Source: Alphaproteobacteria bacterium (GTDB lineage Bacteria; Pseudomonadota; Alphaproteobacteria; VGDZ01). Taken from it: a stretch of DNA of 64,000 bases. The notes beneath the pieces are model-generated. The model ran no database searches, was not told the origin of the DNA, and saw only the letters and a program-made list of their open reading frames with translations. Positions 1 to 64,000 of this stretch are shown here, piece after piece. A program made the translations under genes and the position numbers. The stretch is taken from the NCBI GenBank assembly GCA_016869515.1, contig VGDZ01000005.1, positions 1 through 64,000 on the forward strand. The letters are read 5' to 3'. How positions within the stretch are numbered: the first letter of the stretch is position 1; each line of letters opens with the position of its first letter.

Positions 1-157
1 GCATCCCATCGGCCGCCAATTCGGGCGCCATCACCGCTGGCCCCGCCCCTTCGATCACGGGGGCGCAAGCAGCCAGCCCGACCGCCCCCGCCAGGGCCAG
101 GGCCAGCGCCAGAGCGCCGCCGCGGCGCTTATCCGATTGCCGCCAAAGGATAAACAT
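1..157 (-). CDS. Putative lipoprotein / secreted protein, N-terminal fragment (runs off the left edge)
   Basis: Minus-strand ATG at 157 reads MFILWRQSDKRRGGALALALALAGAVGLAACAPVIEGAGPAVMAPELAADGM; signal peptide with lipobox LAAC; open at window edge. Confidence 0.55.
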   Translation of the reverse strand, partial: MFILWRQSDKRRGGALALALALAGAVGLAACAPVIEGAGPAVMAPELAADGM

Positions 158-257
158 GCCAAACATTTGTCCCGGATCGCCTCGCCGCGCAGCCGTTTCG
201 CGACGGTAGCCGGCTTGTCTGAGCGCCGTCCATAGGTGCGACCATCACCTTGGGGCC

Positions 258-776
258 GTGATGCAGCAGCAGGGTTACAATCTTTCGCGACTGAAGATTC
301 TGGTCGTCGAGGACAACAAGAACATGCGCGTGATGATTCGCGCCATGCTCGAGGCCTTTGGCGTCAAGAACATACGCGAATGCGAGAACACCAAGGACGC
401 CTGGGAGCGCATACTCGAATTCGGTCCCGACATCATGATCCTGGACTGGATGCTGACGCCCGAGGACGGCATCGCCTTCGCCAAGCGCCTGCGCACCGCC
501 GAGGATAGCCCCAACCGCTTCCTGCCGATCGTCATGCTGACCGGCTACACCGAGACCCGGCACGTGATGGTGGCGCGCGACGCCGGCATCAACGAGTATC
601 TTGTCAAGCCGGTCTCGGGCCAGGCGCTGTACGGCCGCATCATCATGGCGATCGAGCATCCGCGGCCGTTCGTGCGCGCCAAAGGTTATTTTGGTCCCGA
701 CCGTCGCCGCCACAGGAAAAAGGACTATGATGGTCCCGAGCGGCGCAAGCCGGACGACAAGGACAAGGATGACTAA
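258..776 (+). CDS. CheY-like receiver-domain response regulator with basic GPDRRR tail
   Basis: LKILVVEDNKNMR...IMILDWML...LVKPV receiver signature; C-terminal YFGPDRRR. Confidence 0.9.
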   Translation: MMQQQGYNLSRLKILVVEDNKNMRVMIRAMLEAFGVKNIRECENTKDAWERILEFGPDIMILDWMLTPEDGIAFAKRLRTAEDSPNRFLPIVMLTGYTETRHVMVARDAGINEYLVKPVSGQALYGRIIMAIEHPRPFVRAKGYFGPDRRRHRKKDYDGPERRKPDDKDKDD

Positions 777-835
777 TCGGTGCCAAGGATGACTAAACGG
801 GGCGACGACGAGACGGGGCGAGACAGAGGGATTTA

Positions 836-1306
836 ATGGCCAAGAAGCACGAAATCATCGAACCGCCGAACAAGCTGTCGGATCGGGTGTCGAAAGGCGG
901 CCCCAATCCGATGGACGCCATCGCCAAGGCCGAGGCCAAGCTGCAGGAAATGGCCAAGGACTACGGCCAGTGGCTGGAAAACGACCTCGAGCAGGTCTAC
1001 GCCGCCCTGGCCAAGGCCCGCGCCGGCGGCGCCGAACGGGCGGCTCACGTCAAGGCGCTGCATGGCGCCGCCTTCAACATCAAGGGCCAGGCCGGCACCT
1101 TCGGCAAGCCGCTGTTGTCGCGCATCTCGAAATCGCTGTGCAAGCTGATCGAGGAGCGCGCCGAGTTCACCGACGAGGACCTGACCGTGGCCGCGACTCA
1201 TGTCGACGCGCTCAAGGCGGCGGCTGCCGGTCAGTACCCCGACAAGCTGGGCGAACAGGTGGCGATGGGGCTCGAGGGCATCGTCTCGAAGCGGCTGACG
1301 GCCTGA
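836..1306 (+). CDS. Hpt-like domain protein apparently lacking the phosphoacceptor histidine
   Basis: GAAFNIKGQAGTFGKPLLSRISKSLCKLIE resembles alphaproteobacterial Hpt (AHDxKGQxGxFxYPLxxxxxxxLCxxIE) but the H position is F. Confidence 0.65.
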   Translation: MAKKHEIIEPPNKLSDRVSKGGPNPMDAIAKAEAKLQEMAKDYGQWLENDLEQVYAALAKARAGGAERAAHVKALHGAAFNIKGQAGTFGKPLLSRISKSLCKLIEERAEFTDEDLTVAATHVDALKAAAAGQYPDKLGEQVAMGLEGIVSKRLTA

Positions 1307-1310
1307 GGCG

Positions 1311-1880
1311 ATGGCCGAGCTCACGCCGGTCGCGGCCAAGCCTAAGCTTTTCTCGGATTTGCGGGTGCTGGTGATCGAGGACGATCGCCAGATGCGGCTG
1401 TTGTTCAAGACCATGCTCGAGACCATGAACATCCGCAACGTGTTCGAGGCGGTCGACGGTCATGGCGGGCTGCAGCTGATGATGAGCAACGTCATCGATG
1501 TCGTGATCTGCGACTTGACCATGCGGCCGATGGACGGCATCGAATTCACCACGCTGTTGCGCCGGGCGCAGAACAGCCCCAGCCGCTATTGCCCGGTGAT
1601 CATGGTCACCGGCAATGCCACCGCCGCCACCGTCGCCAAGGCACGCGACTGCGGCATCAACGAATTCGCCGCCAAGCCGGTGGCGCCGGGCACGCTCAAG
1701 GCCCGGATCGAAGCCGCCATCGCCCGCCCGCGCCCCTTCATCCAGTCGACCGATTACTTCGGGCCCGACCGCCGCCGCGTGGCGCGACCCTTCGATGGAG
1801 AGGACCGGCGCGAGAACGAACCCGAGGACGCGCCCGCGCCCAAGCCGGACCCGACTGCCGCCAAGCCCAAGACCGAGTGA
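1311..1880 (+). CDS. CheY-like receiver-domain response regulator, paralogue of 258..776
   Basis: VLVIEDDRQMR...VVICDLTM...AAKPV; C-terminal YFGPDRRR tail. Confidence 0.9.
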   Translation: MAELTPVAAKPKLFSDLRVLVIEDDRQMRLLFKTMLETMNIRNVFEAVDGHGGLQLMMSNVIDVVICDLTMRPMDGIEFTTLLRRAQNSPSRYCPVIMVTGNATAATVAKARDCGINEFAAKPVAPGTLKARIEAAIARPRPFIQSTDYFGPDRRRVARPFDGEDRRENEPEDAPAPKPDPTAAKPKTE

Positions 1881-1902
1881 CATCGCAAGCAAAGGATCGA
1901 TC

Positions 1903-2751
1903 ATGCGCTTTCAGGGTACCGATTCCTACGTCGCCACCGACGATCTGATGGTGGCGGTCAACGCCGCCATCACCTTGCAGCGGCCGCTTCTGGTCAAGGG
2001 CGAACCCGGCACCGGCAAGACCATGCTGGCGTTCGAGATCGCGCGCGCGCTGGGCAAGCCGCTGCTGCAATGGCACATCAAGTCGACCACCAAGGCTCAG
2101 CAGGGCCTCTACGAATACGACGCGGTGTCGCGGCTGCGCGATTCCCAGCTCGGCGACGAACGGGTCAAGGACATCCGCAACTACATCGCCCGCGGCAAGC
2201 TGTGGGAGGCGTTCGGCGCCGACGGTTCGGTGGTGCTGCTGATCGACGAGGTCGACAAGGCCGACATCGAATTCCCCAACGACCTGCTGCTCGAACTCGA
2301 CCGCATGGAGTTCCACGTCTACGAGACCCAGGAAACCGTCAAGGCCAAGCACCGGCCGATCGTGATCATCACCTCCAACAACGAGAAGGAGCTGCCCGAC
2401 GCCTTCCTGCGCCGCTGCTTCTTCCACTACATCCGCTTCCCCGACCGCGACACCATGCAGCGCATCGTCGCCGTCCACCATCCCGACATCCAGAAGACGC
2501 TGGTGCGCGAGGCGCTCAACGTGTTCTACGAGCTGCGCGAGGTGCCGGGGCTGAAGAAGAAGCCCTCGACCTCGGAGCTGCTGGACTGGATCAAGCTGCT
2601 GATGGCCGAAGACATCCCGCCCGAGGCGCTGCGTGCCAAGGACCAGAAGGTGGTGATTCCGCCCCTGGCCGGGGCGCTGTTGAAGAACGAGCAGGACGTG
2701 CATCTGTTCGAGCGGCTGGCCTTCCTGGCCAAGCGCGAACGCGGCAACTGA
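1903..2751 (+). CDS. MoxR-family AAA+ ATPase
   Basis: MRFQGTDSYVATDDL; Walker A GEPGTGKT; Walker B VLLIDEVDKAD; ORF track start 1615 rejected in favour of ATG 1903. Confidence 0.93.
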   Translation: MRFQGTDSYVATDDLMVAVNAAITLQRPLLVKGEPGTGKTMLAFEIARALGKPLLQWHIKSTTKAQQGLYEYDAVSRLRDSQLGDERVKDIRNYIARGKLWEAFGADGSVVLLIDEVDKADIEFPNDLLLELDRMEFHVYETQETVKAKHRPIVIITSNNEKELPDAFLRRCFFHYIRFPDRDTMQRIVAVHHPDIQKTLVREALNVFYELREVPGLKKKPSTSELLDWIKLLMAEDIPPEALRAKDQKVVIPPLAGALLKNEQDVHLFERLAFLAKRERGN

Positions 2752-2758
2752 GCCGGCG

Positions 2759-3934
2759 ATGTTCGTCAACTTCTTCCTCGAACTGAAGAAGGCCAAGGTG
2801 CCGGTCACCTTGCGCGAATACCTCACCCTGCTCGAAGCCATGAAGCAGGGCATGGCCGAGTACGAGGTCGAGAAGTTCTACTATTTGTCGCGCGCGGCGC
2901 TGGTCAAGGACGAGAAGAACTTCGACAAGTTCGACCGCGTCTTCGGCCAGGTGTTCAAGGGCCTGGAAGGCAGCGGCGAAGCGGTGGTCGAGATTCCCGA
3001 GGAATGGCTGCGCAAGCTGGCCGAAAAGACCCTGAGCGAGGAGGAAAAGGCGCTGATCCAGTCGCTGGGCGGCTGGGAAAAGCTGATGGAGACGCTGAAG
3101 AAGCGGCTGGAGGAGCAGAAGGGCCGTCATCAGGGCGGCAACAAGTGGATCGGCACCGCCGGCACTTCGCCCTTCGGCGCCTATGGCTACAATCCCGAGG
3201 GCGTGCGCATCGGCCAGGACAAGTCGCGCAACCGCCGCGCCGTCAAGGTGTGGGACAAGCGCGAATACAAGAACCTCGACGACGACGTCGTGCTGGGCAC
3301 GCGCAACATCAAGGTGGCGCTGCGCCGGCTGCGGCAGCTGATCCGCCAGGGCGAGGCCGACGAACTCGACCTGCCCGAGACCATCCGCTCGACCGCCGAC
3401 AATGCCGGCTGGATCGACATCGTCATGCGCCCGCAGCGCCGCAACAAGGTCAAGGTGCTGCTGTTCCTCGACATCGGCGGCTCGATGGACGACCACGTCC
3501 GCGCCTGCGAGGAACTGTTCTCGGCGGCGCGCGGCGAACTCAAGCACCTCGAGCATTTCTACTTCCACAACTGCCTTTACGAAAAGGTGTGGAAGGACAA
3601 CCGTCGCCGCTACACCGAGACCACGCCGACCTGGCAGGTGCTGCACACCTACGGCCACGACTATCGCGTCGTCTTCGTCGGCGACGCCACCATGAGCCCC
3701 TACGAGATCGTCTATCCCGGCGGCTCGGTCGAGCACTGGAACGAGGAAGCGGGGCAAGTCTGGTTGCAGCGCGTGACCCAGATCTACCAGAAGGCGATCT
3801 GGCTGAACCCGGTGCCCGAGCAGCACTGGCAATACACGCCCTCGGTCCAGATCGTCCGCCAGATCATGGGCGAGCGGATGTATCCGCTGACGCTCGAGGG
3901 CCTGACCGGGGCGATGCGCGAATTGGCGCGATGA
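2759..3934 (+). CDS. VWA-domain (CoxE-like) protein
   Basis: MFVNFFLELKKAKVPVTLREYL; MIDAS-like LFLDIGGSMDDHV; paired with MoxR. Confidence 0.9.
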   Translation: MFVNFFLELKKAKVPVTLREYLTLLEAMKQGMAEYEVEKFYYLSRAALVKDEKNFDKFDRVFGQVFKGLEGSGEAVVEIPEEWLRKLAEKTLSEEEKALIQSLGGWEKLMETLKKRLEEQKGRHQGGNKWIGTAGTSPFGAYGYNPEGVRIGQDKSRNRRAVKVWDKREYKNLDDDVVLGTRNIKVALRRLRQLIRQGEADELDLPETIRSTADNAGWIDIVMRPQRRNKVKVLLFLDIGGSMDDHVRACEELFSAARGELKHLEHFYFHNCLYEKVWKDNRRRYTETTPTWQVLHTYGHDYRVVFVGDATMSPYEIVYPGGSVEHWNEEAGQVWLQRVTQIYQKAIWLNPVPEQHWQYTPSVQIVRQIMGERMYPLTLEGLTGAMRELAR

Positions 3935-4695
3935 TCGCGCGCCTGGTGGCGATCGCACAGGCGGCGGGCGCGGCCATCCTCGAACATTACGTGCGCGGCG
4001 CGGCGCCCAGGCTGAAGGCCGACCGCTCGCCGGTCACCGCCGCCGACGAGGCCGCCGAGGCGCTGATCCTGGAACGCCTGGGGCGGGAGTTTCCCGAGAT
4101 TCCGGTGGTGGCCGAAGAGGCCGAGGCGCGCGGCCTCGCCCCTGCCAACGTCGGGGCGCGCTTTTTCCTGGTCGATCCGCTCGACGGCACCAAGGAATTT
4201 GTCGCCGGCAATGGCGAGTTCACGGTCAATATCGGCCTGATCGAAAATGCTCGGCCCGTGGCCGGCGTGGTCCACGCCCCGACCCTGGAAGAAAGCTGGT
4301 GGGCCGAACGCGGCCGCGCCTGGCATCAGGCGGGGAACGCGGCGCCGGTCGCGATCGCCGCCCGCCGCCCGCCGTCCGAAGGCCTCACCGCCATGGTCAG
4401 CCGCTCGCACATGACGGCCGAGACCGAGGCCTTTCTTGCCCGCCTGCCGATCGCGGCGCGGCTGGTCTCGGGCAGCTCGGTCAAGTTCTGCCGCATCGCC
4501 GAGGGCCGGGCCGACATCTATCCCCGCCACGGGCCGACGCGGGAATGGGACAGCGCCGCCGCCCACGCCGTGCTGGCGGCCGCGGGCGGATCGGTGCGCG
4601 ATTTCGAGGGCCGCGATCTAAGCTACGGCAAGCCCGGCTGGCGCAACCCGGCCTTCGTCGCCCGCGGCCGCGGAGCGATCATGGCGGAAGGATGA
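3931..4695 (+). CDS. cysQ: Inositol monophosphatase family / 3'(2'),5'-bisphosphate nucleotidase
   Basis: FLVDPLDGTKEF and REWDSAAAHAVL motifs; ATGA overlap with upstream gene. Confidence 0.88.
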   Translation: MIARLVAIAQAAGAAILEHYVRGAAPRLKADRSPVTAADEAAEALILERLGREFPEIPVVAEEAEARGLAPANVGARFFLVDPLDGTKEFVAGNGEFTVNIGLIENARPVAGVVHAPTLEESWWAERGRAWHQAGNAAPVAIAARRPPSEGLTAMVSRSHMTAETEAFLARLPIAARLVSGSSVKFCRIAEGRADIYPRHGPTREWDSAAAHAVLAAAGGSVRDFEGRDLSYGKPGWRNPAFVARGRGAIMAEG

Positions 4696-6424
4696 CCCTC
4701 ACGATCGTCCCCTCGCCCGGGCGGCTGGCGATGTCCAGCGTGCCGCCGTGCAGGTCCACCAGCGCCTTGACGATCGACAGCCCCAGGCCCGTGCCGGAGA
4801 GGCGGTCGGTCGCGCCTTCGGCCTGTTCGTAGGGGCGTTGGAGCCGCGCCAGCGCTTCGGGCGCAATTCCGCGCCCGGTGTCGGAAACGCCCAGGCATGT
4901 CCGCCCCTCGGCTTCGGCGGCAAGGGCGATCGAGATCGAGCCTCCGTTCGGGGTGAACTTGACGGCGTTCGACAGAAGATTGAGGGCGATGCGGCCGAGC
5001 GCGTCGGCATCGGCCTCGACCGTCAGCCCAGCCGCCAGATCGACCGTCAGCGCCTGGCGCTTGGCTTCGGCCAGGGGCCGGATGATCTCGACCGCGCCCG
5101 CGATCGGCACGGCGGGATCGATCGGCGCGCGGCGCAGCGGATACTTGCCGGCTTCCAGCCGCGACAGGTCGAGCAGATCGTCCACCAGCTTCGACAGGAT
5201 GCCGCCGGCGCGACGGATCAAGGCGGCGTATTCGCGCGTCTTGGCCTCGTCGAAGCCGGGCAGGATTTCGAGCGATTCCGAAAAACCGAGGATGGCGTTG
5301 ATCGGGGTGCGGATGTCGTGGGTCAGCGACGCCCAGAGCCTTTGCCGGGCACGGTGCTCGCGCTCGAGACCGGCGCGGGCCGCGGACAGTTCGTCCTGGA
5401 GGCGGCGGTGCTCGGTCAGGTCGGTGATCCAAAGCGCCACGCCCTGGCCGCGGTTGTAGTCGATCCGCCCGAAGCTGAGCCGGGCGTACATCCGGCGGCC
5501 GCCGTCGAGCGCGACGAAGCCCTCGGCCTCCTGGCCATCGGCGCCGTCCAGCATGGCCCGCGCGGCCGCCGCCAGCGGCGCGGGGTCTTCCAGCAGATCC
5601 AGCGGCCGGCGGTCGGCAAAATTGGTGGCGTTGGCGCCCAACATGGCCGCCAGATGCTGTCCGACATAGCGGAACGCACCCAGATCGGGGGTCACGATCG
5701 CCACCCCGACGCGGCCAACCCCAAGCAGCGCCTTGGCGCTGGCCTCGATGCCGCGATTGAGTTCGATCGCGCAGGCGACGTTGTATCGATCCCGCGCGCG
5801 GCGATAGCGATCGTCGGCCGGGGTGCCGCGGCCGCGAATCGGCAGCACCGGCGACCAAGCGGGAAGACCCGGCGCGGACAAGTTCGCGACCACGAATCCG
5901 GCGACCCGCCCCGCGCCATCCTTCACCGGCAAAATCAGTCGCCGCCAGGTCAGCACCGCCAGGCCCGGGGTGTTGGAATTCTCGGTGTAGAGCGGACGGC
6001 CGGCGGCGGCGACGGTGTTGTAGATCGGTCCGTACAGCCAGGACGCCGCCGAGCGCGCCATCATCTGGCTGAGCGGCAGCCCGGTCCAATCGCGGCCGCT
6101 GCGCGCGGCGATGTTGCGGCCGTAGTGCAGGTAGAGATGATCGCGCCCGTCATCGACCAGCGCCACCGCCATGCAATCGGCGCCGAGCGCCGCTTGCGAA
6201 CCGGTGCGCAACTCGCGCGCCGCCCCCTCCAGGCCCAGCGCGGTCAGGGCCGGCCCCTGGGCGGCCAGCCGCCGCAGCACCGGCTGGTCGAGCGTTTCGG
6301 GGTCGGGATCCCAGCAGGCATAGACCGGCTCGAGTCCGGCCGCGATCGCGCGCTCGACCGTCTCCAGCGGATCTGCGGCGACGATCGCGCTGCGCGGGGC
6401 GTCTTGCGGCGCGACGGGGCGCAC
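4679..6424 (-). CDS. PAS-domain sensor histidine kinase
   Basis: H-box THDIRTPINAILGFSE, N-box ALNLLSNAVKFTPNGG, G-box GTGLGLSIV; GTG start 6424 chosen. Confidence 0.88.
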   Translation of the reverse strand: MRPVAPQDAPRSAIVAADPLETVERAIAAGLEPVYACWDPDPETLDQPVLRRLAAQGPALTALGLEGAARELRTGSQAALGADCMAVALVDDGRDHLYLHYGRNIAARSGRDWTGLPLSQMMARSAASWLYGPIYNTVAAAGRPLYTENSNTPGLAVLTWRRLILPVKDGAGRVAGFVVANLSAPGLPAWSPVLPIRGRGTPADDRYRRARDRYNVACAIELNRGIEASAKALLGVGRVGVAIVTPDLGAFRYVGQHLAAMLGANATNFADRRPLDLLEDPAPLAAAARAMLDGADGQEAEGFVALDGGRRMYARLSFGRIDYNRGQGVALWITDLTEHRRLQDELSAARAGLEREHRARQRLWASLTHDIRTPINAILGFSESLEILPGFDEAKTREYAALIRRAGGILSKLVDDLLDLSRLEAGKYPLRRAPIDPAVPIAGAVEIIRPLAEAKRQALTVDLAAGLTVEADADALGRIALNLLSNAVKFTPNGGSISIALAAEAEGRTCLGVSDTGRGIAPEALARLQRPYEQAEGATDRLSGTGLGLSIVKALVDLHGGTLDIASRPGEGTIVRVILPP

Positions 6425-6432
6425 GGTTCCGG

Positions 6433-7011
6433 TTAGCCCGGCGCGCGGCGTTCGGCCGCGCCCTCGTCCAGCCGCAGCCGGCCGAGGAAGGACAGCATCT
6501 CGAATTCGAGATTGAAGCGGCCGGGATCGTCCGCCGGCCGGCAGCGCGCACCGGCCAGTTCGTGGCTGGGGCCCTGGGTGGCGAACAGGAAGCAGCGCGC
6601 CCGCGGCGTGGTCACCAGGATGTAGGACAGCCGGCCGAGCGCGCGCTCGACATCCTTGACCTCGGCCTCGCGATAGACCGCGCCGGCGGCCTCCCGCACT
6701 TCGTCGGTGTCGACGATGCGCTTGAGCGCCGCGCGGTTGCTCTCGCCGGCCGCCCAGGTGCCCTGCTTGAGGCGGTCGTAGCGCACGAAGCCGCCCTCGA
6801 TGGCGACGTATTCGCGATAGCGATCGGGCAGCTCGACCTGGCGGCGCTCCTTGATCAGGCTTTGATCGAGCAGGATCGAAAGCCGCGATTCGGTGCGATG
6901 CAGCACTGTCTGTCGTGGCTCGCCCGCGGCCGCGGACGCCGGCGGAGGCGGCGGCGCCTGGGTCGCCGGCGTGCACGCCGCCAGCAGCAGGACGACCAAA
7001 GCGCGCTTCAT
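6433..7011 (-). CDS. Putative lipoprotein of unknown function
   Basis: MKRALVVLLLAACTP lipobox; ATGA overlap with upstream gene. Confidence 0.7.
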   Translation of the reverse strand: MKRALVVLLLAACTPATQAPPPPPASAAAGEPRQTVLHRTESRLSILLDQSLIKERRQVELPDRYREYVAIEGGFVRYDRLKQGTWAAGESNRAALKRIVDTDEVREAAGAVYREAEVKDVERALGRLSYILVTTPRARCFLFATQGPSHELAGARCRPADDPGRFNLEFEMLSFLGRLRLDEGAAERRAPG

Positions 7012-8822
7012 GGCTCCTCCCCTTGCCGCGCCAGGCGCATGGCCTCGGCCAGCATCGCCCGATCGCCGATCTGATTGGCCAGGATCAGCAGCAGTTTGGC
7101 CTGGACCAGCCGCGCCTGCTCGTCGCCGAGGCCCTGGGTCATGGCGATCAGATCGTCATAGAAACCGTCGGCATCGTCGAAATTGCTTTCGCGCCGGATC
7201 AGTCCTTCGGCCGGGGCGTGCGGCACGGGCGCCGCCGCGGGCGCGGCGCGGCCGAGGCAGCGGGCATGGGCCTGGCGCACCGCGTCGGCGTCGTAGCGCC
7301 GCCAGCGCGCGGCGACGTGGCTGTCGGGCCGGATCAGGCAGACCGTGCCCGGCTCGGCGTCGAACAACTGGGCGATTGCGGACTCGGTCTTGGGATCGAC
7401 CGCCACCACCCGCCAGCCGGTCTCGGGCGCGGGCACGGTGCCGCCGCGCTCGACGAAGGCCAACAAGGTAAAGCCGAGATCGAGCCGGTCGAGCAAGAAG
7501 CCGCCGGCCTTGAGCGGCGCGTTGGGCACCGGCGCGCCCGGCCGCAGGCCCTTGGTCGGGACGAAGCCCGCGCCGTCGGTGTTGAGCGGCGATCCGTCCA
7601 GCACCGCCGGCACCGACAGCCGGCCGGAATTGACCAGCGCGCGGGCGAAGGGCAGCGCGCGCGCCAACCGCAGCGCCGCCGTGCGCGCGATCTTGGCGAT
7701 GGCGCCGCCGGGGGCGATGAAATTGGTCGAGCGGGTCGAATTGAGGATGTTCTCGTCGGCGGCGTGGATGCGCTCGCGGTCGTAGGAGTCCAGCAGCGCC
7801 GCCGGCGCCTCGCCCGTGACCACGGCGGCCAGCTTCCAGCCCAGATTGTCGGCGTCCTGGATGCCGGAATTGGCGCCGCGCGCGCCGAACGGACTGACTT
7901 GATGGGCGGAATCGCCGGCGAAGATGACACGGCCATGGACGAAGCGGTCCAGCCGCCGGCATTGGAAGGTATAGACGCTCGACCAGGCGATCTCGACCTT
8001 GCGGTCCTCGCCCAGCATCTTCTTGACCCGCGGCACCACGTTCTCGGGCCGCTTCTCGACCTCGGGATCGGCGTTCCAGCCGAGCTGGAAATCGACCCGC
8101 CATTCGCCGTCGGCCTCCTTGTGCAACAACGCGGTCTGGCCGGTGTGGAAGGGCGGATCGAACCAGAAGCGCCGCAGCGCCGGCAGGTCGATGTCGGTCT
8201 TGACGTCGGCGATGAGAAAGCGGTCCTCGAACACCTGGCCCTTGAATTCGAGATCGAGCAGGCGGCGCGCCTGGCTGCGCGCGCCATCGCAAGCCAGCAC
8301 CCAATCCGCGCTCAGCCGATAGCGCCCTTCGGGCGTGGCCAGTTCGAGCGTGGCGCGTTTGGCGTCCTGGCTCAGCCCCGCCAGCCGCGTCAGCCAGCGC
8401 AGTTCGATCTTGGGCTCGGCCAGGCAGGCCTCGACCAGATGGCTTTCGACGTGGAATTGCTGGAGGTTGATGAAGGCCGGGAACTTGGCGTCGCCCGGGC
8501 TGGCGAGGCGGAACTGGAAGACCGGCTCGGGGCCGAAATGGACCGCGCCGTCGTACCAGGTGACGCCTTTTTCCATCATCCGCCCGGCGATGCCGACACG
8601 GTCGCAGATGTCCAGCGCGCGCCGCGCCCAGCACACCGCGCGGCTGCCGGTCGAGAGCGTGTCGTCGTCGTCCAGGATCACGCTGGCGACGCCGCGCTTG
8701 GCCAGATCCAGCGCCAGCACCATGCCGACCGGCCCGGCGCCGACGATGGCCACCGCAACATGCTGGCCGTCGCGCGCCAGCTCGGGCCGGAAAGGAAAGC
8801 GACGGGCTTGAGACTGGCTCAT
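7008..8822 (-). CDS. FAD-dependent aromatic-ring monooxygenase family (MhpA/PheA-like)
   Basis: VAIVGAGPVGMVLALDLAKRGV Rossmann; GRVIFAGDSAHQVSPFGARGANSGIQDADNLGWKL. Confidence 0.9.
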   Translation of the reverse strand: MSQSQARRFPFRPELARDGQHVAVAIVGAGPVGMVLALDLAKRGVASVILDDDDTLSTGSRAVCWARRALDICDRVGIAGRMMEKGVTWYDGAVHFGPEPVFQFRLASPGDAKFPAFINLQQFHVESHLVEACLAEPKIELRWLTRLAGLSQDAKRATLELATPEGRYRLSADWVLACDGARSQARRLLDLEFKGQVFEDRFLIADVKTDIDLPALRRFWFDPPFHTGQTALLHKEADGEWRVDFQLGWNADPEVEKRPENVVPRVKKMLGEDRKVEIAWSSVYTFQCRRLDRFVHGRVIFAGDSAHQVSPFGARGANSGIQDADNLGWKLAAVVTGEAPAALLDSYDRERIHAADENILNSTRSTNFIAPGGAIAKIARTAALRLARALPFARALVNSGRLSVPAVLDGSPLNTDGAGFVPTKGLRPGAPVPNAPLKAGGFLLDRLDLGFTLLAFVERGGTVPAPETGWRVVAVDPKTESAIAQLFDAEPGTVCLIRPDSHVAARWRRYDADAVRQAHARCLGRAAPAAAPVPHAPAEGLIRRESNFDDADGFYDDLIAMTQGLGDEQARLVQAKLLLILANQIGDRAMLAEAMRLARQGEEP

Positions 8823-8831
8823 GGCAGCACT

Positions 8832-10184
8832 CTAGCCTTTCGGCCGCAGGTCGATCACGCGCTTGGCCTTGCCGATCGAGCGTTCGACCTTGCCCGGATC
8901 GACCGGGCGCACCCGCGCCGTCACGCCGACCAGGTCCTTGATGCGCTTGGCCAGCGCCCGCGCCGCATCGGCCCGCCCGGCCTCGTCGAGGCCCTCGGGC
9001 CGCACCTCGACCACGACATCGAGTTCGTCGAGATTGGCCTCGCGCCGGACTTCGAGCACGTAATGCGGCGCCAGCCGCTTTTCCTTGAGCAGGATCTCCT
9101 CGATCTGCGAGGGGAAGACGTTGACGCCGCGGATGATCAGCATGTCGTCCGATCTGCCGGTGATCTTGGCCATGCGCCGGAATCCCGGCCGCGCCGTGCC
9201 CGGCATCAGCATGGTCAGGTCGCGCGTGCGATAGCGCACCAGCGGCAGGCCCTCCTTGGCCAGCGTGGTGAACACCAGCTCGCCCGGGCTGCCGTCGGGC
9301 AGCACCTGACCGGTGGCGGGGTCGATGATTTCGGGCAGGAAGAAGTCCTCGAACACGTGCAGCCCGTCCTTGGTCTCGCGGCATTCGCAGGCCACGCCCG
9401 GGCCCATCACCTCGCTCAGGCCGTAGATGTCGATGGCGTCGATGCCCAGCCGCGCCTCGATCGCCCGGCGCATGGTCTCGGTCCAGGGCTCGGCGCCGAA
9501 AATGCCGATGCGCAGCGAGGTCTTGCGCGGATCCATGCCCTGGCGCTCGATCTCGTCGGCGATGGCCAGCATGTAGGACGGCGTCACCATGATGACGGCG
9601 GGCTTGAGGTCGGCGATGAGCTGGACCTGGCGCTCGGTCATGCCGCCCGACACCGGCACGGCGGTGCAACCCAGCGCCTCGGCGCCGTAATGCGCGCCCA
9701 GCCCGCCGGTGAACAGGCCGTAGCCGTAGGCGTTGTGGACGATGTCGCCCGGCCGCCCGCCGGCGCAGCGGATCGCCCGCGCCATCAGCCGCGACCAGTC
9801 GTCGATGTCCTTGCGGGTATAGCCGACCACGGTCGGCTTGCCGGTGGTGCCCGAGGAGGCATGCAAGCGGATGATCTTCTGGCGCGGCACGGCGAACAGG
9901 CCGAAAGGATAGTTGCGCCGCAGATCCTCCTTGAGCGTGAAGGGGAACTTGGCCAGGTCCTCGAGCCGCTTCAGATCGGACGGCTTGACGCCCTTGGCAT
10001 CGAAAGCGCGGCGGTAATGCGGCACGTTGTCGTAGGCGTGCTTGAGGGTCCATTTCAGGCGCTTGAGCTGGAGTTCGCGCACCGCCTCGCGCGAGGCGCG
10101 CTCGATCGGCTCCAAGCCCGGGATTTTCGCGGTCTTGACCGTGGGCTTGGGGCGGGATTTCGGCTTGGTCGGCTTGCGCTTCAT
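8832..10184 (-). CDS. paaK: Phenylacetate-CoA ligase family
   Basis: LHASSGTTGKPTVVGYT, YGLSEVMGPGVACEC, RGVNVFPSQIEEILL. Confidence 0.92.
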   Translation of the reverse strand: MKRKPTKPKSRPKPTVKTAKIPGLEPIERASREAVRELQLKRLKWTLKHAYDNVPHYRRAFDAKGVKPSDLKRLEDLAKFPFTLKEDLRRNYPFGLFAVPRQKIIRLHASSGTTGKPTVVGYTRKDIDDWSRLMARAIRCAGGRPGDIVHNAYGYGLFTGGLGAHYGAEALGCTAVPVSGGMTERQVQLIADLKPAVIMVTPSYMLAIADEIERQGMDPRKTSLRIGIFGAEPWTETMRRAIEARLGIDAIDIYGLSEVMGPGVACECRETKDGLHVFEDFFLPEIIDPATGQVLPDGSPGELVFTTLAKEGLPLVRYRTRDLTMLMPGTARPGFRRMAKITGRSDDMLIIRGVNVFPSQIEEILLKEKRLAPHYVLEVRREANLDELDVVVEVRPEGLDEAGRADAARALAKRIKDLVGVTARVRPVDPGKVERSIGKAKRVIDLRPKG

Positions 10185-10612
10185 CGCACCAGCTCTCCTT
10201 GGATGGTGGCCGAGGTGCCGCGGAACAGCGCCACGGTCTTGCCGCTCTGGTCGGTGACGGTGACGTCGTAGAGGCCGGCGCGACCGGCCTTGTGGCGTTC
10301 GTGGCATTCGGCGGTGAGACGGTCGCCCAGCTTGGCCGGCCGGCAGAAGGTGATGCTGGCCTGCTGGGCGACGGCGGTCCGGTTGTAGCTGTTGCAGGCG
10401 AAGGCGAAGGCGGAATCGGCCAGGGTGAAGATCATGCCGCCATGGCAGATGTCGTGGCCGTTGACCATGTCCTTGCGCACCGCCATCGACAGCCGGGCAT
10501 AGCCCGGCGCCACCGCCTCGACGTTCATGCCGAGGCCCTTGGAGGCGTTGTCGCGGGCATACATCTCGACCGCGACGCGCTCGGCCAGGCGCTGGGCGTC
10601 GGGCTGGCTCAT
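10181..10612 (-). CDS. paaI: Hydroxyphenylacetyl-CoA thioesterase PaaI (hotdog fold)
   Basis: GHDICHGGMIFTLADSAFAFACNSYNRTAVAQ. Confidence 0.9.
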   Translation of the reverse strand: MSQPDAQRLAERVAVEMYARDNASKGLGMNVEAVAPGYARLSMAVRKDMVNGHDICHGGMIFTLADSAFAFACNSYNRTAVAQQASITFCRPAKLGDRLTAECHERHKAGRAGLYDVTVTDQSGKTVALFRGTSATIQGELVR

Positions 10613-11397
10613 TGGCCGGTGAATTTGGGTGGCCGCTTCTGGAAGAAGGCCGCCACGCCCTCGACGAAATCGCGGCTGCGGCCGGCTTGGCGCTGGCTGT
10701 CGCGTTCGAGGGCCAATTGCGCGGCAAGGTCGTTGCCGGGCGAGGCCTGCAGCGCGCGCTTGATCAGCGCCAGGCCCTTGGTCGGGCCGGCCGCCAGCTT
10801 GGCGGCGATGGCGCGGGCCTCGGCCATCAGCTTGTCGTCGTCGACGCATTTCCAGATCAGGCCCCAGGCCTCGGCCTTCTCGGCCGGCAGCCTTTCGCCC
10901 AGCATGGCCAGGCCCATGGCGCGGGCCGATCCCGCCGCGCGCGGCAGGAAATAGGTCGAGCCGGCATCGGGCACCAGCCCGATATTGCAGAAGGCCTGCA
11001 GGAAATAGGCCGAGCGCCCGGCGATCGCCAGATCGCAAGTCAGCGCCAGCGAGGCGCCGGCACCCGCCGCCGCGCCGTTGACCGCGGCGATGCTGGGCAT
11101 CGGCAAGGCGCGCAGCGCCTGGATGAAGGGGTGATAGCTTTCGTCCAGCGCCTTGCCGAGATCGAGATTGCCGGCGGCGTCCTTGGGCATCTCGCCCGAC
11201 AGATCGGCGCCGGCGCAGAAGGCGCGGCCCGATCCCGTGATCAACAGGGCGCGCGCCCCCAGCCCGGGCAGCGATTCCACCGCCTGCTTGAGTTCGCCCA
11301 GCATGGCGCCCGAATAGGAGTTGAGCACGTCCGGCCGGTTGAGCGTCAGCAGGGCGACACCGGATTCGATTTCCAACTTTATGGTCTGATAGGTCAC
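10609..11397 (-). CDS. paaG: Enoyl-CoA hydratase/isomerase (PaaG-like)
   Basis: TLNRPDVLNSYSGAML, GSGRAFCAGADL; next to paaI and paaK. Confidence 0.85.
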   Translation of the reverse strand: MTYQTIKLEIESGVALLTLNRPDVLNSYSGAMLGELKQAVESLPGLGARALLITGSGRAFCAGADLSGEMPKDAAGNLDLGKALDESYHPFIQALRALPMPSIAAVNGAAAGAGASLALTCDLAIAGRSAYFLQAFCNIGLVPDAGSTYFLPRAAGSARAMGLAMLGERLPAEKAEAWGLIWKCVDDDKLMAEARAIAAKLAAGPTKGLALIKRALQASPGNDLAAQLALERDSQRQAGRSRDFVEGVAAFFQKRPPKFTGQ

Positions 11398-11537
11398 GAC
11401 TCCCCCGTCGATGGCGGTCAAAGTCTGGCCGGGCGGGCGCCTCTTGGCAAGGCGCCGCGCGGTCGCAAACCGGTTCGCGGCAAGGAGGATTGGGCGTAGA
11501 CTGGGATTCGACCGCGCCCGCCCGCTTGCCCGACCCC

Positions 11538-12293
11538 ATGCCCTGGCTCGACCCGCTCTACGATTTGGCCTTCGGCCAGGCTTCGCCTTGGGTGGTGCTG
11601 GGGGCCGCGGCTATGGCCGGCCTGCTGCGCGGCTTTGCCGGCTTCGGTTCGGCCATGCTGCTGGCGCCGATTTTCGTCGGCCTGTTCGGCGCGGCCGAGA
11701 TGCTGGTCACCATCCTGGCGATGGAAAGTCTGATCAGCGCGCCGCTGGTGGTCGAGACCAGGCGCGAGGCGGATTGGCCGCTGGTGCGGCGCATGGCGGT
11801 GGCGGCGACGTTGGCCATGCCGCTGGGGCTGTGGTTCCTGACCGCGGTCGATTCGGCCGTGGTCGGGCGCACGGTGTCGGCGGTGGTGATCGCCTTCGCG
11901 CTGGCGATGCTGGCGGGTTGGCGCTGGGGCGGCGGGCATTCGCCCGCGCGCGCCGCCGTTGCCGGCGCGCTGTCGGGCGCGCTGTGGGGCGGGACCGGGA
12001 TCGGCGGGCCGCCGGTGCTGGTCTATCTGCTGTCGAGCCCGGATCCGCCGGCGCGGCTGCGGGCCAACATCATCGCCTATTTCACGGTCGTCCAGGTGGC
12101 GCTGATCGTCATGCTGCTGGCGACGCAGATCGTGGGCATGGCGGCGGTGTGGCGGGGCGCGATCCTGTTTCCGGCGATGTGGGCGACGGCGGCGCTCGGC
12201 GCGCGCCTGTTCCGCGGCAGCGACGAGGCGCGCTATCGCCGCATCGCGCTGACCATCCTTCTCGGCGTCGGCGTGTTCGGGTTGTTGCGATAG
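11538..12293 (+). CDS. TauE/SafE-family sulfite exporter / permease
   Basis: GLLRGFAGFGSAMLLAPIF; multiple TM segments. Confidence 0.85.
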   Translation: MPWLDPLYDLAFGQASPWVVLGAAAMAGLLRGFAGFGSAMLLAPIFVGLFGAAEMLVTILAMESLISAPLVVETRREADWPLVRRMAVAATLAMPLGLWFLTAVDSAVVGRTVSAVVIAFALAMLAGWRWGGGHSPARAAVAGALSGALWGGTGIGGPPVLVYLLSSPDPPARLRANIIAYFTVVQVALIVMLLATQIVGMAAVWRGAILFPAMWATAALGARLFRGSDEARYRRIALTILLGVGVFGLLR

Positions 12294-12366
12294 CCGCCGC
12301 CTGTGGCGCTTTGCGGCCGCATTGGATAACTTCGCCGTCCCCGCAACCCGCGAATCCGAGTCGCCC

Positions 12367-12918
12367 ATGAGCCAATCCGTGCCCAATTACGCCATCAGCT
12401 TTCGCGAGTCCGGCGGCGGCTTTGTCTTTGCCATCGAGGCATTGGGAGTGATCTCCAAAGGGACGACCGTCGAAGAGGCCTATGCGAACCTGAAACAGAA
12501 GCGCGATTCCCTGGTGCAAGAATTCCGCGACCTGGATTCGATCGACCTGCTGCCGGCGCCTCGGACGACGGAGAAAACCACGCTTTCGGACCAGCCCTCC
12601 GGGCTGAAGGCGACCGCGCTGCGCAGCCTGGTGGCGGCGGCGGTGATCGGCGCCGTCCTGGCGATCGGCTTGGGCGGGTTGGTCGCCATCGCCCGCATGA
12701 CGTTCGAAAATCCGTTCTCGGGCATTATGCGACCGTCCCAATATGCGGTGTGGATGGACACGATCGGCGATGGACTCAAGCGCATCACCCCCGAGCGCAA
12801 GCAGCAGATGATCGAGGGTATCCGACTCCTGGCCACGGAGATCAAACCCTATGCCGCCGAGCTGCGGCCGTTGTTGCAGGAGCTTTCCGTTTGCGGAACC
12901 GGAGGCGGTACCAACTGA
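12367..12918 (+). CDS. Membrane protein with HicB-like N-terminal domain
   Basis: YAISFRESGGGFVFAIEALGVISKGTTVEEAYANLKQKRDSLV (HicB-like) followed by TM LRSLVAAAVIGAVLAIGLGGLVAIA. Confidence 0.6.
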   Translation: MSQSVPNYAISFRESGGGFVFAIEALGVISKGTTVEEAYANLKQKRDSLVQEFRDLDSIDLLPAPRTTEKTTLSDQPSGLKATALRSLVAAAVIGAVLAIGLGGLVAIARMTFENPFSGIMRPSQYAVWMDTIGDGLKRITPERKQQMIEGIRLLATEIKPYAAELRPLLQELSVCGTGGGTN

Positions 12919-12936
12919 CCGTCCCGCGCGCCAGCC

Positions 12937-13554
12937 TCAGCGCGCCGTCAAGGCCGTCATCGCGCCGGCGCCCAGCAGCGCCGTGCCGCCGATGCGGTTG
13001 AGCCAACGCAGCGTGCCGGGCCGGATCGCGCGCTCGCGCGCCCGGCCGATCAGCAGCACGTAGATCGCCTGGATGCCGACCGCCAGGACGACGAAGGTCG
13101 CGCCCAGGATCAGGATTTGCGGAGCGGCCGGCAGCCCGGGGTCGACGAATTGCGGCATGAATGCGGTGAAGAACAGGATGCCCTTGGGGTTGAGCAAGGT
13201 GACGACGAAGGCCTGCGAGGCGGCGCGCAGCGGCGAGGCCGCCTCGAGCCGGGCCGGATCGAGCCGCCCCTCGCCCGCGCGCCACAGCCCGATCCCCAGC
13301 CAAACCAGATAGCCGGCGCCCACCCATTTCAGGACCTCGAACAGCGTCGCCGAAGCCGCCAAAAGCGTGCCGAAGCCGAGACCGGAAACGGCCACCGCAC
13401 CGGCGTCGCCCAGGCCGACGCCGATCAGGCAGGCCAGGCCGACGCGCGTCCCCGACGCCAGCGCATGGCCCAGCACCAAGGTCACGGTCGGCCCCGGGAT
13501 CGCGATCAGCGCCGCCGACGCGACCGCAAATGCCAGCCAGCTATCGAGCGCCAA
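12937..13554 (-). CDS. LysE/RhtB-family translocator
   Basis: IPGPTVTLVLGHALASGTRVGLACLIGVGLGD; LLNPKGILFFTAFMPQFVDP; probable TTG start. Confidence 0.88.
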   Translation of the reverse strand: MALDSWLAFAVASAALIAIPGPTVTLVLGHALASGTRVGLACLIGVGLGDAGAVAVSGLGFGTLLAASATLFEVLKWVGAGYLVWLGIGLWRAGEGRLDPARLEAASPLRAASQAFVVTLLNPKGILFFTAFMPQFVDPGLPAAPQILILGATFVVLAVGIQAIYVLLIGRARERAIRPGTLRWLNRIGGTALLGAGAMTALTAR

Positions 13555-14881
13555 GCGCGCCGGCTCCCAGACGCTTTTCCAGCCGGCCGAGATCGGCCGG
13601 GTCGAGCCCGACCTTGAGCGCGATCCGCCCGCCCTCGACCGAGTCGCGCGCCACCACCTCGCCGTGACGATAAAGCCAAGCCAGCGTCGCGCCGTCAGCG
13701 GCCGCCAGCGTGACCTCGACCAGGCGACGCGCGCCGCCCAGCCGCGCGTCGATCGCCGCCAGCAGTTCGGCCATGCCATCGCCGCCCAGCGCCGAGACCG
13801 GCACCACCGCCGGATCGCGCTCGGCGCGGCGCCGCCAATCTTCGCGCGCCGCCGCATCCAGCCGGTCGATCTTGTTGGCGGCGACCAGCATGCGCTCGGC
13901 AGCGCGATCGCCGATCCCGATCTCGCCCAGCACGCGATGCACGTCCTCGTCTTGGGCCGCGCTGTCGGGATGCGACACGTCGCGGACGTGCACGATCAAG
14001 GCCGCTTCCAATACCTCTTCCAGCGTGGCCCGAAACGCCGCCACCAGCTCATGCGGCAGATCCGAGATGAAGCCAACCGTGTCCGACAGGATGATGCGCC
14101 GGCCCGAAGGCAGGTCGAGGCCGCGCATGGTCGGATCCAGCGTCGCGAACAAAAGATCGGCCGCAAACACCCTGCCGCCGGTGAGGCGGTTGAACAGCGT
14201 CGACTTGCCGGCATTGGTGTAGCCGACCAGCGCCACCACCGGATGCGGCGCCTTGCGGCGTTCGGCGCGGTGGAGCGCGCGGGTGCGCTGCACCTCGGCC
14301 AATTGCTTCTTGAGGCGCAGGATGCGTTCGCCGAGCGCGCGCCGGTCGCTCTCCAACTGGGTTTCGCCCGGCCCGCCCAGCTTGCCCGACCCGCCGCGCT
14401 GGCGCTCGAGATGGGTCCAGGAGCGAACCAGCCGGCCCTTCTGGTAATCGAGCCGCGCCAGCTCGACCTGCAGCCGGCCTTCGCGGGTGCGGGCGCGGGC
14501 GCCGAAGATTTCGAGGATCAGGCCGGTGCGATCCAGCACCTTGCAAGCCAACTCTTTTTCGAGATTGCGCTGTTGCACCGGCGTCAGCGTGCCGTCGACC
14601 ACGGTCAGTTCGATGGCACGCTCGGCAACCAGCGCCTTGAGTTCCGCCACCTTGCCTTGGCCGATCAACGTCGCCGGCCGCGGCGCCGCCAAGGGCGCCA
14701 GCGCGGACGCCGCGATCTCGAGTCGGATCGCTGCCGCCAGACCGACGGCTTCTTCGAGCCGTGCCTCGGGCGCGCGCGCCGGTAGGGCGCCGGCGCGGCG
14801 CTTGAGAAACGGATGGACGACCAGCGCGCGGCCGGAGCTTGCGTCCGAACCGCCCGCGACCGGTTCAGTCGGCCTCAGCAA
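13541..14881 (-). CDS. hflX: GTPase HflX
   Basis: [52 protein letters not shown]. Confidence 0.96.
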
Positions 14882-15119
14882 GCTGCTCCTGCGGCTCGAA
14901 TAGCTGAATCGGTCCGGCCGGCATGACGGTCGAAATGGCGTGCTTGTAGATCAACTGGGCATGCCCGTCCCGGCGCAGCAAGACAGAGAAATTGTCGAAC
15001 CAGCCGACAACGCCCTGCAGCTTGACGCCGTTCACCAGAAACACCGTCACCGGCATCTTGTTCTTGCGGATGTGGTTGAGAAACACGTCCTGCAGATTTT
15101 GGCTCTTGTCGCCGGCCAT
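14865..15119 (-). CDS. hfq: RNA chaperone Hfq
   Basis: [57 protein letters not shown]. Confidence 0.98.
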
Positions 15120-15143
15120 GGCGGGGTCCTTTCTTGCTTGTTG

Positions 15144-15183
15144 GCGGGCATCATAACCCGCAGGCGACGGTCAAGAACCGTCG
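15144..15183. promoter_or_regulatory. Two adjacent small hairpins between dat and hfq
   Basis: GCGGG-N8-CCCGC (15144-15161) and CGACGGT-CAAGA-ACCGTCG (15165-15183). Confidence 0.5.
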
Positions 15184-15226
15184 TGACGTTCATTATATGG
15201 TGATGTCGGTCCCCGGATACAAGCCT

Positions 15227-16090
15227 TCAGGCGCGGCCGGCGGCGGCGACGTGCGCCGCATAGAGCGCCTGCAGCCGCCTGGCGGTTTCCCCGGGGTAGC
15301 CGTTGCCGACCGGCGAATCGTCGATCCGCACCACCGGCAACACAAAAGACGTGGTCGAGGTAATGAAGGCCTCGCGCGCGGACTTGGCCTCCTCGGCGGT
15401 GAACTTGCGTTCGATCACCTTGAAACCGGCTTTTTTCGCCAATTCGATCAAGGCGATGCGGGTGATGCCGTTGAGGATCGAATGGTCCGCCGGACGGGTA
15501 ATCAAGGCGCCGTCACGGTCGACCATCCAGGAATTGCTGGAGCCGCCCTCGGTGACGAAGCCGTCGCGATCGACCTGCCAGACCTCGTGACAGCCGGCGG
15601 CGCGCGCGTCCTGCTTGACCAGCACATTGGCCAGCAGTGCCACCGATTTGATGTCGCACCGTCCCCAGCGGATGTCCGGCCGGGTAATCACGCCCACCCC
15701 CTCCTCCATCGCCTTGGCGCCCGGGCCAAGCCCCGAGCGCGACGTCACCACCAGCGCCGGCCTGATCGGAGTCTTGGGAAAGGGGTGGTCGCGGCGCGAC
15801 ACGCCGCGGGTGACCTGGAAATAGACGATGCCGTCGTTCACCCCATTGCGGCGGATGGTCTCGTCCAATACCTGGCCGAGCGCCGCGCGCCCCATCGGCT
15901 GGGCGATGCCGATCGCCGCCAGCGAGCGCTCCAGCCGCTCGTGATGCAGCACCGGATCGATCAGCCTGCCGCCCGCCACCGCGATCACCTCGTAGACGCC
16001 ATCGGCGAACTGGTAGCCGCGATCTTCGATGTGGACGCTGGCCTCGGCATGGCGGCGATAGGCTCCGTTGACGTAGGCGATGCGCGACAT
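15227..16090 (-). CDS. dat: D-amino acid aminotransferase (class IV)
   Basis: AYVNGAYRRHAEASVHIEDRGYQFADGVYEV; VTEGGSSNSWMVD. Confidence 0.9.
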   Translation of the reverse strand: MSRIAYVNGAYRRHAEASVHIEDRGYQFADGVYEVIAVAGGRLIDPVLHHERLERSLAAIGIAQPMGRAALGQVLDETIRRNGVNDGIVYFQVTRGVSRRDHPFPKTPIRPALVVTSRSGLGPGAKAMEEGVGVITRPDIRWGRCDIKSVALLANVLVKQDARAAGCHEVWQVDRDGFVTEGGSSNSWMVDRDGALITRPADHSILNGITRIALIELAKKAGFKVIERKFTAEEAKSAREAFITSTTSFVLPVVRIDDSPVGNGYPGETARRLQALYAAHVAAAGRA

Positions 16091-16112
16091 GGGGTCCTCG
16101 TCGATTTGCGGT

Positions 16113-16934
16113 TCAGATCCAGGCCTCGGGCGACGTCGCTTCGATTCCGCCGATCACGCGCCGCTCCTGCTCACGCGGGAAACAAAACATGTTGCGGGAC
16201 GCGATGGTGCCGAAGACATTGTCGCCGACGCCGTAGAAATTGTCCCTATTGTAGAGCGGCGGCCGGTCCCAGAACAGGCGATAGTCGAGGGACAGCAGCG
16301 CGTCGATCAAGGCTGGCGAGCGCGCGCGGCGATCGTTCTCGACATAGAGCAAGGGGCGGTGCCGGGCGATGGTGGCGGCGGCGCCGTTCAGCACGTCGAG
16401 TTCCATGCCTTCGACATCGATCTTGATCAGCTGACAGGATGGCAGGTCGAGCCCATCGACCGTCCGCGTCTCGATTTGTCCGCCTCCGTCAAACGGCCGC
16501 AACTCGACTTGACCGAAATTCCCCTTTTGACCGAAATCCAGGGCGGGTGCCGTCATCCTTCCGGGCGCCGCCCCCATCGCCGCCGCCACGATTTCGGCAT
16601 GGTCGAGCTGGTTGATCGCAAGATTGGTCCGCAGCAATTGCGACAGCGCCGGATGCGGCTCGACCGCGATCAGCCGACCCCGCGCTCCAAGACGCCGGGC
16701 CAGCGGCAGGGTCAGCGTGCCGATATTGGCGCCGATGTCGAGCGCGGTCTGTCCGGGCTCGACCACGCGGCAAAGCAGCGAGGCCTCCGACTCCGAATAT
16801 TCGCCGTAGAGATCGAGCGAACGGCCGATATAGATGTCGGCCGCGGGGAACAGCATCAGCCCATGCCGGCAGCGCCGGAGACGCAGCGGCGGCAGTTCGG
16901 CGATCGGCGGCGGCGCGCGGCCCGGCACGATCAA
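16113..16934 (-). CDS. FkbM-family methyltransferase
   Basis: GQTALDIGANIGTLTLPLARRLG; LIKIDVEGMELDVLNGA; start approximate (TTG/GTG). Confidence 0.85.
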   Translation of the reverse strand: MIVPGRAPPPIAELPPLRLRRCRHGLMLFPAADIYIGRSLDLYGEYSESEASLLCRVVEPGQTALDIGANIGTLTLPLARRLGARGRLIAVEPHPALSQLLRTNLAINQLDHAEIVAAAMGAAPGRMTAPALDFGQKGNFGQVELRPFDGGGQIETRTVDGLDLPSCQLIKIDVEGMELDVLNGAAATIARHRPLLYVENDRRARSPALIDALLSLDYRLFWDRPPLYNRDNFYGVGDNVFGTIASRNMFCFPREQERRVIGGIEATSPEAWI

Positions 16935-18307
16935 AAGAACTCGAGCCGCACCGCGAACAGCTTGTCGACTTGGCGCTTGGCCTCGGAGGTGGCGAAGAGG
17001 ACGATGCGGTCGCCGGCCTCGACCACGGTGTCGGCGCGGGTCACCACCACCTGCTTGCCGCGCAACAGTGCCCCCAGCACGATGCCGTCCGGCAGGTCGA
17101 CCTCGCGCAGCGGCTTGCCGACCAGGGGCGAGGTGGTCAGCGCCTCGACCTCGACCACTTCGGCGGCGCCGTCGCGCAATGCCTGCAGCTTGCGCACGCG
17201 GCCGCGGCGGATGTGCTGGAGGATGGTCGAGACGGTGATGCCGCGCGGGCTGATCACGGCATCGAGCCCCAGCCCGCCGACCATCGGCCCGTAGCTCTGG
17301 CCGTTGACCAAAGCGATGGCGCGCTGGCAACCCTCGCGCTTGGCCAGCAGCGAGGCCAGGATGTTGACGCCGTCGTCATTGGTGACGGCGATGCAGGCCT
17401 CGGCATGATGGGCGTTGGCCTCGATCAGGACCTCGCGGTCGAGCGCGTCGCCGTGCAGCACCACGGTCCGGCTCAGCGTCTCGGCGATGGCGTCGGCGCG
17501 GCGCTTGTCGGCCTCGATCAGCTTGGCCACCACTTCGGGATGCTCGGCCTCGATCTGGCGGGCTAGGAAACGGCCGATATTGCCGCCGCCCAGCACCACC
17601 ACCCGCCGCGTCGCCCGCTGCTCGACGCCGAAGGCGGTCATGGCGCGGGGCACATGCTCCTTCTCGGCGGCGAAATAGATCTCGTCGCCGACCAGCATCT
17701 GGTCCTCGCCGTCGGGGGCGATCACCCTTTCGCCGCGGAAGATGCCCATCACCGTGATGTGCAGGTCGGGAAACAACTCGGAAAGCTGGCGCAAGGGCGT
17801 GTCCTTGACCGGACAGCCGGCGCCGATGCGCAGGCCGACGACGCGGATGCGGTCGTCGGCGAAGGGAATCATGTCGAACGCGCCCGGCACATCGAGCCGG
17901 CGCATGGCGGCGCGCGCCACCTCGATCTCGGGCGAGATGATGACGTCGATCGGCAGCGCCTTGTTCGAGAACAGCTCGGCCCATTCGCCCTGGAGGTAGG
18001 ATTGCGCCCGCACCCGCGCGATCTTGATCGGCACCTTGAACAGCGCGTGCGCGATCTCGCAGGCGATCATGTTGACTTCGTCGGTGTGCGTCACCGCCAC
18101 CAGCATGTCGGCCTCGCCGATGCCGGCGCGCTCGAGCACGTCGGGGTGCGAGGCATGGCCGCAAGTGGCGCGCACGTCGAGCTGGTCGGCGATGCGCTGG
18201 ACCAGTTCGGCCTCGCGGTCGATGACGGTGACGTCGACCTGCTCCTCGGCCAGCTGCTTGGCGATGGCGAAGCCGACCTGGCCGGCGCCGCAGACCACGG
18301 CCTTCAT
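16931..18307 (-). CDS. trkA: Trk potassium uptake protein TrkA
   Basis: MKAVVCGAGQVGFAIAKQL, duplicated RCK domains, VVVLGGGNIGRFLARQIE; downstream of ntrX. Confidence 0.95.
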   Translation of the reverse strand: MKAVVCGAGQVGFAIAKQLAEEQVDVTVIDREAELVQRIADQLDVRATCGHASHPDVLERAGIGEADMLVAVTHTDEVNMIACEIAHALFKVPIKIARVRAQSYLQGEWAELFSNKALPIDVIISPEIEVARAAMRRLDVPGAFDMIPFADDRIRVVGLRIGAGCPVKDTPLRQLSELFPDLHITVMGIFRGERVIAPDGEDQMLVGDEIYFAAEKEHVPRAMTAFGVEQRATRRVVVLGGGNIGRFLARQIEAEHPEVVAKLIEADKRRADAIAETLSRTVVLHGDALDREVLIEANAHHAEACIAVTNDDGVNILASLLAKREGCQRAIALVNGQSYGPMVGGLGLDAVISPRGITVSTILQHIRRGRVRKLQALRDGAAEVVEVEALTTSPLVGKPLREVDLPDGIVLGALLRGKQVVVTRADTVVEAGDRIVLFATSEAKRQVDKLFAVRLEFF

Positions 18308-19737
18308 TTCGACCCTCCGTCGACAGCTACCTCAGTCTCGACGCCCTCGCCGCGGGCATGCACGCCAAGCGATTTCAGCTTGCGGTGCAGCGCCGAGCGT
18401 TCCATGCCGACGAAATTGGCGGTGCGCGAGACGTTGCCGCTGAAGCGCGTCATCTGCGCGATCAGGTACTGGCGCTCGAACAGCTCGCGCGCCTCGCGCA
18501 GCGGCAGCGCCAGCATGTCGGCCTCGCCCGCACCTCGCATCATCGTCCCGTCGCCGCCGGTCAGTTCGGCCGGCAGCATGGCGGCGCGGATCGGCTCGGC
18601 CGGCGAACCCGGCGCCAGGATCAGAAGCTGTTCGACGACGTTGCGGAGCTGGCGCACATTGCCCGGCCAATCCAGGCCCTGCAGCGCCACCAGCGCGTCG
18701 TCGGCCAGGGTGCGCGCCGGCAGGCCCGCGGCCGCCGCCAGACGGACCATGAAATGCTTGGCCAACGGCGCCACGTCCTCTCGCCGTTCGGCCAATGCCG
18801 GTACCTTGACCGGCACCACCGCCAGACGGTGGTAGAGATCGGCCCGCAGCCGGCCCGCGGCGATCTCGGACTTGAGATCGCGGGCCGAGGCCGACACCAC
18901 CCGCACGTCGACCTTGACCCGGCCGACGCCGGGTCGCTCGAAGGCGGAATCGACCAGCGCGCGCAGGATCTTGCCCTGGGTCTCGAGCGGGAGGTCGACG
19001 ATCTCGTCGATGAACAGCGTGCCGTGATGGGCGCTTTCGAGGATGCCGGGCTGGCGCTCGCCGTTCGCCCCCTTGCCTTCCTCGCCGAACAGCGCACGCT
19101 CGAAGCGCTCGGGCGAAAGCGTCGCCGCCGGCAAGACGCGGAACGGGCCTTCGCCGCGCCGCGAGCGCGCATGCAGGATGCGCGCGCACAGTTCCTTGCC
19201 GCTCCCCGGCGGGCCGTTGAACAGCACCCGGCTGTTGGTCGGCGCCACCTTGTCGATCTGCTGGCGCAGCTGCATCAGCCCGTTCGAGTTGCCGATCAGC
19301 TCGCTTTCGTGGCCGGCGCGCAGCCTGAGTTCGCGGTTCTCGGCCACGATGCGGGCCTGCTCCAAAGCCCGGCCGATGGCCAGCAGCAGCCGCTCGGCGG
19401 TGAATGGCTTTTCGATGAAATCGTAGGCGCCGCGCTTGATCGCCGCCACCGCGGTTTCGATGTTGCCATGGCCCGAGATGATCAGCACCGGCAACTCGGC
19501 GTGACGCTTGCGGATCCAGTCCAGCAGCGCCAACCCATCCAGTTTCGAGCCCTGCAGCCAGATGTCGAGCAGCACCAGCGCCGGCACGCGGTGATTGATC
19601 GCCGCCATGGTCTGGTCGGAATCCGCCGCGCCGCGGGCCTCGTAGCCCTCGTCCTCGAGGATGCCGGATACCAGGCCGCGGATGTCGGTCTCGTCGTCGA
19701 CCACCAGGATGTCACGACGCACGGCGCAGATCTCCAC
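18304..19737 (-). CDS. ntrX: Nitrogen regulation response regulator NtrX
   Basis: ILVVDDETDIRGLVSGILEDEGYEA; LLDIWLQGS; AAA+ and Fis-type HTH; downstream of ntrY. Confidence 0.95.
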   Translation of the reverse strand: MEICAVRRDILVVDDETDIRGLVSGILEDEGYEARGAADSDQTMAAINHRVPALVLLDIWLQGSKLDGLALLDWIRKRHAELPVLIISGHGNIETAVAAIKRGAYDFIEKPFTAERLLLAIGRALEQARIVAENRELRLRAGHESELIGNSNGLMQLRQQIDKVAPTNSRVLFNGPPGSGKELCARILHARSRRGEGPFRVLPAATLSPERFERALFGEEGKGANGERQPGILESAHHGTLFIDEIVDLPLETQGKILRALVDSAFERPGVGRVKVDVRVVSASARDLKSEIAAGRLRADLYHRLAVVPVKVPALAERREDVAPLAKHFMVRLAAAAGLPARTLADDALVALQGLDWPGNVRQLRNVVEQLLILAPGSPAEPIRAAMLPAELTGGDGTMMRGAGEADMLALPLREARELFERQYLIAQMTRFSGNVSRTANFVGMERSALHRKLKSLGVHARGEGVETEVAVDGGSK

Positions 19738-21952
19738 CCGTCTCGGCCGCCGCGCGGGCTGCTGCCGGCGGCACCGCCGGCCAACTCAGCCGCGCCAGCG
19801 TGCCGCCGCCCGGCGCATCGTCCAGCGCCAGCCGGCCGCCATGATCCTCGATGATCTTGCGCACGATGGCGAGCCCAAGTCCGGTGCCGCGCGGCCGCGT
19901 CGTGACATAGGGCTCGGTCAGCCGGTCGCGCAATTCGCCCGGCAGGCCGCGACCGTTGTCGATCACCTCGATCGTCACCCCGCCCTCGCCCACGCCCAGC
20001 CGCAATTCGATCCGCCCGTCCTCGGCCCGCCCTTCCATCGCCTCGGCGGCGTTCTTGAGCAGGTTGGTCAGCGCCTGCGCGATCTGCCGTCCGTCGCAAT
20101 GCGCCCGCACCGTCTCGGCCGGAAGCTCGAACCGGTATTGGATCTGAGGATTGGCGAGTTGCTGGAGGAAGGTCGCCTGGCGCACCAGATCGCCGATGTC
20201 CTCGCTGCGGAACACCGGCGCCGGCAGCCGGGCGAAGGACGAGAACTCGTCGACCATGCGGCCGATGTCCTGCACCTGGCGGATGATGGTGTCGGTGCAG
20301 CGCTGGAAGATCTCGGGATCGCCCTGCAGCTGGGGCAGATAGCGCCGCCGCAGCCGCTCGGCCGAAAGCTGGATCGGCGTCAGCGGATTCTTGATCTCGT
20401 GGGCGATGCGGCGGGCGACATCGGCCCAGGCGGCGGTGCGCTGCGCCGCCAACAAATCCGAGATGTCGTCGAAGGTGACGACATAGCCCAGCACCTCGCC
20501 GGCATCGCCGCGCTCGGCGGCGACCCGCACCAGCAGGGTCTGCACCCTTCCCTGGCGCTTGAGTTCGATCTCGCCCTGCGCCAGCCGGTCGGGCCGCGCC
20601 CGGCAATCGCGCACCAACTGCGCCATCTCGGGCACGGCGTCCTCGATCGGGCGACCCTCCAGCTCCTCGCCGCGCATGCCGAGCAGGGTCGCGGCCGAAC
20701 GATTGGGCAGTTCGATCCGACCCTGCAAATCGAGGCCCAGCACGCCGGCCGACACGCCCGACAGCACCGCGGCGACGAAGCGGCGGCGTTCTTCGAGCTG
20801 GGCATTGGCCTGGATCAGGTCGCGGCGCTGGCCCTCGAGCTGGCCGGTCATGCGATTGAAGGCGCGCGACAGCGTGCCGATCTCGTCGTCGTCCTCGCCT
20901 TCGCGCACCCGCACGCCGAGATCGCCGCGCCGCGCCCGCTCGGTGGCCGAGACCAGCGCGCCGATCGGACCCGACAGCCGGGTCGCCATCTGCAGCCCCA
21001 CCAACACCGCCACCATCAGCATCAACAGCGCCACCACCAGGAACACCATGGCGAAGGTGATCTGGATCGAAGATCGCGTGCCTTCCAGCCGCTCGTAGGC
21101 CGCGGCCGCGCCACGCGCCCGGTCGGCATGGGCCAGCACGCGGGATTCGACGAACCGCCCGACCACCAGATAGGCATCGACCAGCCGGTTGAGCTTGACC
21201 ATCGCCCGCACCCGATCCTCGGTCTGATTGGCCAGGATCACCACCTCGCCGCGCCGCGCGCGCTCGAAGGCCTGGTCGGAAACCTTCTCGAACTCGAGCA
21301 CCAGCGACAGCGGCGCGCGCGCCAGCACCGTGCCGTCGCCGGCCTTGACGATGGCCTCGGGCAGCGAGCGCAACAGCGCCTGGCCGGTGACGAACTCGTC
21401 GAAGGCTCCGCCGTCGCGGATCAGGAACGGCGCCTGGCGGTCGATGTCGTTGGCCATCGCCAGCACTTCGGCGGTGATGGTCTTGCGGTGCTCCTCGACA
21501 TAGGCTTCGGCGACGACCCGGGAATCGGTCAGCACCCGCCGAACGCGCTCCGAGAACCAGGATTGCAGGCCGAGATCGAAGAACAGCACGGAAAAAATGC
21601 CGACGACGATGGTCGGCAGGATCGCCAGCGCGCTGAACAGCGCCGCCAAGCGGGTGTGCAGCTTGGAACCGGCCAGGCCCTGGCGGCGTTCCACCCATAG
21701 CCGCACCAAACGCCGCGCGATCAGCGCGCCCAAAAGAAGCAGTATCACCAGGTCGATCAGCAGCAGCACCAGCACGGTGCGCGGCGACGATCCGAAAGTG
21801 GCGTCGTTGAGGGCTTGGAAAGTGGCCACGCCCGAAATCAAGGCGGCGGCCGTCAGGAGATAGGCCAGCTTGCGCGACAGGCGATGGTGCCGCGCCCACG
21901 CCAAGAAGCGCTTCCAAAGCGGCTCTAAACTGGCAATGACGTCGCTGGCCAT
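19712..21952 (-). CDS. ntrY: Nitrogen regulation sensor histidine kinase NtrY
   Basis: N-terminal TMs, HAMP, PAS, ARRIAHEIKNPLTPIQLSAERLRRRY. Confidence 0.96.
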   Translation of the reverse strand: MASDVIASLEPLWKRFLAWARHHRLSRKLAYLLTAAALISGVATFQALNDATFGSSPRTVLVLLLIDLVILLLLGALIARRLVRLWVERRQGLAGSKLHTRLAALFSALAILPTIVVGIFSVLFFDLGLQSWFSERVRRVLTDSRVVAEAYVEEHRKTITAEVLAMANDIDRQAPFLIRDGGAFDEFVTGQALLRSLPEAIVKAGDGTVLARAPLSLVLEFEKVSDQAFERARRGEVVILANQTEDRVRAMVKLNRLVDAYLVVGRFVESRVLAHADRARGAAAAYERLEGTRSSIQITFAMVFLVVALLMLMVAVLVGLQMATRLSGPIGALVSATERARRGDLGVRVREGEDDDEIGTLSRAFNRMTGQLEGQRRDLIQANAQLEERRRFVAAVLSGVSAGVLGLDLQGRIELPNRSAATLLGMRGEELEGRPIEDAVPEMAQLVRDCRARPDRLAQGEIELKRQGRVQTLLVRVAAERGDAGEVLGYVVTFDDISDLLAAQRTAAWADVARRIAHEIKNPLTPIQLSAERLRRRYLPQLQGDPEIFQRCTDTIIRQVQDIGRMVDEFSSFARLPAPVFRSEDIGDLVRQATFLQQLANPQIQYRFELPAETVRAHCDGRQIAQALTNLLKNAAEAMEGRAEDGRIELRLGVGEGGVTIEVIDNGRGLPGELRDRLTEPYVTTRPRGTGLGLAIVRKIIEDHGGRLALDDAPGGGTLARLSWPAVPPAAARAAAETGGDLRRAS

Positions 21953-22008
21953 GCTTTCCCTGTGGCTCGAAAGCCACGGAATCTATCACACTCTGTTGCT
22001 CGCATGCA

Positions 22009-23460
22009 TCAGTCGCTCCTGGCGCCCCTACTGACCTCGATGCGCAGGGTCTCGATCCGCTTGCGCAAGGTGTTGCGATTCAGTCCCAACAACTCCGCCG
22101 CACGCAGTTGATTGCCTCGGGTCGCGGCCAGCGCGGCAAGGATCAGCGGCCGTTCGACCTCGGCCAAGACGCGGTCGTAGAGCCCAGGCGGCGGCAGGCG
22201 GTCGCCATGAGCAGCGAAATAGCGCTTGAGATGGAATTCGACCGCTTGACCCAGATTGTCGTCGTCTGCACGCCTCGGGGTCTCGGCGCTCCTCAGATCG
22301 GCCAACTCGACCTCGATCACTTCGGCGCCGATGGTCTCTTGGGCATAGAGCGCCGCCAGGCGCCGCACCAGGTTTTCGAGTTCGCGTACATTGCCCGGCC
22401 AACGATGGCGTTGCAGCCGCTCGAACGCCTGCGGATCGAAGCTCTTGGCGGGCAAGCCCTCGCGCGTCGCTTGCGCCAGGAAATGCCGCGCCAGATCGGG
22501 AATGTCCTCGGCCCGCTCGCGCAAGGGCGGCAAGCGGATCGGCACTACGTTCAGGCGGTAATAAAGGTCCTCGCGGAACTGGCCGCGGTCGATCCATTGC
22601 CGCAGATCGCGGTTGGTGGCGGCGATAATGCGAACGTCGGTGCGCACCGGGGTGCGGCCGCCGACGCTGGTGTATTCGCCCTGCTGGAGAACACGCAGCA
22701 GGCGGGTCTGGGCCTCGGGCGGCATGTCCCCGATCTCGTCGAGGAACAGCGTGCCGCCTTCCGCCTGCTCGAAGCGGCCGGTGACGCGCATATGGGCGCC
22801 GGTGAACGACCCCTTTTCGTGCCCGAACAGCTCGCTCTCGATCAGCTCGCGCGGAATCGCCGCCATGTTGACGGCGACGAAGGGGCCGTTGCGGCGCTTG
22901 CCGTAATCGTGCAGCGCGCGCGCCGCCAGCTCTTTGCCGGTGCCGGACTCGCCGGTGATCATCACCGTCAAGTCGGTCTGCATCAGCCGCGCCAGCACGC
23001 GGTAGATCTCCTGCATCGCCGGCGAGCGGCCGATCAGCGGCAGGCGCTCGCTTTCCTCGCCCGCCGGCTCGGGCCGCGCCGCCGGATCGCGCGGCGCCGC
23101 CAGCGCCCGCGCCACCAGCGCGCCCAATTCCTGCAGATCGAACGGCTTGGGCAGATAGTCGTAGGCGCCGCGCTCGGTCGCCCGGATCGCGGTCAAGAGC
23201 GTGTTCTGCGCGCTCATCACGATCACCGGCAGTTCGGGCCGCAGCTTCTTGATGCGCGGCAGCAGGTCGAGACCGTTGCCGTCCGGCATCAGCACGTCGA
23301 TGATGGCAACGTCGCCCTCGCCATCGGACACCCAGCGCCACAGCGTGGCGGCGTTGCCGGTCGAGCGCACCGCATGTCCCTGGCGCGCCAGCGCGTGATC
23401 CAGCACGGTGCGGATGCCGCGATCGTCGTCGGCCACCAGCACGGTGGCGATGCGGCTCAT
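22009..23460 (-). CDS. ntrC: Nitrogen regulation protein NR(I), NtrC
   Basis: [53 protein letters not shown]; Fis-type HTH. Confidence 0.97.
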
Positions 23461-24578
23461 GGCGCGCCCTCGTCCCGCCACACCGGCAGGCGGACGCGAA
23501 ACGCGGTACGGCCGGGCTGGGAATCCCACTCCACCACGCCGCCATGGTCCTCGACGATCTTGGCCACCATCGCCAATCCGAGACCGGTGCCGCCGGCCTT
23601 GGCGCTGACGAAGGGATCGAACAGATGCTCGCGGATGTCCTCGGGCACGCCGCCGCCATTGTCTTGGATGGTGACTTCGATCGGCAGTTCGAGGCGCGCC
23701 CGGCCGCGGGTTGCCTGCGCCAAGCGCACGCCGTGGCGATAGGCGGTGCCGACGACGATCTCGCCGGCGACCTCGGGTGCGGCCTCGCAGGCGTTCTTGA
23801 TCAGGTTGAGGAAGGCCTGCACCAGCCGGTCGCGCGCACCCAGCACCGGCGGCAGCGAGGGATCGTAGCGCTCGACCACGCGCTTGCCGCGGCCGAAGCC
23901 GGCCTCGGCGATGCGGCGGACATGCTCCAGCACTTCGTGGATGTTGACCGGGCCGCGATCCAGCGGCCGGCGGTCGGCGAAAGTCTCCATGCGGTCGACC
24001 AGGGCGCAGATACGATCGGATTCGTCGCGGATCAGCCGCGCCAGCGCCTGATCCTCGCCGCCGACGGCCTGTTCGAGCAATTGCGCCGCACCGCGAATGC
24101 CGGAAAGCGGATTCTTGACCTCGTGCGCCAGCACCGCCGCCATGCCCGAAACCGACCGCGCCGCGCCGCGATGCATCAGCTGACGGTCCATCAGCTGGGC
24201 GATGGCGCGCTCCTGCAGCCAGATCGCCACCGTACCCGGCGCTTCGGCGATCGGGCAGACCATGACGTTGACGGTGTGAAAGCCATAGCGCGGCGTGCCG
24301 ATCTCGATGCCGTATTCGTAGACCGTGCCGCCGGCGCGGGCCTGGCCGATCAGGTCCAGCAAGGGATGGCCGAAAGACAGCAGGCTTTCGAAGCGGGTGC
24401 CGATCAGATGCGTGGCGCCGGTACGAAAGAACTGTTCGGCGGCCGGGTTGGCCGAACGTATGCGGCCCTCGCCGTCGAGCACCAGAAGCGGTTCGGGCAG
24501 CGATTGGACCAGCGCCTCGGCGCCCGGCGCCGACGCCGGCGCTCGGGACTCGCGCCGCCGCAGCGCGCCGCGCTTCAC
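23457..24578 (-). CDS. ntrB: Nitrogen regulation histidine kinase NtrB (GlnL)
   Basis: [45 protein letters not shown] start. Confidence 0.95.
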
Positions 24579-25579
24579 GATGCCGCCGCCGACAGCGGCG
24601 CCGGCCGCGCCAGCAAGTCGTCGAAGAACCGTCGGGACAGCGCCGCCACCGCGGCCGGATCGGCCATCTGGTTGACCGCATCGCGGAAGGCATTGGCGCC
24701 GGGCAGTCCCTTGACGTACCAGCCGATATGCTTGCGCGCCAGGCGCACGCCGATGTCGCTGCCGTGGTGGCTCAGCATGTCGTCGTAATGGCGCAGCACG
24801 ACCTCGCGCCGCTCGGCCAAATCGGGATCGGGCAGGCGCCGGCCGCCGTCGAGAAAGGCCATGATCTGGCCCAGCAGCCAAGGCCGGCCATAGGCGCCGC
24901 GGCCGACCATCACCCCGTCGGCTCCCGATCGATCGAGGATGGCACGCGCATCTTCCACGGTCTTGACGTCGCCATTGGCCACCACCGGCACCGACACCGC
25001 GTTCTTGACTTGACGGATGAAGGCCCAGTCGGCCTGGCCGTTGAACATCTGGTTGCGGGTACGGCCGTGGACGGTGATCAGCTTGATGCCGCAATCCTCG
25101 GCGATCTTGGCCAGCCGCGGCGCGTTGCGGTTGCGCTCGTCCCAGCCGGTGCGCATCTTCAGCGTCACCGGCACCGAGACCGCGCGCACCGTGGCTTCGA
25201 TGATGCGCGCCGCCTTGTCCTCGTGGCGCATCAGCGCCGAGCCGGCCTCGCCGTTGACCACCTTCTTCACCGGGCAGCCCATGTTGATGTCGATGACCTC
25301 GGCGCCCATGTCCTGGTTGAGACGCGCCGCCTCGGCCATGCGCTCGGGCTCGCAGCCCGCCAGTTGGACCACGCGCGGATGGGCGTCGCCGTCGCAAGCC
25401 GCTTTTTTCAGCGACTCGCGGGTATGACGAATCATCGCCTCGCTGGCGATCATTTCCGACACCACCATGCCGGCACCGAATCGCTTTACCAAGCGCCGGA
25501 AAGGAAGGTCGGTGACGCCCGACATGGGCGCCAAGACGACGGGGGATTCAAGAGCAATTGGGCCGATACGAATGGTCAT
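24575..25579 (-). CDS. dusB: tRNA-dihydrouridine synthase (DusB/NifR3)
   Basis: [49 protein letters not shown]. Confidence 0.96.
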
Positions 25580-25693
25580 TTTTTGGGCAAGGTCCAAATT
25601 TGCCCGGCTTTTAGGCAATGCCCCAAATGGAGTCAACGCGACATTACGCATCACAACTAGCCAGAAAGCGGACCGGGACTTACCATCGCGGAC

Positions 25694-26860
25694 ATGGCGA
25701 CCTATGCGCTGATCGTTGCCGCCGGCAGCAGCACCCGTTTCGGCGGGCCGGTCCCCAAGCAATATCGCGACTTGGCCGGACGCTCGGTGCTGTATCGCAG
25801 CGCCAAGGCCTTCGTCGAGCATCCGGCCGTCGCTGGGGTGAAAGTCGTGATTCGCGCCGAAGACGAGGCACGCTATCGCGCCGCGGTCGCCGGACTCGAT
25901 CTGCTGGAACCCGTCGGCGGCGGCGAGACGCGCCAGGACTCGGTTCGCTTGGGCCTGGAAAGCTTGTGCGACCGCAGACCCGACGGCGTACTGATTCACG
26001 ATGGCGCGCGGCCATTGGTCGTGCCCGCGCTGATCGATCGCGTCGTGACGGCGCTGGCCGCGCACCCAGGCGCCATCCCGGCATTGGCGGTGGCGGATAC
26101 CCTCAAGCGCGGCCGTGACGGTTTGATTGCCGGCACCGTGCCGCGCGAGGGCTTGCACCGCGCCCAAACGCCGCAAGGCTTTCGCTTCGATGACATCTTG
26201 GCCGCCCATCGCGCCGCCGCCGGCCAAAGCCTGACCGACGATGCCGCCGTGGCCGAGGCGCATGGCTTGGCGGTGGCGCTGGTCGATGGCGGCGAGGACA
26301 ACCTCAAGATCACGACCGAGGACGATCTGCGGCGCGCCGAACGCCTGGTGTGGTCGCGCCTGCCTGAGACCCGCGTCGGCCAGGGCTACGATGTGCATCG
26401 CCTGGGCCCGGGCGGCCCGATCACGTTGTGCGGCGTGGCGATTCCGCACGACCGCGCGCTGATCGGCCATTCCGATGCCGATGTCGGCCTGCACGCCCTG
26501 ACCGATGCGCTGCTGGGCGCGCTGGGTCAGGGCGATCTCGGCCAGCACTTCCCGCCCACCGATGCGCGCTGGAAGGGCGCGCCCAGCGCCACCTTCCTGC
26601 GCCATGCCGGCGAATTGGTGGCGCGCGCCGGCGGGCTGATCGCGCATCTCGACGTGACCCTGATCTGCGAGCGGCCCAAGATCGCGCCCCATCGCCAGGC
26701 GATGCGGGCGGCGATCGCGGCCACGCTCGGCATCGCCCTCGAGCGGGTCTCGGTCAAGGCCACCACCACCGAAGGTCTCGGCCTGACCGGCCGCGGCGAA
26801 GGCATCGCCGCACAAGCCGTGGCGACGATCCGTTTGCCGCCGGCGGGAGACGCGCGGTGA
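25694..26860 (+). CDS. ispDF: Bifunctional IspD/IspF
   Basis: [18 protein letters not shown] and [47 protein letters not shown]. Confidence 0.97.
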
Positions 26861-27333
26861 AGCCGCTGCTGGCGGATCCCGCGACCTGGCTCGCCACCTG
26901 GTTCGGCGTCGGGCTGCTGCCCGGGCCGCAAGGAACCTGGGCCTCGCTGGCAGCCCTGCCCTTTGCCGCGCTGTTCCTGTCCTGGGGCGGCGCTTTCGTA
27001 CTGCTGATGGCGACGGCGCTGATTGCGCTGGTCGGCATTTGGGCCAGCGACCGGGTCGCGGCCCGCATGCGGATCGAGGATCCGGGCGCGATCGTGATCG
27101 ACGAAGTGGCCGGTCAATGGCTGGCGCTCGCCATTCTCGCTGCGGCGGGAACCGCCGACTGGATGGGCTATGGCTTGGCCTTCGTCCTGTTTCGCGCCGC
27201 CGACATCGTCAAGCCCTGGCCGGTCAGCTGGGCCGAACGCGCATTGCCCGGAGGGCTCGGGGTGATGGCCGACGATCTGGTGGCCGGGATCTATGCCGGC
27301 GCGCTGGCGGCAGCCTTGCGGGCCTGGCTGTGA
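26857..27333 (+). CDS. pgpA: Phosphatidylglycerophosphatase A
   Basis: [39 protein letters not shown] start with overlap. Confidence 0.95.
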
Positions 27334-27863
27334 CGCCCGACCTGATCGCCGCCGCCGATCGCTTGCTGCGGGCCTGCCGCCAGCGGCGCGTGATGTTGGC
27401 GACTGCCGAGTCCTGCACCGGCGGCCTGATCGCAGCGCTTTTGACCGAAGTCGCCGGCAGTTCGGACGTGGTCGAACGCGGCTTCGTGACATATTCCAAC
27501 GCCGCCAAGACGTCGCTTTTGGGCGTGCCCGAGGCACTGCTGGCGGTCCATGGCGCGGTCAGCGAACCGGTCGCCCGCGCCATGGCCGAGGGTGTATTGG
27601 CCGCTGCGCCGGCCTGCGGCCTGGCCCTGGCCGTGACCGGCATCGCCGGACCTTCCGGCGGTTCGGCCGAGAAACCGATCGGGCTGGTGCATGGGGCGGC
27701 GGCAAGGCGCGAAGGCGGCCTGGTGCTGCACCGCCGCCAGGTTTTTGCCGGCGATCGCGGCGCCATTCGCCGCGCAGCCGCCTTGGCGGCGCTTGAACTC
27801 GGGGTCGAGATTCTAGGGCATGATCGATCGGTCTCGAACCGCGAGGTTCAAGACCGATCGTGA
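27330..27863 (+). CDS. CinA C-terminal family nicotinamide-nucleotide amidohydrolase
   Basis: MLATAESCTGGLIAALLTEVAGSSDVVERGFVTYSNAAK; AVTGIAGPSGGSAEKPIGLV; last ~13 codons lie in a palindromic repeat. Confidence 0.92.
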   Translation: MTPDLIAAADRLLRACRQRRVMLATAESCTGGLIAALLTEVAGSSDVVERGFVTYSNAAKTSLLGVPEALLAVHGAVSEPVARAMAEGVLAAAPACGLALAVTGIAGPSGGSAEKPIGLVHGAAARREGGLVLHRRQVFAGDRGAIRRAAALAALELGVEILGHDRSVSNREVQDRS

Positions 27864-27873
27864 ATCAAGCCCT
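27815..27873. repeat. 59-bp palindromic element (copy A), at the 3' end of cinA(C)
   Basis: AGGGCATGAT-CGATCGGTCTCGAACC-GCGA-GGTTCAAGACCGATCG-TGA-ATCAAGCCCT; related to 62442-62500. Confidence 0.85.
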
Positions 27874-29086
27874 AGCCTAGGGCGCCGATTTTCTTGCCGC
27901 GGCTGATCGGCAGGGTGATGGTGGCCGCGGTGCCGAAGCCAGGCCGCGACTTGATTTCGAACTCGCCGTTCATCAATTCGACCAGCATCCTGGCCACCGG
28001 CAGCCCGAGACCGCTGCCCGAGCCGGTGCCGACGAACGGCTTCATCGCCTTGACCAGCTCCTCGGGCGCGATGCCGACGCCGTTGTCGCTGATCACCAGG
28101 ATCAGCACCCGCGCGCCGACATGGGCCTTGGCCTCGACGCTGACCCGGCCGCCGCGCTTGGTGGCGCGGATGGCGTTGGCGACGACATTGTCGAGCGCGC
28201 GCTGGAGATGCGAGGGATCGGCATAGATCTCGGGCAAATCGCGCCCCACCGAAAGCTCGAAACTGATGCCGGCCTCGGCCGCGCTCTTTTCGAACCGCTT
28301 GGCCAAGGCCTCCAGGGCCTCGGCGACGTCGATCGCCTTGGGCCGCACCGGCAACTGGCCGGTTTCGCCGCGATAGAGATCAAGCAGATCGGTGACGATG
28401 CGCTGCATGCCCTGCCCGGCCTCCAGGATCGAGGCGGCATAGTCCTTGTACCGCGGATCGGAATGCGGGCCATGCGCTTCGTCGCGCAGCAGTTCGGCGA
28501 AGCCGGTGACGACGTTGAGCGGCGTGCGCAAATCGTGAATCAGCCCGGCCGGCGGCACCATGCGTTCGCCCAGCGCCTCTTCGCGCGCCGACAGCCGACG
28601 CTCGAGCAGCTGGTGGCCGACTCGCATCAATTCGAGACCTTGGTCGAGCCGCCTGGCGCGCTGCGCGGTCAGCGCCAGCAGCGCCATCGCCCGCACCTTG
28701 CGCCTCAGCTTCCCGCCCGTTTGGTCGCGAAAGATGGCTTCGATGTGATCGGGCACGCGGCCGCGTTCGGCCCCGCCCGATGCCACCACCAGCGCCCGCC
28801 AGCTTTCCGACCAGCCGGTGCCGATGCCGGCCGGAGACAGCTTCATTCCCTCGACATCGACCATCACCACCAGCGCATCGTCGGCCGAATGGCGCGCCAT
28901 CAGATCGGCATCGCCCTCCAGGCGGGCGATCGGCGCATAGCCCTCGCCAGCCAAGGATTCGTCGAGCCAGCGCGCCAGATTGGGTTCCGGGCTCAGCAGC
29001 ACCAGCCGCGCCAACCGCGCCTCGGGCAAGGTCGTGCGATGCGGCTCGTTAGCGTTCAGATCGCGCGACGAATTGTTGGCCGTCAT
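27872..29086 (-). CDS. Sensor histidine kinase (soluble) with receiver-like N-terminus
   Basis: LIHDLRTPLNVVTGFAELL; NVVANAIRATKRGG; GSGLGLPVARMLVE. Confidence 0.87.
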   Translation of the reverse strand: MTANNSSRDLNANEPHRTTLPEARLARLVLLSPEPNLARWLDESLAGEGYAPIARLEGDADLMARHSADDALVVMVDVEGMKLSPAGIGTGWSESWRALVVASGGAERGRVPDHIEAIFRDQTGGKLRRKVRAMALLALTAQRARRLDQGLELMRVGHQLLERRLSAREEALGERMVPPAGLIHDLRTPLNVVTGFAELLRDEAHGPHSDPRYKDYAASILEAGQGMQRIVTDLLDLYRGETGQLPVRPKAIDVAEALEALAKRFEKSAAEAGISFELSVGRDLPEIYADPSHLQRALDNVVANAIRATKRGGRVSVEAKAHVGARVLILVISDNGVGIAPEELVKAMKPFVGTGSGSGLGLPVARMLVELMNGEFEIKSRPGFGTAATITLPISRGKKIGALG

Positions 29087-29170
29087 CCTAGGCCGCCATC
29101 CTTCCCGCCCTCGCCTCGGGCCGGGCGTCCAGTTCTGATCCGCAGGACATTGCCCACCCTCTGCGCATTG

Positions 29171-29614
29171 CTACTGAGAGGAGTTCAAATTTGCAAGCGA
29201 ATTTGCCCGGATCTCGAAGGCGTGCACCATCCGCCGCACCGCCTCGTTGAACACCGGCTCCATCAGCCGCTGCAGCAGCTTGGACTTGAATTCGAAATCG
29301 ATGAAGAAGTCGACCTCGGTTCCGGCGGCGGCCGGCCGGAAGATCCAATGATTGTCCAGCCGCCGGAACGGCCCGTCGATATAGGCGACGTCGATGCGGC
29401 CGGGCCGGTCGAGGGTGACACGCGAAGTGAACTGTTCGCGCAGCATCCGGAAGCCGATCGCCAGATCGCCCCACAGCACGTTGCCCTCGCGCCGGCGGAT
29501 GCGGCAGGCGACGCACCAGGGCAGGAATTCGGGATAGCGCTCGATATCCGCCACCAGATCGAACAGGAATTCGGGCGCATGCGGCAGCAGGCGCGTTTCG
29601 GCGTGGGTCGGCAA
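29171..29614 (-). CDS. COQ10/RatA-like START-domain protein (ubiquinone-binding)
   Basis: PEFLFDLVADIERYPEFLPWCVACRI; downstream of lipA. Confidence 0.9.
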   Translation of the reverse strand: MPTHAETRLLPHAPEFLFDLVADIERYPEFLPWCVACRIRRREGNVLWGDLAIGFRMLREQFTSRVTLDRPGRIDVAYIDGPFRRLDNHWIFRPAAAGTEVDFFIDFEFKSKLLQRLMEPVFNEAVRRMVHAFEIRANSLANLNSSQ

Positions 29615-29615
29615 A

Positions 29616-30548
29616 TTATCCCTGGGCGCCGGCTTGGGCGCGGGCCGCGCGCAGGCGGGCGAAATCCTCGCCGGCGTGATGCGAACTGCGGGTCAAGGGC
29701 GTGGCCGCGACCATGAGGAAGCCGCGCGCCCGCGCCAGCGCGGCCAATTGCTCGAACTCGGACGGCTCTACGAAGCGCGCGATCGGCGCATGCTTGGGCG
29801 TCGGCTGGAGGTACTGGCCGACGGTCAGGAAATCGACCCCGGCGACGCGCAGATCGTCCATCACCTGCATCAGTTCCTCGCGACCTTCCCCAAGCCCGAC
29901 CATCAAGCCCGATTTGGTGAAGCCCGCGGGCGCGATCCGCTTGGCTTCGGCCAGCAATTGCAGCGAGGCGAAATAGCGCGCCCCCGGCCGGATCGAAGGA
30001 TAAAGCCGCGGCACGGTCTCAAGATTGTGGTTGAAGACATCCGGCCCGGCCGCCATCACCGTCTCGACCGCGCCCGGCTTGCGCAGGAAATCGGGCGTCA
30101 GCACTTCGATCGTCGCCGCCGGCGCCCTGGCGCGGATCGCCCGGATCACGGCGGCAAAATGCACCGCACCGCCATCTTCCAGATCGTCGCGATCGACCGA
30201 CGTCACCACCACATGCGCCAGCCCGAGACGCGCCGTCGCATCCGCCACCCGTTCGGGTTCGGCCGGATCGAGCGGCTTGGGCTGGCCGGTGGCGACGTTG
30301 CAAAAGGCGCAAGCCCGGGTGCAGGTCGCGCCCATGATCATGAAAGTGGCGTGCTTCTTCTGCCAGCATTCGCCGAGATTGGGACAGGCGGCCTCTTCGC
30401 ATACGGTGTGCAAATCGAGCCCGCGCAGCACGCCACGGGTGGCATCCACCCCGCCGCCGACCGGCGCCCGCACCCGGATCCAAGCCGGCAGTCGCGGCCG
30501 CGGCTGATCCGGCCGATGGGCCTTTTCGGGGTGACGCAGCGCGGTCAT
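29616..30548 (-). CDS. lipA: Lipoyl synthase
   Basis: [28 protein letters not shown] radical-SAM motif. Confidence 0.98.
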
Positions 30549-30574
30549 GGCCGGTCCATCATAGCCGTCGGCGC

Positions 30575-31981
30575 TTAGATGTGCAGCGCCCGGCCATGGG
30601 CGGCCAGCACGGATTCGTGCATCATCTCGGACAGCGTCGGGTGCGGGAAAACGGTGTGCATCAGCTCGGCCTCGGTGGTCTCAAGCGTGCGCGCCACGGC
30701 ATAGCCCTGGATCAGCTCGGTGGCCTCGGCGCCGATCATGTGCGCGCCCAGCAGCTCGCCGGTCTTGGCGTCGAACACGGTCTTGATCAGGCCCTCGGTT
30801 TCGCCCAGTGCGATCGCCTTGCCGTTGCCGACATAGGGGAAGCGCCCGACCTTGACCGCGCGGCCCGCCGCCTTGGCGCGGGCCTCGGTCAGGCCGACGC
30901 TGGCGATCTGCGGATGGCAATAGGTGCAGCCGGGAATGTTGCCGATGGCGAGCGCATGCACGCCTTTGACCCCGGCGATGCGTTCGACGCAGATCACGCC
31001 CTCGTGGCTGGCCTTGTGCGCCAGCCAGGGCGGCCCGGCCAGGTCGCCGATGGCGTAGATGCCCGGCGCCGAGCTGCGCCCGTAGCCGTCGACCGCGACA
31101 TGGCCCTTTTCGACCTTCACGCCGGCGGCTTCGAGGCCCAGGTTCTCGACATTGCCGGTTATGCCGATCGCCAGGATGACGCGCTCGACCGTCAGTTCGC
31201 CGGCCTTCCCGCCCCCGAGATCGAGCGTCGCGGTGACGCTGTCCGCGCCCTTGCGCAGCGCCTTGACCCCGGCCGAGGTATGGATGCGCATGCCCTGCTT
31301 TTCGAACGCCTTGCGCGCCAGGGCCGAGATTTCCTCGTCCTCGACCGGCAGGACGCGATCGAGCATTTCGACCACCGTTACCTCGGCGCCGAGGGTGCGA
31401 TAGAAGCTGGCGAATTCGATGCCGATCGCGCCCGAACCGATCACCAACAGCGATCTGGGCATGGCGGCCGGCACCATCGCCTCCTTGTAGGTCCAGACCA
31501 GCTTGCCGTCGGGCTCCAGCCCCGGCGCGCTGCGCGCCCGCGCCCCGGTCGCCAGCACGATATGCGGCGCGGTCAGGCCGGCGATCTCGGCGCCCTTGGC
31601 GGTCACCGAGATTCTGTTGCGTCCGGCCAGCGCGCCGTTGCCGTCGAACACCGTCACCTTGTTCTTCTTCAGCAGGTGCTTGACGCCGGCGTTGAGCTGC
31701 GCCGCCACCTGGCGCGAACGCTTGACCATGGCCGAAAGATCGAACCCGACCTTGCCTTCGAAGGTCAGGCCGAATTCGGCCCCGCGATGCGCGAGATGAT
31801 AGATCTCCGCCGAGCGCAGCAGCGCCTTGGTCGGGATGCAGCCCCAATTCAGGCAGATGCCGCCGAGATGCTCGCGCTCGACCAACGCGGTCTTGAGGCC
31901 GAGCTGGGCCGAGCGGATGGCGGCGACGTAGCCGCCCGGTCCGCCGCCGACGACGATCAGGTCAAAGGCTTGGTCGGCCAT
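30575..31981 (-). CDS. lpd: Dihydrolipoamide dehydrogenase
   Basis: [16 protein letters not shown] redox-active motif; FAD/NAD Rossmann motifs. Confidence 0.97.
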
Positions 31982-31990
31982 GACCGCCTC

Positions 31991-33259
31991 CTACAGCAGC
32001 ATCCGGATCGGGTCTTCGATCAGCGCCTTGAACGCCGCCAGCAAGCTGGCGCCGACCGCGCCGTCGACCGCGCGATGATCGCAGGACAAGGTGCAGGTCA
32101 TCACCGTGGCGATCGCCAGCGCGTTCTGCTTGACCACCGGCCGCGCCTCGCCGGCGCCCACCGCCAGGATGGTGCCCTGCGGCGGATTGACCACCGCCGC
32201 GAACTGCTTGATGCCCATCATGCCGAGATTGCTGAGCGAGGTGGTGCCGCCCTGGAACTCGTCGAGCTTGAGCTTGCCGGCCCGCGCGCGCTCGGCCAAG
32301 TCCTTCATCTCGGCGGCGATGCGCGCCAGGCCCTTGCGGTCGGCCTCGCGCAGGATCGGCGTGATCAGCCCGCCCTCGATCGCCACCGCCACCGAAACGT
32401 CGACCCAACGATAGCGCCGGATCGCCTCGCCGGTGAAGGCGACGTTGGCGTCGGGAACTTTCATCAGCGCCAGCGCCAGCGCCTTGATCACCATGTCGTT
32501 GACCGAGATCTTGGTGTCGCTTTTTTCGTTCAGTTCCTTGCGCATCGCCAGCAGCCGGTCGATCTCGCAATCGACCGTCAGATAGTGATGCGGCACCTGG
32601 GATTTCGACTCGACCATGCGGCGGGCGATGGTCCGCCGCATGTTGCCGAGCGGCTGGTCGACGAAGTCGGGCATGCCGTGAACTTGAAGCGGCGCGGATG
32701 CGGGCGCCGGAGCCGCTGCGGCTCGGACCGGAACCGGCGCCGCGACCGGCCGCGGCCCGGCCAGCGCCGCCTCGACATCGGCCTTGACGATGCGGCCTTG
32801 AGGACCCGAACCCCTCACCGCCTTGAGATCGAGCCCGGCCTGTTCGGCCATGCGTCGCGCCAGGGGCGAGACGAACAGCCGCTCGCCCGAAGGCGCGGCA
32901 AGCGCGGCCGGTGCCGGAGCCGCGACCGGCGCGGGCGCGTTCGGAGCCGCGCCCAGCGCGGCTGTGGGCGGTTTGACGGGAGCCGGAGCGGCCGCGACCG
33001 GGGCGCCGGGCTTTTCGCCCTCGCCCAGCAACACCGCGATCGGCGTGTTGACCGCGACCTTCTGGGTTCCGGCCGGGACCAGGATCTTGCCCAGCACGCC
33101 CTCGTCGACCGCCTCGACTTCCATCGTCGCCTTGTCGGTCTCGATTTCGGCGATGACGTCGCCGGGCTTGATGGTGTCGCCCTCCCGCTTGGTCCATTTG
33201 GCGAGGTTGCCCTCGGTCATGGTCGGCGACAGCGCCGGCATCAGGATCTGGATCGGCAT
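31991..33259 (-). CDS. pdhC: Pyruvate dehydrogenase E2, dihydrolipoamide acetyltransferase
   Basis: Lipoyl domain [18 protein letters not shown]3-binding domain, C-terminal [14 protein letters not shown]. Confidence 0.96.
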
Positions 33260-33281
33260 GGCGGTCGGTCCTTCCCCTACA

Positions 33282-34619
<1,338 letters not shown>

Positions 34620-34631
34620 GGCGCCCGCTCC

Positions 34632-35633
34632 TCAGCGCAGCACGTCGGTGTAAAGCTCGGCCGGGTCGGGCTCGGGGCTCGACTGGGCGAAGCCGGCGCT
34701 GTCGGCGACGATCTCGCGCACGGCGCGGTCGATCGCCTTGATCTCGTCCTCCTTGACCCCGTGCTCGGCCGCCAGCCGCCGGGCCAGGCTGTCGATCGGA
34801 TCGCGCTTTTCGCGCACCTGATCGACCTCCTCCTTGGTGCGGTACTTGGCCGGGTCCGACATCGAATGGCCGCGATAGCGGTAGGTCATGGCTTCGAGGA
34901 TGATCGGCCCGTTGCCGCCGCGGCACCACGCCACCGCCTCCTCGGCCGCGGCACGCACCGCCACCACGTCCATGCCGTCGACCTGCTTGCCGGGGATGCG
35001 GAAGCTTTCGCCGCGGCGGAAGAACTGGGTTTCGGCCGAGGCGCGCTTGACCGCCGTGCCCATGGCGTATTGGTTGTTCTCGATGACGTAGATCACCGGC
35101 AGCTTCCACAATTCGGCCATGTTGAAGCTTTCGTAGACTTGGCCCTGGTTGGCGGCGCCGTCGCCGAAATAGGTCACCGAAACGCGGTCGTTGCCGCGAT
35201 AGCGATTGGCGAAGCCCAGCCCGGTGCCGAGCGAAACCTGGGCGCCGACGATGCCATGGCCGCCGAAGAAGTTGCGCTCGCGGCTGAACATGTGCATCGA
35301 GCCGCCCTTGCCTTTGGAATAGCCGCCGGCGCGGCCGGTCAACTCGGCCATCACCCCGCGCGCTTCCATGCCGCAAGCCAGCATATGGCCATGGTCGCGA
35401 TAAGCGGTGATGACCTGGTCGCCCTCGCCCAGCGCCGCCTGAATGCCGACCACCACCGCTTCCTGGCCGATGTAGAGATGGCAAAAGCCACCGATCAGCC
35501 CCATGCCGTAAAGCTGGCCGGCGCGTTCCTCGAAACGCCGGATCAGCAGCATTTCGCGGTAATAGCGCAGCAGGGTCGCCTTGTCGGTCGGCGCGGCGTC
35601 GGTCTTTTTGGCGGCTTTGGCGGCGCTGGCCAT
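34632..35633 (-). CDS. pdhA: Pyruvate dehydrogenase E1 alpha
   Basis: GFCHLYIGQEAVVVG; TYFGDGAANQGQVYESFNMA TPP motif; YRYRGHSMSDPAKYR. Confidence 0.97.
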   Translation of the reverse strand: MASAAKAAKKTDAAPTDKATLLRYYREMLLIRRFEERAGQLYGMGLIGGFCHLYIGQEAVVVGIQAALGEGDQVITAYRDHGHMLACGMEARGVMAELTGRAGGYSKGKGGSMHMFSRERNFFGGHGIVGAQVSLGTGLGFANRYRGNDRVSVTYFGDGAANQGQVYESFNMAELWKLPVIYVIENNQYAMGTAVKRASAETQFFRRGESFRIPGKQVDGMDVVAVRAAAEEAVAWCRGGNGPIILEAMTYRYRGHSMSDPAKYRTKEEVDQVREKRDPIDSLARRLAAEHGVKEDEIKAIDRAVREIVADSAGFAQSSPEPDPAELYTDVLR

Positions 35634-35798
35634 GATCGTTCCTCCCGCCTCTGGGTATCCTCGACCTAATCAGCAGTCGACCACGACCTATATAGCGGTC
35701 GGCCGTCCAGGCCACCATGCAGGTTTTGGCGGAGAATCCATGCGATTCCGTAAGCTATTGAAATATCCCGAATATTAAAAAAGAACAAGGTTCGGAAA

Positions 35799-36119
35799 TT
35801 ACTGCCGCTCGCGCCGGAATATCACCACGTCACTGGCGCCGGCCAATCCCAGCACCTCGCGGGCGCGCTCGTCCAGCATGTCGAGGTCGAGTCCATTGGA
35901 GCGCAGCAGGGCAGCTTTGCGTTCCAGCGACTCGCGCTGACTACGAACCGCGATCAAGCGCGATCCGGTCTCGGCGATGTCGCCCTGCAGGCGATGATAG
36001 GCCGAGATTCCGCGTTCGCTTTCAAGCGCGTGATAACCGAAATAGGCTACGGCGCAGGCAAACAGGAAGGGCGGGAAAGCCCCCCAGAGCCGCTCGCTCC
36101 AACTGCGAATCGCTGCCAT
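35799..36119 (-). CDS. FtsB-like septum formation initiator family protein
   Basis: Single N-terminal TM, coiled coil, downstream of eno and upstream of pdhA. Confidence 0.8.
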   Translation of the reverse strand: MAAIRSWSERLWGAFPPFLFACAVAYFGYHALESERGISAYHRLQGDIAETGSRLIAVRSQRESLERKAALLRSNGLDLDMLDERAREVLGLAGASDVVIFRRERQ

Positions 36120-36176
36120 TCAAGGAGAGAATCACAAACCGATTCGCGGCGTCAAGAAATTATCGATTCTCCGACT

Positions 36177-38236
<2,060 letters not shown>

Positions 38237-39031
38237 TCAACTCAACAGCGCGCGCGTGGCCAGGAACACGTCGTCCTGGCGCATCAGGCTTTCGCCGACC
38301 AGGAAGCAATGGATGCCGACCCGCTTCAGCCGGGCGATGTCGGCGGCGGCGGATATGCCGCTTTCGGCCACGACCAAGCGATCCTTCGGCACCTGCTTGG
38401 CCAGGGTCTCGGCGGTGGCCAGGTCGACGGTCATGGTCTTGAGATCGCGATTGTTGATGCCGATCAGCCGGCTCTTCAGCTTGAGGGCGCGCGCCAGTTC
38501 GGCCGCGTCGTGCACCTCGACCAGGACGTCCATGCCGAAATCGCGTGCCGCGCTTTCCATCTCGGCCGCCTGGGCATCCGACAGCGCGGCCACGATCAGC
38601 AGCACGCAATCGGCGCCGAGGATGCGGGTTTCGGCGATCTGGTAGGGATCGACCATGAAGTCCTTGCGCAGCACCGGCAGCAGGACCGAATTGCGGGCGT
38701 TGGCCAGATGCAGATCGTCGCCCTTGAAGAAGCTGCGGTCGGTCAGCACCGACAGGCAGGTGGCGCCGCCGCGCTTGAAGTTGCGGGCCAGCGCCTCGGG
38801 ATCGAAATCGGACCGGATCAGGCCTTTCGAGGGCGAGGCGCGCTTGATCTCGGCGATCAGCCCGGTCTGGCCCAGCAGCGCGCGCGCATCGAGCGCCTTG
38901 AGGAAGCCGCGTGCCGGCGCGGTTTCGCGCTTGGCCATCTCCACCAGCCGGCCGAGCGGCATCTTGTTGCGCCGCGAGGTGACCTCCTCGCGCTTGACCT
39001 TGAGAATGCGGGCCAGGGTATCGCCGGACAT
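38237..39031 (-). CDS. trpC: Indole-3-glycerol phosphate synthase
   Basis: LIAEIKRASPSKGLIR; LTDRSFFKGD; LIGINNRDLKTM. Confidence 0.97.
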   Translation of the reverse strand: MSGDTLARILKVKREEVTSRRNKMPLGRLVEMAKRETAPARGFLKALDARALLGQTGLIAEIKRASPSKGLIRSDFDPEALARNFKRGGATCLSVLTDRSFFKGDDLHLANARNSVLLPVLRKDFMVDPYQIAETRILGADCVLLIVAALSDAQAAEMESAARDFGMDVLVEVHDAAELARALKLKSRLIGINNRDLKTMTVDLATAETLAKQVPKDRLVVAESGISAAADIARLKRVGIHCFLVGESLMRQDDVFLATRALLS

Positions 39032-39033
39032 GA

Positions 39034-40050
<1,017 letters not shown>

Positions 40051-40127
40051 GACGGGCGGTTTCCTTCCGCGGGCCGGCAGAAAACAGGGCGCGCGGCGCG
40101 CCGTCAAGCCTGACGACGAGGTCCGGC

Positions 40128-40158
40128 TTGACCTTCCATCGACTGGAAGCCCTATATG
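40128..40158 (+). promoter_or_regulatory. CueR/MerR-type promoter of copA
   Basis: TTGACC-N19-TATATG with dyad CTTCC-ATCGACT-GGAAG in the spacer. Confidence 0.8.
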
Positions 40159-40164
40159 ATGGCC

Positions 40165-42303
40165 ATGAGCGAAACGGCATTGGACATCGCGATCGGCGGC
40201 ATGACCTGCGCCGCCTGCGTCGGACGGGTCGAGACCGCCTTGCGCCGCGTGCCGGGCGTGCAGGCGGCGCGGGTCAATCTGGCCAGCGAACGCGCCCATG
40301 TCGAAGGCCAGGCACTCGACGCCCGGGCGCTGATCGAGGCGGTCGAGGCCGCGGGCTATGACGCCCGGCCCGCGACCGACGACGCCCCCTCCCCGCCCGA
40401 TCGCGAGCCATGGATCTTGGTCCTGGGGGCAGCCCTGACCTTGCCCTTGATCGCGCCCATGGCGCTGGCGCCGCTGGGCGTGCATGCCATGCTGCCGCCC
40501 TGGCTGGAATTGGTCTTGGCGACGCCGATCCAGATCGTCCTGGGGGCGCGGTTCTATCGCGGCGCCTGGGCCGCGCTGCGGGCCCGCGCCGGATCGATGG
40601 ACGTGCTGGTCGCGCTCGGCACCACCGCCGCCTATCTCTACAGCCTGGCGCTGGTCTCGCAGACCGGCGATGACGCTCATGGCCGGCTCTATTTCGAGGG
40701 CGCGGCCGTGATCCTGGTGCTGGTGCGCTTGGGCAAATGGCTGGAGGGCCGGGCCAAACGCGCCACCACCCGCGCCCTGCGCGGACTCATGGCGCTGCGG
40801 CCGAACAGCGCCACGATCCTGCGCGACGGCGTCGAACGTGTCGTGCCGATCGCCGAGGTGCGGCCGGGCGATCGCATGATCGTACGGCCGGGCGAGTGCG
40901 TGCCGACCGACGGTCGCATCCTGGCAGGGCGCGCCGCGTTCGACGAATCGATGCTGACCGGCGAGAGCCTGCCGGTCGACAAGGCGCCGGGCGATCGCGT
41001 CGCCGGCGGCACCATCGACCGCGACGGCCTGTTGACAGTCGAGGCGCAGGCGGTCGGCGCGGATACCGTGCTGGCCCGGATCGTGGCCGCGGTCGAACGC
41101 GCCCAAGCCGCCAAGGCGCCGATCGAGGCGCTGGTAGACCGGATCAGCGCGGTATTCGTTCCGGCGGTAATCGGATTCGCGCTGGTCACTTTCGCGGCTT
41201 GGTTGGCTCTGGGCGGCGGTTTCGAACGCGCGCTGGTGGCGGCGGTCGCGGTGCTGGTGATCGCCTGCCCCTGCGCCCTCGGCTTGGCGACGCCGGCGGC
41301 GATGATCGTCGGTCTCGGCCGCGCCGCCGAGCTTGGCATCCTGGTGCGCGACGCGGCAGCGCTGGAGCACGCCCGCGCCATCGATACCGTGGTGTTCGAC
41401 AAGACCGGCACCTTGACCGAGGGGCGGCCGGTGGTGACCGAAATCCTTCCGGCCGCGGGATTCGATGTCGGCGCGGTGCTGCGCCTTGCCGCCTCGGCCC
41501 AGCAGGGCAGCGAGCATCCCCTGGCCAAGGCGGTGCTGGCGCGCGCGGCGGACCAAGGCTTGGCGCTCGAAGCGCCGGTCGAATTCCTGGCTGTGCCCGG
41601 CCAGGGCATCGAGGCCAGCATCGACGGCAAGCGGCTGCGCATCGGCAGCCGCGCTTTCGTGGGAGCGACGACCGATACCGCGGCGCTCGAAGCCAAGGGC
41701 CAGAGCGTGATGCATCTGGCGCTCGATGGCCGGCCGCTGGGCGCCATCGCCGTGGCCGATCGGCCGCGACCCCAAGCCCGCGCCGCGGTCGCGACCTTGC
41801 GCGCACGCGGCATCGAGGTGTGGATGCTGACCGGCGATTCCGCCCGCACCGCGCGGACGGTCGCCGACGAATTGGGCATAGCGCGGCTCGAGGCCGAGAT
41901 CTTGCCCGAGGGCAAGCTTGCCACCATCGGCCGGCTGCGCGGCCAAGGCCGGGTGGTGGCCATGGTCGGCGACGGCATCAACGACGCCCCGGCCCTAGCC
42001 GGAGCCGATGTCGGCATCGCCATTGGCGGCGGCGCCGATGTCGCGGTCGAGGCCGCCGGCCTGGCGCTGCTGCGGCCCGATCCGGAGCTGGTACCGCTGG
42101 CGATCGACCTGGCGCGCGCCGTCACCGACAAGATCCGCCACAACCTGTTCTGGGCCTTTATCTACAACGTCGTCGGCCTGCCGCTGGCGGCGCTGGGCTG
42201 GCTGACGCCGGGGCTGGCGGGAGCGGCGATGGCGGCATCGAGCGTCAGCGTCCTGGCCAGCGCGCTGCTGCTGCGTCGTTTCCATGCGAGGAGCGCACCA
42301 TGA
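40165..42303 (+). CDS. copA: Copper-translocating P1B-type ATPase
   Basis: [13 protein letters not shown] metal-binding domain; [19 protein letters not shown]; start moved from 40156 to 40165 because of promoter overlap. Confidence 0.95.
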
Positions 42304-42701
42304 ATATCGGCGAGACGGCCCGGCAGTCCGGGGTTCCGGCCAAGACCATCCGCTATTACGAGGAGGTCGGCTTGATCCCGCGCGCGGTGCGCAGCGGCGC
42401 GAACTATCGGGTTTACAGCACGAACGACGTCGAGACCTTGCGCTTCATCGCCCGCGCCCGCGGTCTGGGATTTTCGGTCGAGGATGTCGGCGCGCTGCTG
42501 GCGCTCTATCGCGACAAGCAGCGCGCTTCTGCCGCGGTGAAGAAACTGGCCGAGCAGCATATCCGCGCCATCGACCGCAAGATCGCCGAGCTGCGCTCGA
42601 TGAGCCGGACGTTGAGCGAGTTGTCGCGCCGCTGTCACGGCAATCACCGCCCCGACTGCCCGATCCTGGACGATCTGGCCGGACACGCCGAATCGGCCTA
42701 A
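42300..42701 (+). CDS. cueR: Cu(I)-responsive MerR-family regulator
   Basis: [30 protein letters not shown]-terminal CHGNHRPDCPILDDL metal-binding loop. Confidence 0.95.
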   Translation: MNIGETARQSGVPAKTIRYYEEVGLIPRAVRSGANYRVYSTNDVETLRFIARARGLGFSVEDVGALLALYRDKQRASAAVKKLAEQHIRAIDRKIAELRSMSRTLSELSRRCHGNHRPDCPILDDLAGHAESA

Positions 42702-42711
42702 GCGGCCGAAC

Positions 42712-43641
42712 ATGCCCAGATCGAAGAAGGCAGCACCTCCGCGACGTACGATCGCGGCGGCTGTCGCGCTGGTGTTGGTAGCGATCGGCGTTGCCACGAC
42801 CCTTTGGCTTTGGACCGACCGGCCGAGCCGGCCGCCGCCGCGGCCACGGCCTGAAGCGGCCGCTCCGCCCGCGATCGCCGCCCTTCCCCCCGCGTCCAGC
42901 CAGGTCGAAGCGCCGTCGACGCCGGCCTGGCGGCGCCATGCCGTGGCCGCGCCCGAAGCCCATGGCCGGCCGCGCATCGCGATCGTGATCGACGACCTCG
43001 GGCTGGATCGCAAACGTGCGCTGCAGGCGATCGAATTGCCGGGCCCGCTGACCCTGTCGCTGATGAGCTATGCCCGCAATCTCGACGAGCTCGCGGCGCT
43101 GGCGCGGCTGCGCGGCCACGAATTGATGCTGCACGTGCCGATGGAGCCGGTGTCGCGCGCCGACGATCCCGGACCGCAGGCGTTGCGACTCGAACTCGAA
43201 GCCGAGGAATTCCTGCGTCGGCTATCCTGGCATCTCGATCGGCTCGACTTCTATGTCGGCATCAACAACCACATGGGCAGCCGGCTGACGGCCGATGCCT
43301 GGGCCATGACCATGGTCGCCGACGCGCTCAGGACGCGCGGCTTGTTGCTGGTCGATTCCCGCACCGCCGGGGCCTCGGTCGCGGCCGAGATCGCGCGCAG
43401 CCGCGGCGTGCCCAGCCTCGGCCGCGACGTGTTCCTGGACGATATCGACGACAGCCAGGCCATCCACCGCCAATTGGAGGAGACCGAACGCATCGCGCGC
43501 CGCCACGGCCAAGCGATCGCCATCGGCCATCCGCGCGATCGTACCCTGGCCGCGCTCGGCCCCTGGCTGGCGGCAGTGCCCGCCAAGGGTTTGGTGCTGT
43601 CGCCGGTTTCGTCCCTGATCCGCGACAAAAACGGCCCTTGA
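42712..43641 (+). CDS. Divergent polysaccharide deacetylase family (YibQ-like)
   Basis: RIAIVIDDLGLDRKRALQAIELPGPLTLSLMSYA; HELMLHVPMEP; NNHMGSRLTADAWAM. Confidence 0.88.
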   Translation: MPRSKKAAPPRRTIAAAVALVLVAIGVATTLWLWTDRPSRPPPRPRPEAAAPPAIAALPPASSQVEAPSTPAWRRHAVAAPEAHGRPRIAIVIDDLGLDRKRALQAIELPGPLTLSLMSYARNLDELAALARLRGHELMLHVPMEPVSRADDPGPQALRLELEAEEFLRRLSWHLDRLDFYVGINNHMGSRLTADAWAMTMVADALRTRGLLLVDSRTAGASVAAEIARSRGVPSLGRDVFLDDIDDSQAIHRQLEETERIARRHGQAIAIGHPRDRTLAALGPWLAAVPAKGLVLSPVSSLIRDKNGP

Positions 43642-43668
43642 CCTTACCCCCACGGGAAGGACTAGCTT
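43638..43668 (+). promoter_or_regulatory. CueR/MerR-type promoter of copZ
   Basis: TTGACC-N19-TAGCTT with ACCTTAC-CCCCACG-GGAAGGA dyad. Confidence 0.75.
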
Positions 43669-43674
43669 CGGCGC

Positions 43675-43893
43675 ATGAAAGCCACCTACCGCATCGACGG
43701 CATGACCTGCCAGGGCTGCGCCCGTTCGGTCACGCGCGCCATCGAACGCGCCGTGCCGACCCTCAAGGCGTCGGTCGACCATGTTCACGGCACCGCCGCG
43801 GTCGAGGGCGAGGGCGACGAAGCCGCCATCCGCCGCGCGGTTGAAACCGCCGGCTTCGTATTCAAGGGCCAGGCGGCGCCGGCGGGGTCTTGA
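43675..43893 (+). CDS. copZ: Heavy-metal-associated domain copper chaperone
   Basis: MKATYRIDGMTCQGCARSVTRAIE. Confidence 0.93.
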   Translation: MKATYRIDGMTCQGCARSVTRAIERAVPTLKASVDHVHGTAAVEGEGDEAAIRRAVETAGFVFKGQAAPAGS

Positions 43894-44323
43894 GCCAGCG
43901 CGTCATCAGCACGCGCTCTTCGACTTCGTAGCCAAGCGCGCGGTAGAACGCGATCACGCGCGCGTTTTCGGCCCGCACCAGCAGCATGGATTTGGGCACG
44001 CCGCGCGCATTGTGCCAGGCTTCGGCGGCGGCGACCAAGGCCCGGCCATAGCCCGATTTCTGCCGATCCGGGTCAACCGCGACGTAGTACATCCAGCCGC
44101 GATGGCCGTCCTGCCCGACCATGACCGAGGCGACCACGCGTCCGCCGGCATCCTCGCCGACCAGCAGCGCGGCCTCGCGCGACTTCAGGCAATGGGCGAT
44201 GTCGCTGGCGGGATCGTTCCACGGTCGGGTCAAGCCGCAGGCCCGCCACAGCGCGACGACCGCGGCTTGGTCGGGGTCGCGATAGGGCCGGATGCGCAAT
44301 CCGGAATCAGAAGGCGCGTTCAC
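43862..44323 (-). CDS. GNAT-family acetyltransferase
   Basis: IRPYRDPDQAAVVALWRACGLTRPWNDP; VDPDRQKSGYGRALV. Confidence 0.9.
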   Translation of the reverse strand: MNAPSDSGLRIRPYRDPDQAAVVALWRACGLTRPWNDPASDIAHCLKSREAALLVGEDAGGRVVASVMVGQDGHRGWMYYVAVDPDRQKSGYGRALVAAAEAWHNARGVPKSMLLVRAENARVIAFYRALGYEVEERVLMTRWLKTPPAPPGP

Positions 44324-46193
44324 GGACTCGGTCGTTGATGGTGACTTTGAACTGGCCCTGCAAGGCCTGTTGGTACTGATTGAGCAGATCCGCGCCCACT
44401 GCCTCGGTCAGCGCGCGCGCAATGCGCTCGACCCCGGCCTCGTCCGCGGCCGGATCGGCCGGAACGATCTCGGCCAGACGCGCCACCACCGTCCCGTCGC
44501 CGGCCACGGTCGCGCCCAGGGTCATTTCGCCCGGCTTGAGTTCGAACAGCTTTGCCGCCAGCGCCCCGGACACCGCCTGATCGCCCGAGGGGCCAGACCG
44601 CCGCAGCTGCGCCGAGATCTTGGTCTCGAGCTTGAGGGTACGGGCGGCCCCCGAAAACGACTCCCCAGCCTTTACCTGTTCGATCAGTTTCTCGCCCACC
44701 GCATTGGCGGCGGCCGCGCGCTGCTCGCCGCGCCACGCCGCCAGCACTTCGCTGCGCACCTCGGCCAACGGCTTCAGCGCCGAAGGCCTGATCCCCGTCA
44801 CCCGCGCGATGGCATAGCCATCCTTGGAGGTCTCCATCAGCCGGGTCTCGTCGCCGTCGCCGGTCACGAAAATCGCGTCGATCAGGTTGCGCTCCTCGCT
44901 CAGGCCGTCGATCGGCTTGCCTGCGGGGTCTTGACCCTCGGCGTCGACCGCCGCTACCGCAGTCACCGTCAGCCCGACCTTGGCGGCGGCGTCCTCGAGC
45001 TTGGCGCCGCCCGCAAGCGCGTCCTCGAGCTTGTTGGCGTGATTGGCCAGCGTGTCGGCCGCCCGCCGCAAGCGGATGTCGGTCAGCAGCCGGCCGCGGG
45101 CGTCTTCCAGCGTCTGGGTCTGGGCGGGGATGATCGCGCGCACGCGGAACAAGTGCCAGCCGAACGGGGTCTTCAGCGGCTCGCCGACCGCATTGGCGCC
45201 GAGGTCGAAGGCATGGTCGGCGAACTCCTCCGGCAGGTCGGCCTTGGCGACCATGCCGAGCGCGATGTCCTCGGGCTTGCGATCCAGCATCGCCTTGCCC
45301 ACCGCCATGAAGTCCTCGCCGGCGGTCAGCCGAGCCTTCGCCGTTTTGGCCTGGGCCTCGTCGTCGAACAGCAGCATGTCGACTTCGCGCTGTTCGGCGG
45401 TCTGGAACTCGGAGGCGCGGGCCTCGTACTCGTCCTTGATGTCGTCCTCGCCGACCGCGATCTCGGGCGCGAAATCGGCCGGGGTGAAACGCACCAGCGA
45501 GACGGCGCGATACTCGGGGGCGCTGAAGCGTTCGGCGCGCTCGCGGTGGAATGCCGCCAACGCTTCCTCGCTCGGATCCTGCGGCTCGGGCATGGCCGAC
45601 TGGGCGACGATCGCGATCTCGGCGACGCGCCGTTCCTGGCGAAAGCGGTACAGCGCCTCGGCCAGCACCTTCGGCGCCGCCGCCCCGCCGGCCAGCGCCC
45701 CCAACAGCATGTCGCGGGTCATGTCGCGGCGGGTGTCGGTGACGAAGCCCTGTTCGGTCATGCCGGCGGCGCGCAGGCGGTTCTCGAACACCAGCCGGTC
45801 GAACTCGCCGCGATTGCCGCGAAAGGCCGGGTTGGCGACGATGTCGGCCCTGACCGTCGCATCGTCGATGGCGAGGCCGAGCAGCGCCACTTTCTGGTCG
45901 AGCAGGGCGCGCCCGACCATGGTCTGCAAAGTCTGATCGGGCAGGCCGAGCGCGCGCGCCCGATCGGCATCGAGCTGCCCGCCCATCGCCGCCTGCAGGC
46001 GTTGCAACGAGCGACGGTATTCCTGCTGGAATTGCGACAGGCTGATTTCGACCTGTCCGACCTTGGCCAAGGCCGGATCGCCGCCGCCGCGGAAGATGTC
46101 GGCGATGCCCCAAATGCCGAAGCTGATCACCAAGAGGAACAAGAAGATGCGCAGCACCCAAGTGCCGGCGGTGTTACGAAGGGCTTGAAGCAT
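44307..46193 (-). CDS. SurA N-terminal / PpiD-like peptidyl-prolyl isomerase
   Basis: MLQALRNTAGTWVLRIFLFLLVISFGIWGIADIFRGG; rotamase-like LMETSKDGYAIARV. Confidence 0.9.
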   Translation of the reverse strand: MLQALRNTAGTWVLRIFLFLLVISFGIWGIADIFRGGGDPALAKVGQVEISLSQFQQEYRRSLQRLQAAMGGQLDADRARALGLPDQTLQTMVGRALLDQKVALLGLAIDDATVRADIVANPAFRGNRGEFDRLVFENRLRAAGMTEQGFVTDTRRDMTRDMLLGALAGGAAAPKVLAEALYRFRQERRVAEIAIVAQSAMPEPQDPSEEALAAFHRERAERFSAPEYRAVSLVRFTPADFAPEIAVGEDDIKDEYEARASEFQTAEQREVDMLLFDDEAQAKTAKARLTAGEDFMAVGKAMLDRKPEDIALGMVAKADLPEEFADHAFDLGANAVGEPLKTPFGWHLFRVRAIIPAQTQTLEDARGRLLTDIRLRRAADTLANHANKLEDALAGGAKLEDAAAKVGLTVTAVAAVDAEGQDPAGKPIDGLSEERNLIDAIFVTGDGDETRLMETSKDGYAIARVTGIRPSALKPLAEVRSEVLAAWRGEQRAAAANAVGEKLIEQVKAGESFSGAARTLKLETKISAQLRRSGPSGDQAVSGALAAKLFELKPGEMTLGATVAGDGTVVARLAEIVPADPAADEAGVERIARALTEAVGADLLNQYQQALQGQFKVTINDRVRERAF

Positions 46194-46315
46194 CGCGTGC
46201 GCACCGAAATCGAAAAGGGGCCGGATGATAGGCGCTGGCCCGCCGTCCAGCAACGCCCATTGCGCCGGCGCCGCGCCGGGCGCTAGCTTGGCGACGATCC
46301 ACATCGGAGGTCAGG

Positions 46316-47074
46316 GTGAGCAAGAGACCGCGGCCGTTGGTGGCCGGAAACTGGAAAATGAACGGTTCGCTCGCGGGGGCCAGGGACCTGGCCAAAGCCG
46401 CAGCCGAATTGGCGGGACGGACCCGGACCGAAATCGCGCTTTGCCCGCCCTTTCCCTTATTGGCGCCGGTGGCAGCGATCCTCTCTGGCACCGCGGCACA
46501 GCTCGGTGCCCAGGACTGCCACGCCCAGGACAAGGGGGCCTATACCGGCGACGTCGCGGCACCTTTGTTGCGCGAGATCGGCTGCCGCTACGTCATTCTC
46601 GGCCATTCCGAACGGCGCGCCCAGCACCGCGAAAGCGATCCCGAAGTGCGGGCCAAAGTCGCTGCTGCCTGGCGCGCCGGGCTCGGCGCCATCATCTGCG
46701 TCGGCGAGACCGAGTCCGAGCGCGAACTCGGCCGCACCCGCGCCCGGCTGGCGCTGCAGGTGCAGGAATCGCTGCCCGACGGCGCCAACCCCGCCAACAC
46801 CGTCATCGCCTACGAGCCGGTGTGGGCGATCGGCAGCGGCCGCACGCCGCGACCGGAGGAGGTCAGCGAATTGCATGCCTTTTTGCGTGCGGCTTTGGTG
46901 GCACGGATCGGCCCGGAGGCGGACTCCGTCCGCATCCTCTACGGCGGCTCGGTCAAGGCCGACAACGCCCGCGCCTTGATGGGCGTGCCCGAAGTCGACG
47001 GCGCGCTGGTGGGCGGCGCCAGCCTGGATGCCAAGGCTTTCTCAGCCATCGCCGAGGCCTGCCGCGAGACTTGA
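46316..47074 (+). CDS. tpiA: Triose-phosphate isomerase
   Basis: LVAGNWKMNGS; VILGHSERR; AYEPVWAIGSGRTP; LYGGSVKADNA; GTG start. Confidence 0.98.
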   Translation: MSKRPRPLVAGNWKMNGSLAGARDLAKAAAELAGRTRTEIALCPPFPLLAPVAAILSGTAAQLGAQDCHAQDKGAYTGDVAAPLLREIGCRYVILGHSERRAQHRESDPEVRAKVAAAWRAGLGAIICVGETESERELGRTRARLALQVQESLPDGANPANTVIAYEPVWAIGSGRTPRPEEVSELHAFLRAALVARIGPEADSVRILYGGSVKADNARALMGVPEVDGALVGGASLDAKAFSAIAEACRET

Positions 47075-47132
47075 TGACCCCGCCTCCGGCGTGCGACTAA
47101 TCCCTTACAGGGATCCACGGACAGACAGAACT

Positions 47133-47780
47133 ATGGCCGCCGGGACGGGAAAACCGGACAAGACCCCAAAAAGTTCGATCTGGGTGGTCGAAGACGATCC
47201 GGCGATGCGGCGCATCCTTGGCATTCGGCTCAAGGACGCGGCCGGACAGGTATCGTTTTTCGAGTCCGGCGAAGCCATGCTCGACGATGTCGACGGTCTC
47301 GACGGCCCGGCCTGCCTGGTCCTGGACATTCGCTTGCCCGGCATGAACGGCATCGAGATCCAGGGCGAGTTGGCGCGTCGCGGTTTCATCATGCCGATCG
47401 TTTTCATCACCTCCGATGCCGACGTGCCGATGGCGGTGGCGGGCATGCGCGCGGGCGCGTTCGACTTCATCGAAAAGCCGCTCGACTACAATCAACTCAA
47501 GAGGCGCATCGGCGAAGCCATCGAGCATCACCGCAAGCAACTGGAGCCCTCCAGCCTGCGGCGACTGACCACCGAAAAACTCGGATCGCTGACGCCGCGC
47601 GAGCATCAGGTTTTGCGGCAGTTGGTGGCCGGACATCAGACCAAGACCATCGCCGCCAATCTTGGCATCAGCGTCCGGACGGCCGAATTGCACCGCGCCC
47701 GCGTCATGCAAAAGAGCGGCGCCGGGAGCCTTTCGGTCCTAGTACGCATGGCCATAGATGCCGGAATTTCAGCGGATTAA
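47133..47780 (+). CDS. FixJ-family (NarL/LuxR HTH) response regulator
   Basis: WVVEDDPAMRRILG; LVLDIRLPGMNGIE; LTPREHQVLRQLVAGHQTKTIAANLGISVRTAELHRARVMQK. Confidence 0.93.
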   Translation: MAAGTGKPDKTPKSSIWVVEDDPAMRRILGIRLKDAAGQVSFFESGEAMLDDVDGLDGPACLVLDIRLPGMNGIEIQGELARRGFIMPIVFITSDADVPMAVAGMRAGAFDFIEKPLDYNQLKRRIGEAIEHHRKQLEPSSLRRLTTEKLGSLTPREHQVLRQLVAGHQTKTIAANLGISVRTAELHRARVMQKSGAGSLSVLVRMAIDAGISAD

Positions 47781-47939
47781 AGCAATAAAATACGTGTCTC
47801 TGCGTACGAAAGATACGCAATTATCCCCCCTCATGACATGCGATAAGTTGAATGTAATATTTCGAGGCTATCGGTCTCCGATGTGCCGAGAACGGCGGAC
47901 CAGACCATAGCGCCCCAGGTTCTGGATCGCTGAAACGGC

Positions 47940-47965
47940 GGGCCCGGACAGCAATGTCCGGGCCC
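47940..47965. terminator. Strong hairpin with GCAA tetraloop upstream of secG
   Basis: GGGCCCGGACA-GCAA-TGTCCGGGCCC, perfect 11-bp stem; weak U-run (GTTGCGTTT). Confidence 0.55.
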
Positions 47966-48034
47966 GTTGCGTTTGGCGGAAGCGCGGCCTATAACCCGGC
48001 CGCTCATTCGTCGCGCGCTGGCCGAGGTTCGATC

Positions 48035-48352
48035 ATGCAAACCGTGCTGTTGGTAATTCATGTGCTGCTGGCGGTGGCCTTGATCGGCGTCGTGCTGCTT
48101 CAGCGCAGCGAAGGTGGCGCGCTTGGCATTGGCGGTTCCGGCGCCAATTTCATGAGCGGTCGCGGTGCGGCAAACTTGTTGACCCGGGCGACCGCCATCC
48201 TGGCGGCCGCGTTCATGGCCACCAGCATCACGCTTGCCATCCTGGCCACCGCCGGGACCAAGCCGAAATCGATCATCGATACCGCGCCCGCCAGGCCGGC
48301 CGCCGATTCGCCCGAACGTCCGGCCGAGCCGGCGGTGCCGCTGGCGCGTTGA
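48035..48352 (+). CDS. secG: Preprotein translocase subunit SecG
   Basis: VLLVIHVLLAVALIGVVLLQRSEGGALGIGG. Confidence 0.95.
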   Translation: MQTVLLVIHVLLAVALIGVVLLQRSEGGALGIGGSGANFMSGRGAANLLTRATAILAAAFMATSITLAILATAGTKPKSIIDTAPARPAADSPERPAEPAVPLAR

Positions 48353-48377
48353 CGCTAGGGAATCCGGGGCTTGGCAT

Positions 48378-48406
48378 AGCCGGCTGTTGACCCGCCGGCT
48401 TTTTCT
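48378..48406 (+). terminator. Rho-independent terminator-like hairpin between secG and pyrG
   Basis: AGCCGGC-TGTTGACCC-GCCGGCT followed by TTTTCT. Confidence 0.75.
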
Positions 48407-48421
48407 GTAGACTGGGGTTCC

Positions 48422-50050
48422 ATGACGCGGTTCATTTTCGTCACCGGCGGCGTGGTCTCATCCCTCGGCAAGGGCTTGGCATCGGCGGCGATCGGCGCGC
48501 TGTTGCAGGCGCGCGGCTTTACCGTGCGGTTGCGCAAGTTCGATCCCTATCTCAACGTCGATCCCGGGACGATGAGCCCCTATCAGCACGGCGAGGTCTA
48601 CGTCACCGACGACGGCGCCGAGACCGATCTCGACCTCGGCCATTACGAGCGCTTCACCGGCGTGTCGGCACGGCGGGCGGATTCGCTGACCGCCGGCCGG
48701 GTCTACCAGACCATCCTCGAACGCGAACGCCGCGGCGACTATCTCGGCCGCACCGTGCAGGTGATTCCGCACGTCACCGACTGCATCAAGGAATTCATCC
48801 GCCAGGACACCGAAGGCGTCGACTTCACCCTGGTCGAGATCGGCGGCACTGTCGGCGACATCGAAGGCCTGCCGTTCTTCGAGGCCATCCGCCAGATGCG
48901 CCACGAACTCGGGTCCGAGCGCACGCTGTTCGTGCATCTGACGCTGGTGCCGTTCATTGCCGCGGCCGGCGAGCTCAAGACCAAGCCGACCCAGCATTCG
49001 GTCAAGGAACTGCGTTCGATCGGCATCCAGCCCGACGTGCTGCTGTGCCGCTGCGATCGCGAGATTCCGCAATCCGAGCGCCGCAAGATCGCGCTGTTCT
49101 GCAATCTGCGCGAGGAGCGCGTCATCCAGGCGCGCGACGTCGCCACCATCTACGAGGCGCCGATCCGCTACCACGCCGAGGGACTGGACGACCAGATCCT
49201 GGCGGCGCTCGGCATGGCGAGCGCGCCCGATCCCGAGCTCGATCGCTGGCACGAGGTGGTGCGGCGCGTGCTGCAGCCCGAGGGCGCGGTCAAGATCGCC
49301 GTGATCGGCAAGTACACCGGCCTCAAGGACGCCTACAAGTCGCTGGCCGAGGCGCTGGCCCATGGCGGCATCGCCAACAACGTGCGGGTCGATCTGGAAT
49401 GGTTCGATTCCGAGATCTTCGAAAGCCAGGAGGCCAGCACCCATCTCGAGGGCGTCAACGGCATCCTGGTGCCGGGCGGCTTCGGCGAGCGCGGCACCGA
49501 AGGCAAGATCGCCGCCGCCGGTTTCGCCCGCCAGCGCCGGGTACCCTATTTCGGCATCTGCTTCGGCATGCAGATGGCGGTGATCGAAGCCGCGCGGCAC
49601 ATGGCCGGCATCGCCGGCGCCAGCTCGACCGAATTCGGTCCCTGCCAGGAGCCGGTGATCGGGCTGATGACCGAATGGCTGCGCGGCAACGAGGTCGAGC
49701 GCCGGCGGCTGGGCGACAATCTCGGCGGCACCATGCGGTTGGGCGCCTATGACTGCGACCTGGCCGATGGCAGCCGCGTCGCCGGCGTCTACGGCCAGCG
49801 CCGCATTTCCGAGCGCCACCGCCACCGCTACGAGGTCAACATCGGCTATCGCGAACGACTGGAGAGCGCGGGCTTGCGCTTTTCCGGCCTGTCGCCCGAC
49901 GGCATTCTGCCGGAAATCGTCGAACTGCCGCAGCATCCCTGGTTCGTCGGCGTGCAGTTCCACCCCGAACTCAAGTCGCGGCCGTTCGCGCCGCATCCGC
50001 TGTTCGCCAGCTTCGTCAAGGCCGCGGTCGAACAGAGCCGGCTGGTTTGA
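48422..50050 (+). CDS. pyrG: CTP synthase
   Basis: [40 protein letters not shown] glutaminase motif. Confidence 0.99.
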
Positions 50051-50121
50051 AGATTGTATCGCGCCACCGCCTGTGCTGTGGTGCCGTCCGCTGGGGCGCG
50101 GCGGTCGGAATCGGCTGAGGC

Positions 50122-50502
50122 ATGACGCAAACGGCCAAGAAACTCTTGGTGATGGACGACGACGTCGACTTCGCCGAACTGGTCAGCCGGGTCGGGGCGG
50201 AGTTGGGCTACAGCGTCCTGACCTTGACCGAGTCCCGGCGCTTCCAGGCCGAGTTCGCCGCCTTCCGTCCCGATGTGGTGTTTCTCGACATCGTCATGCC
50301 CGACATCGACGGCACGCAGCTGGTGCGCTGGCTGTCGCGCGACGCGCCGACCATCCGCCTGATCATCGCCACCGGCTACAATCCCTACTATCTGCACTTG
50401 GCGGAAACGCTGGGCCAGGTGGCGGGCCTGGTGCCGGTGGCTCAACTGCGCAAGCCGATCCCGCTGGACGAGTTGCGCGCCGCCCTCAAGGCCGCGCTTT
50501 AG
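50122..50502 (+). CDS. Single-domain response regulator
   Basis: LLVMDDDVDFAELVSRVG; VVFLDIVMPDIDG; QLRKPIPLDEL. Confidence 0.88.
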   Translation: MTQTAKKLLVMDDDVDFAELVSRVGAELGYSVLTLTESRRFQAEFAAFRPDVVFLDIVMPDIDGTQLVRWLSRDAPTIRLIIATGYNPYYLHLAETLGQVAGLVPVAQLRKPIPLDELRAALKAAL

Positions 50503-52144
50503 CCGACAGATATTCGGTCACGTTCTCGGTCGGTCGGCCGAACAAGTAGCCCTGGCCGTAGGCCACGCCCAGTTCCGCCAGCAGCGATGCCACGTCTTCG
50601 TTTTCGACCATTTCGGCGATCACCTGCATGCCGAGATCGCCCGCCAGCGCGGTCATCGCCTTGAGGAAGGGCCGAGTAGAGACCGAGGCCAGGGCGTCGC
50701 GGACATAGGAGCCGTCGATCTTGGCGAAGTCGACTTGCAGCGCCCGCAAGTATTGGAATGCCGCGGCACCGGCGCCGAGATCGTCGAGGCAGACCGGATA
50801 GCCCGCGCGCCGCAGGCCCTGCACCACGTTGTTGGCCGCCGCCAAGTCGCGGATCTCGGCGCTTTCGGTGACCTCGAACAGGACGCGGCCCTTGGCGGCA
50901 TGGCGCACCCGCAGCAGCCGGTGCAGCGCATCGACGAAGCTGGGCGAGGACAGCGACCGGCCCGACAGGTTGATGGCGATCGCCGCCTTGGTCGCGGTCG
51001 CCTCGCGGCCTTCGAGCCAGGCCAAAGCGCGTTTGCAGATCGCCATGTCGATGTCGAGGATCAGGCCGACATCCTCGGCGAACCCGATCAGATCGGCCGG
51101 CGAACCGGCTGCCTCGCCCTCGCCGAAGCGCACCAGGGTCTCGAAATGGTGCACCTTGCGCGAGGCCAGGTCGACGATCGGCTGGAAGGCCAGCTTGAAC
51201 CAGCCTTTGGCCACCACCTCGCGCACTCGCCGCATGCGATCCACGGTTTCGCTCAGGCGCTCGCGATAGCCCTTGGCCAGCGCCTCGATGGTGACGTCCT
51301 CGCCCTCGATGGCGAAGCGGTTGATGGCATAGACCACCGCCTGGCCGAGATCGTGCGGATCGACCCCGCTCTGGGCCAGTTCGAAGGTGGCCGACTTGAT
51401 GATCGCCATCTTGTCCGCCGGCAGCACGTCGCGCGCGATCTCGCGCAGCCGCCGTTCGATCGCGGCGCTATCGATGCCTTCGGCGTGCAGCACGCCGTAG
51501 CGTCCCTCGTCCAGGCGCGCCGCCATGTCGCCATCGAACGACACCGAGCGCAGATAGGCGCCGACCGAACTGACCAGGTTCTCGGCCGTGTCGGGCGGCA
51601 GGTTGGCGGGATTGGGCAGTTCGAGCAGGGTCAGCTTGCCCTTCTCGCCATCGCCGCCGGGCTGGGTGGCGCGCTGTCCGGCCAGTGCCGCAAGGCCGTC
51701 GGCCGCCAACAGCCCGCTGGCCTCGTCGCGCTTGCCGGCGTGGGTCGGCGCGTGACGCAGCACCGTGAAGGCCAGGAAGAAATTGTCGGCAAGGTCGACC
51801 AGCCGATAGCCGCCCAACTTGGCCGCGCTTTCGCGGCCGTCGGGCGCGATCAGGCGCACCACCACCGGTTCGACCCGCTGCGCGAAGCCTTCGCGCATGC
51901 GGTGCAGGAATTCCTTGACCATCGCCCGATCGCCCTTGGCCAGCAGATCGTAGAGCGAGCGCCCCGGCAAATCGCCGTCCTCCAATCCCACCAGGGCGCG
52001 GGTCGATCCGGCGGCGAAGCGGGTCAGACCGTCGCCCGACACCTCGACCAGCATGTCGGCGGCGGCGAAGGCGAAGGCCAGGAAGCGATTGCGCTCCTCG
52101 CGCAGCTTGGCCGTGGCGTTGGCGGGCGGTGCAGGCGCGCTCAT
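50486..52144 (-). CDS. EAL-domain protein with PAS-like N-terminus
   Basis: AFQPIVDLASRKVHHFETLVRFGEG; DDLGAGAAAFQYL; VDFAKIDGSYV; VIAEMVEN. Confidence 0.88.
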   Translation of the reverse strand: MSAPAPPANATAKLREERNRFLAFAFAAADMLVEVSGDGLTRFAAGSTRALVGLEDGDLPGRSLYDLLAKGDRAMVKEFLHRMREGFAQRVEPVVVRLIAPDGRESAAKLGGYRLVDLADNFFLAFTVLRHAPTHAGKRDEASGLLAADGLAALAGQRATQPGGDGEKGKLTLLELPNPANLPPDTAENLVSSVGAYLRSVSFDGDMAARLDEGRYGVLHAEGIDSAAIERRLREIARDVLPADKMAIIKSATFELAQSGVDPHDLGQAVVYAINRFAIEGEDVTIEALAKGYRERLSETVDRMRRVREVVAKGWFKLAFQPIVDLASRKVHHFETLVRFGEGEAAGSPADLIGFAEDVGLILDIDMAICKRALAWLEGREATATKAAIAINLSGRSLSSPSFVDALHRLLRVRHAAKGRVLFEVTESAEIRDLAAANNVVQGLRRAGYPVCLDDLGAGAAAFQYLRALQVDFAKIDGSYVRDALASVSTRPFLKAMTALAGDLGMQVIAEMVENEDVASLLAELGVAYGQGYLFGRPTENVTEYLSAKARP

Positions 52145-52983
52145 CCGCCGGCCAGGAAATCCGCCACCAAGGAAATCTGTCCCGAGACGTTCAGCGCCGG
52201 CGCGTGGCCGCAGCCGGCAATGGTCTCGAGCCGGCAGCGCGGACCGCGCCGCGTCATCTCGCGCGCCACGGCCTCGGTCAGCAGGTCAGAACTCTCGCCG
52301 CGCAACACCAAGGTCGGACAGGCGATCTGGTCGTAGGCCGGCCACAGCTCGTAGTCGCGCGGGTGCAGGACGAATTGGCGCACCATGCGCGGATCGTAGT
52401 GCACGGTCAGGCGCCCGTCCTCGGTCCGCCGCACGCTGGTCTCGGCCATGCGCCGCCATTGCGCATCGCTCAGCGCGCCATAGGGCGCGTAGATGGTTCG
52501 CAGGAAACGCTCGAACTCGGTCATGCTGGCGAAGGCCGGCGGGTTTCCGGCATAGGCCTTGATGCGCTCGACCGCCGGCGGATTCAACGCCGGGCCGATG
52601 TCGTTCAGCACCAGCCGGCCGATGCGGGTCTTGAGCGCGCCGCCGGCGACCGCCATGCCGATCGCGCCCCCCATCGAGGTGCCGACCCAGTGAAACCGCG
52701 CCAGGCCCAGCTCGTCGACCAACGCCGACGCCAGCGCGGCATAATGCGCCAGGCTGTATTGGCTGTCGGGATCGGCGGCCCATTGCGACATGCCGCGGCC
52801 AAGCGTGTCCGGGCAATAGATGCGGTAGCGTCCGGACAGCGCCTCGGCCAAGTCGTCGAAATCGCGCCCGGTGCGTGCCAGCCCGTGCCACATCACCACC
52901 GGCTCGGCGCCCGCCGCGCCCCATTGGGTGACGTGAATCTCGTGGTCGAGCAAGGTCAGGTAGGTCGAAACCGGTCGGCTCAT
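52141..52983 (-). CDS. Alpha/beta hydrolase
   Basis: VVMWHGLARTGRDFDDLAEAL; WVGTSMGGAIGMAVA nucleophile elbow. Confidence 0.9.
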   Translation of the reverse strand: MSRPVSTYLTLLDHEIHVTQWGAAGAEPVVMWHGLARTGRDFDDLAEALSGRYRIYCPDTLGRGMSQWAADPDSQYSLAHYAALASALVDELGLARFHWVGTSMGGAIGMAVAGGALKTRIGRLVLNDIGPALNPPAVERIKAYAGNPPAFASMTEFERFLRTIYAPYGALSDAQWRRMAETSVRRTEDGRLTVHYDPRMVRQFVLHPRDYELWPAYDQIACPTLVLRGESSDLLTEAVAREMTRRGPRCRLETIAGCGHAPALNVSGQISLVADFLAGG

Positions 52984-54041
52984 CGCTCGACTCCGCGCAG
53001 GCGGCCGACGATGCCGCTAGGGAAGAAATAGACCGATAGCACGAAAAGCACGCCCAGCCACAGCAACCAGCGGTCGGGGTGCAGAAGCTCGGGCAATAGC
53101 GGCACGCCCTGGGTCGCCGCCGCCGCTTGCTTCATCAGATCCTGCAGATAGTTCTGGGCCAGGATGAACAAGGTGGCTCCCAAGATCGCGCCGTAGAGCG
53201 AACCCATGCCGCCGATCACCACCATCAGCAGGATGTCGACCATGATCGAAAAGCTGAGCGTGGTGGCGGGCCCGTTGTAGCGCAGCCACAGCGCCATCAT
53301 CGCCCCGGCCAGGGTGGCGATCAGCGCCGAAAGGACGCTGGCCGAGGTGCGGTAGACCACGGTGCGATAGCCCAAAGCCTCGGCGCGGAAGTCGTTCTCG
53401 CGGATCGCCTGCAGCACGCGTCCGAAAGGCGCATTGACCATGCGCAGCATGACCAGGAACAGCGATGCCGAAACCAGGAAAACGCCCCAATAGAGCAGCG
53501 TGCGGCCGGTGATCATGACGCCGAGGATCGGTTCTTCGCTCAAGCGGAATCCGGGCGTAAGCACCGCGGGGATGCGGAAAGTCAGGCCGTCCTCGCCGCC
53601 GGTCAGCCAGGACAGCTGCGAGGCCAGGATCTGGAACGCGCTGGCCACCGCCAGCGTCACCATGGCGAAGAAGATCGCCCGCACCCGCAGGCTGAACAGC
53701 CCGATCGCCAGCGCCAGCGCCGCCGACAGCGACAGCGCCGCGATCAGGCCGATCGCCAGCGCATCCCAACCCGTTCCCAACCGCACGCTGGCGATCGCCA
53801 CGCCATAGGCGCCGATGCCGAAGAACATGGTGTGGGCAAAGGAGACGATGCCGGTATAGCCCAACAGCAGGTCGTAGCTGGCGACCAGCACAATGAACAC
53901 GCAGATCCGCGCCGCCACATCGAGATTGCGCTGCCCCGGAAACAGGATCGGCGCCAAGGCCAAGGCCAGCACCACCGCCAGCACCAGGAAGCTCAGCACC
54001 CGCCCGCGCGGCAGATCGCCTGACAGCAGCCGATCGATCAT
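52980..54041 (-). CDS. Branched-chain amino acid-type ABC transporter permease (LivM-like)
   Basis: DLLLGYTGIVSFAHTMFFGIGAYG; AIRENDFRAEALGY. Confidence 0.93.
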   Translation of the reverse strand: MIDRLLSGDLPRGRVLSFLVLAVVLALALAPILFPGQRNLDVAARICVFIVLVASYDLLLGYTGIVSFAHTMFFGIGAYGVAIASVRLGTGWDALAIGLIAALSLSAALALAIGLFSLRVRAIFFAMVTLAVASAFQILASQLSWLTGGEDGLTFRIPAVLTPGFRLSEEPILGVMITGRTLLYWGVFLVSASLFLVMLRMVNAPFGRVLQAIRENDFRAEALGYRTVVYRTSASVLSALIATLAGAMMALWLRYNGPATTLSFSIMVDILLMVVIGGMGSLYGAILGATLFILAQNYLQDLMKQAAAATQGVPLLPELLHPDRWLLWLGVLFVLSVYFFPSGIVGRLRGVER

Positions 54042-55036
54042 TGCCGGATCACCGGATAGAGGCCCTGCGGCCGCCACATCAGCACCACCACCATCAACAG
54101 GATGTTCGAGGCCAGCGCCAGTTTGGGGGCCAGAAAACCGGTGTAGTTCGCGACCAAGCCGACCAGCACCGCGCCCAGGAAGCAGCCGCCGACCGATCCC
54201 AGCCCGCCGACGATGATGACGATGAAGATCAGCACCATCACTTCCATGCCCATGCCGGCGGTGATGATCTCCTGGTAGAGCCCCCACATCACCCCGCCCA
54301 TTCCGGCCAGCGCCGATCCGGCGACGAACACCACCACGAACAGCATGCGGATCGGATAGCCCAGCGCCTCGACCATCGCCCCGTTCTCGACCCCGGCACG
54401 GACCAGCAGCCCGAACTTGGTCCGATTCAACAACGCGTGCAGACCGGCGAACACCGCCACCCCCAGCACGCAGGCCAGCAGGCGGTATTTCTCGAACACC
54501 AGATCGCCCGCCCCGACCGAGCCCTTGAACGCGGTCGGTCGCGGCAGCGGAATCTGATCCGGCCCCCACAGCACATGGATCATCTGCTCGACGACGATGA
54601 TGCCGCCGATGGTAACCAGGATCTGCTTGAGGTGGTTGTCGTAGACCGGGCGGATGATGATGCGCTCGAACGCCCAGCCCAGCGCGCCGGTCACCAGCAC
54701 GGCAACGATCAGCGCCGGACCGACCGCGACCAGATTCAGGGCCAGTGCGTCGGGCGCGGTCCAGCCGGTCATCCGGGTCAGCACGCTGGCGGCCAGGAAC
54801 GCGCCCAGCGAGACGAAGGCACCGTGGCCGAAATTGATCACCCCCATCAGCCCGAACACCAGCGTCAATCCCGACGCCATGATGAAGATCATCATGCCCA
54901 TGGCGAAGCCGGCCACGGTCAGGATCAGCCACGTGCTGGGTGCGATCCAGACCAGCGGCACCAGCATCGCCGCCGCCAGCACGGCCGGCGGCCAGGGATC
55001 GAACGGCATGGTGCGCGCGGCGGAAAGATCGCTCAT
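54038..55036 (-). CDS. Branched-chain amino acid-type ABC transporter permease (LivH-like)
   Basis: ASGLTLVFGLMGVINFGHGAFVSLGAFL. Confidence 0.93.
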   Translation of the reverse strand: MSDLSAARTMPFDPWPPAVLAAAMLVPLVWIAPSTWLILTVAGFAMGMMIFIMASGLTLVFGLMGVINFGHGAFVSLGAFLAASVLTRMTGWTAPDALALNLVAVGPALIVAVLVTGALGWAFERIIIRPVYDNHLKQILVTIGGIIVVEQMIHVLWGPDQIPLPRPTAFKGSVGAGDLVFEKYRLLACVLGVAVFAGLHALLNRTKFGLLVRAGVENGAMVEALGYPIRMLFVVVFVAGSALAGMGGVMWGLYQEIITAGMGMEVMVLIFIVIIVGGLGSVGGCFLGAVLVGLVANYTGFLAPKLALASNILLMVVVLMWRPQGLYPVIRQ

Positions 55037-55755
55037 TGATGCGCGTCCAGGCTGAGACCCAAGAGCCGCCGCTGCAGGCCGGCGTCTTCGGCCAGCTCGG
55101 CCATGCGCCCGGCATGGGTGATGCGACCGGTATCCATCACGAACACGCCGTCGCCGACCGACCTCGCGACGTGGAAATTCTGTTCGACCAGCAGGATGGT
55201 GCTGCCGGCGCGCTTCAACTCGCGGAACGCCTCGATCAGCGCGCCGACGATCGCCGGCGCCAGCCCCTTGGTCGGCTCGTCGATCAGGATCAGTCGCCGC
55301 GGCTCGATCACCGCCCGGCCGATCGCCAGCATCTGCTTCTGCCCGCCGGACAGGAACCCGGCGCGCAATTGCCAGAACTTCTCCAGCGGCGGAAACAGGC
55401 CGAACAGCCATTTCAGGCGGCGATCGTCGATCTCGCGCTCGCGCGCCGCCAGCACCAGATTCTCGCGCACCGTCAGCCCGGCGAAAATGCCCATGTCCTC
55501 GGGGACGTAGGCAATGCCCAGCCGCGCGATTTCGGGTGTGCGCAGGGGGATGAGGTCGCGGGACTGAAAGCGCACCGCCCCGGCCGAGGCACGGTGCAGG
55601 CCGATGATGGTCTTGAGCGTGGTCGTCTTGCCGGCGCCGTTGCGACCCAGCAGCATGGTCAATTCGCCCTCGGGCGCGATCAAATCGACGCCCTCGAGGA
55701 TGTGATAACGGCCGATATGGGTATGCACCCCGGCCAGGGACAGAAGTTCAGCCAT
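55033..55755 (-). CDS. LIV-type ABC transporter ATP-binding protein (LivF-like)
   Basis: GRNGAGKTTTLKTIIG; FLSGGQKQMLAIGRAV; LILIDEPTKGLAP. Confidence 0.94.
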   Translation of the reverse strand: MAELLSLAGVHTHIGRYHILEGVDLIAPEGELTMLLGRNGAGKTTTLKTIIGLHRASAGAVRFQSRDLIPLRTPEIARLGIAYVPEDMGIFAGLTVRENLVLAAREREIDDRRLKWLFGLFPPLEKFWQLRAGFLSGGQKQMLAIGRAVIEPRRLILIDEPTKGLAPAIVGALIEAFRELKRAGSTILLVEQNFHVARSVGDGVFVMDTGRITHAGRMAELAEDAGLQRRLLGLSLDAHQ

Positions 55756-56515
55756 CGCTTGCCGCCACGCCGAGATAGGCCTCTTGCACGACCTTGGAAG
55801 CGATCACCGCCGCCGGTTCGCCGTCGGCCACCAGCCTTCCGTTGTGCAGCACGACGATGCGGTCCGCCAGCGAGCGCACCACGTCCATCTTGTGCTCGAC
55901 CAGAAGGATGGTCTTGTCGCCCTCGGCCTTGATGCGGCGGATCAGGTCGAGGATCACCGGCACCTCGTCGACGCTCATGCCGGCGGTGGGTTCGTCGAAC
56001 ATGAAGATGCGCGGCTCCAGCGCCAGCATGATGGCGACTTCGAGCTTGCGCTGATCGCCATGCGGCAGCGTCGCCGCCAGCGCCTCGCGCCGCCCGGCCA
56101 GCGCCACGCGTTCGAGGCAGGCCATCGCCTTGTCGGCCAGGTCGGTCAAACGATCCGCGCGCCGGAACAGGGACAGCCCCGCCCCGGCGCGGGCCTGCGC
56201 CGCCAAGCGCACGTTCTCGAACACGCTGAGATTGGGAAACAGGTTGGTGAGCTGAAAGGCGCGGCCGACGCCAAGCCGGGCGCGGCGCGGTGCCGGCAAG
56301 CGGGTGATGTCCTCGCCCGCCAGCAGCACCTGGCCCGCGGTCGCCGGCAATTGGCCCGAAATCAAGTTGAAATACGTCGTCTTGCCGGCGCCGTTGGGAC
56401 CGACGATGGCGGTCAACGTGCCGCGCGAAAAGGCGCAACTGACGCCGTCAACCGCGGCGTGACCGCCGAAGCGGATGGTCAGGTCGCGGGATTCGAGGAT
56501 CGGCGCGTCGGTCAT
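55748..56515 (-). CDS. LIV-type ABC transporter ATP-binding protein (LivG-like)
   Basis: GPNGAGKTTYFNLISG; LPHGDQRKLEVAIMLALEPRIFMFDEPTAGM. Confidence 0.94.
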   Translation of the reverse strand: MTDAPILESRDLTIRFGGHAAVDGVSCAFSRGTLTAIVGPNGAGKTTYFNLISGQLPATAGQVLLAGEDITRLPAPRRARLGVGRAFQLTNLFPNLSVFENVRLAAQARAGAGLSLFRRADRLTDLADKAMACLERVALAGRREALAATLPHGDQRKLEVAIMLALEPRIFMFDEPTAGMSVDEVPVILDLIRRIKAEGDKTILLVEHKMDVVRSLADRIVVLHNGRLVADGEPAAVIASKVVQEAYLGVAASDG

Positions 56516-56576
56516 GGCGACGCCCGCTCCTCCCCGCCCCAACCGGGACGAGGAGGATGCGGCCGCAACTCGGCGA

Positions 56577-57779
56577 TCAGCGCTTGTTGCGGATCGGGAT
56601 GTTCATGTCCTCGATCTTGAGTTCGCGCACCAGCTCGGGCACCGCCCAGGCCACCGCCGGATCGACCTTGACCTTGAAGTGGTACATCGACTGCAGCGCC
56701 TGATGATCGTCCTTGCGGAACACCATGCGGCCCTTGGGCGAGGCGAACTCCAGCCCCTCCATCGCCGCGATCAGCTTCTCGGTGTCGGTCGAGCCGGCCT
56801 TCTTCAGCGCCTCGACGATGGCGATGCCGGCCGACATGCCGCCGGCGGTGAAGAAGTCGGGCGGCTCGTTGTTGAAGCGCTTCTTGTGCTCGAACACCAG
56901 CCAGTCGTTGACCGCGTTTCGCGGCAGTTCGTAATAGTAGTAGGTGGCGCCCTCCATCCCCGGGAAATCCTTGTAGGCCGCCAGCGCCGGCAGGATGTTG
57001 CCGCCGGTGGCGATCTCGATGCCGAGGCGGCCGGGATTGAGGTCCTTGAGCTTGCCCAGCGGGTTGGTGCCGCCGGCCCAGATCACCCAGATCACCTTGC
57101 GGCCGGGCTTGTCCTTGAGCGCGTCGAACAGCCGCTGCGCCGGCGCGGTGAAGTCGGTGGTGTTGATCGGCGCGTATTCCTCGAACGCCAGGTTGGCGCC
57201 GGTGCCCTTGAGCGCGTCCTTGAACGCGGCGACGCCGTCGCGGCCGAAGGCATAGTCCTGCGCCAGGGTGGCGATGTTGACCCCGGCCTTGCCCAGCGCC
57301 ACCGCATTCGAAATCGCGTCCTGCGAGGAGTTGCGGCCGGTGCGGAAGACGTAGCGGTTCCACTTGTCGCCGGTGATCGAATCCGCCACCGCCGGCTCGA
57401 CCAGCAGAATGCGCTTGAACTCCTCGGCCACCGGCAGCATCGCCAGCGCCACGTTCGAACCGGTCGGCCCGACCGCGATATGCGCGCCGTTGTCGCCATA
57501 GGCCTCGGCCAACAGCGACTTGCCCAGTTCGGGCTTCAGCTGGTCGTCCTTTTCGATCACTTCGAGCTTGCGGCCAAGCACGGTCATCTTGCCTTGGGTG
57601 GCATATTCGAGCCCCATCATCAGTCCGCGCTGAGTCTGCTTGGCATAGGCCTCGAACGCACCGGTCTTGCCGTAGATGTGGGCGATCTTGATCGGTTGTT
57701 GGGCCGCGGCCGGCAATGCCAGCGCCGAGGCCAGGGCCAACGCCCCCAGGGCGCGGCGGCCGATAGTCGAAAATGCCAT
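56577..57779 (-). CDS. ABC transporter substrate-binding protein (LIV-type periplasmic)
   Basis: Signal peptide MAFSTIGRRALGALALASALALPAAAQQ; PKPKIAHIYG-type N-terminus; adjacent to ABC genes. Confidence 0.93.
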   Translation of the reverse strand: MAFSTIGRRALGALALASALALPAAAQQPIKIAHIYGKTGAFEAYAKQTQRGLMMGLEYATQGKMTVLGRKLEVIEKDDQLKPELGKSLLAEAYGDNGAHIAVGPTGSNVALAMLPVAEEFKRILLVEPAVADSITGDKWNRYVFRTGRNSSQDAISNAVALGKAGVNIATLAQDYAFGRDGVAAFKDALKGTGANLAFEEYAPINTTDFTAPAQRLFDALKDKPGRKVIWVIWAGGTNPLGKLKDLNPGRLGIEIATGGNILPALAAYKDFPGMEGATYYYYELPRNAVNDWLVFEHKKRFNNEPPDFFTAGGMSAGIAIVEALKKAGSTDTEKLIAAMEGLEFASPKGRMVFRKDDHQALQSMYHFKVKVDPAVAWAVPELVRELKIEDMNIPIRNKR

Positions 57780-57852
57780 GATACGTGACTCCTCTTCTTG
57801 GCCCCCACCCCTGGGCGGGATGCTAGCCGAGGCCCCCGCCCCCCTCAAGCGA

Positions 57853-59481
57853 TTAGACCGGCGGAGAAGGGAATTTCACGTAGTCCTCGCGCTTCACCTG
57901 ATCGGCCAGGGCGATCTCCCAGCGCAGATAATCGCGCATGGCTTCTTCGATCTGCGCCTGGCGATCATAGGGGCGGTAATAAACGTCGTCGTCGCGCACG
58001 CCGCCAGGCCCATCGCCGGATTCGAGCGCGCGACCCGCAGCCTTCCAACCCGCCGTGCCCTCCGCCAAAGCCAGCACCGGACGATCGGTCAGCGCCTGGA
58101 CCTCGGGAACCGCAAGGCGCGCGATGACCCCATCGGGCGAGGTCAGCACGATGCGCTGCGCCAAGCTCATGCCCGCGATCGCCGCGGCGAGATCGGGGCG
58201 CTGGGCGAAGCGCGCCCCCGGCACATGGCCCTTGCGGTACTGGATGCTGGTGGCGAGATCGAGGATCGCCACGTCCTTGGACGCGCCCAATTCGGTCGGC
58301 GCAATCGTCGGCACGTCCTTAAGACCGAGCACGGCTTGGATTTCGGGCCCGGTCTCGCTGGCTTCGGCCATCGCCGCAGGATCGAGCGTCACCACTTCCG
58401 GCCATCCCAACTGGATCAGCCAATGCGCGGTCATGGTGGCGCGCACGCCGTCGTCGTCCGCCAGCACCAGGCGCGCATTGCGCGTCGCGGCATAAGTGTC
58501 GGTAGCCTGGACCAACTGCCCGCCCGGCGCCGAACGGAATCCGGACAGATGGCGGCCGGCATATTCCTCGGGCGAGCGGACATCGAAGCAATAGGTGGTG
58601 CGAGCCGGTTCGGCGCGCAGGCGTTCGAGTTCGCCGCGGCCGATGCAGCGGATGCCGAAGCGCCGCGCGATTCCGGCGGCCGCCGCCTTGGCTTTGGCCA
58701 GGGCCTCGGCACCCGGCGGCGGCACCATCCTGGTCTTGCCGCCTTCGAGCGCAAACCCGGCCAGATGCCAGCCCATGGTGCCGTTGCGCAGCGCCACCAC
58801 CTTGTTGGGCAGGCCGGCATTGATCAGAGATTGCGCGCCGATGATCGAGCGCGTGCGCCCGGCGCAATTCACCACCACCAGCGTCTCGGGCCGCTTGACC
58901 AGTTCGTGGATACGGTAAACCAGTTCGGCTCCCGGGCAGTTCCAGCCGCCGGGCAGGCTCATGGCCTTGAACTCGCCCTCGGGCCGGCTGTCCAGCACCA
59001 CCATGTCGGTGCCGGCCTCCATCAGCCGCTTGAGCTCGGTCGCGTCGATCGCCGGCGTGCCGTCGCGATGTTCGACCACCTCGCCAAAGGCCTTGGAGGG
59101 CACGAACACGCCCGAAAAAAGCTGGTGCCCGGCCGCCTTCCAGGCGCCGATGCCGCCGGCCAGCACGGCGATGCGGCCGTAGCCGAAGCCGCGCAGCCGC
59201 GTCAAGGCGCGCCGGGCCAGGTTCTCGTCATCGTCGACCAGGACGATGCGGGCATCGCGCCGCGGCACCAGGGCATCGATGCGAGTTTCCAGCTTCGACA
59301 GCGGCAGCGAGGCCGCGGTCAGCAGATGGCCCCGGGCGAAGGCGCCTTCCTCGCGCACGTCGAGCAGCGCCAGCTCCTGGCCGTCGCCCAGTATGGCGCG
59401 CAATTCGGCCGCGTCGACCAGCGGCGCGTCGATTGCGGGCGTGACGGCAGCAGCAGGCGCGCGGGCGCCGGATGGAGTCAT
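57853..59481 (-). CDS. Multi-rhodanese-domain protein (four repeats)
   Basis: Four rhodanese-like repeats; active-site-like Cys only in the second (VVVNCAGRTRSI). Confidence 0.85.
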   Translation of the reverse strand: MTPSGARAPAAAVTPAIDAPLVDAAELRAILGDGQELALLDVREEGAFARGHLLTAASLPLSKLETRIDALVPRRDARIVLVDDDENLARRALTRLRGFGYGRIAVLAGGIGAWKAAGHQLFSGVFVPSKAFGEVVEHRDGTPAIDATELKRLMEAGTDMVVLDSRPEGEFKAMSLPGGWNCPGAELVYRIHELVKRPETLVVVNCAGRTRSIIGAQSLINAGLPNKVVALRNGTMGWHLAGFALEGGKTRMVPPPGAEALAKAKAAAAGIARRFGIRCIGRGELERLRAEPARTTYCFDVRSPEEYAGRHLSGFRSAPGGQLVQATDTYAATRNARLVLADDDGVRATMTAHWLIQLGWPEVVTLDPAAMAEASETGPEIQAVLGLKDVPTIAPTELGASKDVAILDLATSIQYRKGHVPGARFAQRPDLAAAIAGMSLAQRIVLTSPDGVIARLAVPEVQALTDRPVLALAEGTAGWKAAGRALESGDGPGGVRDDDVYYRPYDRQAQIEEAMRDYLRWEIALADQVKREDYVKFPSPPV

Positions 59482-59562
59482 GGCGGTTCGGGTCCGATGT
59501 CGTGGTCGTGGAATAGATCGGCACCATTAATCAAGACTGCAGCACCAAGTGCAATACAAGAA

Positions 59563-59943
59563 TCAACGCTTGGCGGCGCGCTTGCGGTTCTTGCTTCTGG
59601 CTGGCTTGCGCTTGACGGAGCGCGCATAGGCCAAGCCGCGCGCGACCCATGCCTTCAGTTCGCCGGCGTCGTCGATCAGCGCCGGCGGCAATGCCAGATA
59701 CTCGCGCATGACGCGGCCGGGCAAGGGCTCGAACGGTCGCGCATCATGCGCCTTCGCCAACGCCCTTCGGTCGCCATCGCTCAATCGCAGGATGAAACTT
59801 TCTTGGTGGAGGCCCGTGAACATGGCGTCGTTCACGAACGCGACCGGATAGCCGAACATCGAGCGCCGAACGACTCCCGGCGCCTTGGGCAGCACGGCGT
59901 CGAACCGCGCAATCAGCGTCGGCGGCGATTTTCGCCAGGCCAT
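59563..59943 (-). CDS. TfoX/Sxy N-terminal domain family protein
   Basis: FDAVLPKAPGVVRRSMFGYPVAFVNDAMFTGLHQESFILRLS. Confidence 0.82.
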   Translation of the reverse strand: MAWRKSPPTLIARFDAVLPKAPGVVRRSMFGYPVAFVNDAMFTGLHQESFILRLSDGDRRALAKAHDARPFEPLPGRVMREYLALPPALIDDAGELKAWVARGLAYARSVKRKPARSKNRKRAAKR

Positions 59944-59954
59944 CGCCGCCTCCC

Positions 59955-60527
59955 TCAGCCGTACCGGAATTTCGGCGTCCAGCCGGCCGCACCGCCCTTG
60001 AGCATGTCGAAGAAATGCCAGACCGCACAGAAATCGTCGCCCGGCCCGGAATTGACCGCGGCGATGCGCTGGATCTGCCGGCCCTGCTTGCGGAAGGACG
60101 ATATGCCGGGCAGGCAGCGCCCAGAGTCGCCGAGGAAGCCCATATCGGCGGCGAAGCTTGATCCGGCATGGCTGGCCATCGGAAAGCGCCAGCCGCGCGA
60201 CTTGGCGAACTGGGCCTGCCGCTTGGGCGGATCGGGGCTGGTGACGACGAAGGCCGCACGGTCCGAAAGATGGGGGTAAAGCCCGTTGTAGCCGTCGGCC
60301 CACATCGTGCAGTAGGCGCAGCCCGTGCCCATGTTGTGGATCACGATCAGATCGCGCTTTTCGCCGAACAGCTGCGACAGCCGGGTCTCGCCCTTCGGCG
60401 TCGCCAAGACGTAATCCTGGACGATCTGTGGCCGGGAGGCCGAGATGGCCGACCTCAGGCCAACGCGGGCCTGATCGATCTTGCCGCGCAGCCGCGCGAT
60501 GCGCCGCTTGGAGTCTTTCCCGCTCAT
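59955..60527 (-). CDS. DUF899-like thioredoxin-fold family protein
   Basis: LSQLFGEKRDLIVIHNMGTGCAYCTMWADGYNGLYPHL. Confidence 0.82.
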   Translation of the reverse strand: MSGKDSKRRIARLRGKIDQARVGLRSAISASRPQIVQDYVLATPKGETRLSQLFGEKRDLIVIHNMGTGCAYCTMWADGYNGLYPHLSDRAAFVVTSPDPPKRQAQFAKSRGWRFPMASHAGSSFAADMGFLGDSGRCLPGISSFRKQGRQIQRIAAVNSGPGDDFCAVWHFFDMLKGGAAGWTPKFRYG

Positions 60528-60589
60528 GGCTGGCTTCTCTCCTCATTAGGTCTGCATGGCACCGGCCGCTATGCGACCGCACCGCTGAG

Positions 60590-60615
60590 CATTTAATTAA
60601 CACATTGGTTAAATG
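60590..60615. promoter_or_regulatory. AT-rich dyad upstream of the DUF899/TfoX operon
   Basis: CATTTAATTAACACATTGGTTAAATG: outer CATTTAA/TTAAATG, inner TTAAC-N6-GTTAA. Confidence 0.5.
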
Positions 60616-60689
60616 TCAATCGCTGGTTCTCCCGATGCGGAGTGCCGCGACCATGCCGTCCCGTGTGTCCGAGACCGTCCGCAGTCGGC

Positions 60690-60766
60690 TGGCGCGCCCG
60701 GCAGGATTCGAACCTGCGACCCCGGACTTAGAAGGTCCGTGCTCTATCCAACTGAGCTACGGGCGC
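60690..60766 (-). tRNA. tRNA-Arg (anticodon TCT)
   Basis: GCGCCCGTAGCTCAGTTGGATAGAGCACGGACCTTCTAAGTCCGGGGTCGCAGGTTCGAATCCTGCCGGGCGCGCCA; cloverleaf with encoded CCA. Confidence 0.97.
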
Positions 60767-60787
60767 GAAAGGCCGGATCGGACCCGA

Positions 60788-61084
60788 TCATCTGATGCGG
60801 TGATAGGCGAAATTGTCGGCGTAAGCGCGAAGCTTGAGGGCGCGGGCGTGCGGCTCGGCGACGCTGTAGGCCAGCCCGTTGCGGGTGGCGAAGGCGATGG
60901 CGGCATCGCGGCTCTCGAAGGCGATTCGCACCTGGCCGTTGGTGTCGGCCGAGCCGGTCCAGCCCATTAGCGGATCCAGCACCTTGGGCGCGCCTGGGGC
61001 GAATTCCAGCACCCAGGCCTTGGCGTTGCCCTTGCCCGATTGCATGGCGGTCTTGGCCGGCTGGAAGATGCGGACTTGAGACAT
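60788..61084 (-). CDS. NADH dehydrogenase complex I accessory subunit (NDUFS4-like, ETC complex I)
   Basis: VRIFQPAKTAMQSGKGNAKAWVLEFAP...DPLMGWTGSADTNGQVRIAFESRDAAIAFA. Confidence 0.92.
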   Translation of the reverse strand: MSQVRIFQPAKTAMQSGKGNAKAWVLEFAPGAPKVLDPLMGWTGSADTNGQVRIAFESRDAAIAFATRNGLAYSVAEPHARALKLRAYADNFAYHRIR

Positions 61085-61112
61085 GACGGTTGGCGGGCTC
61101 CTCGGCTGGTTC

Positions 61113-61189
61113 TGGTCGGGGCGACTGGATTCGAACCAGCGGCCTGCTGCTCCCAAAGCAGCCGCTCTACCAGGCTGAGCTACGCCCCG
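61113..61189 (-). tRNA. tRNA-Pro (anticodon TGG)
   Basis: CGGGGCGTAGCTCAGCCTGGTAGAGCGGCTGCTTTGGGAGCAGCAGGCCGCTGGTTCGAATCCAGTCGCCCCGACCA. Confidence 0.97.
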
Positions 61190-61219
61190 GGCGCCGGCTT
61201 GATAGCACGCCGGCGGCGA

Positions 61220-61684
61220 TCAGGAAACCGGCGGCACCAAAGGCCGTGGCCGCACCCGCGCCCACAACCCGGTCATGGTCATGACCACGCGCTTGCCGAC
61301 CGTCAGCTTTCCGGCCAGGAAAATGGTCGAGGCCGAGAGGCGCTCGACCCAGGCGCGGCCCTCGACCCAATCGCCGATCGCCGCCGGGGCCACGAAATCG
61401 CAAGTCATGCGCAGGGTGACGCTGGCGCCTTGGTCCAGCTCCTGCTCCTCGCGGCTGGCCATCACGCCGGCCCGCGACAGCACGTTGTCGGCAAAGCTCA
61501 TCAGCATGCCGCCATGCGCCAAGCCCATGCGGTTGGCATGCTTGGGCTGGACGCGGAAAGCGCGCAGGGTGATTTCGCCCTCGCGACGCTGATAGCTGGG
61601 CCCGATCAGATCGGCGAAGGCCGAGACATGCGAGACCTTTTCCCAGCCTTCGGGCGGCGGCAGCTCGGCGGCGGCGTCGTTCAC
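61220..61684 (-). CDS. PaaI-family thioesterase (hotdog fold)
   Basis: NRMGLAHGGMLMSFADNVLSRAG; GTG start. Confidence 0.85.
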   Translation of the reverse strand: MNDAAAELPPPEGWEKVSHVSAFADLIGPSYQRREGEITLRAFRVQPKHANRMGLAHGGMLMSFADNVLSRAGVMASREEQELDQGASVTLRMTCDFVAPAAIGDWVEGRAWVERLSASTIFLAGKLTVGKRVVMTMTGLWARVRPRPLVPPVS

Positions 61685-62121
61685 GGCAGATTTCCGAACA
61701 GGCGGTGGCGCACCAGATCGCCCGGCGCGATACCCAGGCGATCGGCCGCACCGCCGTTGATCTCCAGCACCGCCGCCACCGCCCCGTCCGAGGCGATGGT
61801 GGCCTCGGAATGCGGCACGGCGCGCTTGTGGATGTTGCGGATGCGGCCGTCGGACAGGATGAACAGCATGTCGAGCGGGATCAGGGTATTGCGCATCCAC
61901 ATCGCCACGTGCTGCCCCGGGCGGAAATCGAACAGCATGCCGTGATCGGGCGCCATCCGCTCGCGGAACATCAGGCCGCGGGATTTCTGCTCGGGCGTGG
62001 CGGCGAACTCGACTTGAAAAGCGTGCTTGGCCGAGCCGGTTTCGATCACCAAGGGCTCGCGCGCCTGACCCCAAGCCAGGCTCGCGGCCAGCCATGCCAA
62101 AAGAAACGCCGCGGCGCGCAT
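61681..62121 (-). CDS. DUF192 family secreted protein
   Basis: Signal peptide; FQVEFAATPEQKSRGLMFRERMAPDHGMLFDF. Confidence 0.9.
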   Translation of the reverse strand: MRAAAFLLAWLAASLAWGQAREPLVIETGSAKHAFQVEFAATPEQKSRGLMFRERMAPDHGMLFDFRPGQHVAMWMRNTLIPLDMLFILSDGRIRNIHKRAVPHSEATIASDGAVAAVLEINGGAADRLGIAPGDLVRHRLFGNLP

Positions 62122-62193
62122 GGCCGGCTGTCTACAGGCAAAGCCGCGATCTTGGCAAGATCAGACCGAACCGATTTTCAGTCGCAATCGCGC

Positions 62194-62219
62194 CGCGGTT
62201 TGATCTGAATCAAACCGCG
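62194..62219. promoter_or_regulatory. FNR/FixK-type (anaerobox) dyad
   Basis: CGCGGTTTGAT-CTGA-ATCAAACCGCG; core TTGAT-N4-ATCAA at 62200-62213. Confidence 0.8.
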
Positions 62220-62274
62220 ACAGCGCCCTTCTCCGCCAAATCGAGCCCTCGGCCCTTGAGGGGGAGTCGCCGCC

Positions 62275-62367
62275 ATGGACCATGCTTGGTTTCTCTATCT
62301 GGCACTGTCCGCCTTTTCCGCCTTCGCCGTCGCCGTGATCTATTGCGAGCGGACCTGGAAGCGCTAA
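62275..62367 (+). CDS. Unannotated 30-aa single-TM small protein
   Basis: MDHAWFLYLALSAFSAFAVAVIYCERTWKR; AGGGGGAG Shine-Dalgarno 8 nt upstream; below the ORF-track length cutoff. Confidence 0.55.
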   Translation: MDHAWFLYLALSAFSAFAVAVIYCERTWKR

Positions 62368-62426
62368 ACCGCGATCGGTTCATAGCGAATCACGGCCGCG
62401 ATTCCCTATGAACCGCGGATCGCGGT
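62368..62426. repeat. 59-bp palindromic element (copy C)
   Basis: ACCGCGATC-GGTTCATAGCGAATC-ACGGCCGC-GATTCCCTATGAACC-GCG-GATCGCGGT. Confidence 0.8.
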
Positions 62427-62441
62427 CCAGAGCGGCATACG

Positions 62442-62500
62442 AGGGCATGATCCGCGATCTGTCTTGAACTCTATGGTTCAAGACAGATCGATCATGCCCT
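62442..62500. repeat. 59-bp palindromic element (copy B), same family as 27815-27873
   Basis: AGGGCATGAT-CCG-CGATCTGTCTTGAAC-TCTATG-GTTCAAGACAGATCG-ATCATGCCCT. Confidence 0.88.
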
Positions 62501-62563
62501 GAGCCGATTTGAGCGGCTTTCCGTGACTTGACCAAATTCCCGGCGAGGCAGAGACTCGCCGGG

Positions 62564-63376
62564 ATGCGTCGGCTTGCGATTCTGGCGTTGGCGATCGGCC
62601 TGGTTTCGGCCACGATGGCGGCCGAGCGCGAGCCGGTCGATCTCGAATTGGTGCTGGCGATCGACGTGTCCGGTTCGATCGACATGGAAGAAGCGCGGCT
62701 GCAGCGGCAGGGCTATGCCGACGCCATGCGCCATCCCGACGTGATCTCGGCCATCCGCGGTGGCGAGTACCAGAAGATCGCGGTCAGCTATTTCGAATGG
62801 GCCGACGACTACCACAAGTACCAAGTGCTGGAATGGGTGGCGGTCGGCGATCGCGCCAGCGCCGAGCTCTGGGCCGCGGCCTTGCTTGACGCCCCGACGC
62901 GACCTGGGCGGCGGACCTCGATTTCGGGCGCGATCGACTACGCCATGCCGCTTTACGACCGCAATCCCTTCGTCGGCCGGCGCAAGGTGCTGGACATCTC
63001 GGGCGATGGACCCAACAACTCGGGACGCATCGTCACCTTGGCGCGCGACGCGGCCTTGGCCAAGGGCATCACCATCAACGGCCTACCGATCATCAACGAT
63101 CGGCTCAACCCGGGCGGTTTCCCGGTGATGAAGGATCTCGATGTCTATTTCGAGGGCTGCGTCATCGGCGGGCCCGGCGCCTTCGTAGTGGTGGCCGAGA
63201 ACTTCGCCGCCTTCGGCCAGGCGGTGCGCAAGAAGCTGATTCTGGAGATCGCCAACCGCCAGCCCAGCCCCTGGGATCGACCGGCGCGGTTCAGGCGGGC
63301 GAGTTACGCCGGCGGCTGCGACATCGGCGAGCGCCAGAGCCGCGATTTCTGGCAGCGCCGGTGGGGCCCAAACTGA
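62564..63376 (+). CDS. DUF1194 VWA-like secreted protein
   Basis: Signal peptide MRRLAILALAIGLVSATMA; VDLELVLAIDVSGSIDMEEARLQRQGYA. Confidence 0.9.
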   Translation: MRRLAILALAIGLVSATMAAEREPVDLELVLAIDVSGSIDMEEARLQRQGYADAMRHPDVISAIRGGEYQKIAVSYFEWADDYHKYQVLEWVAVGDRASAELWAAALLDAPTRPGRRTSISGAIDYAMPLYDRNPFVGRRKVLDISGDGPNNSGRIVTLARDAALAKGITINGLPIINDRLNPGGFPVMKDLDVYFEGCVIGGPGAFVVVAENFAAFGQAVRKKLILEIANRQPSPWDRPARFRRASYAGGCDIGERQSRDFWQRRWGPN

Positions 63377-64000
63377 TCCTGACCAGGGTCGCGGCGGTTT
63401 TGGCGATCGGCCTGGGCACGGGTTTGGCCGCCGCGCAAGATATGGTTCCCGTCACCGCCGTCGGCGGCCAAGTCATCGCCGGCTATGTCTTTCGCCCCGC
63501 GGGCACCGGGCCGTTTCCGGCCGTTGTCGGCATGCACGGCTGCAGCGGCCTGACGCGCGATGACGGCATGCGTCTGTCGTTTCGGGTCTGGGCCGAGCTG
63601 CTTGCCGCCAATGGCTATGTCGTGCTGATGCTCGACAGTTTCCGGCCGCGCGGCTTTTTGGGCGAATGCGATCCCCGCAACGCCAGGATCTCGCGCGATC
63701 TGGTGCGGCCCCGCGACGCCTATGGCGGCCTGCTCTGGCTGCAGGGCCGGTCCTGGGTCAAGCCGGACCGCATCGCCTTGATCGGCTGGTCGCATGGCGG
63801 CGGCTCGGCGCTCTACGCCCTCGGCGGCGGCAGCCCGGTCGACGCCGCCGATCTGCCGCGCGGCGGCTTCGCCGCGGCGGTGTTGTTCTATCCAAGCCCC
63901 TGCAACCAAGCCAGCCATGGCAGCCGCTATCGGCCGGCGGTTCCGCTGCTGGTGTTGCTGGGCGCCAACGACATGTCGGTTCCTTCCTCGCCCTGCGAAT
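63361..64000 (+). CDS. Dienelactone hydrolase-like alpha/beta hydrolase, truncated by right edge
   Basis: GTG at 63361: VGPKLILTRVAAVLAIGLGTGLAAAQDMVPV...PAVVGMHGCSGLTRDDG...IALIGWSHGGGSALYAL; absent from ORF track because it is open at the edge. Confidence 0.8.
   Translation, partial: MGPKLILTRVAAVLAIGLGTGLAAAQDMVPVTAVGGQVIAGYVFRPAGTGPFPAVVGMHGCSGLTRDDGMRLSFRVWAELLAANGYVVLMLDSFRPRGFLGECDPRNARISRDLVRPRDAYGGLLWLQGRSWVKPDRIALIGWSHGGGSALYALGGGSPVDAADLPRGGFAAAVLFYPSPCNQASHGSRYRPAVPLLVLLGANDMSVPSSPCE

Follow-up and report, generated by a model that had tools for sequence, protein, structure and literature searches.

RIME, attributed to Osteras et al. (1995), is reportedly a repeat of ~106 bp that contains two large palindromes. 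The CIR repeats, attributed to Chen and Shapiro (2003), are said to be alphaproteobacterial intergenic repeats of more than 100 bp, with an inverted-repeat organization and GANTC sites. Among insertion sequences, IS711 belongs to the IS5/IS427 group. In Brucella, the Bru-RS palindromic repeats are tied to IS711, which targets YTAR and duplicates the TA (PMC2266754, PMC3163539). Rhizobial and other alphaproteobacterial genomes hold dozens of palindromic repeats, and RIME, the AB and C palindromes, and the Sm repeats are described as being of unknown function (PMC2573895). The element analyzed here falls within this already known class. It was found in a window of 64,000 nucleotides (contig VGDZ01000005.1, positions 1 to 64,000) from a draft alphaproteobacterial genome of 3.69 Mb (166 contigs, 97% complete).

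Two bulged palindromes in one composite unit

A sequence-only reading of the window had picked out three 59-bp palindromes (A, B, and C), each with a 3-nt bulge on one arm, and had placed C and B in tandem, 15 nt apart. The palindromes are real and far beyond chance (fold z of −4.7 to −9.1; for DNA folds, A −8.15, B −9.04, and C −4.74, with none of 200 dinucleotide shuffles folding equally well). Each of the three hairpins consists of an 8–11 bp outer stem, the one-sided 3-nt bulge, a 15–16 bp inner stem, and a small loop. RNA folding of A, B, and C agreed with DNA folding, and in RNA form the hairpins are stable, at roughly −35 to −43 kcal/mol. With the boundaries chosen in that reading, the lengths of 59 bp and the gap of 15 nt are right, but 59 bp is not the biological unit: C and B together make up one composite of 133 bp, and A is a solo unit of 57 bp.

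When B and C were used as queries against the source genome, each returned at least 40 copies, and the flanks of these genomic copies revealed that C and B nearly always co-occur, at a fixed spacing. C, which could have turned out to be unrelated to any other repeat, is therefore a repeat in its own right, nearly always found beside B. Profile searches of a 460-kb sample (twenty genome stretches plus the window) located elements at 22 places, with weak matches at a few of them, from which we extrapolate a whole-genome copy number of ~177. At 72 distinct loci that were resolved, 52 elements were C+B composites, and 41 of these measured exactly 133 bp between their TA boundaries, so that length does not vary freely. 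These 41 align without gaps at a mean identity of 93%. Given the fixed pairing of C and B, the constant 133-bp length, and the gapless alignment, we conclude that C and B in the window are halves of one element. At 133 bp and an estimated ~177 copies, the element is short, non-coding, and dispersed, as is a MITE.

In the window, the composite occupies 62367–62499 on the plus strand and is built from the C hairpin module (62367–62427, plus strand), a 15-nt spacer, and the B hairpin module (62443–62499, plus strand). On its left is TA (62365–62366), half of the YTAR target described below; on its right is TG (62500–62501), a mutated form of the TA that occupies this position in most copies. Copy A (27816–27872, minus strand) is a solo B module with TA on both flanks. 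The bulges of a composite both point toward its center, lying on the 3′ arm in C (mostly TGA or CGG) and on the 5′ arm in B (mostly the complement, TCA or CCG; CCG/CGC in the window copy). They were retained in ~90% of composite modules and absent from 7 of 16 solo modules (P = 0.0002), so the expectation that copies keep the 3-nt bulge held for composites and failed for many solo modules. The outer ends of the composite are alike (G-R-S-C-R-Y-GATCG), with GACCGCGATCGG and GGGCATGATCGA identical at 7 of 12 positions, and the inner ends lack the terminal TA, having CCAG and CGAG in place of CTAG. Elements also cluster, with two to three lying within ~550 bp at L039 1224–1774 and L027 595–1063, a local build-up of insertions.

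Selection on the folded form had been proposed from the sequence. In the composite alignment (A2), paired cells amounted to 96.4%, and changes on both sides were seen at nine pairs (40 cells, compared with a mean of 8.8 in shuffles, none of 500 of which reached 40). Sliding the partner arm abolished this pattern. However, most of the double changes trace to a single replaced block in the inner stem of C (TTCATAGGG became TTTGCATGG, together with its complement), a change common to a subfamily, and independent events are therefore few. Arm-to-arm correction of the palindrome could also generate covariation, as an alternative to selection. Thus, the covariation expected under the proposal is present, but by itself it is no proof of selection on an RNA fold.

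Sites of the form GANTC (CcrM-type) occurred 2.85 times per composite versus 0.52 times in shuffles, at A2 columns 21, 34, 51, and 83, and the TGA/TCA variant of the bulge itself makes a GANTC. Such enrichment would suit a CIR-like platform for chromosome organization through methylation or protein binding, whose GANTC palindromes would be bound by a putative nucleoid or cell-cycle factor. We regard this as very improbable, since many copies have a CGG/CCG bulge and no GANTC there, and two of the GANTC sites are the arms of one stem and hence not independent of each other.

Placement between genes and at stop codons

Genes were called with a simple codon-composition script trained on codon-position GC, which gave a coding density of 91%. 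The elements lay in 28 convergent, 27 co-directional, and 6 divergent contexts, with none inside a called gene, versus 34 convergent, 223 co-directional, and 51 divergent gaps in the background of the 460-kb sample (Fisher P = 2e-9). Repeats are thus strongly enriched between convergent genes, the placement that the sequence-only reading had marked out for an inventory.

Genes reaching a composite had their stop exactly at the terminal TA/G (slashes mark element boundaries) in 30 of 34 cases, where one-third would be expected (P = 5e-11). This was true for both the C end (17/18) and the B end (13/16), and in eight composites both stops of a convergent gene pair fell on element boundaries. Composite flanks take the form YTA/G...C/TAR. 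On the left, the quads among the 52 composites were CTAG (33), TTAG (4), CTAA (3), and GTAG (1); on the right, they were CTAG (24) and CTAA (17). The outer base varies within Y on the left flank and within R on the right flank, which points to YTAR as the target and to duplication of its TA. The orientation of this target is skewed (CTAA 14 vs. TTAG 2; P = 0.004).

A census of the 460-kb sample, whose counts include some ends of the elements themselves, gave 411 YTAR sites, with 168 in genes, 155 intergenic, 82 at one stop, and 6 at a shared stop. Despite the 168 sites available there, no element lies within a gene, and this sparing of genes, together with the supply of YTAR, accounts for the coincidence with stops. 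Even so, shared stops remain over-represented (8/52 composites vs. 6/243 sites; P = 0.0007).

Enrichment between convergent genes, stable RNA hairpins, compensatory changes, and fixed length would all be expected of a resident element under selection as a bidirectional transcription barrier or a protector of mRNA 3′ ends between convergent genes, with mobility ancient or secondary. This explanation seems unlikely to us, as YTAR stop targeting and gene avoidance account for most of the placement, the elements have no T-run and no terminator-like site, the covariation is mainly one subfamily block change, and strains of relatives differ in whether the element is present or absent (see below). 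An intrinsic terminator was rejected outright: neither hairpin is followed by a T-run, and no site was found in 62200–62700.

Both window loci can be described in the same terms. At the composite, the TAA stop of a small ORF (62275–62367) is formed by the left TA flank plus the first base of the element; this ORF was not among the called genes and lies outside the 30/34 count. Its product of 30 residues (MDHAWFLYLALSAFSAFAVAVIYCERTWKR), which had no Pfam match, is probably a small membrane peptide. Copy A lies where a cinA-like gene and a histidine kinase gene converge, and the TAG stop of the kinase gene is an element boundary. The cinA-like gene (27330–27863) runs out of frame into the left end of copy A and stops at the bulge TGA, with the last ~15 residues of its product encoded by copy A. 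Two minus-strand tRNA genes lie near the composite (60693–60766 and 61116–61189). No known Rfam RNA family accounts for the element, as the only matches in the window at gathering score were two tRNAs; weak matches to animal and plant miRNA fell far below the cut-off.

Relatives and their empty sites

The outer-stem pattern of B occurs in 41 copies in the source genome and in 23 copies in G361, a second genome from the same class. An example from the latter reads GCATGATC-CGGAAAAG...TTTTCCG-ACAA-GATCATGC, with the outer stem as in B and a one-sided bulge. Sequences of this type matched 359 plasmid records, mostly from Rhizobium and Bradyrhizobium. The rhizobial elements are two-hairpin composites of 99–112 bp with one-sided bulges, and in the two Rhizobium copies that were folded, the bulges point inward and the GAT-TCA bulge context seen in the source genome is present in the second hairpin. 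The source genome and the rhizobia belong to the same class, and the architecture is common to both. Besides the architecture, the window and rhizobial elements share only the outer stem GCATGATC and the GAT+TCA bulge context, their sequences otherwise differing; the putative homology rests on these three features, without similarity over the full length.

Among these relatives, empty and filled states of the same site could be compared (L262 vs. L256; L257–L261 vs. L254). At rraA, the gene in the empty state (R. leguminosarum and other strains) ends ...CCGCTAAGGC, with the target CTAA at its stop, and the matching place in filled strains reads ...CCGC-TA/GAGC...GTTC/TA-AGGC. In Bradyrhizobium sp. 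195 (empty), a pair of convergent genes share a four-base overlap, TTAG; in Bradyrhizobium sp. 186 (filled), the element separates this pair, the TA is present twice, and each stop is restored at an element end. With one TA in the empty site and two in the filled site, these comparisons show that the rhizobial relatives inserted at YTAR with duplication of the TA. In deposited annotation, ten relatives had a gene overlapping the element, and in nine of these the CDS ended precisely on the boundary stop (P = 0.0004).

The window composite itself had no match in 57 relatives of the class or among plasmids, and the inner hairpins of C and B had none among viral contigs. A scan of 85,462 genomes with the C hairpin pattern returned at least 66 stretches, none with a palindromic inner stem among the matches listed, and the C profile found nothing significant in these pattern-matched stretches. 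Within the genomes, plasmids, and viral contigs searched, the window family appears to be confined to the source lineage. Two further loci, L247 and L248 (genomes G226 and G123), carry 42-bp near-perfect palindromes flanked by TA (CTAGGGCATGATCAT...ATGATCATGCCCTA), which could be a minimal solo relative that shares the ends and comes from a different family within the class.

Mobilization and comparison with known repeats

Taken with the flanks of the source genome's own copies, the empty sites of the relatives lead us to infer that these copies, too, have been mobile. The repeat is probably a non-autonomous, MITE-like element that inserts at YTAR with TA duplication and restores the stops it interrupts, most likely by means of an IS5/IS427-type transposase. 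Paired palindromic modules in inverted arrangement would insert at YTAR and duplicate the TA. Read inward, the outermost base on each side is G, and TA plus either end yields TAG; insertion into a single stop, or into the 4 bp that serve two convergent genes as a common stop, would thus leave the reading frames closed, and neighboring genes would go unharmed because the element end rebuilds the stop. As the inward arms carry the 3-nt insertion and no longer have the terminal TA, transposon ends would be provided by the two outer arms alone, and the composite would consequently move as a single unit. The transposase would be supplied in trans or would since have been lost.

An IS5/IS427-type (IS711-like) enzyme is favored because IS711 combines a YTAR target and TA duplication with its tie to Bru-RS, and because an 844-bp DUF4096 insertion sequence in another member of the class (L221 1407–2250) is flanked as CTA/GGG...CCC/TAG, the target signature of the composites. 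In the draft source genome, we found no gene for Y1_Tnp (PF01797; positive controls matched), DDE_3, DUF4096, or DDE_Tnp_1. An IS630-type mobilizer from this genome is accordingly rejected for want of DDE_3, and the DDE_Tnp_1 and DUF4096 searches likewise yielded no IS4/IS5 catalytic domain and no IS427-type N-terminal domain. The enzyme would thus have been lost, would be unassembled, or would belong to another family. Neither an autonomous element with the ends of the composite nor IS5-family terminal inverted repeats identical to those ends were found, the latter search turning up only the class signature (duplication of TA or TNA, with ends GGG.. or GAGC..). An autonomous partner would be recognized by the end sequences TA/GACCGCGATC or TA/GGGCATGATC. 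One observation counts against the model: the skewed target orientation (CTAA vs. TTAG) is not predicted by a symmetric DDE end pair.

A left flank that is mostly C, with few T, among TA-intact copies would fit a REP/REPIN-like element moved as single-stranded DNA by a Y1 transposase (RAYT or IS200/IS605) that reads a CTA foot together with the bulged hairpins. The bulged terminal hairpins would fit such a transposase as well, and REP termini likewise provide TAG stops to genes (PMC3733652). We nevertheless give this alternative little weight: the genome has no Y1_Tnp gene, a GTAG tag is present in just 1 of 52 left quads, and the right flank is R in nearly all copies. The change from one TA in empty Rhizobiales sites to two in filled ones also argues for duplication, although an element that carried its own terminal TA would look alike. 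A RAYT-type REP in particular is rejected, with no Y1_Tnp gene found in the draft genome and no GTAG tag. The sequence-only reading was right to see a repeated, structured element of preserved geometry, and a DNA-level repeat was one of the identities it put forward; the RAYT/REP and terminator versions are not upheld.

If the stop-restoring mobile element is the correct reading, the placement between convergent genes is accounted for without invoking a regulatory role, and the model gives a clear prediction of the type of transposase to seek. The empty sites of the relatives make part of the question of repeat function testable, namely movement, TA duplication, and survival through the rebuilding of stops. 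In the open-access literature, we found no description of a two-hairpin, inward-bulge, TA-duplicating unit with empty sites at shared stops, which does not establish priority, and a literature search with the literal stem sequence returned nothing relevant. We give somewhat less than an even chance to a broader proposal, that the widespread alphaproteobacterial intergenic repeats with two hairpins all belong to a single superfamily of stop-restoring mobile elements, in which inward bulges would mark the arms that are not ends and shared convergent stops would provide a harmless niche.

The comparison with known systems is one of descriptions. REP/REPIN elements with RAYT are similar in being high-copy extragenic palindromes in inverted pairs with termini that supply TAG (PMC3733652), but the window element is larger and lacks the GTAG tag and the Y1 transposase, and in its relatives the TA is doubled at YTAR. 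The likeness to CIR, compared by description only, lies in the intergenic location, a length of more than 100 bp, inverted repeats, and the GANTC enrichment of the window composite. Bru-RS1 and Bru-RS2, also compared by description, are palindromic intergenic repeats of ~103–106 bp tied to IS711, with its YTAR target and TA duplication; in contrast, no IS711-like gene was found in the source genome. RIME resembles the window element in being intergenic, present in many copies, alphaproteobacterial, and built from palindromes. The rhizobial relatives (99–112 bp, two hairpins), again compared by description only, look like members of the RIME class, as intergenic two-palindrome mosaics, whereas the window element differs from RIME in its length of 133 bp, its stems, and its lineage within the class. 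Set beside these systems by description, the window element is a putative divergent relative of the alphaproteobacterial intergenic mosaic repeats, RIME, CIR, and Bru-RS.
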